NCBI GenBank assembly: GCA_016867235.1
Contig: VGJY01000010.1
Location: 1 to 48,674, forward strand
Direction: 5' to 3'
DNA from: Candidatus Tanganyikabacteria bacterium
Lineage (GTDB): Bacteria; Cyanobacteriota; Sericytochromatia; S15B-MN24; VGJW01
DNA: 48,674 nucleotides
In this document: positions 1-48,674 of the stretch, piece by piece
Layout of the letters: every line of letters starts with the position of its first letter
Numbering within the stretch: the stretch's first letter is position 1
Notes under the pieces: generated by a model
The model's input: the letters and a program-made list of their open reading frames with translations, nothing else
What the model was told of the DNA's origin: nothing
Database searches by the model: none
Position numbers and translations under genes: made by a program

Positions 1-1766
1 TGGCGGCCGCCCACGCCGCCCTGGGCGACCGGACGCTGCAACTGCGCCTGGCCGAGGAAGCCCTCGCGCTGGCGCCGCCCGGGACCGCGTCGGCGCGCGC
101 TCTTGCCCTCAACGTCCTGGCGAACTGCCTGGCGGCCGCCGGCCGGGTGACCGAGGCGGAGGTCGCCTTTCGCGAAGCCGCCGCGGCGTATCTCGCGGCT
201 GGCGACCACGGCGGCCGCGTGAGGGTGCTGCATAACTGGGGCCTGGCGTTCGCGATGACCGGCGCGTTCGGGCGGGCCATCTTGCGCTACCGCGAGGCCA
301 TTCATGCGGCGCAGTCCGCCTCCCGACTTCCGCTCGCGATGAGCTACAACAACCTGGCACTGTGTCTGCAATACCTGGGGCGGGGCGAAGAGGCACAGGC
401 GATGGCCGAGGAAGGTATGACCGTGGCCGAACGCCTCGGTGCCCGGCGCGACCGGGTGTTCCTCCTGTGGACCCTGGGCTACGTCCGCAAGGAGGCCGGC
501 GAGCCGCTCCGGAGCCGAGACCACTTCGAGGCGTCGCTTGCCGAAGCGGGCGCCATCGGCGATCTGGCGTCGGAGGTCAACGCGCACGCGGGCCTCGCGG
601 AACTGCTGGTCGGCCAGGGGCGCCTGGACGAGGCGCAAGTTGCTATCGACAGGGCCGTAGCGGTTGCCGGCACGACGATCGACGATCCGGCGTTGCTCGA
701 ATGCACGCTGCTGCAAGCCGAGCTGGCGATCCGGCAGGGCGACGCCGCCCGCGGCGGATCGCTCCTGGAGCACATCGAGGCCCATCTCTTGGCTGCGCCG
801 AACGCCTACGGCTCGTTTCACGTCGCCCGCCTGCGGCGCATGCTTTGCGAGTCGACCGGCGACGCCGGCGCCGCGGCTCGCTGGGCCGAGTGCGAGGCGG
901 AGCTGGCGGCCGAGCACGGCTACCCCGCGGCCGGGCGGGCCGGGGAGCCCGGCGCGAGCCCGGTGGCGCAAGAGGCGGGAATCGTCGTGCGTTTCCTGGG
1001 AGCTCCCGATGTGAGTGTCGCGGGCCGCCGGCTGACCGCCCGCGATTGGCGGACCGCCAACGCCCGGCTGGTCCTGGCCTACCTCCTGGGCAAGCCCGAT
1101 GGCGCGACCAAGGAGGACCTTCTCGAACTGCTGTACCCGGGAAAGGATCCCGATCGCTCGGCCCTGCACGTGGTGATCGGCCGCCTGCGCAAGGCGCTGG
1201 AGCCCGAGGCTGCGGGGACGTCGCACTACATCCTCTTCCGGGACGGCCGCTACAGCTTCAACCGAGGCGTGCACCTGGAGTATGACGTCGCGGATTTCCG
1301 CTCGCTGCTCCGGGACGCCCGATCCGCCGATCCGGCCCGCCGGCGGGATTCGCTCGCCGCCGCCCTGGACCGCTATCGCGGGCCGTTCATGCCCGAGTTT
1401 GGCGAGGTGCCCTGGTGCCAGATCGAGGCCGAGAATTTGCGCCGCCAGGTCGGCGAGGCGTGCGAGGCCCTGTTCTCCCTGGCCGCCGCCGCCGACGACT
1501 GGGCCGGCCTCGAGGCCTACGCCGACCGCGCCGTTGCCCTGGAACCGGCATGGCAGGCGGCGTACCGCGCCAAAGTGGTCGCGCTCGCGTTCCAGGACCG
1601 CCTCCCGGATGCGGCGCGGATGGCCGAGACGGCGCGGTCGGTCCTCGCTCGCTCGCTCGTTCCGGACCTGGAGCCGGAGACCGAGGAACTGTTCGCCCGG
1701 GTGGCAGACGGCCGCCTCACCGTCAAGGCGGCGCGGGCGGCCCTGCCCGGCGCCTCGGGCTATTGA
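1..1766 (+). CDS. TPR-BTAD transcriptional regulator, C-terminal part (cut by window edge)
   Basis: The frame ending in TGA at 1764-1766 stays open to the left edge, so the gene begins outside the window; the GTG at 147 is internal. The first ~330 visible codons are alanine/leucine-rich helical repeats of TPR type. The last ~220 residues carry an OmpR-like winged helix followed by a bacterial transcriptional activation (BTAD) domain: a strand-rich start (VRFLGAPDVSVAGRRL), the stretch VIGRLRKALEPE and YILFRDGRYSFN. The same arrangement and near-identical phrases occur in the regulator at 17666-20923, so the two are paralogues; by analogy a MalT/STAND ATPase domain may lie upstream. It is probably a DNA-binding regulator whose target is unknown. 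Its 3' end overlaps the convergent lipoprotein gene by 7 nt. The family call is firm and the role unknown. Confidence 0.85.
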   Translation, partial: AAAHAALGDRTLQLRLAEEALALAPPGTASARALALNVLANCLAAAGRVTEAEVAFREAAAAYLAAGDHGGRVRVLHNWGLAFAMTGAFGRAILRYREAIHAAQSASRLPLAMSYNNLALCLQYLGRGEEAQAMAEEGMTVAERLGARRDRVFLLWTLGYVRKEAGEPLRSRDHFEASLAEAGAIGDLASEVNAHAGLAELLVGQGRLDEAQVAIDRAVAVAGTTIDDPALLECTLLQAELAIRQGDAARGGSLLEHIEAHLLAAPNAYGSFHVARLRRMLCESTGDAGAAARWAECEAELAAEHGYPAAGRAGEPGASPVAQEAGIVVRFLGAPDVSVAGRRLTARDWRTANARLVLAYLLGKPDGATKEDLLELLYPGKDPDRSALHVVIGRLRKALEPEAAGTSHYILFRDGRYSFNRGVHLEYDVADFRSLLRDARSADPARRRDSLAAALDRYRGPFMPEFGEVPWCQIEAENLRRQVGEACEALFSLAAAADDWAGLEAYADRAVALEPAWQAAYRAKVVALAFQDRLPDAARMAETARSVLARSLVPDLEPETEELFARVADGRLTVKAARAALPGASGY

Positions 1767-3601
1767 CGGCGAATGCGGCGGATGAAGTCCCTGGGCGGCA
1801 GTCCCCCTTTCGAAGTGGGCTCCTGGTCGAGGACGTAGAGATTGCCGGCGCCGTCGGCCGTCAGGAATCGCGGGAAGTAAAACGACGCTGCATGCCCCGG
1901 TCCGTCGTCCGTCGCGGGCAGCCCCGTCCCCGCGATCAGGAAGACCGAACCGTCCTTGCTGAGGCGGCGGATGCGGCGCGTCTTCACGTCGGTGACGAAG
2001 AGGCTGCCGTCGGGGCCAAAGGCGAGGGATTCCGGGTTGCCGAAGCGGGCGTACTCGAAGCGCCCGTTGCGATACTCGGTGTCGTCGCCGTCATCGCCGG
2101 CGATCGCCTTCACGGCACCGTCGGGCGCGATGCTGCGGATACGCCGGTTGTCCTTGTCGGCGACGTACGCCCGCCCGCCCGGGCCGATCGCCACGGAGAA
2201 GGGCGTGCGGAAGCGTGCCGCCGAGCCGATTCCGTCGAGGAAGCCGGGCACGTTTTGGCTTCCGGCGAGCGGCGTGCCCTGGGCCTGACCCGCATGCAGG
2301 ACCGTGACGAAGTGTGCGAAGGGGAACGCGACGAAGACGCTTTGCGACGCGTCCACCGCAACCCGACCGAGGAGCTTCAGGTTGACGCTCTCCGGGTCGT
2401 GGCCCTTCTCCGGGTCGGGCGGAGCGCCGACGCTGTATAGCGTGCCCGGCTGCAGCTGCATCCGGCCTTCGCCGGTGAAGACGCGGACGGCCAGCGACCC
2501 CACTTCCACCGCAAGCGCGTGCAGGAGGCCATTGGGCGAAAAGGCCAGGGAGACCGGGTTGAGGTACCCCGCGGGAAGTTCGGCGTAAACGCTACCAGTG
2601 GACGCCTCGCCGCCGCTTGCCGGCTTGATCTTGAGGATCCGGACGGCCGCGCCCTTCGCGGGCAGGGTCGGCAAGTAGACATTGCCGTTGGCGTCCACCG
2701 CGAAAGTTCCCGCCGGGCCCAGCAGCCGGGCCGGCGGCGGTGCGTCCGTGGGCAGCAGCCCCAGCTTGACCTGGTCGCCTGCCGCGACCACGGTCTCGAC
2801 CAGCCAGGGGGCCGCCGGCTTGGCAAGTTCGGGTGTCACCGCCCCCGCCAGTCCGCGCAACTCGGGATCGTCCAGCGCGAGTTGATCGAAGACGGCGGGC
2901 ACGTCCGGCGCACCGCCGGCCATGAGCGGAACCTGGCCAGGCGCGAGGCGGCCGCGGAGCGTGGTGACCAGCGATCCCAGCTTCTGGGGCGGCAGCTCCC
3001 TTGGCATCACCCGCTTTTCGGCGGCCAGCAGGGAGACCTTGCGGGCGATCAGGGTGCTGGCCACATCCACCTGCGTCGTGGCCGTGCCGGTGGCCGACGG
3101 GGTCACCAGGCTCTCGAACCGGATCGTTTGCCCGCCCTGGTCGAACTCGGCCCGGGCGACGTACGGCTCGTCGGTGGCCGGGGCGGTGGCGAAGGCGAAC
3201 GTGCCGTCGGCGGCCGTCGTCGTCTCAGCGCCCAGCGGATCGCCCGCCACGCCGACCAGGGAAACCGTCGCGCCCGCCACGGCGAGCGTTTCCAGGGCGA
3301 GCACAGCCCGGTAGAACACGGCCCCTCCCGGATTGATCAGGCCGGCCGCGTTGTTGCCCACGAGATCGACTTGCGGGCGAAACACCGACCCGGCAAGCGC
3401 CGGGGCGGCGCTAGTTTCGATCCGATTGCCGGTGGCCACTCCGCCCCCGGGCGCGGCCGGCGCGCTCGCTGCCGGAGCCGGGCGGCGAGAAGGTTCGGGG
3501 TCGCCGGTCAGACCGCCGAGCGCCGTCAGGTTTCCGGGAAACTGGCAGCCCGCCACGAGCCCCAGTGCCAATATTCCGTTCCCCGATATCAGTCGCCGCA
3601 T
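1760..3601 (-). CDS. NHL-repeat lipoprotein with carboxypeptidase-regulatory-like domain
   Basis: The 613-residue product begins with a lipoprotein signal (LALGLVAGC, Cys at 19), so it is probably anchored in a membrane facing the periplasm or outside. A proline/alanine linker is followed by a CarboxypepD_reg-like beta-sandwich (TTTAADGTFAFATAP). The C-terminal half has NHL/beta-propeller repeats with the usual 'FRTPFSVAIGPGGRAYVAD', 'NRRIRSIAPDGAVKAIAG' and 'ESLAFGPDGSLFVTD' pattern. ATG 3599-3601 has GGAGG about 10 nt upstream. It lies 95 nt downstream of the cyclase gene on the same strand and could be co-transcribed. NHL propellers usually act as binding scaffolds; no catalytic residues are visible. 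The lipoprotein and propeller calls are solid; the ligand is unknown. Confidence 0.85.
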   Translation of the reverse strand: MRRLISGNGILALGLVAGCQFPGNLTALGGLTGDPEPSRRPAPAASAPAAPGGGVATGNRIETSAAPALAGSVFRPQVDLVGNNAAGLINPGGAVFYRAVLALETLAVAGATVSLVGVAGDPLGAETTTAADGTFAFATAPATDEPYVARAEFDQGGQTIRFESLVTPSATGTATTQVDVASTLIARKVSLLAAEKRVMPRELPPQKLGSLVTTLRGRLAPGQVPLMAGGAPDVPAVFDQLALDDPELRGLAGAVTPELAKPAAPWLVETVVAAGDQVKLGLLPTDAPPPARLLGPAGTFAVDANGNVYLPTLPAKGAAVRILKIKPASGGEASTGSVYAELPAGYLNPVSLAFSPNGLLHALAVEVGSLAVRVFTGEGRMQLQPGTLYSVGAPPDPEKGHDPESVNLKLLGRVAVDASQSVFVAFPFAHFVTVLHAGQAQGTPLAGSQNVPGFLDGIGSAARFRTPFSVAIGPGGRAYVADKDNRRIRSIAPDGAVKAIAGDDGDDTEYRNGRFEYARFGNPESLAFGPDGSLFVTDVKTRRIRRLSKDGSVFLIAGTGLPATDDGPGHAASFYFPRFLTADGAGNLYVLDQEPTSKGGLPPRDFIRRIRRQ

Positions 3602-3696
3602 GCTCTCTCGCCCTCCTCGCTCCGTGGCGTGGTTGTCGCGGTCGGTGCTGTCCTCCTGCTTACCAACTTCCGCTCCTCGGGCACGGCACGGCCACC

Positions 3697-6600
3697 CTAC
3701 CGCACGACCGGCGTCCGCCAGGAATCCACGCCGAGGGCCGCTCGCGCCCGCTTCTCGTCGCCCGCGGACCCCAGCCGGTTGAACAGGCCGATCGCCTGAT
3801 CCAGGTAGCGTCGGCGCTCCGGATCGGCTTCAGGCAGATGCCGGCCCAGCTCCAGCGCGGCCAGCCCTTCCTCGTAGGGCATCGCCAGCCGCCTGGCAGC
3901 GTCCAGGCTTCGCTGCCAGGCGGCGAAGGCTTGCCGCGGCTTCTTGCGCAGCCAGTCGTGGTGCCCTTGCCAGAGCCATGCCTGGGGCTCCGCGATGGCG
4001 AAGTGGCGGGCGAGGCGGCGGCCCCGCCGGACGGCCCGCGTCAGGCGCTGGGCTATGAACCGGCGCGGCGCCGGCAATTGCGTCGGCGAGCCTTCAAGCA
4101 GCATGAGGTAGACCTCGGGCAGGCCGAAGTAGGGGTCGGGGTTGTAGACCAGCGGCGTCTCGACCACCAGTCGCTCGGCATGCTCGGCTTCCTTCCAGGC
4201 CAGCTCGGGCCGGGCGGCGCGAGAGTTGGCGAGGGCCAGCTGCCCGTGCCAGGCCAGGAGCGCCATCCGCTCCGGATTGCTTTCCTGCAGGTGGAGGTGT
4301 TGCTCGAGCAACGACAGGGCGTCCTGGATGGCGCCGGTGCGCAGCAGGCACGACGCCTGGCCGGAAAGTCCGCGGCACTGCGGCTGGATGTGGCCACTGT
4401 CGCGGGACACGTCGGCCAGATCGGCAAACAGGCGCTGCGCCCGGGCGACATCGCCCGTGTAGAGCGCCGCGCGCGCCATGATGACGGTGGCCTCGGCGCG
4501 TTGCCGGGCGTCGCCCAGCTGGTCGCACAGGTGCGTGGCCGTGCTCGCGGCGTCGCCCACCGCGCGCCAGTCGCCGTGCGTGAGGTGGTACGTGGCGTTG
4601 CGCAGGAGGGTGGCCACGCGCGTCGGAACGTCGGGCGCCTGCGCCTCGGCCTCGCGGGCCCACTTGAGGTAGGCCTCGGCACGGCCGTGCCGCCGGGCCG
4701 CGCCCTGCAGCAGGCCCATGAACCCGAAGGAGCGGGAGAGCTCGGGCGAGCTGCCGTGGCGCCGCATCAGGTTGAGGACGCGCAAGCAGCTGTAACGCAG
4801 GTTTAGCGGCTCGTTGTTCTGGATGAAGATCTCGCAGAGGCTGCCGTGGGCACGCGCGATCTCCAGCGTCTCGGCGGCGGCGGGAGTCCCGGCCGCGGCG
4901 CCGGCGCCGCCGCGCAGCCGTGCCAGCGCCTCTTTCCAGCCGGCGACCAGGATCTCGGCGCGCAGGCCGACGCGGGTGTCCGGCAGCGGGCTACCGAGCA
5001 GCGCCAGTGCCCTCTTCAGCTGTTCCCGCGCCTCGATGCTGCGGCCCGCCCCGAGGAACGCGTGGCCCATGAGCCGCTCCCAGCGGGCGCGGCGCAGGCG
5101 GTCGGTCGTGACGGCCTCGCGCCGCTTGCGGGCCTGCTCGGCCGCCTCGCCGTCGGTGGCCAGCGCACTCTCGAAGAAGCGCGCGGCTTCCAGGTAGGCA
5201 CCGGTCTGCATCGCCTGCTCGCCGGCGCGCTCGTAGTAGGTCGCCGCCCTGGCGGGGTGCTCCGCCTTCGACCAGTGGTGCGCCAGCAGGGGCAGGTAGG
5301 GCGTCAGGTCCGTCGCGAACGTGTCCTCGAACCATTCGGCGCACTTCTGGTGCAATTCGCGCCGCTGCGAGAAGAGCATCAGGCCGTAGACCACCTCGTG
5401 GGTCATCATGTGGTTGAACATGTAGATGGTCTCGGGGGGCGGGGTCTCGAGCGGCGTGAGATCCAGGCGTTCCATCGCCTCGAGGTAGTCCTGGAGGCGC
5501 GGCTTGTCCTCCTCGATCGGGAAGATTGCCCGCAGGATGCGCAGCGGGAACGACCGGCCGATGACGCTCGCCACCTTGAGCGTGAGCTGCTGGGCGGGCG
5601 TGACGCGGTCGATGCGGCTGGTGATGAGGCCCTGCACGGTGTCGGGCAGATCCAGCGAGGCCAGGTCGGTCACCCTGGGCGCCAGGTGGCACTCGCCGCC
5701 CGCGATCGTGATGTAGCCGCCGTCGCGCAGCGACAGTGTGACCTCCTCGGAGAAGAACGGGTGGCCGCCGGTGCGGGCGACGATGAAGCCCACAAGTTCC
5801 TTCGGGAGCTTGCGCACTTCAAGGCGCCGCAGGAGCATGAGCTCGATCTCGTCCGGCTGGAGCGGCCCCAGGCGCTGGCGGCGCGCTCCCGGGGCCTCGA
5901 CGATCTGCCGGTACTCGGCCGGCACCGGATCGGGGATGGGCCGCGAGGCCACCACCGCGATGAGGGGCCGCACCGACTGGCAGACGTACCGGAGCAGTCC
6001 CCAGGAGGCCGAGTCGAGCCAGTGGGCGTCCTCGATCACCATCATCGTGGGCCCGCGCTCGGCCTGGCGAGCCAAGAGGCGCGCCAGGAACTCGTTGGTG
6101 CGGGCCGCGCGGGCCTGCCCGGAGAGCGGCGCCGTGTGCTCGTTGTCGGGGAACTCGAGGGGCAGCAGCGTGTTGAGCAGCGGCGCCCAGGGCGCGAGTT
6201 CGGGATCCTCCTCCAGCACGGCCAGCACCGCGTGCCGCCTGGCGGCGAGGTCCTGGGCGCCGGGATCCATCTTGAAGATGTGGCTGAAGATGGGGCGCCA
6301 GGCGAAGTAGGGAGTGTTGCGCTCGACCGCGTCGGCGTTGCCCGCCAGGGTGTCGATGCCCAGCACCCGCGCCTGCAGCATGTAGAACAGCACGAGGGCC
6401 GACTTGCCCATTCCCGCGTCGCCCTCGACGATGACGACGCCGCCTTCGCCGCCGCTCTGGAGTTCGAGCATGAGCATCTCGACCTCGCCGCGTTCGGCCA
6501 TGCGGCCCACAAGCTTGGCCGCCCGATCCTGCTTCTTGATCTCCGCGGTGGGGCGGAAGATCTCGACGTCGCCGGACATGCCCTTGAGGCTGACCTTGCC

Positions 6601-7830
6601 GAGATCGTCCAGGTTGAACCGGTGCTGGATCACCTGCTGCGTCGCCCCGTCGCAGATGAGGTCGCCGTCTTTCACGGCGACCTGCATAAGGCGGGCCGCG
6701 CGGTTGACCACGTCGCCCATCATCGTGTACTCGCGCCGGGCGGCATTTCCGATCTCGCCGCAGAAGGCCTGGCCCGTCGTGACGCCGATGCCGAACCGCA
6801 CGCCCAGGCCGTCCAGGGCGTCCCGGATCACCACCCCGGCCTGCACGGCCCGCACCGCATCGTCCTCGTGCGAGAGCGGCGGCAGGCCCATCGCGGCCAG
6901 CATGCTGATGCCCTTCTCGTCCACCGAGAGCTTGTTGACGCTGCCTTCGTACCGGTACACGGCGGCCTGCAGGCGGCGCACGACCTCCTGGGCCTGCTCC
7001 AGCGGCGTGTCGTGGTCGAGGTCGGGGAGGTTGACGAAGACCACCGTCACGCGCCGCAACTCGGCCAACCAGCCTTGCTGGCCGGCGTCCACCTTCGAGC
7101 GGACGGTGCCGGGCAAGTAGCCCCGCAGCACGCTCTCCGACTGGGAGTCGAGTACCGGGGCGGGTCGGGGCTCGGGCGGCAGGAAGGCGCGCAGGCCATC
7201 GACGATCGCCCCGCCGCCCGACAACGGGCGGAGCGCCGCCACCGTTTCGAGCAGGGCGGCGGCCGCCTTCGTCACCGTCACGTGGCCGGGTTCGGCGCCG
7301 TGCGAGACCTCGCCGATGGCGGCCAGGGCCTCGCCGGCCACGACGTACTCCCAGCTGTCGTAGACGCCTCCCAGGTGGGCCACCGCGATTTCCCCGGCGC
7401 CGATGGACACCCGGAGCGAAAGCTTGGTCTGGTCGTCGGCCGAGGCGAGGCGATGCGGCTCCTGCATCGCCAGGGCGCATTGCGTGGCGCGCCGGACCAG
7501 CGACGCGAGATCGTCGTGGCCGAGGTCCCCGGGCCAGAGCACCAGCAGGGCGTCGCCGGCGAACTTGAATACGTCGCCGCCGTGGCGAGCGACGAGGTCG
7601 ATGAGGTGGCCGAAGTACTCGTTGAGGATGCGGGCGAGTTGCTCGGCGCCGGCCGGGCCCTCGCGGGCCAGGCGCTCCGTGAGCGCGGTGAAGCCCGAGA
7701 CGTCCGCCAGGAGGAGGGCGGCGGGGAAGCGGTCCTGCTGCGCGGCTTCGAGCGCGCTGCCGCGCGCCAGCATCTGCCGCGCGACCGTGGCCGGGACGTA
7801 GCTGGATAACGTGTCGAGCAGTAAGGTCAC
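3697..7830 (-). CDS. Soluble adenylyl cyclase-like protein: two class III cyclase domains, P-loop NTPase, TPR region
   Basis: The 1377-residue protein has two class III nucleotidyl cyclase homology domains (about 35-200 and 258-425), a STAND/AAA-like ATPase (Walker A GDAGMGKS at 470-477, Walker B MMVIEDAHWLD near 596-606) and a long helical TPR-like C-terminus. This is the order of mammalian sAC (ADCY10) and its bacterial relatives. C1 keeps metal-binding D43 and D93 and substrate-type K89 (FKFAGD). C2 lacks metal aspartates (VVFVNLPDLD) but keeps the transition-state pair N376 and R380 in GDVVNRAARL. Complementary half-sites across C1/C2 are the known sAC design, so active cAMP synthesis is plausible. 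No membrane segment is seen, so it is probably cytosolic. It starts 12 nt after the AAA ATPase gene, implying one operon. Bicarbonate activation is known for the family but untested here. Confidence 0.88.
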   Translation of the reverse strand: MTLLLDTLSSYVPATVARQMLARGSALEAAQQDRFPAALLLADVSGFTALTERLAREGPAGAEQLARILNEYFGHLIDLVARHGGDVFKFAGDALLVLWPGDLGHDDLASLVRRATQCALAMQEPHRLASADDQTKLSLRVSIGAGEIAVAHLGGVYDSWEYVVAGEALAAIGEVSHGAEPGHVTVTKAAAALLETVAALRPLSGGGAIVDGLRAFLPPEPRPAPVLDSQSESVLRGYLPGTVRSKVDAGQQGWLAELRRVTVVFVNLPDLDHDTPLEQAQEVVRRLQAAVYRYEGSVNKLSVDEKGISMLAAMGLPPLSHEDDAVRAVQAGVVIRDALDGLGVRFGIGVTTGQAFCGEIGNAARREYTMMGDVVNRAARLMQVAVKDGDLICDGATQQVIQHRFNLDDLGKVSLKGMSGDVEIFRPTAEIKKQDRAAKLVGRMAERGEVEMLMLELQSGGEGGVVIVEGDAGMGKSALVLFYMLQARVLGIDTLAGNADAVERNTPYFAWRPIFSHIFKMDPGAQDLAARRHAVLAVLEEDPELAPWAPLLNTLLPLEFPDNEHTAPLSGQARAARTNEFLARLLARQAERGPTMMVIEDAHWLDSASWGLLRYVCQSVRPLIAVVASRPIPDPVPAEYRQIVEAPGARRQRLGPLQPDEIELMLLRRLEVRKLPKELVGFIVARTGGHPFFSEEVTLSLRDGGYITIAGGECHLAPRVTDLASLDLPDTVQGLITSRIDRVTPAQQLTLKVASVIGRSFPLRILRAIFPIEEDKPRLQDYLEAMERLDLTPLETPPPETIYMFNHMMTHEVVYGLMLFSQRRELHQKCAEWFEDTFATDLTPYLPLLAHHWSKAEHPARAATYYERAGEQAMQTGAYLEAARFFESALATDGEAAEQARKRREAVTTDRLRRARWERLMGHAFLGAGRSIEAREQLKRALALLGSPLPDTRVGLRAEILVAGWKEALARLRGGAGAAAGTPAAAETLEIARAHGSLCEIFIQNNEPLNLRYSCLRVLNLMRRHGSSPELSRSFGFMGLLQGAARRHGRAEAYLKWAREAEAQAPDVPTRVATLLRNATYHLTHGDWRAVGDAASTATHLCDQLGDARQRAEATVIMARAALYTGDVARAQRLFADLADVSRDSGHIQPQCRGLSGQASCLLRTGAIQDALSLLEQHLHLQESNPERMALLAWHGQLALANSRAARPELAWKEAEHAERLVVETPLVYNPDPYFGLPEVYLMLLEGSPTQLPAPRRFIAQRLTRAVRRGRRLARHFAIAEPQAWLWQGHHDWLRKKPRQAFAAWQRSLDAARRLAMPYEEGLAALELGRHLPEADPERRRYLDQAIGLFNRLGSAGDEKRARAALGVDSWRTPVVR

Positions 7831-7842
7831 CAGGAAGCGATC

Positions 7843-9489
7843 CTAGCGCATGTGGCGGTCGATCGAGGCGGCCACCGCCCTCGTCTTGGCCCAGTGCCGC
7901 AGGAACTCGACGTCCTCGGCCATCGTGACCGACAGGGGCACCGTCTGCCGGATGGCGGCCAGCAGGTGCGCCATCTGGAGGTCCTGCCCTTCGGAAAACG
8001 CCTCGTAGAGAGCCGAGATCACGACCTGTTCGAGTTCGGCGCCGCTGAATCGCTCGGTTTCCCGCACCAGGCGGCCCACGTCGAAGCGGCCAGGATTGCG
8101 GCGCCGCTTCTGGAGGTGGATGTCGAGAATGGCCGCGCGTTCGGCCGCGTCGGGCAGGTCGATGAAGAAGATCTCGTCGAAGCGGCCCTTGCGCAGCAAC
8201 TCGGGCGGCAGGCCCTGGATCTGGTTGGCGGTCGCCACCACGAAGACGTTGGATTTCTTGTCCTGCAGCCAGGTGAGGAACGTCCCGAACACGCGGGCCG
8301 TGGTGCCGCCGTCCACGCTGCCCGAACTTTGCAGCCCCGAGAAGCCCTTCTCCAGCTCGTCGACCCACAGCACGCAGGGCGCGATGGCCTCCGAGAGCTT
8401 GATGGCGCGCCGCATGTTCTCCTCGCTCGAACCCACCAGGCCCGCGAAGAGCTTGCCGACGTCCAGGCGCAGCAGCGGCAGTTGCCAGTTCGTCGCGATG
8501 GCCTTGGCCGAGAGGCTCTTGCCGCAGCCCTGCACGCCCGTCAGGAGCACGCCCTTGGGGTGGGGCAGGCCAAAGTCCCGAGCCTCCCGCGAGAAGGCCA
8601 GGGCCCGCTTGCGCAGCCAGGCCTTGAGGTTCTCGAGGCCGCCCACCTCGGTCAGGTCCTCTTCGGCCGGGTAGTAGTCCAGCACGCCCGACTGCCGGAT
8701 GATGAGCTGCTTCTGCGCCAGGATGGTATGGATGTCGGCCGAATCCAGCCGGCCGTCCTTGAGGAGCGCCGCCGAGAACGCGTTGTCGGCCTCGTCGAGC
8801 GTGAGGCCGAGCGCGGCTTCCAGCAGCTTGTCCACGTGGTCCGGCGGCAGGTAGTCCTGGGGGCTGGCGGCCTCGCGGGCCGTGCGCCGCATGTGCGCGT
8901 CGAGCAGACCGCGCAGTTCCTCCCGATCGGGAAGGGGGAAGTCGAAGACCACGACTTCCTTCTCGAGTTCCGGCGGGATCACCAGCACCGGCGAGACCAG
9001 GAGCACGACCTTGTAGCGGTTGCCGGTCGAGCGCACGTGGTGGTAGTAATCGCGCAGCATGCGGACGGCCGCCCGGCTCTCGGCGCCGCCGTTGTCGCGC
9101 AGCCACGGGTGGAGGTCGCAGAACACGAAGAGCCCCGGGTTGTGGGTCTTCTCGGCGTAGCGCAGGGCGGCGAGCGGATCGCCGATGGTCGTCTGCTCGA
9201 TGCAGCGGCCATCCTGCAGGTTGATCAGCCCCTTGGTGTAGGTCCACTGGAACACCGGCCGCGCCGGCCCGTACTTCTCGCGCAGCCGCGCCAGGAAACG
9301 CCCTTCCTCGCTCGTCGAGACGTAGATGACCGGGTAGACCGCGCGAATGAACGCGTCGAGGCCGGCAAGCTGCAACTGCCGGAGCTTGCTGGGCGGCGGC
9401 TTGGCGGGCGCCGCGGCCGACCCGAGCCGCGCCGGACCGTCCACGCTCCGCGTCCGGGCCTGCTCCGTGTCGCGCCTGGAAGTCGTCAT
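7843..9489 (-). CDS. Ycf46-like AAA+ ATPase
   Basis: The 548-residue protein has the two-part layout of the Ycf46 family. The N-terminal region has the VIYVSTSEEGRFL, FVFCDLHPWL and SPVLVIPPELEKEVVVFDFPLP signatures; the C-terminal AAA+ module has Walker A GVQGCGKS (318-325), Walker B LWVDELEKGF (D377/E378), sensor-1 N422 and LRKGRFDEIFF containing arginine-finger candidates R433/R436. Length matches the family (about 500-550). In cyanobacteria Ycf46 has been linked to photosynthesis and inorganic-carbon use; the role in a non-phototroph is unknown. It precedes the cyclase gene by 12 nt. The chosen ATG at 9487-9489 sits inside a perfect 14-bp hairpin and has no well-placed Shine-Dalgarno; a GTG at 9442-9444 would remove only 15 residues and is the alternative. 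Confidence 0.85.
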   Translation of the reverse strand: MTTSRRDTEQARTRSVDGPARLGSAAAPAKPPPSKLRQLQLAGLDAFIRAVYPVIYVSTSEEGRFLARLREKYGPARPVFQWTYTKGLINLQDGRCIEQTTIGDPLAALRYAEKTHNPGLFVFCDLHPWLRDNGGAESRAAVRMLRDYYHHVRSTGNRYKVVLLVSPVLVIPPELEKEVVVFDFPLPDREELRGLLDAHMRRTAREAASPQDYLPPDHVDKLLEAALGLTLDEADNAFSAALLKDGRLDSADIHTILAQKQLIIRQSGVLDYYPAEEDLTEVGGLENLKAWLRKRALAFSREARDFGLPHPKGVLLTGVQGCGKSLSAKAIATNWQLPLLRLDVGKLFAGLVGSSEENMRRAIKLSEAIAPCVLWVDELEKGFSGLQSSGSVDGGTTARVFGTFLTWLQDKKSNVFVVATANQIQGLPPELLRKGRFDEIFFIDLPDAAERAAILDIHLQKRRRNPGRFDVGRLVRETERFSGAELEQVVISALYEAFSEGQDLQMAHLLAAIRQTVPLSVTMAEDVEFLRHWAKTRAVAASIDRHMR

Positions 9490-9516
9490 CCCGGGGAAGT
9501 TATTCCCCGGGATGAC
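9485..9516 (-). promoter_or_regulatory. Perfect 14-bp hairpin covering the AAA ATPase start codon
   Basis: Read on the minus strand, GTCATCCCGGGGAA, the loop TAAC and TTCCCCGGGATGAC form an uninterrupted 14-bp stem. The start codon (ATG of GGGATGAC) is in the 3' arm and the only G-rich stretch upstream is in the 5' arm. It is not followed by a U-run on the minus strand, so it is a poor terminator in that direction; on the plus strand TTTT follows after 8 nt. I infer translational control or RNA processing between the LysM gene and the AAA gene. Confidence 0.6.
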
Positions 9517-9528
9517 GCGACGGGTTTT

Positions 9529-10566
9529 CTACTTGCCCGAGAGGCGGGCGAAGGCGCGGGCGGCGACGTCGTCGTAGACCGACTTCGCGGCGGCCTTGGT
9601 GACCGGATCGTCGAAGTCGCGGACGGCCTCGTCCATCTCCGAGAGGTGCTCGAGCAACTCGGTGCGCTTCTTGGCATCCACCGGGCCTGGCGCCGAGTTC
9701 AGCCATTCCTCGACCTGCTTGAGATGCTTCTGCATCTTGGGGCCCGGCCGGCCGAACAGGTAGCCGTTGTCCCGCTCGTTGAACCAGGACTCGTCGCTGA
9801 AGCGCACGATCGTGCGGTGGAGATCCTTGTTGAAGGTCGCCATCTTGTCGCCCAGGGCCTTCTTGGCGTCGGGCGGCAGGCCGTCCGAGATCTTCGCGGG
9901 ATCCTGGTACTTGGCGAACAGCTCGCGGGCGAGTTTCGGGAACTTCTTGGCGCGCTGCTTCTTGTCGCCGTTGGCCATGTCGGTGAACGCCTTGTATTCG
10001 GCATCCAGCGCCGCATCCAGCTCGGTGAGCTTGGCGCGCTCGGCCTGGGCGCGGCTCTCGACCTTGGCGACGCGGGCCTTGAGGCTCTCGACCACATCGC
10101 GGGCCGGTTCCTGGGCGCCCGGATCGAGCTTTTCGAGGCCGGCTTCGGCGGCCGCCACGAGATCCTTGAGTTCCTTGACGCCCTTCTCGCGATCGGCGAG
10201 CGTCGTCTCGTTGCCCTCGCCGTGCGTCAGCAGGACGCGGAGCTTCTTCACGGTGCCGTTGAAATCCTTGGCGGAGGCGGCGAACGCCTCGTCGCGAGCC
10301 TGCGCCAGGTCCGCCCGGCGCTGGGCGTCCTCGGCGGCCTCGCGGGCTGCCGTGGCCTCGGCCAGCAGGGCGATGATCGCCTGCGCCCGGTTCGGCTCGG
10401 CCTTGTGGTGGATGATGACGGTCTCGCCGGGCATGACGCCGCCGGCTGCCGGCGTGCCGTCGGCCCGGGTGATGTCCTCGGGCTTCACGCCGTACTTCTT
10501 GGCGATCTGTTCGAGCGTCTGCCCCCTCTGTACGCGGACGCGCTCATTGCCACCCACTTTAGGCAT
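9529..10566 (-). CDS. LysM-domain protein with long coiled-coil region
   Basis: The product (345 residues) begins MPKVGGNERVRVQRGQ and has an N-terminal LysM motif (about 9-52: QTLEQIAKKYGVKPEDI ... GETVIIHHK) followed by a charged, alanine-rich helical region with strong coiled-coil character and a C-terminal globular part. There is no signal peptide, which is unusual for a peptidoglycan-binding LysM protein, so it may act in the cytosol or as a spore/inclusion-type scaffold. I chose ATG 10564-10566 over an upstream in-frame start because GGAGGAGGAG lies 8 nt before it (10575-10584). It is followed after 39 nt by the Ycf46-like gene in the same direction. The LysM assignment is good; the function is unknown. 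Confidence 0.75.
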   Translation of the reverse strand: MPKVGGNERVRVQRGQTLEQIAKKYGVKPEDITRADGTPAAGGVMPGETVIIHHKAEPNRAQAIIALLAEATAAREAAEDAQRRADLAQARDEAFAASAKDFNGTVKKLRVLLTHGEGNETTLADREKGVKELKDLVAAAEAGLEKLDPGAQEPARDVVESLKARVAKVESRAQAERAKLTELDAALDAEYKAFTDMANGDKKQRAKKFPKLARELFAKYQDPAKISDGLPPDAKKALGDKMATFNKDLHRTIVRFSDESWFNERDNGYLFGRPGPKMQKHLKQVEEWLNSAPGPVDAKKRTELLEHLSEMDEAVRDFDDPVTKAAAKSVYDDVAARAFARLSGK

Positions 10567-10712
10567 GGCTCGTACTCCTCCTCCAAAGCGGCCGACACCT
10601 TCTCGGCCTTTGCCAAGGCGACATATCGGCGCTGGCACAAGACTTCTTTCTTAGCTTTGAGTTAAGGTTCTCCGAAGATATGAGCACTTCGGCTGTCCCG
10701 TCAGCAGCGCAC

Positions 10713-10851
10713 GGCACTCACGCCGGGCAAGGATGCCCGGCGGAGCCTGTCCCGTCTCACTGGCTCGGCACTGATGCCGGGCAAGGATGCCCGGCGGAGG
10801 CTGTCCCGTCTCACTGGCTCGGCACTGACGCCGGGCAAGGATGCCCGGCGG
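10713..10851. repeat. Tandem 54-bp repeat with hairpins, about 2.6 copies
   Basis: Two 54-bp units (10713-10766 and 10767-10820) and a 31-bp partial third (10821-10851) differ by only a few bases; a further fragment of the unit (GGCTGTCCCGTC) precedes them near 10691. Each unit contains GCCGGGCA-AGGA-TGCCCGGC, an 8-9 bp stem with an AGGA tetraloop. There are no unique spacers, so this is not a CRISPR. The units resemble dispersed palindromic (REP-like) elements. Confidence 0.85.
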
Positions 10852-10871
10852 TCCGCCACGGACGGCACAGC

Positions 10872-10900
10872 GGGGGGGTTCGGGGGGGCGGCACCCCCCC
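10872..10900 (+). promoter_or_regulatory. G7/G7/C7 hairpin before the methyltransferase ribosome binding site
   Basis: G tracts at 10872-10878 and 10882-10888 can each pair with the C tract at 10894-10900; the second gives a 7-bp stem with loop CGGCA. The hairpin ends directly at GAGAAGG (10901-10907), the likely Shine-Dalgarno of the gene starting at 10910. It could limit translation, or mark homopolymer tracts prone to slippage. Confidence 0.45.
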
Positions 10901-10909
10901 GAGAAGGCA

Positions 10910-12514
10910 ATGAACTTCAAGCAGCTGGAATCGGCCCGCAAGCTGCGGGGCGGCTACTACACGCCGGCCCCGGTGGCGGCGTTCCTGCTGCGCTGGGCGG
11001 TGCGGAGCGGGCCGTGCCGGGTCCTGGAGCCGGGCTGCGGCGACGGCGCCTTCCTGCGGGCCGCGGCGCACCTGGATGTCGACACCCGCTTCCTGGCATT
11101 CGAGATCGAGCCGGGCGAGGCGGCGGCGGCGCGGGCGGCCGCCTCCGGCGTCTCGCGGGTGATCGCCGGGGACTTCCTGTCCTGGGCGACCGGGCCTGGC
11201 GCGGCCGAACGCTTCGATGCCGCGGTCGGCAACCCGCCCTACGTCCGGTACCAGTACCTCGACGCTGGCCAGCAGGCGGCGGCCGAGCGGCTGTTCGCCC
11301 GCGAAGGCGTACCGTTCACGCGCCACACCAATCTCTGGGTGTCGTTCGTGCTGGCCGCGGTCGCGGCGTTGCGGCCGGGCGGGCGCCTGGCGATGGTGGT
11401 GCCCGCCGAACTGCTCCACGTGCTGCACGCCCGCGGCTTGCGGGAGCACCTCCTCGCCGCGTGCGCGGAAGTCGTCGTCGTGGACGTCGCGCCGATCGTG
11501 TTCGAGGGGACCTTGCAGGGGACCGTCCTGCTGCTGGCCGAGAAGGCCCGAAGCAACGGGACCGGGCGGTTGTCGCTGGTGCGGGCCGACGACCTGGCGT
11601 TCCTGGCCGAGTCGCCTGAGTCCCTCCTGGGGCGGTCCATCCCGATCGCTGGCGCCGACCTGGACTACAAGTGGATGGCGGCTTTGCTGGAGCCGGCGGA
11701 GCGTCAACTGCTCGAGCAGCTTTCGTCGGCGGGGCTGCTACGGGATTTCTCGGCCTTCGGCCGAGTGGACGTCGGCATCGTGACCGGCGCCAACAAGTTC
11801 TTCCTCGTCGACGACGCCACCGTGGCGATGTACTCGCTGCAGGCGTACTGCAAGCCGATGTTCGGTCGCAGCGAGCACGCCCGCGGAGTGATCTACGGGT
11901 GGGCGGATCACGCCGAGAATGCCCGGCGCGGCCATCCGACGCACTTCCTCGACTTCTCGGGAGGGGCGCCGCCGGCCTACATCGCGCTGGGGGAGCGACA
12001 GGGGCTGCACGCGCGGTACAAGTGCCGCATCCGCGATCCGTGGTACCGCGTGCCTTCGGTGTACGCCGCGCGCATCGGCATGCTCAAGCGCTGCCACCAC
12101 TTCCCGAAGCTCCTGCTCAACGAAATCGGCGCCTACACCACCGACACGGCCTACCGCATCGCGAGCCTGGAAGAGCCCGCCGAATCGATCGTGGCCCGGT
12201 TCGTCAACTCGGCGACCGCCCTGTCCGCCGAACTGCTGGGCAGGCACTACGGCGGCGGCGTGCTCGAGCTGGTGCCGTCCGAAATCGAGCGCTTGCTGCT
12301 GCCTGCCGTGGATCCCGCGGGCGACCTGGATCTGGCGGGCCTCGACGCGGACATGCGCTCGGCCTCTCCTCCCGAGGAGGTGCTGGCGCGGCGCGACGCG
12401 CGCGTGCTCGGGCCGCTCGGCGTATCCGGCGAGGATCAGGAGAGGCTGCGGGCCGCCTGGGACCGCCTCCGGAGCCGCCGGCAGCGGGTTACAACCCCAG
12501 ATACTTCGCGATGA
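10910..12514 (+). CDS. Adenine-specific DNA methyltransferase, Eco57I/TaqI-like (orphan)
   Basis: The 534-residue protein shows a gamma-type N6-adenine methyltransferase core: substrate/cofactor motif X-I region GGYYTPAPVAAFLLRW and LEPGCGDGAFL (SAM binding), then the catalytic motif GNPPYVRYQY (NPPY). The C-terminal half, with VDVGIVTGANKFFLVDD and HFPKLLLNEIG, looks like the target-recognition domain of TaqI/Eco57I-type enzymes. I start at ATG 10910 (MNFKQLESARKLRGG) because GAGAAGG precedes it; the upstream in-frame start would translate the repeat region. No endonuclease or specificity subunit lies nearby, so it is probably an orphan regulatory or protective methylase. Its last 26 nt overlap the convergent acyl-CoA dehydrogenase gene. 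The target sequence cannot be read from the protein. Confidence 0.88.
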   Translation: MNFKQLESARKLRGGYYTPAPVAAFLLRWAVRSGPCRVLEPGCGDGAFLRAAAHLDVDTRFLAFEIEPGEAAAARAAASGVSRVIAGDFLSWATGPGAAERFDAAVGNPPYVRYQYLDAGQQAAAERLFAREGVPFTRHTNLWVSFVLAAVAALRPGGRLAMVVPAELLHVLHARGLREHLLAACAEVVVVDVAPIVFEGTLQGTVLLLAEKARSNGTGRLSLVRADDLAFLAESPESLLGRSIPIAGADLDYKWMAALLEPAERQLLEQLSSAGLLRDFSAFGRVDVGIVTGANKFFLVDDATVAMYSLQAYCKPMFGRSEHARGVIYGWADHAENARRGHPTHFLDFSGGAPPAYIALGERQGLHARYKCRIRDPWYRVPSVYAARIGMLKRCHHFPKLLLNEIGAYTTDTAYRIASLEEPAESIVARFVNSATALSAELLGRHYGGGVLELVPSEIERLLLPAVDPAGDLDLAGLDADMRSASPPEEVLARRDARVLGPLGVSGEDQERLRAAWDRLRSRRQRVTTPDTSR

Positions 12515-13658
12515 CGCCCCGCTGGATCTCGCTGGTGCCCTCGCCGATCTCCAGCAACTTGGCGTCGCGCCAGTACCGCTGGACGTCGGTCTCCATCATG
12601 AGGCCGTAACCGCCGAAGACCTGCAGGGCTTCGTTGACCACGCGGCGGCACATCTCGGACGAAAACAGCTTGCTCATGGAGGCCTCGCGGGCGCAGGGCT
12701 GCCCCGAATCGGCCAGCCACGCCACCTTGATGCCAAGGCACCGCGCCGCTTCGATCTCGGTGGCCATGTCGGCCAACTTGAACGCGATCGCCTGGAACTT
12801 GCCGATCGGTTGCCCGAAGGCCGTGCGCTCCTTGGCATACCCCAGCGCCGCGTCCATGGCCGCCCGGGCGATGCCGATGGCTGCGCCCGAGGCGACCACC
12901 CGGCCGCCCTCGAGCGTCTTGAGGGCCTCGTAGAAGCCGGTCCCCTCGGGGCCCAGCAGGGCCCCGGCCGGCACCCTGCAGTCGGTGAAGGTGATCTCCG
13001 CCGTGTCGCTCGCCTTGCAGGAAATCTTCCTGAGCTTCCGGCTCACGTGCAGGCCGGGCGTGGACCGATCGACGATGAACAGGCTGATGCCCTTCATCCC
13101 CTTGTCGGGGTCGGTCTTGGCCGCCACGACCACGAAATCGCAGATGTTGCCGTTAGTGCAGAACATCTTGGCGCCGTTGAGCAGCCAGTGGTCGCCATGC
13201 CGCACGGCACGGGCCTTGAGGCCAGCCACGTCGGAGCCCGCGTCCGGCTCGGTGAGGGCCCACGAGCCGATCTTCTCGCCGCGCAAACCCCCGGGGAGGT
13301 AGCGGCGCTTCTGCTCCTCGGTGCCCAGGGCCAGGATCGGCCGGCAAGCCAGGACGCCGTGAGCGAACACCGACAGGGCCATGCCGAAAGACGCGTACGA
13401 CAGTTCCTCGCCGAGGATCTGCAACTCCTGGAAACCGCCCCCCGCTCCGCCGTGCTCTTCGGGGAAGCCGACCCCGAGGAACCCGAGTTCGCCAAGGCGC
13501 CGCCACAGGTGCATCGGGAACTCGTCCCGGTCGTCGTACTCGGCGGCGATCGGCGCCACTTCCCGGGCCGCGAACTCGCGGACGGCCGCCCTGAGCATGT
13601 CCTGCTCCTCGGTGTAAGCCAGCGAGATGCCCGTCCGGGGAGCGGTGGTGGTCGCCAA
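12489..13658 (-). CDS. Acyl-CoA dehydrogenase
   Basis: The 389-residue product is a full-length FAD-dependent acyl-CoA dehydrogenase that oxidises acyl-CoA to trans-2-enoyl-CoA. It has both family signatures: ALTEPDAGSDVAG and QVFGGYGLMMETDVQRYWRD. E373 in EIGEGTSEIQR matches the catalytic base position of medium- and short-chain enzymes. Substrate chain length or branching cannot be told from motifs; isovaleryl- and butyryl-type enzymes share this form. The start is a TTG (13656-13658) with AGGAGG at 13665-13670, ideally spaced. It stands alone, with no other beta-oxidation gene in the window, and a 7-bp inverted repeat lies just upstream that may bind a regulator. Confidence 0.93.
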   Translation of the reverse strand: MATTTAPRTGISLAYTEEQDMLRAAVREFAAREVAPIAAEYDDRDEFPMHLWRRLGELGFLGVGFPEEHGGAGGGFQELQILGEELSYASFGMALSVFAHGVLACRPILALGTEEQKRRYLPGGLRGEKIGSWALTEPDAGSDVAGLKARAVRHGDHWLLNGAKMFCTNGNICDFVVVAAKTDPDKGMKGISLFIVDRSTPGLHVSRKLRKISCKASDTAEITFTDCRVPAGALLGPEGTGFYEALKTLEGGRVVASGAAIGIARAAMDAALGYAKERTAFGQPIGKFQAIAFKLADMATEIEAARCLGIKVAWLADSGQPCAREASMSKLFSSEMCRRVVNEALQVFGGYGLMMETDVQRYWRDAKLLEIGEGTSEIQRGVIAKYLGL

Positions 13659-13681
13659 GGGAAACCTCCTGTTCAGACAAA

Positions 13682-13707
13682 GTTAAGCAAGTTCGCCCAA
13701 GCTTAAC
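13682..13707. promoter_or_regulatory. Perfect inverted repeat between divergent genes, operator candidate
   Basis: GTTAAGC (13682-13688) and GCTTAAC (13701-13707) are exact reverse complements separated by 12 nt. They sit 24 nt upstream of the TTG start of the acyl-CoA dehydrogenase and 14 nt upstream of the small plus-strand gene, where either promoter would be. Size and symmetry suit a dimeric TetR- or GntR-type regulator, both common for acyl-CoA genes; no regulator gene is adjacent. Confidence 0.5.
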
Positions 13708-13720
13708 CCGATGATAAGGT

Positions 13721-13984
13721 ATGGTGGAACTGGTGGTGCTCAAGAAGCAGATACCCGCACTGGCGCGGGCGATCGCCAGCACGGAGCAGATGGCGCGGTC
13801 CTGCTCGGGCCCCCGGTCTTCCACGCTGCAGTCCGACGCCGAGGCCCTCAAGCGCCGGTTGTCGCACATCGACGACGCGCTCTGGGAGACCACCCTGTAC
13901 CCCTGCCATTGCGGGCGCCGCCTGACCCAGTGCCCCAACCGGGTCGGCTCGCTGGCCTGCAACCTGGCCGACAAGGGCGCCTGA
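13721..13984 (+). CDS. Small cysteine-containing protein of unknown function
   Basis: The 87-residue protein has a helical N-terminal half and a C-terminal part with four cysteines and a histidine in YPCHCGRRLTQCPNRVGSLAC, suggesting a metal-binding or disulphide-bonded knuckle. The start could be ATG 13721 (AAGG only 1 nt upstream, so poorly spaced) or a GTG a few codons later. A strong hairpin terminator follows the stop by 24 nt, which supports a real transcription unit. I do not recognise the family. Confidence 0.55.
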   Translation: MVELVVLKKQIPALARAIASTEQMARSCSGPRSSTLQSDAEALKRRLSHIDDALWETTLYPCHCGRRLTQCPNRVGSLACNLADKGA

Positions 13985-14008
13985 GCCGCAGACTGCAAAA
14001 ACGCAGGA

Positions 14009-14034
14009 GGCCCGGGCTTTGACCCGGGCCTTCC
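14009..14034. terminator. Bidirectional intrinsic terminator
   Basis: GGCCCGGG (14009-14016), loop CTTTGA and CCCGGGCC (14023-14030) form a perfect 8-bp stem followed by TTCC. It lies between the stops of the small gene at 13721-13984 and the minus-strand small gene at 14048-14215, so it can serve both, although the U-run is weak. Confidence 0.7.
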
Positions 14035-14047
14035 GTATACTCCCCGG

Positions 14048-14215
14048 CTACCCCTCGGCCAAGGCCAACGCCGCGGCCGCGGCGAAAACGGCCATTCCCA
14101 CCAGCGGATTGAAGAACGAGGCCACGAGAGCCGCGACCGCGACCGCCGGAGCGGCCGGGATGCTGCGCGGAGCCGCATGGGCGATGGCGATCGCTTTGGT
14201 CCGGTTCTTGCGCAC
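14048..14215 (-). CDS. Possible small hydrophobic protein
   Basis: From GTG 14213-14215 a 55-residue peptide can be read: a basic N-terminus (RKNRTKAI) followed by two hydrophobic alanine-rich stretches (PAVAVAALVASFFNPLVG and MAVFAAAAALALAEG), as expected for a small membrane protein. GAGAGAG lies about 10 nt upstream. An earlier start at 14266 would add 17 residues without hydrophobic character. The gene ends next to the shared terminator. Such stretches also arise by chance in GC-rich DNA, so this is tentative. Confidence 0.35.
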   Translation of the reverse strand: MRKNRTKAIAIAHAAPRSIPAAPAVAVAALVASFFNPLVGMAVFAAAAALALAEG

Positions 14216-14337
14216 TTTCGCTGACTCTCTCAAAGAACAGGGTCGTCCGTGGCCAAGGGGATCCATACCCGTAGGGGTGGGCCCTACCTTGAAACGGCCA
14301 TCAAAAGGGAATCAAGATTTCGTTCGAGATGACCGCC

Positions 14338-15534
14338 TCATGGCGTCGCCAGCCGCTTCCAGGTCCCCCCGCCGTACGCGTGCAAGGATTCGCCGTCGGC
14401 CGCCAGGGCGATCGCCCCGCCGCCCGGAAGCGCGACCACGGTCTCGAGCGGTTCGGGCGCGGGTGCTTCGGCTTGCCACTTTCCGGACAGGTACGCGAAG
14501 GTCCGGCCGGCCGCGGCGCCCAGATCCGCGACGAATCCTCCGGAGTCGCCGAAAGTCGGCACTCCCAGGTAGTAGGAGGCGTCGGGCCCGAGTTCGGCCA
14601 CCCACGAGGCGCCAGCCAGGCGGTAAAGGCCCGAGCGGGTGGTGGCGACCAGGACCGGGGCCCCCTGGCGCCGCACGGCCAGGGCGGTGGCGGGGTTGAG
14701 GGAGTCGGGCTGCGAAAGACTGGACCAGGCCGCGCCGTTCCACTTGCCGACGACGTTGGTGCCCGCCCCGTCGGAGCCCACGGCGTAGGATTCGCTTGCC
14801 GAGAGGGTCCTGACGGAGCCCAGCAGCGGCGCCAGCTTCAAGCTCTGCGAGGCCCAGGCCTGCCCGTCGAACCGCCAGGGGCGCCCGCCCTCCTCGACGG
14901 CCATGCCCGCGGACGCGTCGGGGGTGACGTCGAGATCCGCGATGCGGCCGGCCTGGACCACCCGGGTCCAGGTGCGCGAGCCCGCGGCAAGGCGGTAGAT
15001 GCCGTCCGCGGCACCCGCGTAGTACGAACCCGAGGCCGCCGCGATGGCCGAAGGCGCGGTGCCGCATGGGAAAGGATCGGCGAGCGTCGTCCAGGAACCG
15101 GACGAGTAGGCGTGCAGGCCCTTCGCGCTGGCCAGGAGCACCCGGTCGCCTGCCAGGTAGACGCCCAGCGGCGCCGTCGCGCCGGCCTGGCAGCCGCCTG
15201 CCCCGGTCTCCCCGTTGTCGCCGGCGAGACTGCCGGAGTTGTTGGAGGCGGTCGGGAGCGGCGTCGCGCCGGCGCTCGGCGCCCCCGCGAAGGGATCGCC
15301 CGCCGTCAGCGGAACCTGGCCGCGCACGAGGTCGGTGGCCTTCTCGCCGGGCGACCGTGGCAGGAGCACGAACTCCTCGCCGGCCGTCCGGGAACTGCCG
15401 GGCATGCCCGCGGCCCGGTCGGCCGCCATCCCGGTCGAGACACCCACGGCCGCGCACCCCGGCCCCAGGGCCGCCACGACCAGCAAACCGGCCACGGCCA
15501 CGCGGAAACCCGAGTCCCGCAACCCGCGCCGCAT
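14338..15534 (-). CDS. Lipoprotein with beta-propeller-like repeats
   Basis: The 398-residue product starts MRRGLRDSGF and has a lipoprotein signal ending ALGPGC (Cys 27). After a low-complexity linker come repeated units such as GVYLAGDRVLLASAKGLHAY, GSYYAGAADGIYRLAAGS and RSGLYRLAGASWVAELG, each with a 'title-value' strand pattern typical of beta-propellers. Its ATG (15532-15534) shares one base with the TGA of the upstream lipoprotein gene, indicating translational coupling. Longer in-frame reading upstream exists but only shadows the two preceding genes. It is the last gene of a three-lipoprotein operon. No enzyme motif is visible. Confidence 0.75.
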   Translation of the reverse strand: MRRGLRDSGFRVAVAGLLVVAALGPGCAAVGVSTGMAADRAAGMPGSSRTAGEEFVLLPRSPGEKATDLVRGQVPLTAGDPFAGAPSAGATPLPTASNNSGSLAGDNGETGAGGCQAGATAPLGVYLAGDRVLLASAKGLHAYSSGSWTTLADPFPCGTAPSAIAAASGSYYAGAADGIYRLAAGSRTWTRVVQAGRIADLDVTPDASAGMAVEEGGRPWRFDGQAWASQSLKLAPLLGSVRTLSASESYAVGSDGAGTNVVGKWNGAAWSSLSQPDSLNPATALAVRRQGAPVLVATTRSGLYRLAGASWVAELGPDASYYLGVPTFGDSGGFVADLGAAAGRTFAYLSGKWQAEAPAPEPLETVVALPGGGAIALAADGESLHAYGGGTWKRLATP

Positions 15535-16463
15535 CACAGCGCACCTCCCATCCGGCGCACGGGGACGCCCCACAAGACGGCGTCGTAGCCCGCGTTCGTA
15601 TCCTCGAGCGTGCTCCGGGCGATCGCGTCGATCCCCAGTTGCCCCAGATCCGGCACGTCGGGGAACTGGACATCGCCTTCGAAGCGCCAGCCGCGGCCGT
15701 CGTGGCCGGCGGGGCCGAGAGCCTGCCTCCTGGTTCCGCCCAGGTAAGCGAAGACCGCGACTTTCTCCGAACTGGCGCGCACCGCCACGTGCAGGGCCTC
15801 GCCCGGGAGCCCCGCCGCCAGGCGGCGCAGGTCCATGAGGCGGTTCTCGGGCTGATCGCCGGTGGCGTACGTGGTGCTCCCCGCGGGGGTCGTGAGCGTG
15901 ACATCCAGGATGTCCACCGACCACGTGGCGGGCTTCTGGATGGCCACCGAGACCTCGGTGAGGCGCCATGCCCCGGGTCCCTCGAAGAGCGCCTCCCGGT
16001 GCAAGGTTTCCTGGAAGCCCTTGCGGACCAGGGCCTTGCGCCAGGGGAAATCGCCGAGCCAGGTGCCGGGCTGCGACCGCCGGAGCACCACGAGGGCCTG
16101 CCGCCCGGACTGGCCGAGGAAGACGCTCGCCTCCTCGTCGAGGGAAACGCTCGTCGCCTTGTAGTCGCGCCCCCAGCGGCGCGCTCCGGTGGCGCCTGCG
16201 ATGCCCGTGCCCGCGAAGATGCCGATGCCGTCGTTGATCAGGCGCGCCTCGAAGAGGGGCAGCGCATCCGACCGGCGCAGGTCGGCGAGCACCTGGCCGC
16301 GAAGGGCTTCGGGCGGCACGGTCGGCCGCGGCGTGATGGCGACGGGCGTCGGCAGCGTCGAGACGATGCGGCCGGAGAGGAGGTTCGCCAGCGCGTCGCA
16401 CCCTCCCAGCAGCGCCGGCCCGAGGAGGGCGGCGAGGGCGGGGAGAGTGCGGCACAGTCGCAT
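15534..16463 (-). CDS. Lipoprotein of unknown function
   Basis: The 309-residue protein has a lipoprotein signal ending ALLGGC (Cys 22). The mature part mixes beta-rich sequence with acidic and aromatic patches and contains single motifs such as DEEASVFLGQSGRQALVVLRR and DGRGWRFEGDVQFPDVPD; I recognise no family. It lies between two other lipoproteins: its stop overlaps the next start by 1 nt, and it begins 30 nt after the previous stop. Co-expression of all three suggests one envelope complex. The signal peptide and coupling support it being real. Confidence 0.75.
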   Translation of the reverse strand: MRLCRTLPALAALLGPALLGGCDALANLLSGRIVSTLPTPVAITPRPTVPPEALRGQVLADLRRSDALPLFEARLINDGIGIFAGTGIAGATGARRWGRDYKATSVSLDEEASVFLGQSGRQALVVLRRSQPGTWLGDFPWRKALVRKGFQETLHREALFEGPGAWRLTEVSVAIQKPATWSVDILDVTLTTPAGSTTYATGDQPENRLMDLRRLAAGLPGEALHVAVRASSEKVAVFAYLGGTRRQALGPAGHDGRGWRFEGDVQFPDVPDLGQLGIDAIARSTLEDTNAGYDAVLWGVPVRRMGGAL

Positions 16464-16493
16464 CGGAGGCTCTCAGGTCCGGCCAGGGAAGGC

Positions 16494-17549
16494 CTACAGG
16501 CGCTGCGGGCGGCCGACGAGTTCGCCCGAATACGCGTCGAAGACGTAGGTCCCCCGGTAGAGTACCCCGGGCTCGTCCGTCTGGTACGGATAGGGCGGGG
16601 ATGGGGGCGCCACGCATTTGACGGAGTAGCCGCCGGACGGGTTCGGGCGGGTCGCCGGCCGCCTGGCGGCCGAGGCGCTTGCCGGGGCGGAGGCGGCGTG
16701 ATGACCGGGCCCCCCGCTCGCCGCCGACTCGCCGTGCGGCTGCGGGGCATCGTAGGGCTCGGGGCCGTAGTAGGGCTCGGGGATCGGTTCCGCGCGGTAC
16801 GCCACCTGCGGATCGATCTCGAACACCGTGCGGCCGGCTTGCTGGGCAAGGGCCACCCGTGCACCGGCGGGGCCGATCTGGGCGCCCAGGTCGGGAATCT
16901 GGTCGAGCACGCGGATCAGCGCGATCGTGCGGGAGAAGTCGATCGCGGCGCGGCTCGCGGTCGTGGCGGCTTCGGGGGCCAGGACCCGCCCCGTGCCGTC
17001 CACGCCGATCGTCACGACCCGCTCGGGCAGCCAGTTGGGCTGCGGCGTCGGCACCGGCTTCGGGTGCGGTTTGGGCAGCGGGCCCGGAAACGGCAGGATG
17101 CCTATCGTATCCTCGGCGACGTCCGTTTCCTGACTGACCATGAGCCTGTCGGGTGGCGGCGCGGCGCCCGGCTCGCCTGGCGAAAGGACGTACTTGGGCC
17201 GCGGCGACGAGGCGGGCAACGGCTTGGGTAGCGGGTAGGGCCGATCGAGGCCGATCGCGAAGGTAAACACCCAGCCATTCCGGCCGGTGCGTCCAGCCCG
17301 ATCCACCTGCTGGGCCTCGGCTGCCAGGAGGCGGGCCCCGGCACCGTCGTTCTGCTGCAACCACCGGGTGGCCTGGTGGTAGGCGTCGGCAAGCGTCGGG
17401 CCGGCCAGGTTTGCCGGCCGCTCGTCGACGCTGCGCTTGACGTACACGTCGGGCACGGGCATCGGGTAGGGAGTCGGCAGCGGGCAACCCGTGAGGGGCA
17501 GCGCGGCGGCGATCAGCAGGGCGGCGGCGGCGGTTCGGTTGAGAGACAT
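16494..17549 (-). CDS. Proline-rich lipoprotein of unknown function
   Basis: From ATG 17547-17549, preceded by GGAGGG at a spacing of 7 nt, the protein has 351 residues and a lipoprotein signal ending LPLTGC. An alternative start 30 nt upstream would only lengthen the signal. The mature part contains several proline-rich segments (LPFPGPLPKPHPKPVPTPQP) that could span the cell wall, a helical segment (LADAYHQATRWLQQNDGAGA) and a C-terminal GVLYRGTYVFDAYSGELVG. It opens the three-gene lipoprotein operon and lies 116 nt downstream of the STAND/BTAD regulator stop, making that regulator a candidate controller. Confidence 0.72.
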   Translation of the reverse strand: MSLNRTAAAALLIAAALPLTGCPLPTPYPMPVPDVYVKRSVDERPANLAGPTLADAYHQATRWLQQNDGAGARLLAAEAQQVDRAGRTGRNGWVFTFAIGLDRPYPLPKPLPASSPRPKYVLSPGEPGAAPPPDRLMVSQETDVAEDTIGILPFPGPLPKPHPKPVPTPQPNWLPERVVTIGVDGTGRVLAPEAATTASRAAIDFSRTIALIRVLDQIPDLGAQIGPAGARVALAQQAGRTVFEIDPQVAYRAEPIPEPYYGPEPYDAPQPHGESAASGGPGHHAASAPASASAARRPATRPNPSGGYSVKCVAPPSPPYPYQTDEPGVLYRGTYVFDAYSGELVGRPQRL

Positions 17550-17665
17550 GGGGCAACCCTCCATAGGGCACGCCGGCACTCGTATCCGGCTCGGTCGCCG
17601 TTGCGGGCGGTGCAGCCGGCGATCCTTGATGCCCCTACCTTAGAAAGCCTGAGTAACGTGACCGA

Positions 17666-20600
17666 TCACAGCGAGCCGGCGAGGATCGCCTCGTAGAGAT
17701 TTCTCGAATCCTCCCCCGGGGCGATGCCGAGTTCCTTGTCGAGAATGCGCTCCATCTGCTGGAAATGGCGGATGGCGTCCTGGCGGTTGCCTAGCTCGAA
17801 CAGGGCGCGCATCTTGGTCCGGTGGGCCGACTCGGCACACGAATCCACCGCCAGGCAGCGATCCGACCAGGTCGCCGCGGCCTCGAAGTTTCGCTCCGCG
17901 AGGCGCAGCGCCAGCAACTCGTCGAATGCCTTCATCGCCTGCAGGTGGAAATGCTCCTGGGTACTCGTGACCCAGTGCTCGCCGGGCAGGTCGGCCAGGT
18001 ACCGGCCGGCGTAGCGTGAGAGGGCTCGCTCGAGGTGCTCGGCGCGGGCCGCGCCCTCATGCTGGCGGGCCTCCTTGAGTTCGAACTCGAAATCCTCGGT
18101 GTCCAGCCGGTACTTGGCCCCGAAGTTGAAGTAGTAGCGCCCGTCCCGGAACTGGATGTAGCGGCTCGGGGCGTTCTTGCCCAGGTCGGGCTCCAGCGCC
18201 TGCCGGAGCCGCGACAGCAGCATCAGGATCGCCGACCGGGTCACGAGTTCGTCGCCGTACAGCACTTCGGCCAGGCCGTCGCGGGTAGCGCCCTGCCTGT
18301 TGAGCAGCAGGTAGGCGAGGATGAGCTTGGTCTTGTGGCCTTGCCACTGCTTGGATGGGATCGCTTCGCCTTGCCGCGCCGCCGCGAAGGTGCCGAAGCA
18401 GCGGATCTCCAGGTCGAGCGCGGCCCCCGCCGGCTGCAGGGTCGGCTTTGCGGCGCTTCGCGTGCCCGCGGGAGTGGCCGCCTGGCCGACCTCGGCGAGG
18501 AGGAAGCCGAAGCCGTGCGTCTCGCAGAGTTCCCTGGCCTTGGCACGCGCACCCGCGGCCGCTTCCGCGTCACCGAGCCGATCCTGGACCTGCGCCAGCA
18601 GGAGGTGCACCTGGGCCTGGCGGTAGGCGGTATGCGAGCCGGCGAGGGCATCGCGGGCGGCAACCAGCATGGCCGCGGCCTCGGCAGGCTTGCCCAGGGC
18701 CAGAAGGATGCGCCCGGAGGGGATCTTGAAGTCCGCCAGCGCCGGGTCGTCGGGCGGGAGGCCGCGGATGGCTATCGCCTGGCCGGCGAGCTCCCACGCT
18801 CGCTCGGGGGCGCCGCCTTGCAGGGCCACCTCGGCGAGGGCCGCCACGGCCTGCGCTTCGAGCGCGCGATCGCCCAGGGCGATGGCAGCGCCGCGCGCCG
18901 CCTCCGCGTAGCCGGTGGCCTTGGCCAGGTCGCCGTCGCCCTTGGCCGCCATCGCCAGCGTCAGGTAGCACCAGCCCTCTTCCCGCCGGAAGCCCAGGAG
19001 CTGGGCCAGGTCGAGGCCCCGGCCGGCCGCGGCCCACGCCTCGGCGAACCGCCCCTGGTAAATCTGCACGTTCGCCAGATTGGCATGCGTGGCGGGCGAG
19101 GCGTGGCGGCCGGCGTCCGCGGCCTGGCGCAGCGACTCGCCGTACATCGCCAGCGCCTGATCGAAGTCGCCCCGGCGGGTGTGGAACAGGCCGAGGTTGT
19201 GCAGCACCTTGATGCGGCCGGCGACGTCGCCGGTGCGCCGGTAGTGCTCCAGGGCGGCTTCCAGGTGCGAGAGCGCCGCGTCGGGATCCTCCGCCTGGAG
19301 CCCGAGACCGAGAGCGTTGTGCGCCAGGGCCAGGCCGGCGGCGTCCTCGGGCGGCAGCGCGGCGAGGGCCTCCCGCGCCCGGGCGGTGAAGCGCGGATTG
19401 CCCCGCGAGCCCAGGCAGGCCGCCTGGAGGGCGAGGGCCTGGCCACGGGCCGAGGCGTCGCCAGCTTGCCGCGCCAGGCCTTCGGCCGCTTCGAGGCGGT
19501 CGAGGGCCTGGTCGTACTCGCCGCGCAGGCGCAGGATCTCGCCTTCGAGGAGCTGCAGCCACGCCGATCCGGCGCGCACCGCGGCCGGGAAGCGCTCCAG
19601 GAGGTGCATGAGGGCGTCCTGGCGGCCCGCGTCCACGAAGGCCGGCCGGGCGCAGCGCCGCAGCAGGGCTTCGGCCTCATCCCAAAGCTGGCCGTCCAGG
19701 TGGAGATCGAGGGCGTCGGCGGGCGCGCTTTCGGCGAGGGCCGCGGCCGCGGCTTGCCGCAGAGCCCGGGTGCGGTCGGGCGGCAGATCGCGGCTCAGGC
19801 GATCCTGGAGGAACGCGCGCAGGATCGGGTGGTAGTGGAACTCGATCGCGTTCTCGCGTTCGCGCGAGAGCAGGAGGTTCTTGCGCCGGATGGTCGCGAT
19901 GTGGCGCGCGGCGTCGGCCAGGCCGAGGGCCTTCTCGCACAGGTCGAGATCGATGGTTGGCAGGAGGGAGGTGAACAGCATGAAGTGGCGGGTGTCTTCT
20001 GAAAGCTGATCGAAGACCTCCTGGGCCAGGTACTCGTAGATAAGGAAGGTTTTTTGTTGGTGGCCGGCTCGTTCACCTGACTGGGGCGCCAGGGCGCCGG
20101 CGCCTGGCGGCGCGGCTTGGTCTGCCTGGGGGGATCTGGTGGGGCCGCCAGGCGTGGGAGTGGCTGGGGGCTTGGCCGGGTCTGCCTGGGCGGCGTTGAA
20201 GGGGCCGGCGGGGGTAGCGGCCATGATCACCGATGCGGCCCAACCATCGGTCAAGGCATAGAGCCGTTCCAGCTCCTCGGTATCAGGTGTCCGACCCGAC
20301 AGGGCCTCGACCAACCGCCGGATCTCGGGCACGCCCAGGCGCAGTTGCTCGACTCCGAGCTCCACCAGTTGCCGCCTGGCCCGCAACTGCCCTAGCCGCA
20401 GGGCGGGCACCTCCCGGGAGATCACGACTAGCTGCGTGTTGTCGGGGAGGTACTCGACGAGGGCCTGCGTCGCTTCCACGATCTGCGTCGCCTCCTCGAC
20501 CGCATGGAAGTCGTCCAGCACCAGGATGGCGCCGTCGGGGGCCCACTCGGCGAGTTCCTCGCAAAGCGCTCCGACCGCCGCGGGGATGGCCTGCGCCTTG

Positions 20601-20923
20601 TCGGCGGCCGCCTGCAGGAGGGGCAGGGCCTGGGACCGGCAGCCCGGCCAGTTGGCTTCTATGCCGCGGACCAGGTAGGTAAAGAACGGTTCGAGGTCGC
20701 GATCGTATGCGTCGAGGTTGAGCCAGGCGCTCGGCAGCGGAGACTGGGAAACGTAATCCGCGACCGTGGAGGTCTTGCCGTAGCCCGGGCCCGCGCTGAC
20801 GATCGTGAGTCTTTTGTGAGGCTTTACGCCTTCGTACAGTGAAGTTCGGAGGGCCTCCCGGACGAAGAAGGGAGCCGACACCCGCGGGCGGCTCAGCTTT
20901 CGTCTGACCAGGAGTGCTCCCAT
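17666..20923 (-). CDS. STAND ATPase-TPR-BTAD transcriptional regulator (MalT/SARP-like)
   Basis: This 1085-residue regulator begins LLVRRKLSRPRVSAPFF, like MalT-family proteins, with Walker A GPGYGKTS (45-52) and Walker B ILVLDDFH (D137/D138). A long TPR region follows (about 370-810), then an OmpR-like winged helix with BTAD domain (about 845-1085; YIQFRDGRYYFNFG). About residues 235-285 are a proline/alanine-rich insertion in the ATPase module, not usual for the family. STAND regulators oligomerise on ligand binding and activate transcription; the ligand here is unknown. It shares its C-terminal layout with the gene at 1-1766. The ATG at 20921-20923 has no Shine-Dalgarno, and a -10 hexamer sits 6 nt before it, suggesting a leaderless mRNA. 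The lipoprotein operon follows it. Confidence 0.9.
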   Translation of the reverse strand: MGALLVRRKLSRPRVSAPFFVREALRTSLYEGVKPHKRLTIVSAGPGYGKTSTVADYVSQSPLPSAWLNLDAYDRDLEPFFTYLVRGIEANWPGCRSQALPLLQAAADKAQAIPAAVGALCEELAEWAPDGAILVLDDFHAVEEATQIVEATQALVEYLPDNTQLVVISREVPALRLGQLRARRQLVELGVEQLRLGVPEIRRLVEALSGRTPDTEELERLYALTDGWAASVIMAATPAGPFNAAQADPAKPPATPTPGGPTRSPQADQAAPPGAGALAPQSGERAGHQQKTFLIYEYLAQEVFDQLSEDTRHFMLFTSLLPTIDLDLCEKALGLADAARHIATIRRKNLLLSRERENAIEFHYHPILRAFLQDRLSRDLPPDRTRALRQAAAAALAESAPADALDLHLDGQLWDEAEALLRRCARPAFVDAGRQDALMHLLERFPAAVRAGSAWLQLLEGEILRLRGEYDQALDRLEAAEGLARQAGDASARGQALALQAACLGSRGNPRFTARAREALAALPPEDAAGLALAHNALGLGLQAEDPDAALSHLEAALEHYRRTGDVAGRIKVLHNLGLFHTRRGDFDQALAMYGESLRQAADAGRHASPATHANLANVQIYQGRFAEAWAAAGRGLDLAQLLGFRREEGWCYLTLAMAAKGDGDLAKATGYAEAARGAAIALGDRALEAQAVAALAEVALQGGAPERAWELAGQAIAIRGLPPDDPALADFKIPSGRILLALGKPAEAAAMLVAARDALAGSHTAYRQAQVHLLLAQVQDRLGDAEAAAGARAKARELCETHGFGFLLAEVGQAATPAGTRSAAKPTLQPAGAALDLEIRCFGTFAAARQGEAIPSKQWQGHKTKLILAYLLLNRQGATRDGLAEVLYGDELVTRSAILMLLSRLRQALEPDLGKNAPSRYIQFRDGRYYFNFGAKYRLDTEDFEFELKEARQHEGAARAEHLERALSRYAGRYLADLPGEHWVTSTQEHFHLQAMKAFDELLALRLAERNFEAAATWSDRCLAVDSCAESAHRTKMRALFELGNRQDAIRHFQQMERILDKELGIAPGEDSRNLYEAILAGSL

Positions 20924-20929
20924 ATATAG

Positions 20930-20935
20930 ATTTTA
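20930..20935 (-). promoter_or_regulatory. -10 element for a leaderless transcript
   Basis: On the minus strand TAAAAT (5 of 6 matches to TATAAT) is followed by CTATAT and then the ATG of the STAND/BTAD regulator. Transcription starting the usual ~7 nt after a -10 would begin at the A of the start codon. No good -35 is seen. Confidence 0.5.
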
Positions 20936-21208
20936 TTTAGACCCCGGCGCCAGGGCAGGATTAGAGCAAGGTACCGGAGCGGCGGGTCAGGATCAAGCCG
21001 GCGAGAACGAAGTCGAACGCCGAATCGCGAGCCAGGCGGGTTCTCCGAGATGCACCCTCGCGAGACGTGCAATTTGGGCAAAGGATGAAGTTTTCTAAAT
21101 CATAAAATTTCTTAGAAATTTCCGTTCTTACCTATATGGATGGATGCGACGAGGGTATATTGACGACAGCCAACCAGTCGAAGTTGACAGGGAATTGCGA
21201 GGGTCGAA
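20936..21208. other. AT-rich divergent control region, no gene
   Basis: This stretch between the regulator and the pilin gene is markedly AT-rich from 21085 to 21165 in an otherwise ~70% GC window. It contains a perfect palindrome (21105-21121) and TATATT at 21156-21161, a possible -10 for the pilin gene. No plausible coding sequence was found. Confidence 0.55.
21105..21121. promoter_or_regulatory. AT-rich perfect palindrome, operator candidate
   Basis: AAATTTC-TTA-GAAATTT is a 7-bp perfect inverted repeat around 3 nt. An overlapping arm TTTCTAA (about 21092-21098) can also pair with TTAGAAA. It lies about 90-105 nt upstream of the pilin start, in the AT-rich island. Confidence 0.5.
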
Positions 21209-21916
21209 GTGATTCGCAAGTCTGCCCGCAGGGGCTTCACCATCGTCGAGGTGACTCTCGCGATCGTCATCGGCATCATCCTGATCGCCGGTGCGACGCT
21301 GATCTACAACCAAGCCAAGCAGGCCGCGGGCAATTCCCGCGCGCAGGCAAAAACCTCCTCGATGCAGAGCATCGTGGAGCAATTCCTCGCTCGTTCCGAC
21401 GGCGTGCCTCCGGACGTCCTGGCCGTCCGCGCCATGTGGGAGAAGGCCCGCTCCGAGGATTTCAACAAGAGCCCATGGGGTGGCCAGTGCATCCCTTGCG
21501 CCGCGGGCGTCACGCAAAACAGCGTGCAGGTCATGGGTAACGTGCCGTCGGCCGGCGCCTACGAGGTCAAGGGCGTGCTGGACGGCAATACGTTGACGCC
21601 CGACCAGACCGACATCAACAACGCCATCATCTCCAACCCGTCGCCGGGAAACAACGAGCCGCCCAAGCCGTCGCTGCGCGGCCCGACGGATCCCAGCTAC
21701 ACCGGTTCGGCCGCCGGCGTCATGATCTATTACCGTTTCATGGATGCCCGCCCTTACGGCATGTGGGATGAGAGCCGCCGCGATCTCATCTGGGGCAAGG
21801 GCTACGCCGTCGCGATCACCAACACCGGCGGCGAGCGGTGGTACTTCATCCAGATGAACCGCGCCGGCGGCACGGGCGCCAGCATCCTCAACGTGGGTGG
21901 CCAGATCGGCAACTAA
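21209..21916 (+). CDS. Type IV pilin / GspG-like pseudopilin
   Basis: The 235-residue protein has a short basic leader and prepilin peptidase site RRG|FTIVE (cleavage before F10, Glu at +5 = E14), followed by a ~20-residue hydrophobic helix (VTLAIVIGIILIAGATLIY). The mid-region has PWGGQCIPC, recalling the DPWG-type turn of GspG-like major pseudopilins, with C94 and C97 as a possible disulphide or metal site. GTG 21209-21211 is used; GAGGG stands 6 nt upstream. It would be inserted in the inner membrane and assembled into a pilus or pseudopilus, but no assembly ATPase or secretin gene is nearby, so it is an isolated pilin gene. A hairpin terminator follows. Confidence 0.87.
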   Translation: MIRKSARRGFTIVEVTLAIVIGIILIAGATLIYNQAKQAAGNSRAQAKTSSMQSIVEQFLARSDGVPPDVLAVRAMWEKARSEDFNKSPWGGQCIPCAAGVTQNSVQVMGNVPSAGAYEVKGVLDGNTLTPDQTDINNAIISNPSPGNNEPPKPSLRGPTDPSYTGSAAGVMIYYRFMDARPYGMWDESRRDLIWGKGYAVAITNTGGERWYFIQMNRAGGTGASILNVGGQIGN

Positions 21917-21939
21917 CCTCCCCGGGTCGGGGTAAGGTC

Positions 21940-21958
21940 CCGCCCCGCAGGGCGGATT
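21940..21958. terminator. Hairpin terminator between convergent pilin and mogA genes
   Basis: CCGCCC (21940-21945), loop CGCA and GGGCGG (21950-21955) form a 6-bp GC stem followed by ATTTC. It lies 24 nt after the pilin stop and 34 nt after the mogA stop on the other strand. Confidence 0.6.
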
Positions 21959-21991
21959 TCATAGGGCGCCGCCGCCTCCGGGCCGCGGCGC

Positions 21992-22483
21992 TCAAGGTTG
22001 TCCGTGCAGGGCCTCGTCGCCGCCGCGGCCGCGCAGCACTTCCAGGGCGTGGGGCAGCACGGGCAGCAGCACTTCGAGGCACTCGCGCACGCCCCGCGGG
22101 CTGCCGGGCAGGTTGACGATGAGCGTGCGACCGCGGACGCCGACGACGGCGCGGCTGAGCATGGCCATCGGCGTCTTGGGCAGGCTGGCGGCCCGCATCG
22201 CCTCCGCCATGCCTGGCACCTCGAACTCGATGACGTCCGCCGTGGCCTCCGGCGTCACGTCCCGGGGCCCGAGGCCGGTCCCGCCGGTGGTGAGGATCAG
22301 GTCGAGGCCTTCATCCGACCAGCTTTCGAGCTGTTCCGCGATCTGCTCGCGATCGTCCCGCAGGACGGCGCGCCGCTCCAGCGTCGCGAACTCCGCGGTG
22401 AGCGCCGCGATGGTCTCGCCCGAGACGTCCTCTCGCTGCCCGGCGGCTCCGGCGTCCGAAAGCGTGAGGACGCCCAGCCTCAC
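21992..22483 (-). CDS. mogA: Molybdopterin adenylyltransferase (MogA/MoaB family)
   Basis: From GTG 22481-22483 the 163-residue protein starts [13 protein letters not shown] and has the family signature [18 protein letters not shown] and the C-terminal [19 protein letters not shown]. MogA/MoaB enzymes adenylylate molybdopterin with ATP before metal insertion. The start overlaps the moaC stop as GTGA (4 nt), showing coupling; a longer frame to 22675 only reads across moaC. It is the last gene of the pfkA-moeA-moaC-mogA run. MogA and MoaB cannot be separated by these motifs alone. Confidence 0.93.
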
Positions 22484-22956
22484 TCGGGGCGTTCCCACGC
22501 GCCGCTCTTCCCGCCGCTCTTGCGCAGCAGGCGCACCTCGGCGATGGTCATGCCCCGATCGACCGCCTTGCACATGTCGTAGACGGCCAGGGCCGCGACC
22601 GATACCGCGGTCAGGGCCTCCATCTCGACGCCCGTGCGCCCGGTGGTGCGGGCCGACGCGGTGATGTGGACGCAACTGTTCGCTTCATCCAGGCGAAACG
22701 CCAGCTCCACCGCGTCCAGCCCCAGCGGATGGCACATCGGCACCAGATCGGCCGTGCGCTTGGCGCCCATGACCCCCGCGATCTGGGCCACGGCGAGCAC
22801 GTCGCCCTTGGCGTGCCGGCCGTCGCGGATCATGGCGAGCGTCTCGGGGCGCATCCGGACCTCGCCGGCGGCCACCGCCTCCCGGCGCGTGGCTTCCTTG
22901 CCCGAGACGTCCACCATGCGGGCGCGGCCCGCCTCGTCGAAGTGCGTCAGTTCCAT
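22480..22956 (-). CDS. moaC: Cyclic pyranopterin monophosphate synthase MoaC
   Basis: The 158-residue protein matches MoaC in length and motifs: [43 protein letters not shown] and the C-terminal KSGGKSGAW. MoaC converts the MoaA product 3',8-cyclo-7,8-dihydro-GTP into cyclic pyranopterin monophosphate, the first pterin of molybdenum cofactor synthesis. The catalytic lysine and aspartate region (CKAVD) is intact. It starts 3 nt after the moeA stop and ends in a GTGA overlap with mogA. moaA, moaD and moaE are not in the window and must lie elsewhere. Confidence 0.96.
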
Positions 22957-22959
22957 GGC

Positions 22960-24165
22960 TCAAGCCAGCGGGACGAACTCGAGTACGGTCCCGGCGGCCG
23001 GCGGGCCGTCCTCGACCGGCACGATGGCGAGGCCGTCGGCCTTGGCCAGCGATTGCCAGAGGCCCGAGCCCTGCGGGCCGGTCAGCCACAGCTTGCCGTC
23101 GCGCAACGTCACGCGGGCGTATAGCGCTTTGCCCGCGGGCTTCCTGGTGATGGGCTCGCCCAGCGGCAGGCGCTGGCGGGGCCGGTCGGGCTGCTCGTGG
23201 CCCATGAGCAGCCGCAGCACCGGCCGGACGTAGAGTTCGAAGTTGACGAGGGTCGAGACCGGATTGCCTGGCAGGCCGAAGGCGGGCTTGCCGAACACCC
23301 GGGCGAAGGTCAGCGGCTTGCCGGGCATTTGCGCCACGGCGGTGAAGAAGACCTCGCCCAGCCTGGCGAGGACCCGGCCGACGTGGTCGTGGCGGCCCAT
23401 CGACACGCCGCCGCTGGTCACCAGCACGTCGGCGATCTCGAGGGCCGCCTCGACGCGCTCCAGCGTGCGGTCGAAATCGTCGCCGCAGACGCCCAGGGGC
23501 ACGGGCACCGCGCCGGCTTCGAGGACCTGCGCGTACAGGCCGTAGGCGTTGGAGTTGCGGACCTTGCCCGGCGCGAGCGGCTCGCCGGGTTCGATCAGCT
23601 CGTTGCCGGTGGCCAGGATGGCGACCCGGGCGGGCCGGATGGCCAGGGCCGAGGTCCGGCCGAGTGCGGCCAGGACGCCTACTCGTACCGGCGTGAGGAC
23701 AGTGCCCGGGCTCAGCGCCTCGTCGCCGCGCCGGTAATCCTCGCCCGCCGGCCGGACGTTGTCGCCCGGCGTCGCCGCGGCGCGGATCTCGACCAGGCCC
23801 TGGGCCTCGCCGGTGTCCTCCACGCGCACCACGGCGTCGGCCCCGGGGGGCATGGGCGCGCCGGTCATGATGCGGAGGGCCTCGCCGGCGGCCAGGGGCC
23901 GATCCCAGAGGGCCCCGGAGGCGACCTGGCCGACCACGCGGAGCGATACCGGCACGGCGCCGGCATCCTGCGAGCGCACCGCGTAGCCGTCCATGGCCGA
24001 GTTGTAGAACGGCGGCAGGTCTTCCGCGGCGCCGATCGGCTCGGCCAGGACGCGCCCGCACAGGTCGTGCAGGCGAGTGGGTTCGGCCGGCAGCACGCCC
24101 AGGTCGGCGCGCACGATGCGTTGCGCCTCGGCGGGCAGGATCAGCGTTCGGGTTTCGACAGCCAT
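22960..24165 (-). CDS. moeA: Molybdopterin molybdenumtransferase MoeA
   Basis: The 401-residue product has the MoeA signatures FYNSAMDGYAVRS, IMTGAPMPPGADAVV, ILATGNELIEPGEPL, NSNAYGLYAQV, SGGVSMGRHDHV and LPGNPVSTLVNFELYV. MoeA inserts molybdate into adenylylated molybdopterin, completing Mo-cofactor after MogA. ATG 24163-24165 has AGGAGG upstream at a spacing of 6-7 nt. It begins 9 nt after the phosphofructokinase gene and is followed 3 nt later by moaC, so the operon encodes the first (MoaC) and last two (MogA, MoeA) steps. Confidence 0.96.
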   Translation of the reverse strand: MAVETRTLILPAEAQRIVRADLGVLPAEPTRLHDLCGRVLAEPIGAAEDLPPFYNSAMDGYAVRSQDAGAVPVSLRVVGQVASGALWDRPLAAGEALRIMTGAPMPPGADAVVRVEDTGEAQGLVEIRAAATPGDNVRPAGEDYRRGDEALSPGTVLTPVRVGVLAALGRTSALAIRPARVAILATGNELIEPGEPLAPGKVRNSNAYGLYAQVLEAGAVPVPLGVCGDDFDRTLERVEAALEIADVLVTSGGVSMGRHDHVGRVLARLGEVFFTAVAQMPGKPLTFARVFGKPAFGLPGNPVSTLVNFELYVRPVLRLLMGHEQPDRPRQRLPLGEPITRKPAGKALYARVTLRDGKLWLTGPQGSGLWQSLAKADGLAIVPVEDGPPAAGTVLEFVPLA

Positions 24166-24174
24166 TGGATCCTC

Positions 24175-25299
24175 CTAGGCCTCCGTGGCGACCAGGCTCG
24201 GCACCACGTCGCCGAAGCACACTCCCAGGTCGCGGGCGGTCTTGACGACCTGGCAGCCCGCTTCGACGAGCTTGAGCCCGCGGGTGACCTCCGAGAGCGG
24301 CACGGAGGTGATGTCGCGGCCTTTCAGGGCGACCATTTGGTCGAACTTCCCTTCGTGCGCGATGTGGGCCGCCGCCACGCCGTAGCGCGTGGCCAGCACG
24401 CGATCGGCGGCTGTGGGGGAGCCGCCGCGCTGGATGTGGCCCAGGATGGTGACCCGCGTCTCCAGCCCGGTCTTGAGCGCGATGCGCTTGCCGACTTCGT
24501 TGCCGACGCCGCCCAGGCGCCGGATACCGGTCCTTTCGTCGACTTCGAGGAACACCTGTTTCTCCCCCACGGGGTGCGCGCCCTCGGCCACCACGACGAT
24601 GGTGTAGGTCTTCTTGCGGGCGCGCCGCCCGGCGACGAACGTGGCGACCACGTCGGTGTCGAACGGGATCTCGGGGATGAGGATCACGTTGGCCGACCCC
24701 GCGATGCCGCTGTGCAGCGCGATCCAGCCCGCGTCCCGGCCCATCACCTCGACGACCATGACGCGGTGGTGCGCCTCGGCGGTGGTCTCGATCTTGTCCA
24801 GGGCGTCGGTGGCGGTCTGCACCGCGGTCTCGAAGCCGAAGGTCTTGTCGGTGGCGAGCAGGTCGTTGTCGATGGTCTTGGGCACGCCGACCACGTTGAC
24901 CCCGAGGCCGGCCAGGCGGTGGGCGATGCGCAAGCCGCCGTCCCCGCCGATGGCGACCAGGGCGTCGATGCGTTGCCGCCGCAGATTCTCGACGGCCTCG
25001 TGGGAACGGTCCACGAGCCGCGACTGGCCATTCTCGGTGACCGGATAGGAGAACGGGTTGCCGCGGTTGGTCGTGCCCAGGATGGTGCCGCCCCGTGCCG
25101 CGATGCCGCGGATGTGCTCGGGCGAAAGGGGCTGGAACTCGGACGCGAGCAGGCCCTCGCCGCCGTCGCGCACGCCGAGCACGTCCCACCCGAACGTCGC
25201 CATCGCGGTCTTGGCGACGCCGCGGATGACGGCATTCAAGCCGGGAGCGTCTCCTCCGCCCGTCATGACCGCGATGCGCCTGATTGCCGTGCCGCCCAT
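24175..25299 (-). CDS. pfkA: 6-phosphofructokinase
   Basis: The 374-residue enzyme has TGGGDAPGLNAVIR, AIGGDGGLRIAHRL, VPKTIDNDLLATDKTFGF, MVVEVMGRDAGWIAL and ILGHIQRGGSPTAADR, so it phosphorylates fructose 6-phosphate. The position equivalent to E. coli residue 104 is Gly (G121 in GGDG), which indicates ATP rather than pyrophosphate use. The position equivalent to 124 is Lys (K141 in PKTIDND), as in PPi enzymes and some ATP enzymes, for example actinobacterial ones. Catalytic D144 is present. ATG 25297-25299 has GGGGAGA about 11 nt upstream. It is divergent from pgi and leads directly into moeA (9 nt). Confidence 0.94.
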   Translation of the reverse strand: MGGTAIRRIAVMTGGGDAPGLNAVIRGVAKTAMATFGWDVLGVRDGGEGLLASEFQPLSPEHIRGIAARGGTILGTTNRGNPFSYPVTENGQSRLVDRSHEAVENLRRQRIDALVAIGGDGGLRIAHRLAGLGVNVVGVPKTIDNDLLATDKTFGFETAVQTATDALDKIETTAEAHHRVMVVEVMGRDAGWIALHSGIAGSANVILIPEIPFDTDVVATFVAGRRARKKTYTIVVVAEGAHPVGEKQVFLEVDERTGIRRLGGVGNEVGKRIALKTGLETRVTILGHIQRGGSPTAADRVLATRYGVAAAHIAHEGKFDQMVALKGRDITSVPLSEVTRGLKLVEAGCQVVKTARDLGVCFGDVVPSLVATEA

Positions 25300-25321
25300 G
25301 CCGCTCTGATCTCCCCTTCCT

Positions 25322-25330
25322 TGCTAGACT
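25322..25330 (+). promoter_or_regulatory. Extended -10 promoter candidate for pgi
   Basis: TGC-TAGACT matches an extended -10 (TGn plus a 4/6 match to TATAAT). It lies 40 nt before the pgi start, with no clear -35. The identical nonamer occurs at 48111-48119 before another gene-like frame, suggesting a common promoter form in this genome. Confidence 0.4.
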
Positions 25331-25369
25331 GAGCGTCCAGCAATTCTAACACCCAGGAGGAAATAGGTT

Positions 25370-26851
25370 ATGGCCCGGACTCGCGCAAACGCCCCACTCA
25401 AGCAACGGCCACCGCGGGGCGCCGCGCGCGCCGAAGTCCCCGCCGCCGATGGGCTGCGCCTCGACTACAACGCCATGCTGCCCGACCTCGTGGGGCGCGC
25501 CGGTATCAATCCGGCCGACCTGGCGGCATTGCGGCCGCTCCTCGAGGAGGTGCACCGCGCGATTTTCACCCGCAGCGGCCGCGGCAACGACTTCCTTGGC
25601 TTCCTGGACCTGCCGGGGCAGCCGGACGAAGCGCTCGACCGGGTGGCCGCCACGGCCGATCGCCTGGCCCGGCTGGGCGATCGCCACGTCGTACTGGGCA
25701 TCGGGGGCTCCTACCTGGGCGCCAAGGCCGTCCTCGACGCGCTGGGCGACCCGTATCGCAACGAGCGGTCGCGCGCCGACCGAGGGGGGTGGCCGAAGCT
25801 CTACTTCGAGGGCAACAACCTCGATCCCGACTCCCTGCGCCACTTGCTGGAACTCCTGCCTGCCGGCCGGCCGACCAGCCTTGAAAACGATTTCACGGTG
25901 AACGTGATCTCGAAGTCGGGCACGACGCTCGAGACCGCCGTCGCCTTCCGCTTCCTGCGCCAGCGACTCGAGCAGGCCTACGGCCGCGAGGCGGCCAGGC
26001 GCATCGTCGCCACGACCGACGCCGCCCGCGGACTCCTCCACGACATGGCCGTGAAGGAAGGCTACGAGACCTTCGTCATCCCCGACGACGTGGGCGGGCG
26101 GTACTCGGTGCTCACTCCCGTGGGCTTGCTGCCCGCCGCGATCGCCGGCGTCGACGTCAAGGAACTCCTGCGCGGCGCCCGGGCGATGGCCGCGCGCTGC
26201 CAGTCGGACGATCTGCGCCGCAACCCGGCGTTGCTCTACGCCGGCCTCCAGTACCTGTCGTACAAGGCCGGTCGCGGCGTGTCGGTCATGATGAGCTGGG
26301 GAAAGGCCCTGGAAGGCTTCGCCATGTGGTACGACCAGCTTTGCGCCGAGAGCCTGGGCAAGGCCGAAGGCGGGCGCGAGCCGATGTCGGCCGTGGGCAC
26401 CCGCGACCTTCACTCTCGCGGCCAGCAGCTCCAGCAGGGGCCGCGCAACGTGGTGGTGACGCACCTCGTGGTGGATCGCTACCCGGGCGACGAAGTCGTG
26501 TGCTGGGACGCGGCGGATCGCGACAAGCTCAACTACACGGCCGGCAAGACGGTATCGCAGATGCTCCATGGCGCCTACGAGGCCACGCAGTACGCCTACT
26601 CCCGCGATCGGCGGCCGTCCATGACGCTGCACTTCCCGGAGCTCACGGCCTACACGCTGGGCCAGGCGTTTTACCTGTTCGAACTGGCCACCGTCGCGGA
26701 AGGCTACCTGCTCGGCATCAATCCGCTGGATCAGCCGGGCGTCGAGGATTACAAGACGTTCATGTTCGCGCTCCTGGGCCGGAGCGACCTGGGCGAGGCG
26801 CGCCGCGAGTTCGAGGGCCGTCCCAAGGGCGACCCGGGCAACGTCGTGTAG
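25370..26851 (+). CDS. pgi: Glucose-6-phosphate isomerase
   Basis: The 493-residue protein shows the phosphoglucose isomerase motifs GIGGSYLGAKAV, ISKSGTTLETAVAF, GGRYSVLTPVGLLP, GTRDLHSRGQQLQQGP (active-site His) and QPGVEDYK (active-site Lys). It interconverts glucose 6-phosphate and fructose 6-phosphate in the cytosol, one step before the divergently encoded phosphofructokinase. ATG 25370-25372 has a strong AGGAGG at 25355-25360. It stands alone on its strand. The sequence looks intact. Confidence 0.96.
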   Translation: MARTRANAPLKQRPPRGAARAEVPAADGLRLDYNAMLPDLVGRAGINPADLAALRPLLEEVHRAIFTRSGRGNDFLGFLDLPGQPDEALDRVAATADRLARLGDRHVVLGIGGSYLGAKAVLDALGDPYRNERSRADRGGWPKLYFEGNNLDPDSLRHLLELLPAGRPTSLENDFTVNVISKSGTTLETAVAFRFLRQRLEQAYGREAARRIVATTDAARGLLHDMAVKEGYETFVIPDDVGGRYSVLTPVGLLPAAIAGVDVKELLRGARAMAARCQSDDLRRNPALLYAGLQYLSYKAGRGVSVMMSWGKALEGFAMWYDQLCAESLGKAEGGREPMSAVGTRDLHSRGQQLQQGPRNVVVTHLVVDRYPGDEVVCWDAADRDKLNYTAGKTVSQMLHGAYEATQYAYSRDRRPSMTLHFPELTAYTLGQAFYLFELATVAEGYLLGINPLDQPGVEDYKTFMFALLGRSDLGEARREFEGRPKGDPGNVV

Positions 26852-26864
26852 CCCTCGGCCGGGG

Positions 26865-28061
26865 CTAGCGGGGCACGTTCGCGCCCCAGAGGATGGCCTC
26901 GAAGGCGTCCGCGGTCATCGACTCCTCGCGGCCCCAGGGATTCGTGTAGTAGACCCGCCCGTCGCGGACGCCGGTGACCATCACGTAGTGGCCCCCCAGG
27001 TCGGGGTACTTCACCAGGGCGGGGACGGTCTTGCCCTTCTTCGTCGCGCTCTCGACGGCCTTGAGAACGTCGGCAGGCTTGGACTTGCCGCCGTTGAGCC
27101 TGGTGTCGTACTGGATGAAGTCCTTGCCCAGGACCCCCTCGGCCAGGCGCGTCTCCTCCCGGTTGTAGAGACCCTTGTAGGTCTTGGATCCCTGCTTGCT
27201 GGTGTCGGTCGTGTTGTCGTAATCGGCCGAGCCGTTGGCGTACTCCATGAAGGTCGGTTGCAGCAGGCGGCTGGGAATGCTGCGCCCGCCGTCGCTGGCG
27301 TCCCAGTCGGCCTCGCGGCCGACCTTGGCGCCGTTGGCGAGCTGAGTCTTGCCCTCGGGGGAGGCCAGTTCGGAGACCAGGCGGGCATACTCGGCGGGGT
27401 TGTTCTTGGCCAGCAGGATCTGCACCGTGGCCGCGCCGCAGCTGTTCTTGGACTTCTGGTTGATGGTCGCGGGATCGGCCAGTTCGATCGCCACCTGCTC
27501 GATCAGTTTGGTGCGATCGATGCCGCTTGCCAGCTTCTGGCTTGTCATCCCGTCGAGCAGGGCGAGCAGGTCCTTCTTGCCTCGGAGCGCCTTGTCGTCC
27601 AGCTTGCCGGCGACCAGCAGCTCCTCCAGGGCCGCCCTGGCCCGCGGATTGCCCTTGACCTGCTCGAGTACCCGGTCGTAGGCCTTGCGCCGCTGAGCGG
27701 GCAGCTTCTTGTAGGCCGCGTCGACCGCCGGACTTGCGCCGTCGCGTGGCGGAGAGGTGGTCGTACTGTTGGAGTCCTTCGGATCGCGCTCGATCCTGGG
27801 CTTCTCCGCGCCCTTGGTGTCGCCGGCGCCGCCCGGGCGCGCCGCGCCGCTTCCGGGCAGTGGATCGACGTCGGCCGCCGCAGCCTCGAGGCGACCGCGC
27901 CCGTCGGTCGCCAGCCTCGTGGCATCCGGGCCGAGGGCGCCCGACCCCTTTTCAGGCGGCGCGGCGGCCAGCGGCCGCGTGGCCGGACCCGGGCGAAGCA
28001 GGCGGGTGACCGCCTTCTTTAGGCCCGACTCCTTGGTGCGCTTGCCCTCGGTGGTCTTCAT
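26865..28061 (-). CDS. C39/papain-fold cysteine peptidase-like protein
   Basis: The 398-residue product has a basic, proline/alanine-rich N-terminus (1-110), a helical middle, and a C-terminal domain with the C39-like triad: C208 in NSCGAATVQ, H358 in GGHYVMVTGVRDG and N374 in YYTNPWG. This suggests a papain-fold protease or amidase. No signal peptide is seen, so it would act in the cytosol or be exported by a leaderless route. The N-terminal region resembles disordered extensions of secreted effectors; that reading is speculative. ATG 28059-28061 follows GGGGGG by 8 nt. It is convergent with pgi (13 nt apart) and downstream of the TPR gene. The substrate is unknown. Confidence 0.72.
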   Translation of the reverse strand: MKTTEGKRTKESGLKKAVTRLLRPGPATRPLAAAPPEKGSGALGPDATRLATDGRGRLEAAAADVDPLPGSGAARPGGAGDTKGAEKPRIERDPKDSNSTTTSPPRDGASPAVDAAYKKLPAQRRKAYDRVLEQVKGNPRARAALEELLVAGKLDDKALRGKKDLLALLDGMTSQKLASGIDRTKLIEQVAIELADPATINQKSKNSCGAATVQILLAKNNPAEYARLVSELASPEGKTQLANGAKVGREADWDASDGGRSIPSRLLQPTFMEYANGSADYDNTTDTSKQGSKTYKGLYNREETRLAEGVLGKDFIQYDTRLNGGKSKPADVLKAVESATKKGKTVPALVKYPDLGGHYVMVTGVRDGRVYYTNPWGREESMTADAFEAILWGANVPR

Positions 28062-28131
28062 CGTCGCGTCCCCCCGGCTGCGCTGGTGCGATTCCCTGGT
28101 CGCTTCATACCCGGTCGGGAGCAACCAGGGG

Positions 28132-28866
28132 TTACTCGAAGAGATTTTCCGGCAGACCCTCGGCGCGCCGGGCGGGTTCGGCCCGCACGACGGCCAGCGC
28201 ATACGTATGCCCTTCGCGGGCCGCCTCGGGCGATTGCCGGCCCGCCAGCGCGCGGTTGAGGCAGGCCGTGGCCTCGGTTCGCTGGCCGCGCAGGAGGTAG
28301 AGCGTCGCGAGGTTGCGGTAGGCCGGGGAGAAATCGGCGTCCCGGGCGATCGCCCGCCGGAAGCACGCCTCGGCTTCGCTGAACATCCCGCGCTCCAGGT
28401 AGGCCGCCCCCAGGTTGCTCGGGGCGAAGGCCCCGGCGCCATGCCGCCCGGCCGCCCGTTCGAAGCAGGCCAGGGCCTCGGCCGGCATTCCTCGATGGGC
28501 AAAGGCCACGCCGAGGTTCGAGGTCGCCTCCACCAGGGACTCGCCGAGCGCGGCCGCCCGCTCCCAGCAGGTCTGCGCATCCCGGCGCTGGCCGGCCAGC
28601 CACAACGCGACGCCCAGGTCGACGGCCGGTTCGGGCCTCCCCGGCGCGTTGCGCGCCGCCAGCGAGAACATCTCGATCGCCGCGTCGTGCTCGTGCTGAT
28701 CGATGTGCAGCAGGCCGGCGTGAAATGGGGGTTCCCACGCCGCCGGGTTTTCCCGGCCGGCTTCATGCAGGAGGCGCAGCGCCTCCATGCGATCTCCCGA
28801 AGCCGCGGCGGCCAGCGCAAGGCGCACCGCGGCCGGGGCGCCTCCCGAGGTCCAGGAGCGGGGCAT
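28132..28866 (-). CDS. TPR protein
   Basis: The 244-residue protein is almost entirely tetratricopeptide repeats (e.g. PAVDLGVALWLAGQRRDAQT, SNLGVAFAHRGMPAEALACF, SNLGAAYLERGMFSEAEACF, RNLATLYLLRGQRTEATACL), about five in a row. TPR arrays mediate protein binding. The start may be ATG 28864-28866 or ATG 28876-28878; neither has a Shine-Dalgarno, and the second overlaps the start of the divergent phosphatase gene in a shared CATG. It precedes the cysteine peptidase-like gene by 70 nt, so the two may share a transcript. No catalytic domain is visible. Confidence 0.78.
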   Translation of the reverse strand: MPRSWTSGGAPAAVRLALAAAASGDRMEALRLLHEAGRENPAAWEPPFHAGLLHIDQHEHDAAIEMFSLAARNAPGRPEPAVDLGVALWLAGQRRDAQTCWERAAALGESLVEATSNLGVAFAHRGMPAEALACFERAAGRHGAGAFAPSNLGAAYLERGMFSEAEACFRRAIARDADFSPAYRNLATLYLLRGQRTEATACLNRALAGRQSPEAAREGHTYALAVVRAEPARRAEGLPENLFE

Positions 28867-28876
28867 TTGATCTATC

Positions 28877-29881
28877 ATGCCCGCCATGCATCTCGCGATA
28901 CCCGCCATAGGCCTCGCCCTGCTGATCGCCACCGCCGCGCCGGCCGCCCCCGCCAGCCGCTACGACATCGGTGCCAACCTCGCCAGGCTCAAGGCCAGGC
29001 CGGTGCCGGCCGAGTGGTCGTTCGCCGTGGCCGGCGACTCGCGCGGCGGCCTTCACGTGCTCGAGGCCGTAATGGGCGGGATCGAGCGGAGCGGAGCGGC
29101 GTTCACCGTGTTCACGGGCGATCTGGTGCCCGAGTCCACCACCGCGTACTGGGACGCGGCCCTCGAGAGCCTCGATCGGTCGGTCCGCAACGTGCCGGTA
29201 TTCCCGGTCGTGGGCAACCACGAGACCTACAAGGAAGGAATCGGCCGCTTCCTCCAGGCGTTCGGCAATCCATCGCCGCACGCCGAGGGCCCCATCGACT
29301 ACGCCTTCGACTACGGCGGGGCGCGCTTCGTCATGATGGACAATTCGCGCTCGAATCCCGAGGGCTTCACCGACGCGCAGATGACCTGGCTGGACAAGCA
29401 ACTCGCCGGCGCGCCGGCCCTGGTCTTCGTGGCCGCGCACAAACCGCCCTACACGGCCAGATGGGAGCACGCGTTCGGCAACAACGCGAAGCGCTTCATG
29501 GCGACCCTCGAGAAGTACAAGGTCACGGGCGCGCTGTTCGGCCACATCCACTTCTACGACCGGGCCGACCATGGCGGCGTCACCTACCTCATCGCCGGCG
29601 GCGCCGGCGCGCCGCTCTATCACTGGGACGGCGATCCCGATGCCGGCAATCCCAAGTTCTTCGCGTCGCCCAAAGGGGTGAAAGCCCACAACTACGCCAT
29701 CGTGACCGTGAAGGGCAAGACCGCCAGCTTCAAGGTCTTCACCGACCAGGCCAAGCTGGCCAAGCTGAAACCAAAGCGCAGCGCCGGCATCGACCTGTCG
29801 CCCGCCGACTTCGAACTCTGGGACGCCGGGGATTTCCGGGCGTCCGCCACCGCCCGCGAAGCCGTCCCGGCCGGCAAGTAA
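28877..29881 (+). CDS. Secreted calcineurin-like metallophosphoesterase
   Basis: The 334-residue protein has an N-terminal signal peptide (HLAIPAIGLALLIATAAPAA, cleavage near APA|SRYD) and the metallophosphoesterase motifs GDSRGG, FTGDLVPE, VVGNHETYKE, AAHKPPYTARW and GHIHFYDRA. The first motif has Asp-Ser-Arg in place of the usual Asp-x-His, as in several tartrate-resistant-like subgroups. It is probably periplasmic or extracellular; the substrate is not readable. ATG 28877 or ATG 28886 may be the start; no ribosome binding site is visible for either, and the upstream space is shared with the divergent TPR gene. Confidence 0.9.
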   Translation: MPAMHLAIPAIGLALLIATAAPAAPASRYDIGANLARLKARPVPAEWSFAVAGDSRGGLHVLEAVMGGIERSGAAFTVFTGDLVPESTTAYWDAALESLDRSVRNVPVFPVVGNHETYKEGIGRFLQAFGNPSPHAEGPIDYAFDYGGARFVMMDNSRSNPEGFTDAQMTWLDKQLAGAPALVFVAAHKPPYTARWEHAFGNNAKRFMATLEKYKVTGALFGHIHFYDRADHGGVTYLIAGGAGAPLYHWDGDPDAGNPKFFASPKGVKAHNYAIVTVKGKTASFKVFTDQAKLAKLKPKRSAGIDLSPADFELWDAGDFRASATAREAVPAGK

Positions 29882-29913
29882 CTTCCCGAGCAAGTCGACC
29901 TCCGTGCCCGAGT

Positions 29914-29941
29914 GGGGCCGGCCTCTGTGCCGGCCTTCCCC
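29914..29941. terminator. Hairpin terminator between convergent phosphatase and flagellin genes
   Basis: GGCCGGC (29916-29922), loop CTCTGT and GCCGGCC (29929-29935) form a 7-bp perfect stem followed by TTCCCC; flanking GGGG/CCCC can extend it. The core is nearly identical to the third hairpin of the repeats at 39134-39269 and 48473-48603, so it may be a solo remnant of that element used as a terminator. Confidence 0.6.
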
Positions 29942-29946
29942 GGTGC

Positions 29947-30780
29947 CTACCGCAAAAGGCTCAGCACGGTCTGCGGCGCGACGTTGGCCTGCGCGAGCAT
30001 CGCCGTGCTCGACTGCTGGAGGATCTGCGCCCGCGTCAGGCGCGACACTTCCTTGGCGAAGTCCAGGTCCTGGATGCGGGTGAGCGACGAGGCCATGTTC
30101 TCCGCGGCGACCTGCAGGACCGAGAGGTTCGCCGACAGGCGGTTCGACATGGATCCGATCGACGAACGGAACTCCGCGACGCGTTCGAGGGCGTTGTCGA
30201 GGTTCGAGATGGTGGTCGAGGACAGGGAGGCCGACTCCACCGAGATCTGCGTGGAAAGGACGCCGAGGGCCCCGGACGTGGCGGTGTCGATGAAGAAATG
30301 CGCCACGTCCCCGGCCCGGGCGCCGATCTGGATGGTGAAGCCCGCGGTGGCGGGGTTGCCGCCCTTGAGTAGCTTGAACGAATTGAAGTCGGTCTCGTTG
30401 CCGATGCGGTCGATCTCGGCCGAGAGATCGTCCATCTCCAGGCGAATAGAGGCGCGGTCGGACGCCGTGAGCGTGTCGCTGGCCGCCTGGACCGCGAGTT
30501 CGCGCATGCGCTGCAGGATGGCGGTGGTCTCGGTGAGGGCGCCGTCCGCGGTCTGCAGCAGGTTCAGGGCGTCCAGCACGTTGTTGCTCGCCTGGTCGTT
30601 GCCACGCACTTGGGCGCTGAACCGCTGCGACATCGCGAGGCCCGCCGTGTCATCCCCGGCCTTGTTGATGCGCAGGCCGGAAGACAGCCGGAGCAGCGAC
30701 TCGGCCAGCTGGCGGTCGTTCCGCGCGAGCAGGTCGTGGACCACGCGCGCGGTCACGTTGGTATTGAGCCTCAGCCCCAC
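29947..30780 (-). CDS. fliC: Flagellin (short)
   Basis: From GTG 30778-30780 (GGGAGGTGAT directly upstream, a near-perfect Shine-Dalgarno) the protein has 277 residues. The N-terminal D0/D1 helices (LRLNTNVTARVVHDLL, LRLSSGLRINKAGDDTAGLA, NVLDALNLLQTADGAL, RMRELAVQAAS) and C-terminal D1/D0 (RLSANLSVLQVAAENMASSL, FAKEVSRLTRAQILQQSSTA) are typical; only a small variable middle remains, so the filament surface is minimal. The frame could extend upstream to 30951 but that part lacks flagellin features. No other flagellar gene is nearby. Confidence 0.95.
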   Translation of the reverse strand: MGLRLNTNVTARVVHDLLARNDRQLAESLLRLSSGLRINKAGDDTAGLAMSQRFSAQVRGNDQASNNVLDALNLLQTADGALTETTAILQRMRELAVQAASDTLTASDRASIRLEMDDLSAEIDRIGNETDFNSFKLLKGGNPATAGFTIQIGARAGDVAHFFIDTATSGALGVLSTQISVESASLSSTTISNLDNALERVAEFRSSIGSMSNRLSANLSVLQVAAENMASSLTRIQDLDFAKEVSRLTRAQILQQSSTAMLAQANVAPQTVLSLLR

Positions 30781-30971
30781 ATCATCACCTCCCTGATCTG
30801 GAGCCCGGAGCCCGCTTCCATGCGAGCGATTTAGTTGTGACGCGCCCTCTCGGGCGTAGTCCCTGTTATGTAACCTTATACCCGGCGCTCTCGTAAAGCC
30901 GTCGTGAGGTCTCGGCAACGCTGGTGTAGAATGTTCTGTCAATCCAGGCATTCAGGAGGACTCCGCCCGTC
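30781..30971. promoter_or_regulatory. Divergent control region for flagellin and the response regulator
   Basis: On the plus side TAGAAT (30927-30932, 5/6 to TATAAT) follows GTGAGG (30904-30909, 3/6 to TTGACA) by exactly 17 nt and is a fair sigma-70 promoter for the response regulator. An inverted repeat CGCCC-TCTC-GGGCG lies at 30843-30856. I found no convincing sigma-28 box for the flagellin on the minus strand; TATAAG near 30874-30879 is the best -10. Confidence 0.45.
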
Positions 30972-31676
30972 ATGGCCGATCCCGCCGCCAACATCCTCGT
31001 AGTCGAAGACGAGCCCAACGTCCGGGTCCTCCTCGAGGTCCTGCTGACCAAGGAGGGCTACAAGGTCGTTTCGGCGACCAACGGCGAGGAGGCTCTCGGC
31101 ATGCTGGATTCGGCCCGCCCGGACCTCATCGTCACCGACATCATGATGGCCAAGATGGACGGTTTCGAGCTCTGCCGGCGCATCCGCAAGCAGCCCAACT
31201 ACGATCCGGTGCCCATCCTGATGCTCACCGCCAAGGGCGAGCCGGTGGACAAGTACCAGGGGTTCTCAGAGGGGGCCGACGACTACCTCACCAAGCCGTT
31301 CGATCCGGTCGAGTTGCTGTTCCGGGTCAAGGCGCACCTCCGGCGGTCACAGCCCGCGGATCGGTCGCAGGGCAACATCCTCACCGTCGGGCCCCTCGTC
31401 CTCGACTGCAACAACTACGAGGTCACCGCCGCCGATCGCAAGGCGCTCCTCACGCGCAGCGAGTACGCCCTGGTCCACTACCTGATGGTCCACCACGACC
31501 AGGTCATCAGCAGCCGCGTCCTGCTCTCCGAGGCGCTGGGGTACCCGCCGCACGTGGGTTCGTCGGATCTCATCCGCACCCACATCCGCAACATCCGCAA
31601 GAAGATCGAGGCCGATCCGGCCAATCCCACCATCTTGCTCAACGTCAGCCGGCACGGCTACACCGTCAAGAGCTAG
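30972..31676 (+). CDS. OmpR/PhoB-family response regulator
   Basis: The 234-residue protein has a receiver domain (ILVVEDEPNVRVLLE, acidic pair E12/D13; phosphoacceptor D56 in DLIVTDIMM; K108 in LTKPF) and a C-terminal winged-helix domain (LTRSEYALVHYLM, SSDLIRTHIRNIRKKIE, HGYTVK). It would bind DNA as a dimer after phosphorylation by the histidine kinase encoded 14 nt downstream. ATG 30972 has AGGAGG at 30954-30959, a slightly long spacing of 12 nt. Being divergent from flagellin, it could regulate motility, but this is only a positional argument. Confidence 0.95.
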   Translation: MADPAANILVVEDEPNVRVLLEVLLTKEGYKVVSATNGEEALGMLDSARPDLIVTDIMMAKMDGFELCRRIRKQPNYDPVPILMLTAKGEPVDKYQGFSEGADDYLTKPFDPVELLFRVKAHLRRSQPADRSQGNILTVGPLVLDCNNYEVTAADRKALLTRSEYALVHYLMVHHDQVISSRVLLSEALGYPPHVGSSDLIRTHIRNIRKKIEADPANPTILLNVSRHGYTVKS

Positions 31677-31690
31677 ATCGCGCCCTCTGT

Positions 31691-32902
31691 GTGAGCAGTT
31701 CCTCCCTCCGGAATGCCGGCGGGCTCGCTCGGAGCCTGCAGGTGTTCTCGGAAATCGCCACGCTGATCAACACGCACGGCGAAGTCGGCCCCTTGCTCGA
31801 TACCGTGGCGCGCCATACCAGCCAGTTGCTGGACGCGCCTCTCGTGTACGTCGCCCTGGCCGACCAGCACGGCGCGTTCGCGCTGTCGGACAACGGCCAC
31901 GTCGGGGTCTCGGACCATTTCATCCGGTCGTTCCGGACCGTGCCGGGACATGGCCTGCACCACCAGGCCATCGAGGCGCGCGGGCCGATCGCCACGCCCG
32001 ACATGCAGGTCGATCCCAGGGCGATCAACCCGGTCGTGCGCGGCGAGGGGTGGCGCGCGGTGCTGATCTCGCCGATGATCGCCGGCGACCGGGTCGTGGG
32101 CATCCTCTGCGCGGGGCGAAAGGAGGTCCGCGACTGGCCGCCCGAGGAGATCGAGACGATGCGGTTCATGGCCTCCCAGGCCGCCGCCGCCATCGACCGG
32201 GCGCGCACGCTGGACGATCTGCGCGCCCTGGACAAGCTCAAGGACGAGATCCTGTCGATCGCCTCGCACGAACTGCGCACGCCCCTGACGGCCATCAAGG
32301 GCTTCGCGGCCATCCTGGCGGCCGACCGCGGCGACCTCGACGCCGACGCGTTGCGCAAGTACGCCAAGATCATCGATGACGAATCCGATCGCATGATCCG
32401 CCTGGTGGACGACATGCTCAACGTGTCGCGCATCGAGAGCGGCCGCGTGGCCCTTGAGATGCAGGCCGTGGGCGTCCTCGAGATGGTCGAGCGCGCGGTT
32501 TTCGCAAGCTGGGGCCCCGACCGCGGCCACATCGAGGTCGACATCGACGAGTCGATCGACGTGCGCGGCGACGCCGACAACCTCGTGCGCATCCTGGCGA
32601 ACCTCCTGGAAAACGCCCGCAAGTACTCGGTGCCCGGCGCCCGGGTGTCCGTAGCCGCCAGGCAAGGCGACGCGCAGGTCGAGATCCGCGTGTGGAACGA
32701 GGGCGAGACGCTCACCCCTGACGATGTCGACCTGCTCTTCCGCAAATTCTCGCGCCTCAACCGCCATCGCGCCTCCGGGTCGCGCGGCGCGGGCCTGGGG
32801 CTCTACATCGCGCGGCAGTTGATCGCGGCCATGGGCGGGCGGCTATGGGTCGAACCGACGCCGGGAGGGCCGACCTTCGCCTTCTCCCTGCCCGTCCCTT
32901 AG
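31691..32902 (+). CDS. GAF-domain sensor histidine kinase
   Basis: The 403-residue kinase has an N-terminal GAF-like sensor (about 20-170; VLISPMIAGDRVVGILCAG), a HisKA domain with phospho-accepting H193 in ASHELRTPLT, and a HATPase domain with N-box NLLENARKYS (N304/N308), VWNEGE in place of the usual DxGxG, FRKFSRLN and GAGLGLYIARQLI. There are no membrane segments, so it senses a cytosolic signal. The start is GTG 31691 without an evident Shine-Dalgarno, 14 nt after the response regulator stop, so it is probably expressed by coupling. It forms a two-component pair with the upstream gene. Confidence 0.93.
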   Translation: MSSSSLRNAGGLARSLQVFSEIATLINTHGEVGPLLDTVARHTSQLLDAPLVYVALADQHGAFALSDNGHVGVSDHFIRSFRTVPGHGLHHQAIEARGPIATPDMQVDPRAINPVVRGEGWRAVLISPMIAGDRVVGILCAGRKEVRDWPPEEIETMRFMASQAAAAIDRARTLDDLRALDKLKDEILSIASHELRTPLTAIKGFAAILAADRGDLDADALRKYAKIIDDESDRMIRLVDDMLNVSRIESGRVALEMQAVGVLEMVERAVFASWGPDRGHIEVDIDESIDVRGDADNLVRILANLLENARKYSVPGARVSVAARQGDAQVEIRVWNEGETLTPDDVDLLFRKFSRLNRHRASGSRGAGLGLYIARQLIAAMGGRLWVEPTPGGPTFAFSLPVP

Positions 32903-32915
32903 ACCCGTCAGGCGG

Positions 32916-33728
32916 CTAGCCCACCCACTCCTCGTGCGTGGCCCAGGCGTTGTGGTTGTGGATGGACTCGAAATTCTCGACTTCCAGCGAGAACCACTCG
33001 ATGCCGGACAGGGAGCGGAGGTAGAGGATGCAGTCGCGGAGCACGTCCTCGACGAACTTGGGATTCTCGTAGGCCTGCTCGGTGACGACCTTTTCGTCCT
33101 CCCGCTTGAGTAGCGGATAGACCGGGCAACTGGCCCGGGCCTCCAGGGCCGCGGCGAGATCCTCGATCCAGGTGCACGTGCCGGTCCGGCAGCGCACGCG
33201 GGCGGTGATGAGGCTGCGCTGGTTGTGGGCGCCGTAGCGCGAGATGGCCTTGCTGCAGGGGCAGAGCGTGGTGACCGGGACGGCCACGCCGAGCGTGAAG
33301 CGGTAGGTGCCGTCCAGGGCAATGTCGCCCTCGAAGGAGCAATCCAGGTCGGTGGGCGCCACCGCGCCGGTGGCGGGGGCGGCCTTGTCCACGAAGTACC
33401 GGAAGCGGATGAGCGCGCCGGCCGCCGGCGCGTCGAGGCGGTCGCGGATCTCGCGCACGAGGTCCTCGACGCAGGCTCCCGACATGTTGCGGCGCTGCCA
33501 CTCCGCGAGAATCTCGACGAAGCGGCTCATGTGCGTGCCCTTGAACTCCTTGGGCAATCCCACGGTGAGGGCGCAGGTGGCCTGGACCGCCTGGAAGCCA
33601 CCGCCCCGGGTCTGGACTCGCAAGGGTACCGCGATGTCCTTGACGCCCACGCGTTGCAGTGCGATCTCGCGCGTGTCCGCCGAAGCCTGGATGTCGTGGA
33701 GGCCGATTCGCTCGCTGCCGGCAGGCAT
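32916..33728 (-). CDS. folE2: GTP cyclohydrolase I type B (FolE2)
   Basis: The 270-residue enzyme carries FolE2 signatures: VGVKDIAVPLRVQ, FKGTHMSRFVEIL, VPVTTLCPCSKAISRYGAHN (metal-binding C156 region, H168), CPVYPLLKREDEKVVTEQAY and NFESIHNHNAWA. It makes 7,8-dihydroneopterin triphosphate from GTP for folate or queuosine synthesis, and type IB enzymes can work with metals other than zinc. It starts 6 nt after the peroxiredoxin stop with GGAGG upstream of ATG 33726-33728, so the two form an operon. The zinc-flexible cyclohydrolase lies near the probable zinc-uptake locus. Confidence 0.95.
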   Translation of the reverse strand: MPAGSERIGLHDIQASADTREIALQRVGVKDIAVPLRVQTRGGGFQAVQATCALTVGLPKEFKGTHMSRFVEILAEWQRRNMSGACVEDLVREIRDRLDAPAAGALIRFRYFVDKAAPATGAVAPTDLDCSFEGDIALDGTYRFTLGVAVPVTTLCPCSKAISRYGAHNQRSLITARVRCRTGTCTWIEDLAAALEARASCPVYPLLKREDEKVVTEQAYENPKFVEDVLRDCILYLRSLSGIEWFSLEVENFESIHNHNAWATHEEWVG

Positions 33729-33734
33729 GGTACC

Positions 33735-34175
33735 TCAGCCTCCGACCTGCGCCAGGGCGGAGAGGATGTCGTCGGAACTCGGGGCGCCGACCCTGGCGAA
33801 GCATACTACTCCGCCGGACACGACGAACACGCTGCGCTGGATGCTCGTGCCGTTTTCCTTGAGCGCGCCGTACGCCGCGGCGATCTTCCGGCCAGCGTCC
33901 GACACGAGGCGGAACGGGAAGCCGAAATCGGCCACGTAACTGTCGTGCGCGGCCACCGACGCCGGGTTCACGCCGTAGATGGCGGCCCCGACCTGCTCGT
34001 ACCTGGCGAAGTTGTCACGCAACTCCGAAAGCTGGCGATCTCAGCCGGGGGTGTTGTTACCCGGGTAGAAGACCAAAACGACGCTGCCCGCCCACGCGGC
34101 GGAGTCGACTTTCCCTCCCCCGCTGGTTGCAGCGCTAAACGGGGGTGCCGGCGATCCGGCCTCCAACAATGGCAT
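33735..34175 (-). CDS. bcp: Selenocysteine-containing peroxiredoxin, BCP type (in-frame TGA at 34041-34043)
   Basis: Starting at ATG 34173-34175 (AGAGGAG 5 nt upstream) the frame reads 44 codons to FYPGNNTPG, then TGA, then continues in the same frame DRQLSELRDNFARYEQ... for 101 residues to the TGA at 33735-33737. Read through, it is a 146-residue thioredoxin-fold peroxiredoxin of normal BCP length. The TGA falls exactly on the peroxidatic cysteine (PxxxTxxC: P38, T42, U45); R114 in SIQRSVFVV fits the conserved active-site arginine. No cysteine lies 5 residues later where BCPs keep a resolving one, so it would act as a 1-Sec enzyme using an outside reductant. A SECIS-like hairpin follows the TGA. 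A nonsense mutation is the alternative, but would have to hit this one codon by chance while the rest stayed intact. Confidence 0.82.
34007..34027 (-). promoter_or_regulatory. Candidate bacterial SECIS hairpin
   Basis: On the minus strand, 13 nt after the in-frame TGA, CGGAGTTG pairs with CAACTTCG (8 bp, one G-U) around the loop CGTGA. The apical loop begins about 21 nt after the UGA with G as its second base. Known bacterial SECIS elements have a short upper stem, a G in the first two loop positions and a UGA-to-loop distance of roughly 16-37 nt, so this fits for SelB-directed insertion. Confidence 0.65.
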
Positions 34176-34258
34176 AGCGGCTCCTCTCGGACTCCCGGTC
34201 ATCATAACAGGGTTCGGCCGGCCGATTTTGGGTATGGGAGTACCAGGGGGGACTCCAC

Positions 34259-35488
34259 ATGCTGAAGTCTCGTGTCTTGCTGATGGTAATCGCCGGGGCG
34301 CTCGGAGGTTGTCTGAACCTCCCGAGCGGTAACCGGATCGGGGAGCTGGCCCAGGGGTCGGCGGCCACCGGAGGTACCAACAATGCGGCCGTGACGGTCG
34401 CGATGCAGGGCACCGTGACCGTGCCATCCTCCCTGGTGGCCAACAACGCCAATGCCCTGGTAGGCAACAACGCCAACGCCCTGGTGGCCAACAATGCCAA
34501 CGCCCTGGTAGGCAACAACGCCAACGCCCTGGTAGCTCGGATGCCGGGCTTCGCCGTCATGGCCATCGAGGAGCAGGCGGTCGCCGGGATGCCGGTCGTG
34601 GCCTACAACGCCAAGGGCGAGAAGGTCTCCGACGTGGCCACCACGGACAAGGACGGCAAGTTCGAGCTGACGGTCCCGACAGGCTCCCCCTTGCTGATCG
34701 GTGCGATCGCGCCTGCCGCCAAGCTCCGCCAGCTGGCCATCGGCTATCCGGGGTCCAGCGTGGCGGTCAGCGCCGCCTCGACGTTCGCCGCGTATCGCGT
34801 GTGGAGCGATGATCTCCTCACGAAGGCGGGCAAGGCGGAATTCTCCGACCTCACGCGGGCCTTCGCGTCGGCCTTGAAGGCGGACGATCTCAAGGCCCTT
34901 ACGGGATCCGACGCCGATCTCAAGAGCAAGGCGAACGCCCTGGTCGACCAGAGCCCGGCCGTCAAGGCCGCCGCCGCCAACCTGGTGAGTGCCGCCGGGT
35001 CGGGGTCGAGCACCGGCGGGTCGGGGTCGAGCACCGGCGGGTCGGGATCCGGCGGATCGGGCACGGCGAAGGTCCGGTCGGCCATCACGGTCGAGTCGTG
35101 GCCGATCGCGGCGGCCTTCAAGGATCCGGGCGGCGAGAGCTTCCCGTTCGTGAAGGCCGATCCCGGCAAGCCTCCCCACGTGCACAACTCGCCGGCCATC
35201 AAGTCCGGGGACACCGTCAGGTTCACGATCATCGTGAATGCGGCCGGCACCGCGAATGTTGCCCTCGTCGGCAGCACCGGCTCCGAGGTCGCGAAGGTGA
35301 GCGTCGGAACGGGCTCCGGATCGACCTTGCCGGCCTGCTCCGGCCTCAACACCGCGTCGTGCAAGACGGGCGTCGGCGAGTTCGCGATGTTCAAGCTCAC
35401 CGTGGGCTCCGACGTGGCGAAGGTGGAGTTCTCGTCCGACGCGGCGGCCGTGCTCACGCAGATCGACGTCAATCCGGACGCCAACTGA
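34259..35488 (+). CDS. Lipoprotein with NNANALV octapeptide repeats
   Basis: The 409-residue product has a lipoprotein signal (VIAGALGGC, Cys 18), a linker, four 8-residue repeats with alternating VANNANAL and VGNNANAL (residues 60-91), a CarboxypepD_reg-like unit (TTDKDGKFELTVPTGS), a helical region, a Gly/Ser linker (SGSSTGGSGSSTGGSG) and a C-terminal beta domain with two cysteines (LPACSGLNTASCKTG) that may form a disulphide. This looks like a modular surface or envelope protein with spacer repeats. ATG 34259 follows GGGGGG by ~9 nt. It is divergent from the peroxiredoxin gene. I know no function for it. Confidence 0.78.
   Translation: MLKSRVLLMVIAGALGGCLNLPSGNRIGELAQGSAATGGTNNAAVTVAMQGTVTVPSSLVANNANALVGNNANALVANNANALVGNNANALVARMPGFAVMAIEEQAVAGMPVVAYNAKGEKVSDVATTDKDGKFELTVPTGSPLLIGAIAPAAKLRQLAIGYPGSSVAVSAASTFAAYRVWSDDLLTKAGKAEFSDLTRAFASALKADDLKALTGSDADLKSKANALVDQSPAVKAAAANLVSAAGSGSSTGGSGSSTGGSGSGGSGTAKVRSAITVESWPIAAAFKDPGGESFPFVKADPGKPPHVHNSPAIKSGDTVRFTIIVNAAGTANVALVGSTGSEVAKVSVGTGSGSTLPACSGLNTASCKTGVGEFAMFKLTVGSDVAKVEFSSDAAAVLTQIDVNPDAN
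34436..34534 (+). repeat. In-frame 24-bp tandem repeats (NNANALV)
   Basis: Four 24-bp units plus the start of a fifth encode alternating VANNANAL/VGNNANAL. The alternation gives a 48-bp higher-order period, suggesting a duplication of an already two-unit block. Differences between units are nearly all at third positions (AAT/AAC, GTA/GTG). Confidence 0.9.
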
Positions 35489-35603
35489 TCCGGCCCGCCG
35501 CTTTGGCGCGATCGGCGGATCGCTGTTAAGGTGAGAGGCGAGCGGCGCGCGCGGGCGGCCCGAACGGGCTAGCCGACCGCCGCCCGCACCCTGGAGCCGG
35601 TAC

Positions 35604-36773
35604 TTGCTGGAAATCGTCGCCTTGGCGGCAGGCCTCGCCGCGTCGCCGTCGTCGCCATTGGTTCCGCCGTCCGAACTCGAGTCCATCGAAGAGGAATTGC
35701 TGCGCGACGCCGCGCCGGCCCCCGCCTCGCCCCCGGCCGCGGGGCGCCAGGGCGCCGGCCCCGACATCTCGCTGACGTTTGACGGGGCGGTCGCCGCGTT
35801 CAGTCAGGCCGAACCGCCGCAAACGGGCAACCACGACCCGCGCCGCCCGGGATTCAACTTCCAGCAACTGGAACTGGGCATCGAAGCGCCCGTGGATCCG
35901 TACTTCGCATTCAAGAGCTTCACGGTCTTCTCGCAGTTCGGCGTCGAGGTCGAGGAGGCCTACGTCACGACGCTCGAGCTTCCGTTCAACCTCCAGGCCC
36001 GGGCCGGCCAGTTCCTCACGCGCTTCGGGCGCATCAATGCGACCCACCCGCACACCTGGGACTTCGCGGACCAGACGCTGGTGATCGGCAAGTTCATGGG
36101 CGCCGAGGGCAACCGCGGCATGGGAGCCGAAGCGGCGTGGCTGGCGCCCCTGCCCTGGTTCGTGGAGGCCATCGGCTCGTTGACCGACGCGGCGGGCGAG
36201 GCGACGGCCCGCAGCTTCTACGGCGCGACGGACCTGGGCGTGCGCTCGCCGCTCGATCTGCAGGCCACCGGGGCGTTGCGGCAGTTCTTCCCGCTGGGCC
36301 CCGACTGGTCGCTGGCCTGGGGGCTGTCGGCGGCCAACGGCCCCAATCCCAGCGGGCGATCCAACCGCACCGATATCCTGGGGACCGACCTGTACCTCAA
36401 GTACCGCCCGCTGGAACCCGGTGCCGAGCACGCCTTCCACCTCACGGTCGAGACCATCCAACGCCGCCGGCAGTATCCGGGCACGCTCCTGGCCGACACC
36501 GGCGCATACGCCGCCGCCGTATGGCGTTTCGACCGGCAATGGGATGCGGGAATCCGCCTCGACGCGGTCGAGGGCGTCTCTGGCGATCCGCTGGATCCCG
36601 ACTGGAGCCGTACCCGCTACCGAGGCGCGGCATCTCTCACCCACAGGCCAAGCGAGTTCAGCCGCCTGCGGCTCCAGGGCTCCGCCGACTACCCCCAGTG
36701 GCGGGACCCGGTGTACGCCGCCTTCCTGGCCCTGGAGGTCACGGTCGGGGCGCACGGCGCCCACGCGTTCTAG
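35604..36773 (+). CDS. Outer-membrane beta-barrel (porin-like) protein of the metal-uptake locus
   Basis: The 389-residue protein begins with a short signal-like stretch (LEIVALAAGLAASPSSP), has an acidic/proline linker, then a beta-barrel-like region with alternating aromatic strands (FNFQQLELGIEAPVDPYFAF, LQARAGQFLTRFGRINATHP, GTDLYLKYRPLEPG, LEVTVGAHGAHAF). The sequence AGQFLTRFGRINATHPHTWDF is typical of outer-membrane proteins that accompany zinc ABC transporters. The start is TTG 35604 with GGAG about 8 nt upstream. It is 12 nt upstream of znuA, so it is probably the outer-membrane entry for the same metal. Confidence 0.75.
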   Translation: MLEIVALAAGLAASPSSPLVPPSELESIEEELLRDAAPAPASPPAAGRQGAGPDISLTFDGAVAAFSQAEPPQTGNHDPRRPGFNFQQLELGIEAPVDPYFAFKSFTVFSQFGVEVEEAYVTTLELPFNLQARAGQFLTRFGRINATHPHTWDFADQTLVIGKFMGAEGNRGMGAEAAWLAPLPWFVEAIGSLTDAAGEATARSFYGATDLGVRSPLDLQATGALRQFFPLGPDWSLAWGLSAANGPNPSGRSNRTDILGTDLYLKYRPLEPGAEHAFHLTVETIQRRRQYPGTLLADTGAYAAAVWRFDRQWDAGIRLDAVEGVSGDPLDPDWSRTRYRGAASLTHRPSEFSRLRLQGSADYPQWRDPVYAAFLALEVTVGAHGAHAF

Positions 36774-36785
36774 AAGGATCTGCCG

Positions 36786-37721
36786 ATGTTCCGGTTTCTC
36801 TTTCGACTGGTCGCCATCGCCGCCCTCCTGGCGACCGTGCCGGGCGGCACGGCCGCCGCGGCGGGCAAGGTGCAGGTCGTGGCGTCCCTGCCGGATCTGG
36901 CGGCGGTCGCCCGGGAGGTGGGCGGCGACCGCGTGGAGGTGACGGCCCTGGCGGAGGCGACCCAGGATCCGCACCACGTGGACGCTCGCCCGCACCTGAT
37001 CCTGAAGCTCAATCGCGCCGATCTGCTGATCCAGGCCGGGATGGAACTGGAGGTCGGCTGGTTGCCCGTGCTCGTGCGCGGGGCCCGCAATCCCCGTATC
37101 TACGCGGGCGCCGCCGGCCACATGGACGCGTCGGCGGCCATCCGGGCCAAGGACGTCCCGGCGGGCAAGGTCGATCGCACGATGGGGGACGTCCACCCGA
37201 GCGGGAATCCGCACTACATGAGCGATCCGCGCAACGCCGCCGCCATGGCCCGCGCCCTGGCCGACCGGTTGGCGAAACTCGATCCCGGGGATGGCCCGGG
37301 TTACCGGGCCCGCGCCGAGGAATTCGAGCGGCGGGCTCGCGCCGCGGCGGCTCGCGAGGCGGCGCGCTTCGGCGCCCTGCCGGCGGCACGGCGGCGCATC
37401 ATCACCTACGATCGCTCCCTGACCTACCTCGTGGACTGGCTGGGCCTGTCGGCGGTGGGCGAACTCGAGCCCAAGCCGGGCATTCCGCCGAGCCCCGCGC
37501 ACGTTGCGCAGGTGATCGCCACCATCCGTGAGATGGGCGTCCCGGCGATCGTCCAGGAGGCCTACTATCCCCGGCGGACGGCCGAACTCGTGGCGCGGCG
37601 CTCGGGCGCGAAGCTCGTGGCCCTTCCGGGGTTTCCCGACTTCTCCGGCGGCCAGGACTACCTGACGTACATGGGGAAGCTGGCCGATCAGCTCTACGCC
37701 GCCCTGGAGCCCGGGCCGTGA
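36786..37721 (+). CDS. znuA: Metal ABC transporter substrate-binding protein (ZnuA-like)
   Basis: The 311-residue protein has a signal peptide (RLVAIAALLATVPGGTAAAA) and the cluster A-1 binding-protein fold: ASLPDLAAVAREVGG, TQDPHHVDARPHL (first His ligand), DVHPSGNPHYMSDP (further His), ITYDRSLTYLVDWLGL and a C-terminal YYPRRTAELVARR. The lack of a long His-rich loop and the multiple His ligands fit Zn, with Mn/Fe not excluded. It is periplasmic and would deliver metal to ZnuB/ZnuC at 39309-40893. It overlaps the next gene as GTGA. Confidence 0.88.
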   Translation: MFRFLFRLVAIAALLATVPGGTAAAAGKVQVVASLPDLAAVAREVGGDRVEVTALAEATQDPHHVDARPHLILKLNRADLLIQAGMELEVGWLPVLVRGARNPRIYAGAAGHMDASAAIRAKDVPAGKVDRTMGDVHPSGNPHYMSDPRNAAAMARALADRLAKLDPGDGPGYRARAEEFERRARAAAAREAARFGALPAARRRIITYDRSLTYLVDWLGLSAVGELEPKPGIPPSPAHVAQVIATIREMGVPAIVQEAYYPRRTAELVARRSGAKLVALPGFPDFSGGQDYLTYMGKLADQLYAALEPGP

Positions 37722-38596
37722 AGCGGATCGACAGGCGCGGCGGTTCCCGGGCGATCCGGCCCGGGGCATGCGCCCTCTGGCTTTCCTTCACGACCGGTTG
37801 CGCCCTTGGCGCGGGCGGGGCCTTCTCGCGGCTCGCGAGCGAGTCCCGGCTGACGGTCGCCCTGCCGCTGGCCGCCGGGCGACTGGACTCCGCGGGGCGC
37901 TGGGTGACGAACAACGGCTACGCCGTGACACTCGACGGCGGCATTCGCCTCGGGAAGGCCGCGGTGACGCTGGTGGGGGCCGGGGGCGGAACCGCCGCCG
38001 CGGCTTTCGATCCGGCGCGGCCCCCGTCCGGCTACACGTCATGTCATTCGGGGCACTGCCACCGAAGCGACGGCGCACTGGTGCCCTACGCCGAGGTCGC
38101 GGCCGACCTGGCCCGCAAGGCCGGGGGCGTCGCCACGTCCTCGGCGGCCGTGCTGACCTTCGCCCTGGCCGATCTGGCGCTTGCCGCGGGCGGGGAGGCG
38201 TCGCGGTCGGCGGCCGCCTGCGAGCCATGCCTGCTGGGCCGCGGCACGATCGTCGGCGCGGATCTCGCGGTCGCGTCCCTGGCGGCCTCGGGTACGGTCG
38301 AGGCCACGCCTGGGGCACCATCGCCGGGTGCCGCGACGCGCTCCTGGACCCTCGCGGTAGGCGCGTTGCCCTTGCTTCCCGGCACGCTCTCCCGGGCGAT
38401 CGACCGGGACGCGCCGTCCGGCCTGGTGTTCGGGGGCCGACTTGCGCTGAGCGAGAAGCTCTTCGACAATCTGGAGTGGGCGGGCTTCGCCGCGACCGGC
38501 ACCATCGCGATCGACGCGTCGCCGTCGGCCCTCACTTCGATCCGGGCGAACCTGGCCCGCAGCAACTGGCAGGCCGGCTTCCAGGCCGGCAATTGA
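37718..38596 (+). CDS. Lipoprotein with CHSGHCH motif, metal-locus associated
   Basis: The 292-residue product has a lipobox-like SFTTGC (Cys 28) and a beta-rich mature part. C109-H110-S-G-H113-C114-H115 in TSCHSGHCHRSDG is a dense potential metal-binding site, and a CxxC (ACEPC) lies near 168-171. The start GTG (37718) overlaps the znuA stop (GTGA), so it is translated together with the binding protein. I infer a periplasmic metal chaperone or sensor for the transporter. The signal peptide is short on hydrophobic residues, so anchoring is less certain. Confidence 0.7.
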   Translation: MKRIDRRGGSRAIRPGACALWLSFTTGCALGAGGAFSRLASESRLTVALPLAAGRLDSAGRWVTNNGYAVTLDGGIRLGKAAVTLVGAGGGTAAAAFDPARPPSGYTSCHSGHCHRSDGALVPYAEVAADLARKAGGVATSSAAVLTFALADLALAAGGEASRSAAACEPCLLGRGTIVGADLAVASLAASGTVEATPGAPSPGAATRSWTLAVGALPLLPGTLSRAIDRDAPSGLVFGGRLALSEKLFDNLEWAGFAATGTIAIDASPSALTSIRANLARSNWQAGFQAGN

Positions 38597-38607
38597 AGGA
38601 GAAAGCA

Positions 38608-39129
38608 TTGAACAACCCGATCCTCGCCCAGGTCGCGGCTCCCGCACTCGCGGCGGGCGTCCTGGCAGGCTGCAACCTGCTGGCCATGCCCGGCTCCGGC
38701 GGCCCGAACGCCGCGCCCACGCGCACCCCGGACGCTTTCCAGGTGGACGTCTGCGCCGACCTGGCCGCTTCGAACGTGCCGGCGACGGCGGCCGCCGCCA
38801 CTTCGTCGGCGCCGGCCCTCGATACCCGCCACAAGCGCAACCGCATCACGCTGCCGGCGTCGGGCAGCGCTCGCGCGGGGTACGTCAAGCTCAACAGCGA
38901 CAAGGCCGGCGACTGGCAGATCCTGCTCACGCGGGACGTGCCGCTGAAGGTCGGCGACGCGGGCGGCACGTGGGTCCCTCCTGCCGCGTCGCGGTCGGCG
39001 TTCCCCGATTGCCCGGATATCGCGGCGCAGTACACCGTGAACCTGAAGCTGGGCACGTACTACCTGTACCTCGGGCCGACTTCCGAGACGGAAGTGTCGA
39101 TCGTGACGGAAAATGGCGAGGAGGAATGA
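38608..39129 (+). CDS. Small lipoprotein, metal-locus associated
   Basis: From TTG 38608-38610, with AAGGAG at 38596-38601, the product has 173 residues and a lipoprotein signal ending GVLAGC (Cys 21). The mature part has two cysteines (DVCADLA and FPDCPDIA) and a beta-sandwich-like pattern ending LKLGTYYLYLGPTSETEVSI. It follows the CHSGHCH lipoprotein by 11 nt in the same operon. I cannot name the family; context suggests a periplasmic accessory of metal uptake. A longer frame starting upstream reads through the preceding gene out of phase and is not used. Confidence 0.68.
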   Translation: MNNPILAQVAAPALAAGVLAGCNLLAMPGSGGPNAAPTRTPDAFQVDVCADLAASNVPATAAAATSSAPALDTRHKRNRITLPASGSARAGYVKLNSDKAGDWQILLTRDVPLKVGDAGGTWVPPAASRSAFPDCPDIAAQYTVNLKLGTYYLYLGPTSETEVSIVTENGEEE

Positions 39130-39133
39130 TCTG

Positions 39134-39269
39134 CTCTGATAGCGCCGCTTCAGTTGCCTCGCGCCTATCGGACGCAGGCACGGAGGCCTGCGCCACCGAC
39201 GCAACCGGTGGGGCCGGCCTCCGTGCCGGCCGCGATGCCGGAGCGAAGTCATCAGAGCCGCGCTATGAG
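39134..39269. mobile_element. MITE-like repeat with inverted ends and three hairpins (copy 1)
   Basis: The ends CTCTGATAGCGCCGC (39134-39148) and the complement of 39257-39269 (CTCATAGCGCGGC) are near-identical, differing by a TG insertion and one base. Inside are H1 CGCAGGC/GCCTGCG (39173-39192, loop ACGGAG), H2 CCACCG/CGGTGG (39193-39211) and H3 GGCCGGC/GCCGGCC (39212-39231, loop CTCCGT). The H1 and H3 loops are exact complements. A second copy is at 48473-48603. It separates the lipoprotein from znuC in the metal locus and encodes no protein. Confidence 0.75.
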
Positions 39270-39308
39270 AAGTCCCGGGAGCCCGGGGCGCGGCGGGGAC
39301 GGCCCTAG

Positions 39309-40046
39309 ATGACCGAAGCCCTCCTGACCGCGGACGGTCTGCTGATCGGCTTCGGCAAGCGGCCGTTGCTGCCGCCGATCTCGTTCGCGGTGCGGCCGGG
39401 CGAGCTCTGGCTGCTGGTCGGGCGAAACGGATCGGGCAAGTCCACGTTGCTCCGGACGCTGGTGGGCCTCGTGCGGCCCGTCGGCGGCTCGGTTTCGCGG
39501 CCGCCGGGCGATCGCATCGCGTTCTTGCCGCAGCGCCAGATCCGCAACCCCGCCATCCCCCTGCGCAGCGTCGACCTGGTCGAGGAGGGCCTGGAGGCCG
39601 GGTGGTCATTCGTGCGGCCTTTCCGCCGGCGCGAGTCGGCAGCGGCCGCCCTGGCGGCCCTCGCCCGCGTCGAGGCGAGCGATCTGGCGTTCGCGTCGTT
39701 CCTGGATCTCTCGGAAGGGCAGCGGCAGCGAGTCCTGATGGCTCGCGCCTTCGTGGCGCGACCGAGCCTGGTGGTGGCGGACGAGCCGACCGCGGCGATG
39801 GACCTCCTGGCCGAACGGGAGGCACTCGGCCTGCTCGACCGCTCGCGCCGCGAGGCCGGCACGGCGGTGCTGCTGGTCAGCCACCACGTGCCGAGCGCGC
39901 TGGCCGTGGCCGACCGCCTGGTCGTCGTGGACGCCCTCGAACAGACGGTGGTCGTGGGGCCGCGGGCCGAGGTGGCGGCGCACCCGCTCGTCGAGCGCCT
40001 GGTGGCCGAAGCCCGGGGTGCCTGGCCCGGAGGCGTGCATGCCTGA
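39309..40046 (+). CDS. znuC: Metal ABC transporter ATP-binding protein (ZnuC-like)
   Basis: The 245-residue ATPase has Walker A VGRNGSGKST, signature FLDLSEGQRQRVLMARAF (LSEGQ instead of LSGGQ), Walker B SLVVADEPT and H-loop VSHHVPSA. It energises zinc or manganese import together with the permease at 40039. ATG 39309 has no strong Shine-Dalgarno, and the MITE-like repeat lies just upstream, so expression from the znuA promoter must pass through strong hairpins. It overlaps the permease gene by 8 nt. Confidence 0.9.
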   Translation: MTEALLTADGLLIGFGKRPLLPPISFAVRPGELWLLVGRNGSGKSTLLRTLVGLVRPVGGSVSRPPGDRIAFLPQRQIRNPAIPLRSVDLVEEGLEAGWSFVRPFRRRESAAAALAALARVEASDLAFASFLDLSEGQRQRVLMARAFVARPSLVVADEPTAAMDLLAEREALGLLDRSRREAGTAVLLVSHHVPSALAVADRLVVVDALEQTVVVGPRAEVAAHPLVERLVAEARGAWPGGVHA

Positions 40047-40893
40047 GGACGCGTCGCCGCTGGCGATGTTCGTCGCCAACTGGCCGCTGTTTCGAGATCC
40101 CATCCTCGTGGCGTCCATCGCGGGCGGCGTACTGGGCTATCTGGGCGTCTACATCCTCGCCCGGCGCATGGTGTTCGTCTCGGCCGCATTGACGCAGTCG
40201 GCGGGATTCGGCGTGGCGGTGGCGTTCTTGCTGCTCCTGTTCTTCCCCGCGGCGGGCCTGGCGCTCGACCCGCGGATCTGGGCCATCGGCATGGCGCTCG
40301 CGACGGCATGGCTGCTAGGCCGGCCCGCCGCGCAGGGAGCGTCGCGGGAGGGCCTCCTGGCCCTGGCCTATCTCTTTGCGGGCGCATGCGTCCTCGTGAT
40401 GGGCACGCGCTTCCACCAGGAAACGCACGACATCGAGGCCATCCTGTTCGGCACGGGCGTGCTGGTTTCGCCCGACGACCTGGCATTGATCTCGGTGGTC
40501 GGCGGGCTGACGCTCGGGCTGCAGGTCTGGTGGCGTCGCGGCTTCCTGTTCGCGAGCCTGGATCCGGAGGGCGCGGCCGTGCGGGGCCTTCCCGTGCGCT
40601 GGCTGGACGGCCTGCTGATGCTGCAGATCGCGGCGATGGTATCGCTGGGGACACGCGCCCTGGGTGTGTTACCCGTATTCGCCTTCAGCATCCTGCCGGC
40701 GCTCGCCGCCTCCTTGCTGGTGCGAGGCCCGAGGACCGCCCTGGCGGTGGCGACCCTGCTGGGCGTCGCGTGCGGCGCCGGCGGGTACCTGCTGGCGTTC
40801 CTCGCCGAGTTCCCGGTGGGCGCCAGCCAGACCCTCCTGGCGGCCCTGCCGGTGTTCGCGGCACTCGGCCTGCGGCCGCTGCGGCGAGCCTGA
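40039..40893 (+). CDS. znuB: Metal ABC transporter permease (ZnuB-like)
   Basis: The 284-residue membrane protein has 8-9 hydrophobic segments and the ABC-3 permease signatures GVLGYLGVYILARRMVFVSA, LTQSAGFGVAVAF and LGVLPVFAFSILPALAASLL. I use ATG 40039 because GGAGG (40029-40033) precedes it by 5 nt; the frame opens 21 nt earlier inside znuC. It forms the channel through which the metal enters the cytosol. It is the last gene of the locus. Confidence 0.92.
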   Translation: MPEDASPLAMFVANWPLFRDPILVASIAGGVLGYLGVYILARRMVFVSAALTQSAGFGVAVAFLLLLFFPAAGLALDPRIWAIGMALATAWLLGRPAAQGASREGLLALAYLFAGACVLVMGTRFHQETHDIEAILFGTGVLVSPDDLALISVVGGLTLGLQVWWRRGFLFASLDPEGAAVRGLPVRWLDGLLMLQIAAMVSLGTRALGVLPVFAFSILPALAASLLVRGPRTALAVATLLGVACGAGGYLLAFLAEFPVGASQTLLAALPVFAALGLRPLRRA

Positions 40894-40944
40894 GCCGCAT
40901 CAACCTCGGGATCGAATCAACCTGAGAGCGGCCCGGGGACGCCC

Positions 40945-41931
40945 TCAGCGCCGCCCGCGCGCGCCTTCGGTGCCATCCTGACCGGCGCCGCCGCCGAGGG
41001 CGAACACGAGTTGCGCCAGCACGCGATCGCCCGCGAGGCCGCCGAACAGCCGGGGCAGTTCCGCTCGCCGCGACAGCTCCAGGCGCAGGAGAGCGCGCGG
41101 CGCGATGCGCATGCCGTAGGCCACCGCGACGCCCTGGAGCAGGGGGCCGGAGTCGGCGCCCGGCAGCGCCACGTCGAGCCGGATGGCGGCCTCGAGCGGC
41201 CCGTAACTGGCCGCGGCCACGCCATGGCCGGCCACGGCTCGGGCGGCGCCGGTCCGCCAGTTACCCAATCCCGCGAAGCCCTCGGCGGCGACGAGCGCGC
41301 CGAAAGTCCGGGAATCGTGCCAGGTCAGGGTCGCGTCAGCGCCCGCCACCCCGGCGATCTGGTTCGTCGCGCCCGAGACGCCCAGGTCCAGGGCGGCGCC
41401 GCCGGGCAGTTCCACGCGCCCCTCGCCGCGCAGGATGCCGATCTGCCCTCCGCCGAAGAAGTCGTTACCGCCGTCCGCCAGTCCGCCCCGCAGCGAGAGG
41501 CCGGCATCGCCGAAGCGGACGAGGCCGCCCGTCGCCGCCAGGGTCCCGCCGAATGCCTGATCCAGGGCGACCGGGCGTGAGATCAGGGCTTCCTCCCCGA
41601 TCGGCGCCGAGTTTGCCCGGCCCACCGGCACGCGGAAGCGGCCGACGCGCACCGCAAGGAGCGAGCCCCCCACGTCCGCCCAGGCGCCGTCGACGCGCCA
41701 CCGGTCGGCCGCCAGGGTGAGCTCCGAACCCATGCGCGGCCACAGTTCGCCGGCCTCGCTGAGCGTGATGCCGAGCGTTCCCGACAACCACGACCCCGGC
41801 ACGGGTTCGGCCACCGTGCTGCCGACCAGGTGGACGTCGGTGGGATGCTGGGCGGCGGCCGGTGCCGGCTGGCTGGCCATGAGCCAACCTGCCAGGAGCG
41901 TGGCTTCCTTCCTTACAGACAGGCCGCACAC
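40945..41931 (-). CDS. Probable outer-membrane barrel protein
   Basis: The 328-residue product has a signal peptide (EATLLAGWLMASQPAPAAAQ, cleavage near AAA|QHP) and strand-rich sequence with many Gly and alternating hydrophobics (GGSLLAVRVGRFRVPVGRAN, GDAGLSLRGGLADGGNDFFG, GDRVLAQLVFALGGG), as in porin-like barrels. The GRFRVPVGRANSAPIGE stretch recalls the entry loop of Zn-associated outer-membrane proteins, weakly. The start is a GTG (41929-41931) with only GTGGGG upstream, so it is uncertain. It is convergent with znuB. The function is not known. Confidence 0.65.
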   Translation of the reverse strand: MCGLSVRKEATLLAGWLMASQPAPAAAQHPTDVHLVGSTVAEPVPGSWLSGTLGITLSEAGELWPRMGSELTLAADRWRVDGAWADVGGSLLAVRVGRFRVPVGRANSAPIGEEALISRPVALDQAFGGTLAATGGLVRFGDAGLSLRGGLADGGNDFFGGGQIGILRGEGRVELPGGAALDLGVSGATNQIAGVAGADATLTWHDSRTFGALVAAEGFAGLGNWRTGAARAVAGHGVAAASYGPLEAAIRLDVALPGADSGPLLQGVAVAYGMRIAPRALLRLELSRRAELPRLFGGLAGDRVLAQLVFALGGGAGQDGTEGARGRR

Positions 41932-41991
41932 GGCCCCACTCTAGGGGCCGGCGCGGCCTAAAGGGTAGTCAGTGTTGAACCAATCGCCTGG

Positions 41992-42636
41992 TCAGCAGCT
42001 CACGCCGAGCATGGACTGGAAGCCGTGCGCCGCCGACTCCATGAAGAACAGCATCGGGATCGACAGCATGAAGTTCGTGCGCGACGCGAGCAGGGCGATG
42101 CGCCCCGCCTTGGCCTTCTCCTCGGGCGTGGCTTCCACGATGCCCAGGACCTTCTTCTGGTTGGGCCAGATGAAGTACCAGACGTTGAACATCATGATGA
42201 TGCCGAGATAGCCGCCCAGGCCGATGCCCGCGAACGGGCCGCGAAGCATGAACGCCGGGCCGATGATGGCGCCCTTTGAGTTGAAGTACATGAGCAGCAG
42301 ACCGACGAGCACGGTGCCGACGGCCGCCCAGCGGAAGAAGAACAGCGCGGTGCGGACCAGGCTGCCCTCCTTGAAGAGTTCGGCCTTGGCTTCGGCGCCT
42401 ATCTTGGGCATGGAGGGCACCTGCACCAGGTTGAAGTAGTAGAGCAGGCCGATCCAGACGAAGCCGAACAGGAAGTGGAGCCACCGCAGGATGAACTCCG
42501 CCGCCAGGACGTTTTCCATCGGACGGGGCGCCGGGGCGGGCATGCACAGCATGAACGTGAGGCCCCAGGCCAGAACGACCGTCAGGACCACGCCCAGCGC
42601 GGCGGTTTGCCATGGGTTTTCCAGTGGATTCTTCAT
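41992..42636 (-). CDS. PuuD-like membrane protein (urate hydroxylase N-terminal domain family)
   Basis: The 214-residue protein has five hydrophobic helices and matches the N-terminal membrane domain of PuuD: EFILRWLHFLFGFVWIGLLY, VRTALFFFRWAAVGTVLVGL and GGYLGIIMMFNVWYFIWPNQ. Full-length PuuD enzymes carry a C-terminal cytochrome c, absent here, so this is the membrane domain alone; such proteins also occur in non-purine contexts. No other purine catabolism gene lies nearby. ATG 42634-42636 has AAGGA about 9 nt upstream. The fold assignment is good; the role in urate oxidation is unproven. Confidence 0.85.
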   Translation of the reverse strand: MKNPLENPWQTAALGVVLTVVLAWGLTFMLCMPAPAPRPMENVLAAEFILRWLHFLFGFVWIGLLYYFNLVQVPSMPKIGAEAKAELFKEGSLVRTALFFFRWAAVGTVLVGLLLMYFNSKGAIIGPAFMLRGPFAGIGLGGYLGIIMMFNVWYFIWPNQKKVLGIVEATPEEKAKAGRIALLASRTNFMLSIPMLFFMESAAHGFQSMLGVSC

Positions 42637-42754
42637 CGTTTATTTCCTTGATTTGGACAAATTGTCAGGCTAGCGAGGGATGGCCGGATCATGCCGACAT
42701 TTCGGCCCGGGGTCAAGGAATCGTCCTCGCGTCTGCTACGCTTGTGGCTGCAAG

Positions 42755-43837
42755 ATGGATATCGCCCGCTCCGGCCTGGAAGGCTGGTTCAACGAGCAGC
42801 ACCCCGGCACTCGCCACGACCTGGGAGGCACCATGGTCCCCGCGGCGCGCGATCGCATCGCCGCGCTCTGGCGGCCCGATTGCCTGGCCATGGGGTATCC
42901 GCCGACCAGCGGCTCCGCGGATCTCCGGTCGCTGCTTGCTCGCCACGAGGATCTGGACCCGGGCGACCTGGTGCTGACGTGCGGGGCGACCGAGGCCAAC
43001 GCCGCGGCCGTGCTGGCATGCGTGGAGCCGGGGCGCGAGGTCGTGCTGCAGCATCCCGTTTACTACCAGTTCGAGCCGTTGCTGCTCGCCGGGGGTGCGC
43101 GGATCGTGCGCTGGGACCCGTTCGGCGGCGAACCCGCGCCGATCGGGCCGGAGACTGGTCTGGTCGTGCTCAATACGCCCCACAACCCCACGGGGCGCGT
43201 CTTCGATCCCGAGGGCGTGGTGCGTCTGGCCGAGGCGTTGCCGTCCTGCCGGGTCCTGGTGGACGAGGTCTACCGCGGGGTGACCGCCGACGCGCCCGGC
43301 ACCGCGGCCCTGCTGTCGCCGCGGGTCGTCGCGACGTCGTCCTTCGCGAAGCGCTGGGGGATGCCCGGTCTGCGTCTGGGCTGGCTGGCGTGCCGGGACG
43401 CCCAGGTGCGGGAGCGCGCGCACGCCTGGCACCACTACCTGGCGCACAGCCCGCCCGCCGCGAGCGAGCGCCTCGTGGTGGCGCTGTGGCCGGAACTGCT
43501 GGTGATGCTCCGCGAGAGCCGGGTCCTGGCCCAGCGCAACGTGGGGATCCTGGCGGCCTGGCTGGCCGAACTGCGGGGAGTCGTCGAGGGGCGGCCGCCG
43601 GAGGGCGGCGTCACCACGCTGGTGCGGCCGACCGGGTTCGCCGGGGACGACGTGGCGCTGGCGCTGCGGCTGCGGCGCGAGTTTGGCGTGTTCGTGTTGC
43701 CGGGCGCTTACGTGGGCTATCCGGGCTGGTTGCGCGTGGGCTGCGGGCACCGCGAGGCGGCGGATCTGGTGGCGGCCCTCGCGGCGCTCGAGGGCGCGTT
43801 CCGCGCCGTGGGCGCGGCGGCCGGGGAGCGCGTGTGA
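42755..43837 (+). CDS. PLP-dependent aminotransferase class I/II
   Basis: From ATG 42755 (MDIARSGLEGWFNEQH) the 360-residue enzyme has the fold-type I signatures VLTCGATEANAAAV, VVLNTPHNPTGRVF (Asn), VLVDEVYRGV (Asp, Tyr) and SSFAKRWGMPGLRLGW, where Lys binds pyridoxal phosphate. It transfers amino groups or acts as a C-S lyase-like enzyme; the substrate cannot be read. No Shine-Dalgarno is seen; TGC-TACGCT about 14 nt upstream resembles the extended -10 seen elsewhere, so the mRNA may have a very short leader. Its stop overlaps acpS as GTGA. Confidence 0.9.
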   Translation: MDIARSGLEGWFNEQHPGTRHDLGGTMVPAARDRIAALWRPDCLAMGYPPTSGSADLRSLLARHEDLDPGDLVLTCGATEANAAAVLACVEPGREVVLQHPVYYQFEPLLLAGGARIVRWDPFGGEPAPIGPETGLVVLNTPHNPTGRVFDPEGVVRLAEALPSCRVLVDEVYRGVTADAPGTAALLSPRVVATSSFAKRWGMPGLRLGWLACRDAQVRERAHAWHHYLAHSPPAASERLVVALWPELLVMLRESRVLAQRNVGILAAWLAELRGVVEGRPPEGGVTTLVRPTGFAGDDVALALRLRREFGVFVLPGAYVGYPGWLRVGCGHREAADLVAALAALEGAFRAVGAAAGERV

Positions 43838-44247
43838 CGGGGCCGGACCTCGGACTTCCGCCCCGGTTCGTGCACGGCATCGGCATCGACGTCTGCGAGA
43901 TCGGGCGCGTACGGCGCCTCGTGGAGAAGTACGGCGAGCGGTTCCTGCGCCGCGTCTTCACCGCGGGGGAGCGGGCGTACGCGTTCAGGCACCGCGACCC
44001 GGCACCGTCCCTGGCGGCGCGCTTTGCCGCGAAGGAGGCCGGCCTGAAGGCCCTCGGCGCGGGAATGCCGCCCGGCATGACGTGGCGCGATTTCGAGGTC
44101 GTACGGCATGGCGGGCCGCCGCGGCTGGTCTTCAACGGGCTGGCTGCGGAGATCGCCCGGAGCGAGGGAGTGGGCGCCGCCCACCTGGCGCTTTCCCACG
44201 ACGGCGGCATGGCGACCGCATTCGTGGTGCTCGAGCGCGGGTTGTGA
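43834..44247 (+). CDS. acpS: Holo-[acyl-carrier-protein] synthase AcpS
   Basis: From GTG 43834 the 137-residue protein shows the AcpS motifs HGIGIDVCEIGRVRRLVEKY (Mg-binding Asp), FLRRVFTAGERAYAF and LAARFAAKEAGLKALGAG (Glu/Lys). It transfers 4'-phosphopantetheine from CoA to acyl carrier protein in fatty-acid synthesis. The start overlaps the aminotransferase stop (GTGA), so it depends on upstream translation. Length and motifs are normal for the bacterial enzyme. Confidence 0.94.
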   Translation: MTGPDLGLPPRFVHGIGIDVCEIGRVRRLVEKYGERFLRRVFTAGERAYAFRHRDPAPSLAARFAAKEAGLKALGAGMPPGMTWRDFEVVRHGGPPRLVFNGLAAEIARSEGVGAAHLALSHDGGMATAFVVLERGL

Positions 44248-44275
44248 CCTGGATCTCTCAACCGGAAGGGCGGCC

Positions 44276-44710
44276 GTGCCGAACTCCGGGATCATGGGGG
44301 TCAGTTCGTTCCGGTCGACCGAAATCGTCGCGCTCGCGCAACTGGTGTTGACGCGCGAGTTTCATGGGCCGGTGCGCACCGCGACCGCGCAGGAGTTGCT
44401 GCAGCACGCGCGCCTGGCCCTCGGCCGGGGCGAGGCGGCCTTCGCCGCCGATCTCGCGTCGCTCGCCGCGAAGATGATGGCTCCTGGCAACCGGTCCGGC
44501 GAACTGGCCGGCGAGCTCATGCAGGATGGCGGCGGGGCTTTGAGCGATCCGGCCACAGAGGCCGGGACGCGGCCGCCCGCGCTGCCGGGCCTGGAGGTGC
44601 TCGAACTCCGGGAGCGGGGCGTGGTCCTGGAGCCGCCCGCGCAGCCGCCCCGAGCCATCCCGCCGCGGCTGGCTAGCGAGTGGAAGCCCCGCGGGATTCC
44701 GCGGACCTGA
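44276..44710 (+). CDS. Hypothetical protein
   Basis: From GTG 44276 (GGAAGGG about 6 nt upstream) the 144-residue protein has a helical N-terminal half (STEIVALAQLVLTREFHGPV, TATAQELLQHARLALGRGEA) and a proline-rich C-terminal third. I recognise no family. It follows acpS by 28 nt and may be co-transcribed. Its 3' end overlaps the convergent protease gene by 38 nt. The ribosome binding site and codon pattern favour a real gene. Confidence 0.6.
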   Translation: MPNSGIMGVSSFRSTEIVALAQLVLTREFHGPVRTATAQELLQHARLALGRGEAAFAADLASLAAKMMAPGNRSGELAGELMQDGGGALSDPATEAGTRPPALPGLEVLELRERGVVLEPPAQPPRAIPPRLASEWKPRGIPRT

Positions 44711-45398
44711 TCGCTTCGCGCAGCGCGCCCCTGACCGTCGCCGCATCGGCGGGCGCGGAGGCCGCGGAGAGAAGCCGGGCGATCATGCCGCTGACCCTCG
44801 CCGCCGCGAAGCTATGGCCCCGGAAATTCGGGCGCTTCCCCGGGAGCGGCCGGGGGTGGCCGTGCGCGGCGAAGTCGAGGGGTTCGGGAGCGGGCGCGAG
44901 GCCGAACTCCGGGACATCGTCCGTCGCGATCACGCCGATCGGGCCGGGCAGCGTCGCGGGCACCTCGCGGCCGGCGGCGACGATCAGGACGCCGCGCGCG
45001 GCGGCCAGATCGCATACGTCGGCCAGGCGTCGGGCGTGGGCGGGGTCCGGCGTGCAGAGCGAGAGGTTCACGATCCGCGCCTCCTGCTGGATGGCCCACC
45101 GGATGGCCCCCACGAGCTGATCGCAGGTTGCGGCTGGCCGCTCCGAGAAGATTCGCACTGCAAGCAGGTCGACATCGGGCGCCACCGCCCGCACCGCGCC
45201 GGCCACCGCACTCCCGTGGCCGAGTCGGTCCTGCCAGTCGGGCTCGTGGGCGATCCGGCCGGGACCCAGCGACACGACGTGGACGCCGGCCGCGACCGGG
45301 CCGACGTGGGAGTGCCGCGGGTTCAGGCCGCTATCGACGATGGCGACGCGGATGCCCAGGCCGCTGCCGGGAAGCAGGTCGCGCAGGTCGGGGATCAC
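44673..45398 (-). CDS. Small subtilisin-like (S8) protease, oxyanion Asn replaced
   Basis: The 241-residue product is a compact S8 domain without signal or propeptide. The catalytic triad can be placed at D22 (VAIVDSGLNPRH), H61 (LGHGSAVAGAV) and S196 (FRGHSFAAARVSGM). The oxyanion-hole asparagine, normally AAGN, is arginine here (VAAGREVPATL, R144), which could weaken or change activity. The start GTG (45396-45398) overlaps the ABC exporter stop as GTGA, so the two are translated together, suggesting that the protease processes the exported substrate. It is probably cytosolic unless exported by its partner. It overlaps the unknown gene on the other strand by 38 nt. Confidence 0.8.
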   Translation of the reverse strand: MIPDLRDLLPGSGLGIRVAIVDSGLNPRHSHVGPVAAGVHVVSLGPGRIAHEPDWQDRLGHGSAVAGAVRAVAPDVDLLAVRIFSERPAATCDQLVGAIRWAIQQEARIVNLSLCTPDPAHARRLADVCDLAAARGVLIVAAGREVPATLPGPIGVIATDDVPEFGLAPAPEPLDFAAHGHPRPLPGKRPNFRGHSFAAARVSGMIARLLSAASAPADAATVRGALREAIRSAESRGASTR

Positions 45399-47125
45399 GG
45401 GCGCGCCTCGGCGCGGGGGGCATCGGCGGCCGCGAGCAGGCGCGCGAAGGATCCCCCCCGGGCCGCCAGGGCGTGCGGCGACCCGGCCTCCGCGATGCGC
45501 CCGGCCTCCAGGACCAGCACCTCGTCGGCGCGCAAGGCGGTATGGATCCGGTGCGTGACCAGGACCGTCGTCCGGCGGGCGCCGGCGCGGCGGCGGATGG
45601 CTTCCCAGACCGCGTCTTCGGCGAGCGGATCGAGCGCCGCGGTGGCCTCGTCCAGGATGAGGAGCGGCGGATCGCGCAGCAAGGCCCGCGCCAAACTGAC
45701 GCGCTGGCGCTCCCCGCCGGAGAGCCGCGCCCCGCGTTCGCCCACGACTGTCGCGGGGTCGAGGTTCGGTAGCCCGGCGGCTTGCAGGGCCGCATGCACC
45801 TCGGCGTCGGTGGCTTCCGGCCTGGCGAGGCGGACGTTCTCCGCGATGGTGTCGTGGAAGAGGAAGGCGTCCTGGCCCACCACCGCCACCCGCGCCCGCC
45901 AGAGATCGCCGTCCAGGTCGGCCAGGACCTGGTCGCCGCAGCGGATGGCGCCGCCCGTCGGCTCGAGGACCTTGAGCAGGAGGTGGAGCAAGGTCGACTT
46001 GCCCGCGCCCGAGGCGCCCACTACCGCCGTGACCCGCCCCCCCGGGAAGGTCGCGGTGACGTCCGCCAGGGCCGCGCCGCCCGCGCCGGGATACCGGTAG
46101 GTCAGGGCGTCGAGGCACAGGTCGGCCGCCGGGTCCGCCGGGACCGCTCCTCCCTGCGCGAGGCCGGCCGGCACGTCGGCGATCTCCAGGACGCGACCGA
46201 GGGCGACCCGGGCGCGCTGCACGCGGAGGTAGAGCGCCGCCAGGCCGCGCAGCGGGCCATGGAAGCGCCACTGATAGGCCAGGAAGGCCACGAGGCCGCC
46301 CCAGGTGAGGCTTCCGGCCTCGATCTGCGCCGCCCCGAGGGCGATCACGCACAGCGTGCCCGCTCCGAGGAACAGGGCGGGCAGGCCCTCGCCTGCGGCG
46401 CTCGTCGCCTGCTGCGCCATGAGGGTGCCGATGAAGCGATCGTTGAGGCCGCGGTAGCGGGCGTTCATGCGGTCGAACAGTCCGAAAGCCTGGATTTCCG
46501 CCATGCCGCCGATCGACTCGCCCAGGAAGCTCATGGCGTCGCCGGCCTGCTCCCGCAGATCCTTCGCCAGCGCCACGGCCCGAGGGCGTATCAGTCGCAC
46601 GGCCACGGCGAGGCCGGGCGCGAAGAGGAAGGAGACGAGCGCGAGTTGCCAGGAAAGCCAGACGAGCGCCACCGCCGAGGTGGCGACGGCCAGCAGGCCC
46701 AGGACCAGACCCAGCGTGCCGTCGGCAAGGGCGCTCTGCGCTTCCGCCACGTCGGCCGTCAGGCGGCTCAGGAGGTCGCCGGTGCGCGACCGGGCGAAGA
46801 ACGTCCGCGGCAGGCGTTGCAGGTGGCGAAACAGGGAGAGGCGGACGTCGAAGAGCACCTTGGCGGTGACCCAGGCGTGGAGGGCCTGACCGCCCGTGCG
46901 CACCGCAAGCGCCGCGAAGCCCAGGGCGAAGAGCAGGGCCGCGGTGGCGGGCAGGCGATCGGGCCGGTTGGCCACGGCGACCGTATCAACCAGGAGCTTG
47001 GCGGCGAGGGGTACGGCGAGCCCGACCGCCGTCGAGACGAGCGCCGCCAGGCCCACCACGGCCAGGTGCGGCGCGTAGGGGCGCAGGAAGGGGAGGAGAC
47101 GGCGGAGGTCGGCTGGCGTGTCGAT
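45395..47125 (-). CDS. ABC exporter, fused membrane and ATPase domains
   Basis: The protein (about 577 residues) has six hydrophobic segments in the first ~310 residues followed by an ATPase with Walker A VVGASGAGKSTLLHLL, Q-loop VAVVGQDAFLFHDTI, signature ARLSGGERQRVSLARAL, Walker B LLILDEATAALD and H-loop VTHRIH. This is the MsbA/peptide-exporter type. The start is uncertain: no ATG, GTG or TTG lies between the upstream stop and the first membrane helix. I use ATC 47123-47125 (AGGA 8 nt upstream), which keeps the typical DLRRLLPFLRPY pre-helix; the first GTG is at 47057-47059, inside helix 1. The substrate is unknown; context suggests a peptide matured by the coupled protease. Confidence 0.85.
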   Translation of the reverse strand: MDTPADLRRLLPFLRPYAPHLAVVGLAALVSTAVGLAVPLAAKLLVDTVAVANRPDRLPATAALLFALGFAALAVRTGGQALHAWVTAKVLFDVRLSLFRHLQRLPRTFFARSRTGDLLSRLTADVAEAQSALADGTLGLVLGLLAVATSAVALVWLSWQLALVSFLFAPGLAVAVRLIRPRAVALAKDLREQAGDAMSFLGESIGGMAEIQAFGLFDRMNARYRGLNDRFIGTLMAQQATSAAGEGLPALFLGAGTLCVIALGAAQIEAGSLTWGGLVAFLAYQWRFHGPLRGLAALYLRVQRARVALGRVLEIADVPAGLAQGGAVPADPAADLCLDALTYRYPGAGGAALADVTATFPGGRVTAVVGASGAGKSTLLHLLLKVLEPTGGAIRCGDQVLADLDGDLWRARVAVVGQDAFLFHDTIAENVRLARPEATDAEVHAALQAAGLPNLDPATVVGERGARLSGGERQRVSLARALLRDPPLLILDEATAALDPLAEDAVWEAIRRRAGARRTTVLVTHRIHTALRADEVLVLEAGRIAEAGSPHALAARGGSFARLLAAADAPRAEARP

Positions 47126-47163
47126 GGGCGGGATCCTGGGCGAAGCGGGAAGCCGTCGCCAGT

Positions 47164-47580
47164 TTACCGCTTCGCGCTCGTGTCGGTCAGGACGATGCGC
47201 GTGGTCTCGCCTTCGGCGACCTGCCCGCTCGCGAAGGCCTCGCTCTCCACCAGGTTGACGTAGTACTCCCCGACCCGCATGCGTTCGAGGACGGCCTTGC
47301 CGGCGGCATCGGTTGCCGCGAAGACGCCGGCTGCGCACATCACGGTCCGCTGCTGGCCGCGCCAAGAGGCATAGACGCTCTTGCTGGCCAGGGGCTCCCC
47401 GGCCGCGTTCTTGACGGCGATCTCGAGCCGCCCGACCGGGATGATGGCCAGCGTCGTGTACTCCCGCGGGATCTGGGGGCTGCAGCCCGTGTAGGTGGGC
47501 TGCAGGAGGTTCGCGACGCAGCCCGAGAGGGCGAGGACGAAAACCGGGGCCAGAAGGGGGAGCCTGCCTGCCATGGTCAC
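47164..47580 (-). CDS. Small lipoprotein
   Basis: The 138-residue product has a lipoprotein signal ending VLALSGC and a beta-sandwich-like mature domain (GRLEIAVKNAAGEPLASKSV, AATDAAGKAVLERMRVGEYY) similar in pattern to carboxypeptidase-regulatory-like or transthyretin-like folds. Two further cysteines (YTGCSP and VMCAAG) may form a disulphide. The start is GTG 47578-47580, overlapping the upstream stop (GTGA); ATG 47572-47574 is an alternative. It is followed by the ABC exporter about 40 nt downstream and is likely part of that export operon. Confidence 0.75.
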   Translation of the reverse strand: MTMAGRLPLLAPVFVLALSGCVANLLQPTYTGCSPQIPREYTTLAIIPVGRLEIAVKNAAGEPLASKSVYASWRGQQRTVMCAAGVFAATDAAGKAVLERMRVGEYYVNLVESEAFASGQVAEGETTRIVLTDTSAKR

Positions 47581-47810
47581 AAGGTGATCCGGAAACCGAC
47601 CTGCGTGGCGAGGATCCCGAGGAAGCCGGCCGAGGCGCCGATGACCATCGTGTCGGAGAAGGCGTAGTCGTAGGAGGCGTCAACGACTGCCATGCCGATC
47701 GCGTGCGTGCCCGTGCCGAGGTCGAGGCGACCGAGAGTCGAGGCGTGCCCGGGTTGGGCGATCGAAGCCATCGCTCCGGCGATGGCGGCAACCTTCAGGT
47801 ACGAGCGCAT
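47577..47810 (-). CDS. Small exported protein, barrel-like C-terminus
   Basis: The 77-residue product starts MRSYLKVAAIAGAMAS with a probable signal peptide cleaved near GHA|STL. The mature 53 residues alternate hydrophobic and polar positions and end VGFRITL, as in outer-membrane strands. It may be a mini-barrel subunit, a remnant of a larger barrel, or the substrate of the downstream exporter. ATG 47808-47810 has GAGAGGA 6 nt upstream. It is the first gene of the four-gene operon, and TAGAAT at 47876-47881 (minus strand) is a possible -10. Confidence 0.6.
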   Translation of the reverse strand: MRSYLKVAAIAGAMASIAQPGHASTLGRLDLGTGTHAIGMAVVDASYDYAFSDTMVIGASAGFLGILATQVGFRITL

Positions 47811-48132
47811 GGGGTTCCTCTCATCGACCGTCGCGCGGGCGCGCCGGCGTGTCGTCCGTAACCGAACGGGATCCGATTCTACGTGGTCTGGCGGTCGAGG
47901 GACGCGTCGAGCAGGCCCGCGATGCGGCTACGGCCTGTTTCGGAAGGGCATGAATCGCGGCGCCCGAGGAAGACCCGGCCGAACAGGCCGATCTTCGTCC
48001 AGCGCGGCCGGGTCGTCCCCTGTGGGTGGACGTGGGTGGCCATGCCCTCGACGAACAAGAGTTGCTCGAGGCGCTGATTCCGTGCTCTGGCAGTGGCTCC
48101 AGGTTGGCTGTGCTAGACTCGGAAACGAGAGG
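47811..48132. other. Intergenic stretch, no gene recognised
   Basis: About 320 bases upstream of the exporter operon hold several overlapping open frames on both strands, none with recognisable motifs or a good start. The minus-strand TAGAAT at 47876-47881 may be the -10 for the exporter operon. The rest may be decayed coding sequence. Confidence 0.5.
48111..48119 (+). promoter_or_regulatory. Extended -10 promoter candidate
   Basis: TGC-TAGACT, identical to the element before pgi, ends 13 nt before the GTG that opens the broken gene at 48133. No clear -35 was found. Confidence 0.35.
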
Positions 48133-48316
48133 GTGCACGAAGAGTATGAGGCCGTCGCCCGAGATCTCGCCCGGGCGCACATCGAGAAGGACCCCTCGAC
48201 CGAGTAAGTCTACTTCGCCCCCGACCAGGAGGGGCGGGTGATTCGGCTCGTCGAGATTGTCGACGGCGTACCGACCACCGGCGAGGTACTCCCGTTCCGC
48301 TTCGAGGCGAACGAGT
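48133..48316 (+). pseudogene. Broken small hypothetical gene
   Basis: From GTG 48133 the frame reads VHEEYEAVARDLARAHIEKD and a TAA stop at 48205-48207, then continues in the same frame with VYFAPDQEGRVIRLVEIVDG, then VPTTGEVLPFRFEANE. The two halves read as one small protein with a helical start and a strand-rich end. After ~48316 the sequence becomes arginine-rich and loses coding character, so the C-terminus is also damaged. The stop is TAA, which argues against selenocysteine. A stop by mutation or a sequencing error is the simplest view. Confidence 0.5.
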
Positions 48317-48472
48317 CACGGTTGAACAGGCGACGGCGACACACAAGGTCGCCTCGCTCCTGGTCCCGCTGTTCAAGCGAAATTGCCCCGGAGGGCGGAC
48401 TCTCGGCGCTGGTTCGAGCCTCCCACTCCGGAAGAACTCGCACCATGAACTGCCAGGCGACTAGCAAGCGCG

Positions 48473-48603
48473 CTGATGGCGCGGCTCGAGTGGCCCAGCG
48501 CCTCTCGGCCGCAGGCACGGAGGCCTGCGCCACCGATGCGGCGGGTGGGTCCGGCCTCTGTGGCGGCCGCGACGCGGGAGCGAAGTCATGCGAGCGCGCT
48601 CAG
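48473..48603. mobile_element. MITE-like repeat (copy 2)
   Basis: This copy shares with 39134-39269 the full H1 hairpin (CGCAGGC/GCCTGCG, loop ACGGAG, 48510-48529), CCACCGATGCG and the conserved GGAGCGAAGTCAT near the right end. The H3 hairpin is damaged (GGCGGCC instead of GCCGGCC). The ends CTGATGGCGC (left) and the complement of the right end (CTGAGCGCGC) remain similar. It lies directly after the broken gene in the gene-poor right end. Confidence 0.65.
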
Positions 48604-48674
48604 TCCCACGACTGCCGCTGCCGGACCTTGGCCGCGTCCGGGTAGCGGCGCTTGCGGCCGGCCGGGGCCGGCGG
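48600..48674 (-). CDS. Possible C-terminus of a gene entering from the right
   Basis: On the minus strand the frame is open from the right edge to TGA at 48600-48602, ending GRKRRYPDAAKVRQRQSWD. Its composition differs from the arginine-rich shadows nearby and could be the tail of a real protein, but only 24 codons are visible and the stop lies in the repeat's end. Confidence 0.25.
   Translation of the reverse strand, partial: PPAPAGRKRRYPDAAKVRQRQSWD

Follow-up and report, generated by a model that had tools for sequence, protein, structure and literature searches.

Peroxiredoxins (Prx) in which selenocysteine (Sec) takes the place of the peroxidatic cysteine have long been known and are common in bacteria (PMC1088965, PMC5029168), as the first-pass annotation of the DNA analysed here had stated. 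PrxU of Eubacterium acidaminophilum is such an enzyme (Soehling 2001, as cited in PMC13188914), and the same 2026 review gives PxxxTxxU as the motif of peroxiredoxin selenoproteins. Peroxiredoxins of this TxxU type include 43 Sargasso Sea genes (PMC1088965) and, as read from one published table, 91 genes in 78 organisms (PMC5029168). An earlier survey reported that selenocysteine is absent from Cyanobacteria (PMC1794560), which is repeated in a 2022 review (PMC9312934), and a search of the open-access literature returned no paper on selenocysteine in the class Sericytochromatia. The stretch of DNA analysed here (the window; 48,674 nucleotides, contig VGJY01000010.1) belongs to a Candidatus Tanganyikabacteria bacterium of that class and contains a predicted Sec peroxiredoxin gene. 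The window Prx and the PrxU/TxxU family (COG1225/PF00578) have in common the PxxxTxxU motif, the AhpC/TSA domain, and (predicted) Sec for the peroxidatic Cys, and Cys homologues are widespread in both. In contrast to PrxU, the window Prx falls into a different subfamily, which has the motif VNPAS..H, and comes from the Sericytochromatia lineage. Position +5 of the window Prx is Ser. Membership of the NCBIfam PrxU equivalog (NF040737) was rejected, with a score of 37.6 bits against a cut-off of 270.

The gene lies at positions 33735 to 34175 of the minus strand and is predicted to encode a Sec-containing PrxQ/BCP-type peroxiredoxin of 146 amino acids, Sec45 included, ending at a terminal TGA. 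A Shine-Dalgarno-like AGGAG (34181 to 34185, minus strand), read directly from the sequence, is located 5 nt before the ATG. The translation, MPLLEAG...VLVFYPGNNTPG*DRQLSELRDNF...ALAQVGG*, has one internal stop, the TGA of codon 45 (34041 to 34043, minus strand), and the frame continues beyond it for 101 codons to the terminal TGA. Translation and homologue alignment place this TGA, in the context PGNNTPG-U, at the peroxidatic position of PxxxTxxU, where it is predicted to encode Sec. Residues P38 and T42, position 45, and R114 are invariant in 35 of 35 homologue rows, which gives the complete P-xxx-T-xx-C/U motif with its distal Arg, and the AhpC/TSA domain (PF00578) was matched in Pfam with 93.1 bits (cut-off, 26). 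These observations bear out the first-pass annotation, which had described the TGA as the sole interruption, placed it at the peroxidatic Cys, and listed the 101-codon continuation with the three active-site residues. The split that it had expected from automated annotation is also seen, as ORF calling breaks the gene into 34041 to 34427 and 33735 to 34022. The curated NCBIfam models tried score the protein far below their cut-offs, so that a split gene or a pseudogene label is the likely outcome of annotation, which represents an annotation gap.

Homologues were retrieved by scanning a genome collection with peptide patterns flanking codon 45, and 80 named loci were kept; the patterns had X at the Sec position and therefore favoured neither the Cys nor the TGA state. 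Codon 45 is TGC in 52 loci, TGT in 7, and TGA in 21, and no locus has TAA or TAG. This is the interchange between Cys (59 in total) and TGA that the first-pass annotation had suggested looking for at this codon. The two nearest orthologues, from another genus of the same family, share 56 to 57% identity with the window Prx, likewise carry TGA at codon 45, and also start 44 codons before it. Of the remaining TGA rows, 15 form a clade (Bacterium HR33 and 14 rows that bear the label Gemmatimonadota or that of an order or family within it); the others come from two Acidobacteria, one Chloroflexi, and one Zixibacteria. Of the 21 TGA genomes, 20 showed a tRNA-Sec above the cut-off, one of them with just 49 bits; none was found in the other (G100), perhaps an incomplete metagenome-assembled genome. 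The presence of tRNA-Sec was rejected as a discriminator between Sec and Cys genomes, since 13 of 17 Cys genomes carry it too. Two isolated Acidobacteria loci (L108:228-635 and L126:6001-6429) have TGA amid Cys relatives, and the former retains the +5 Cys, which may reflect a recent change from Cys to Sec.

Comparison of the three orthologues gave dN/dS values of 0.19 to 0.29 downstream of the TGA versus 0.30 to 0.43 upstream, which indicates purifying selection on the downstream codons. If the gene were a pseudogene, or if a TGC or TGT had been misread as TGA, no full-length protein would be made; a single substitution is enough to convert either Cys codon to TGA, and the draft genome to which the window contig belongs is fragmented. 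However, the same TGA occurs in two independently assembled species and in 19 further homologues, never as TAA or TAG, and past it dN/dS is low and silent sites are constrained, leaving decay or error a very improbable account. The gene almost certainly encodes an intact peroxide-destroying enzyme in which the "stop" is selenocysteine.

In the 15 Sec genes of the Gemmatimonadota clade, silent-site identity reaches 0.86 in codons +1 to +13 after the TGA compared with 0.49 elsewhere, a peak matched by 4 of 5,000 codon-column shuffles. In the three orthologues, it is 0.82 in codons +1 to +13 versus 0.58 in the rest, with codons +5 to +11 identical in every base, and 755 of 5,000 shuffles reach the peak, so that this result is not significant alone. 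A small excess was also found in 18 Cys homologues (0.58 in codons +1 to +13 versus 0.46). The selenocysteine insertion (SECIS) element of bacteria lies just downstream of the UGA and has a small apical loop with a G. The freeze of silent sites after the TGA is, in these alignments, the pattern expected of a SECIS element in a coding region. Folding and silent-site constraint point to a putative hairpin, CGGAGUUG-CGUGA-CAACUUCG (34007 to 34027, minus strand), with 8 bp and the 5-nt loop CGUGA, in which G is second and which lies 21 nt after the UGA. In thermodynamic folding, the hairpin is no more stable than shuffled sequence in the three orthologues (z of -0.5 to -1.0), and the mean z of the SECIS region in the Gemmatimonadota set is near zero; the structure is therefore a proposal, and folding energy by itself was rejected as evidence for it. 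The UGA might instead serve mainly as a regulated stop, with selenium shortage yielding a 44-amino-acid fragment and read-through being minor and condition dependent. Recoding is in competition with termination by RF2, and a recoding level of 30 to 40% was measured in vivo in another system (PMC4513850), but such a regulated stop, to which we assign little probability, departs from a Sec peroxiredoxin in degree only.

The genome of which the window is contig C10 comprises 6.12 Mb in 514 contigs (rated 100% complete and 2.3% contaminated), and the search for selA, selB, selD, and tRNA-Sec suggested by the first-pass annotation found a complete set. SelB scored 335 bits and has SelB winged-helix domains. 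SelA scored 486 bits, its gene being divided between two contigs; the C-terminal part is on the selB contig, which indicates that a selA-selB pair was cut by the assembly. SelD scored 392 bits and has an in-frame TGA of its own at the motif RTAG-U, and the tRNA-Sec scored 67.5 bits (gathering score, 47) with the anticodon UCA (ARAGORN). From the conservation of the TGA together with this machinery, we infer that UGA-45 is decoded as Sec. Exactly one TGA was found in 3 of the 10 AhpC/TSA genes over the cut-off in this genome and TAA or TAG in none. A genome-wide reassignment of UGA to Cys, Trp, or Gly, in which codon 45 would not be Sec, is the least credible alternative. The frame is open in any code with TGA as a residue, but the gene and its two orthologues terminate in TGA (in the window Prx at a conserved C-terminus), the UCA-anticodon tRNA has the tRNA-Sec structure, and the in-frame TGAs of AhpC/TSA genes are solely at active-site positions. 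With machinery, Cys/TGA interchange, and silent-site constraint all strongly supporting the selenoprotein that had been called likely, we are highly confident that the gene encodes a 1-Sec PrxQ/BCP peroxiredoxin whose UGA-45 would be decoded, under the direction of a downstream RNA element, by the SelB and tRNA-Sec(UCA) that the genome itself encodes.

Other TGA-containing genes were observed in the same genome and class. A second Prx (G000:C28:1686-2102, L010) has TGA at the peroxidatic position (FTPG-U-ERE); its counterpart also has TGA in a genome of the same family (G002, L150) and Cys in G008 and G010. A Prx-like gene (G000:C5:49783-50175, L011) has the active site THT-U-GHC (UxxC) and an N-terminal membrane-anchor-like segment, and this UxxC site resembles those of known Prx-like thiol:disulfide oxidoreductase selenoproteins. 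In selD (G000:C198:3769-4695, L023), the in-frame TGA is near the N terminus (RTAG-U-ASK), and Sec-containing SelD proteins are known. Prx-like genes with a single TGA were also noted in class genomes with tRNA-Sec (G007:C121:8395-8808, G008:C334:16167-16583, and G010:C145:226-636).

Downstream of the Prx gene, folE2 (32916 to 33728, minus strand) encodes the GTP cyclohydrolase FolE2 (PF02649, 285 bits; NF010200, 261.7 bits, cut-off 215) and begins 6 nt past the Prx stop on the same strand. The order of Prx, folE2, and a response regulator is kept in the orthologous loci, with identities of 68 to 72% for folE2 and about 85% for the regulator, which makes this an old arrangement rather than an artefact of binning. 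The suggested operon with folE2 was borne out, the two genes being closely spaced and co-directional, and the pair is conserved across three species from two genera. Between folE2 and the response regulator, the window has a histidine-kinase gene to which the orthologous loci showed no match. FolE2 is a zinc-independent enzyme, and genes for a ZnuA-like binding protein, an ABC ATPase, and a probable permease were seen by eye near folE2 (36786 to 40893, plus strand); zinc-transport genes were rejected as part of the Prx-folE2 unit because the orthologous loci lack a match to the znuA-like gene. A lipoprotein-like ORF (34259 to 35488, plus strand) is oriented divergently from the Prx gene; it contains repeated NNANALVGNNANALVA units and gave no match in Pfam.

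What is less expected is the lineage in which the gene occurs. Among 386 sampled Cyanobacteriota genomes, tRNA-Sec was found in 7, all of them within the window's class (7 of 18 there). In Candidatus Sericytochromatia bacterium isolate LF-bin-423 (G015) of the same class, the Prx is in the Cys form and tRNA-Sec was not detected in the genome. In a Prx tree of 82 rows, which included the C28 paralogue and was built with the trait columns masked, four changes are required to explain the Sec state. A single group with support of 99/95 comprises 18 Sec proteins (3 from the window's family and 15 from the Gemmatimonadota clade). Horizontal transfer between Cyanobacteriota and Gemmatimonadota, in either direction, would fit this grouping. 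The +5 Cys is present in 58 of 59 Cys homologues and absent from 20 of 21 Sec homologues, in addition to the window protein, and both nearest orthologues have no Cys anywhere in the protein. In a formal test, the tree offered 1 to 4 independent contrasts and the association was not significant, and the link between the Sec state and loss of the +5 Cys is a trend among these sequences and not a proven rule. On the whole, it seems probable that Sec decoding in Cyanobacteriota is confined to Sericytochromatia, that the 1-Sec Prx subfamily is common to this lineage and Gemmatimonadota (perhaps by transfer), and that the change from Cys to Sec went with loss of the resolving Cys, from a 2-Cys to a glutathione-peroxidase-like 1-Sec enzyme. 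Sec in this nonphotosynthetic sister class is relevant to the question of whether the trait was lost by photosynthetic cyanobacteria or gained by their relatives.

An AlphaFold2 model of the window Prx (pLDDT 95, pTM 0.90), together with Pfam and a PDB sequence search, places it among the PrxQ/BCP and AhpE peroxiredoxins. A resolving Cys at +5 is typical of many, though not all, PrxQ proteins; position +5 in the window Prx is Ser50, and the protein is therefore filed as PrxQ-like and not as a 2-Cys PrxQ. The absence of this Cys had led the first-pass annotation to suggest a 1-Sec enzyme, and a 1-Sec peroxidase is most likely how the window Prx would work. In the proposed mechanism, an RNA element within the ~35 nt that follow the UGA would direct SelB and tRNA-Sec(UCA) to insert Sec at codon 45. 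Sec45, activated by T42, P38, and R114, would then attack the peroxide and form a selenenic acid. As there is no +5 resolving Cys, reduction of Sec45 would fall to an external thiol, which may be thioredoxin, glutaredoxin, or a small thiol; 1-Cys AhpE and glutathione peroxidases are reduced in this way.

The Cys-containing PrxQ/BCP thiol peroxidases (e.g., PrxQ of Xanthomonas and Burkholderia, Bcp1 of Sulfolobus) are closest in sequence (5enu, E value of 3.6e-17), and Bcp/PrxQ folds lie near the model with Z scores of 22 to 24. The Cys members of the window Prx's own subfamily carry the PrxQ-type resolving Cys at +5, whereas the window Prx has predicted Sec45 for the Cys and Ser50 for the resolving Cys. 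The best VIA-align match is the 1-Cys AhpE of Mycobacterium tuberculosis (Z of 24.7, rmsd of 1.5 over 146 residues), with a Z score that lies within about 1 to 2 of those of Bcp1/PrxQ. AhpE and the window Prx both have a single redox residue and no resolving Cys, but AhpE uses Cys rather than Sec and shares 27% identity. The subfamily is a natural experiment on whether a resolving Cys is still needed once the reactive residue is selenium. Since TxxU peroxiredoxins are familiar, the novelty here lies in the lineage, in the subfamily, and in an apparent connection to the loss of the resolving Cys.
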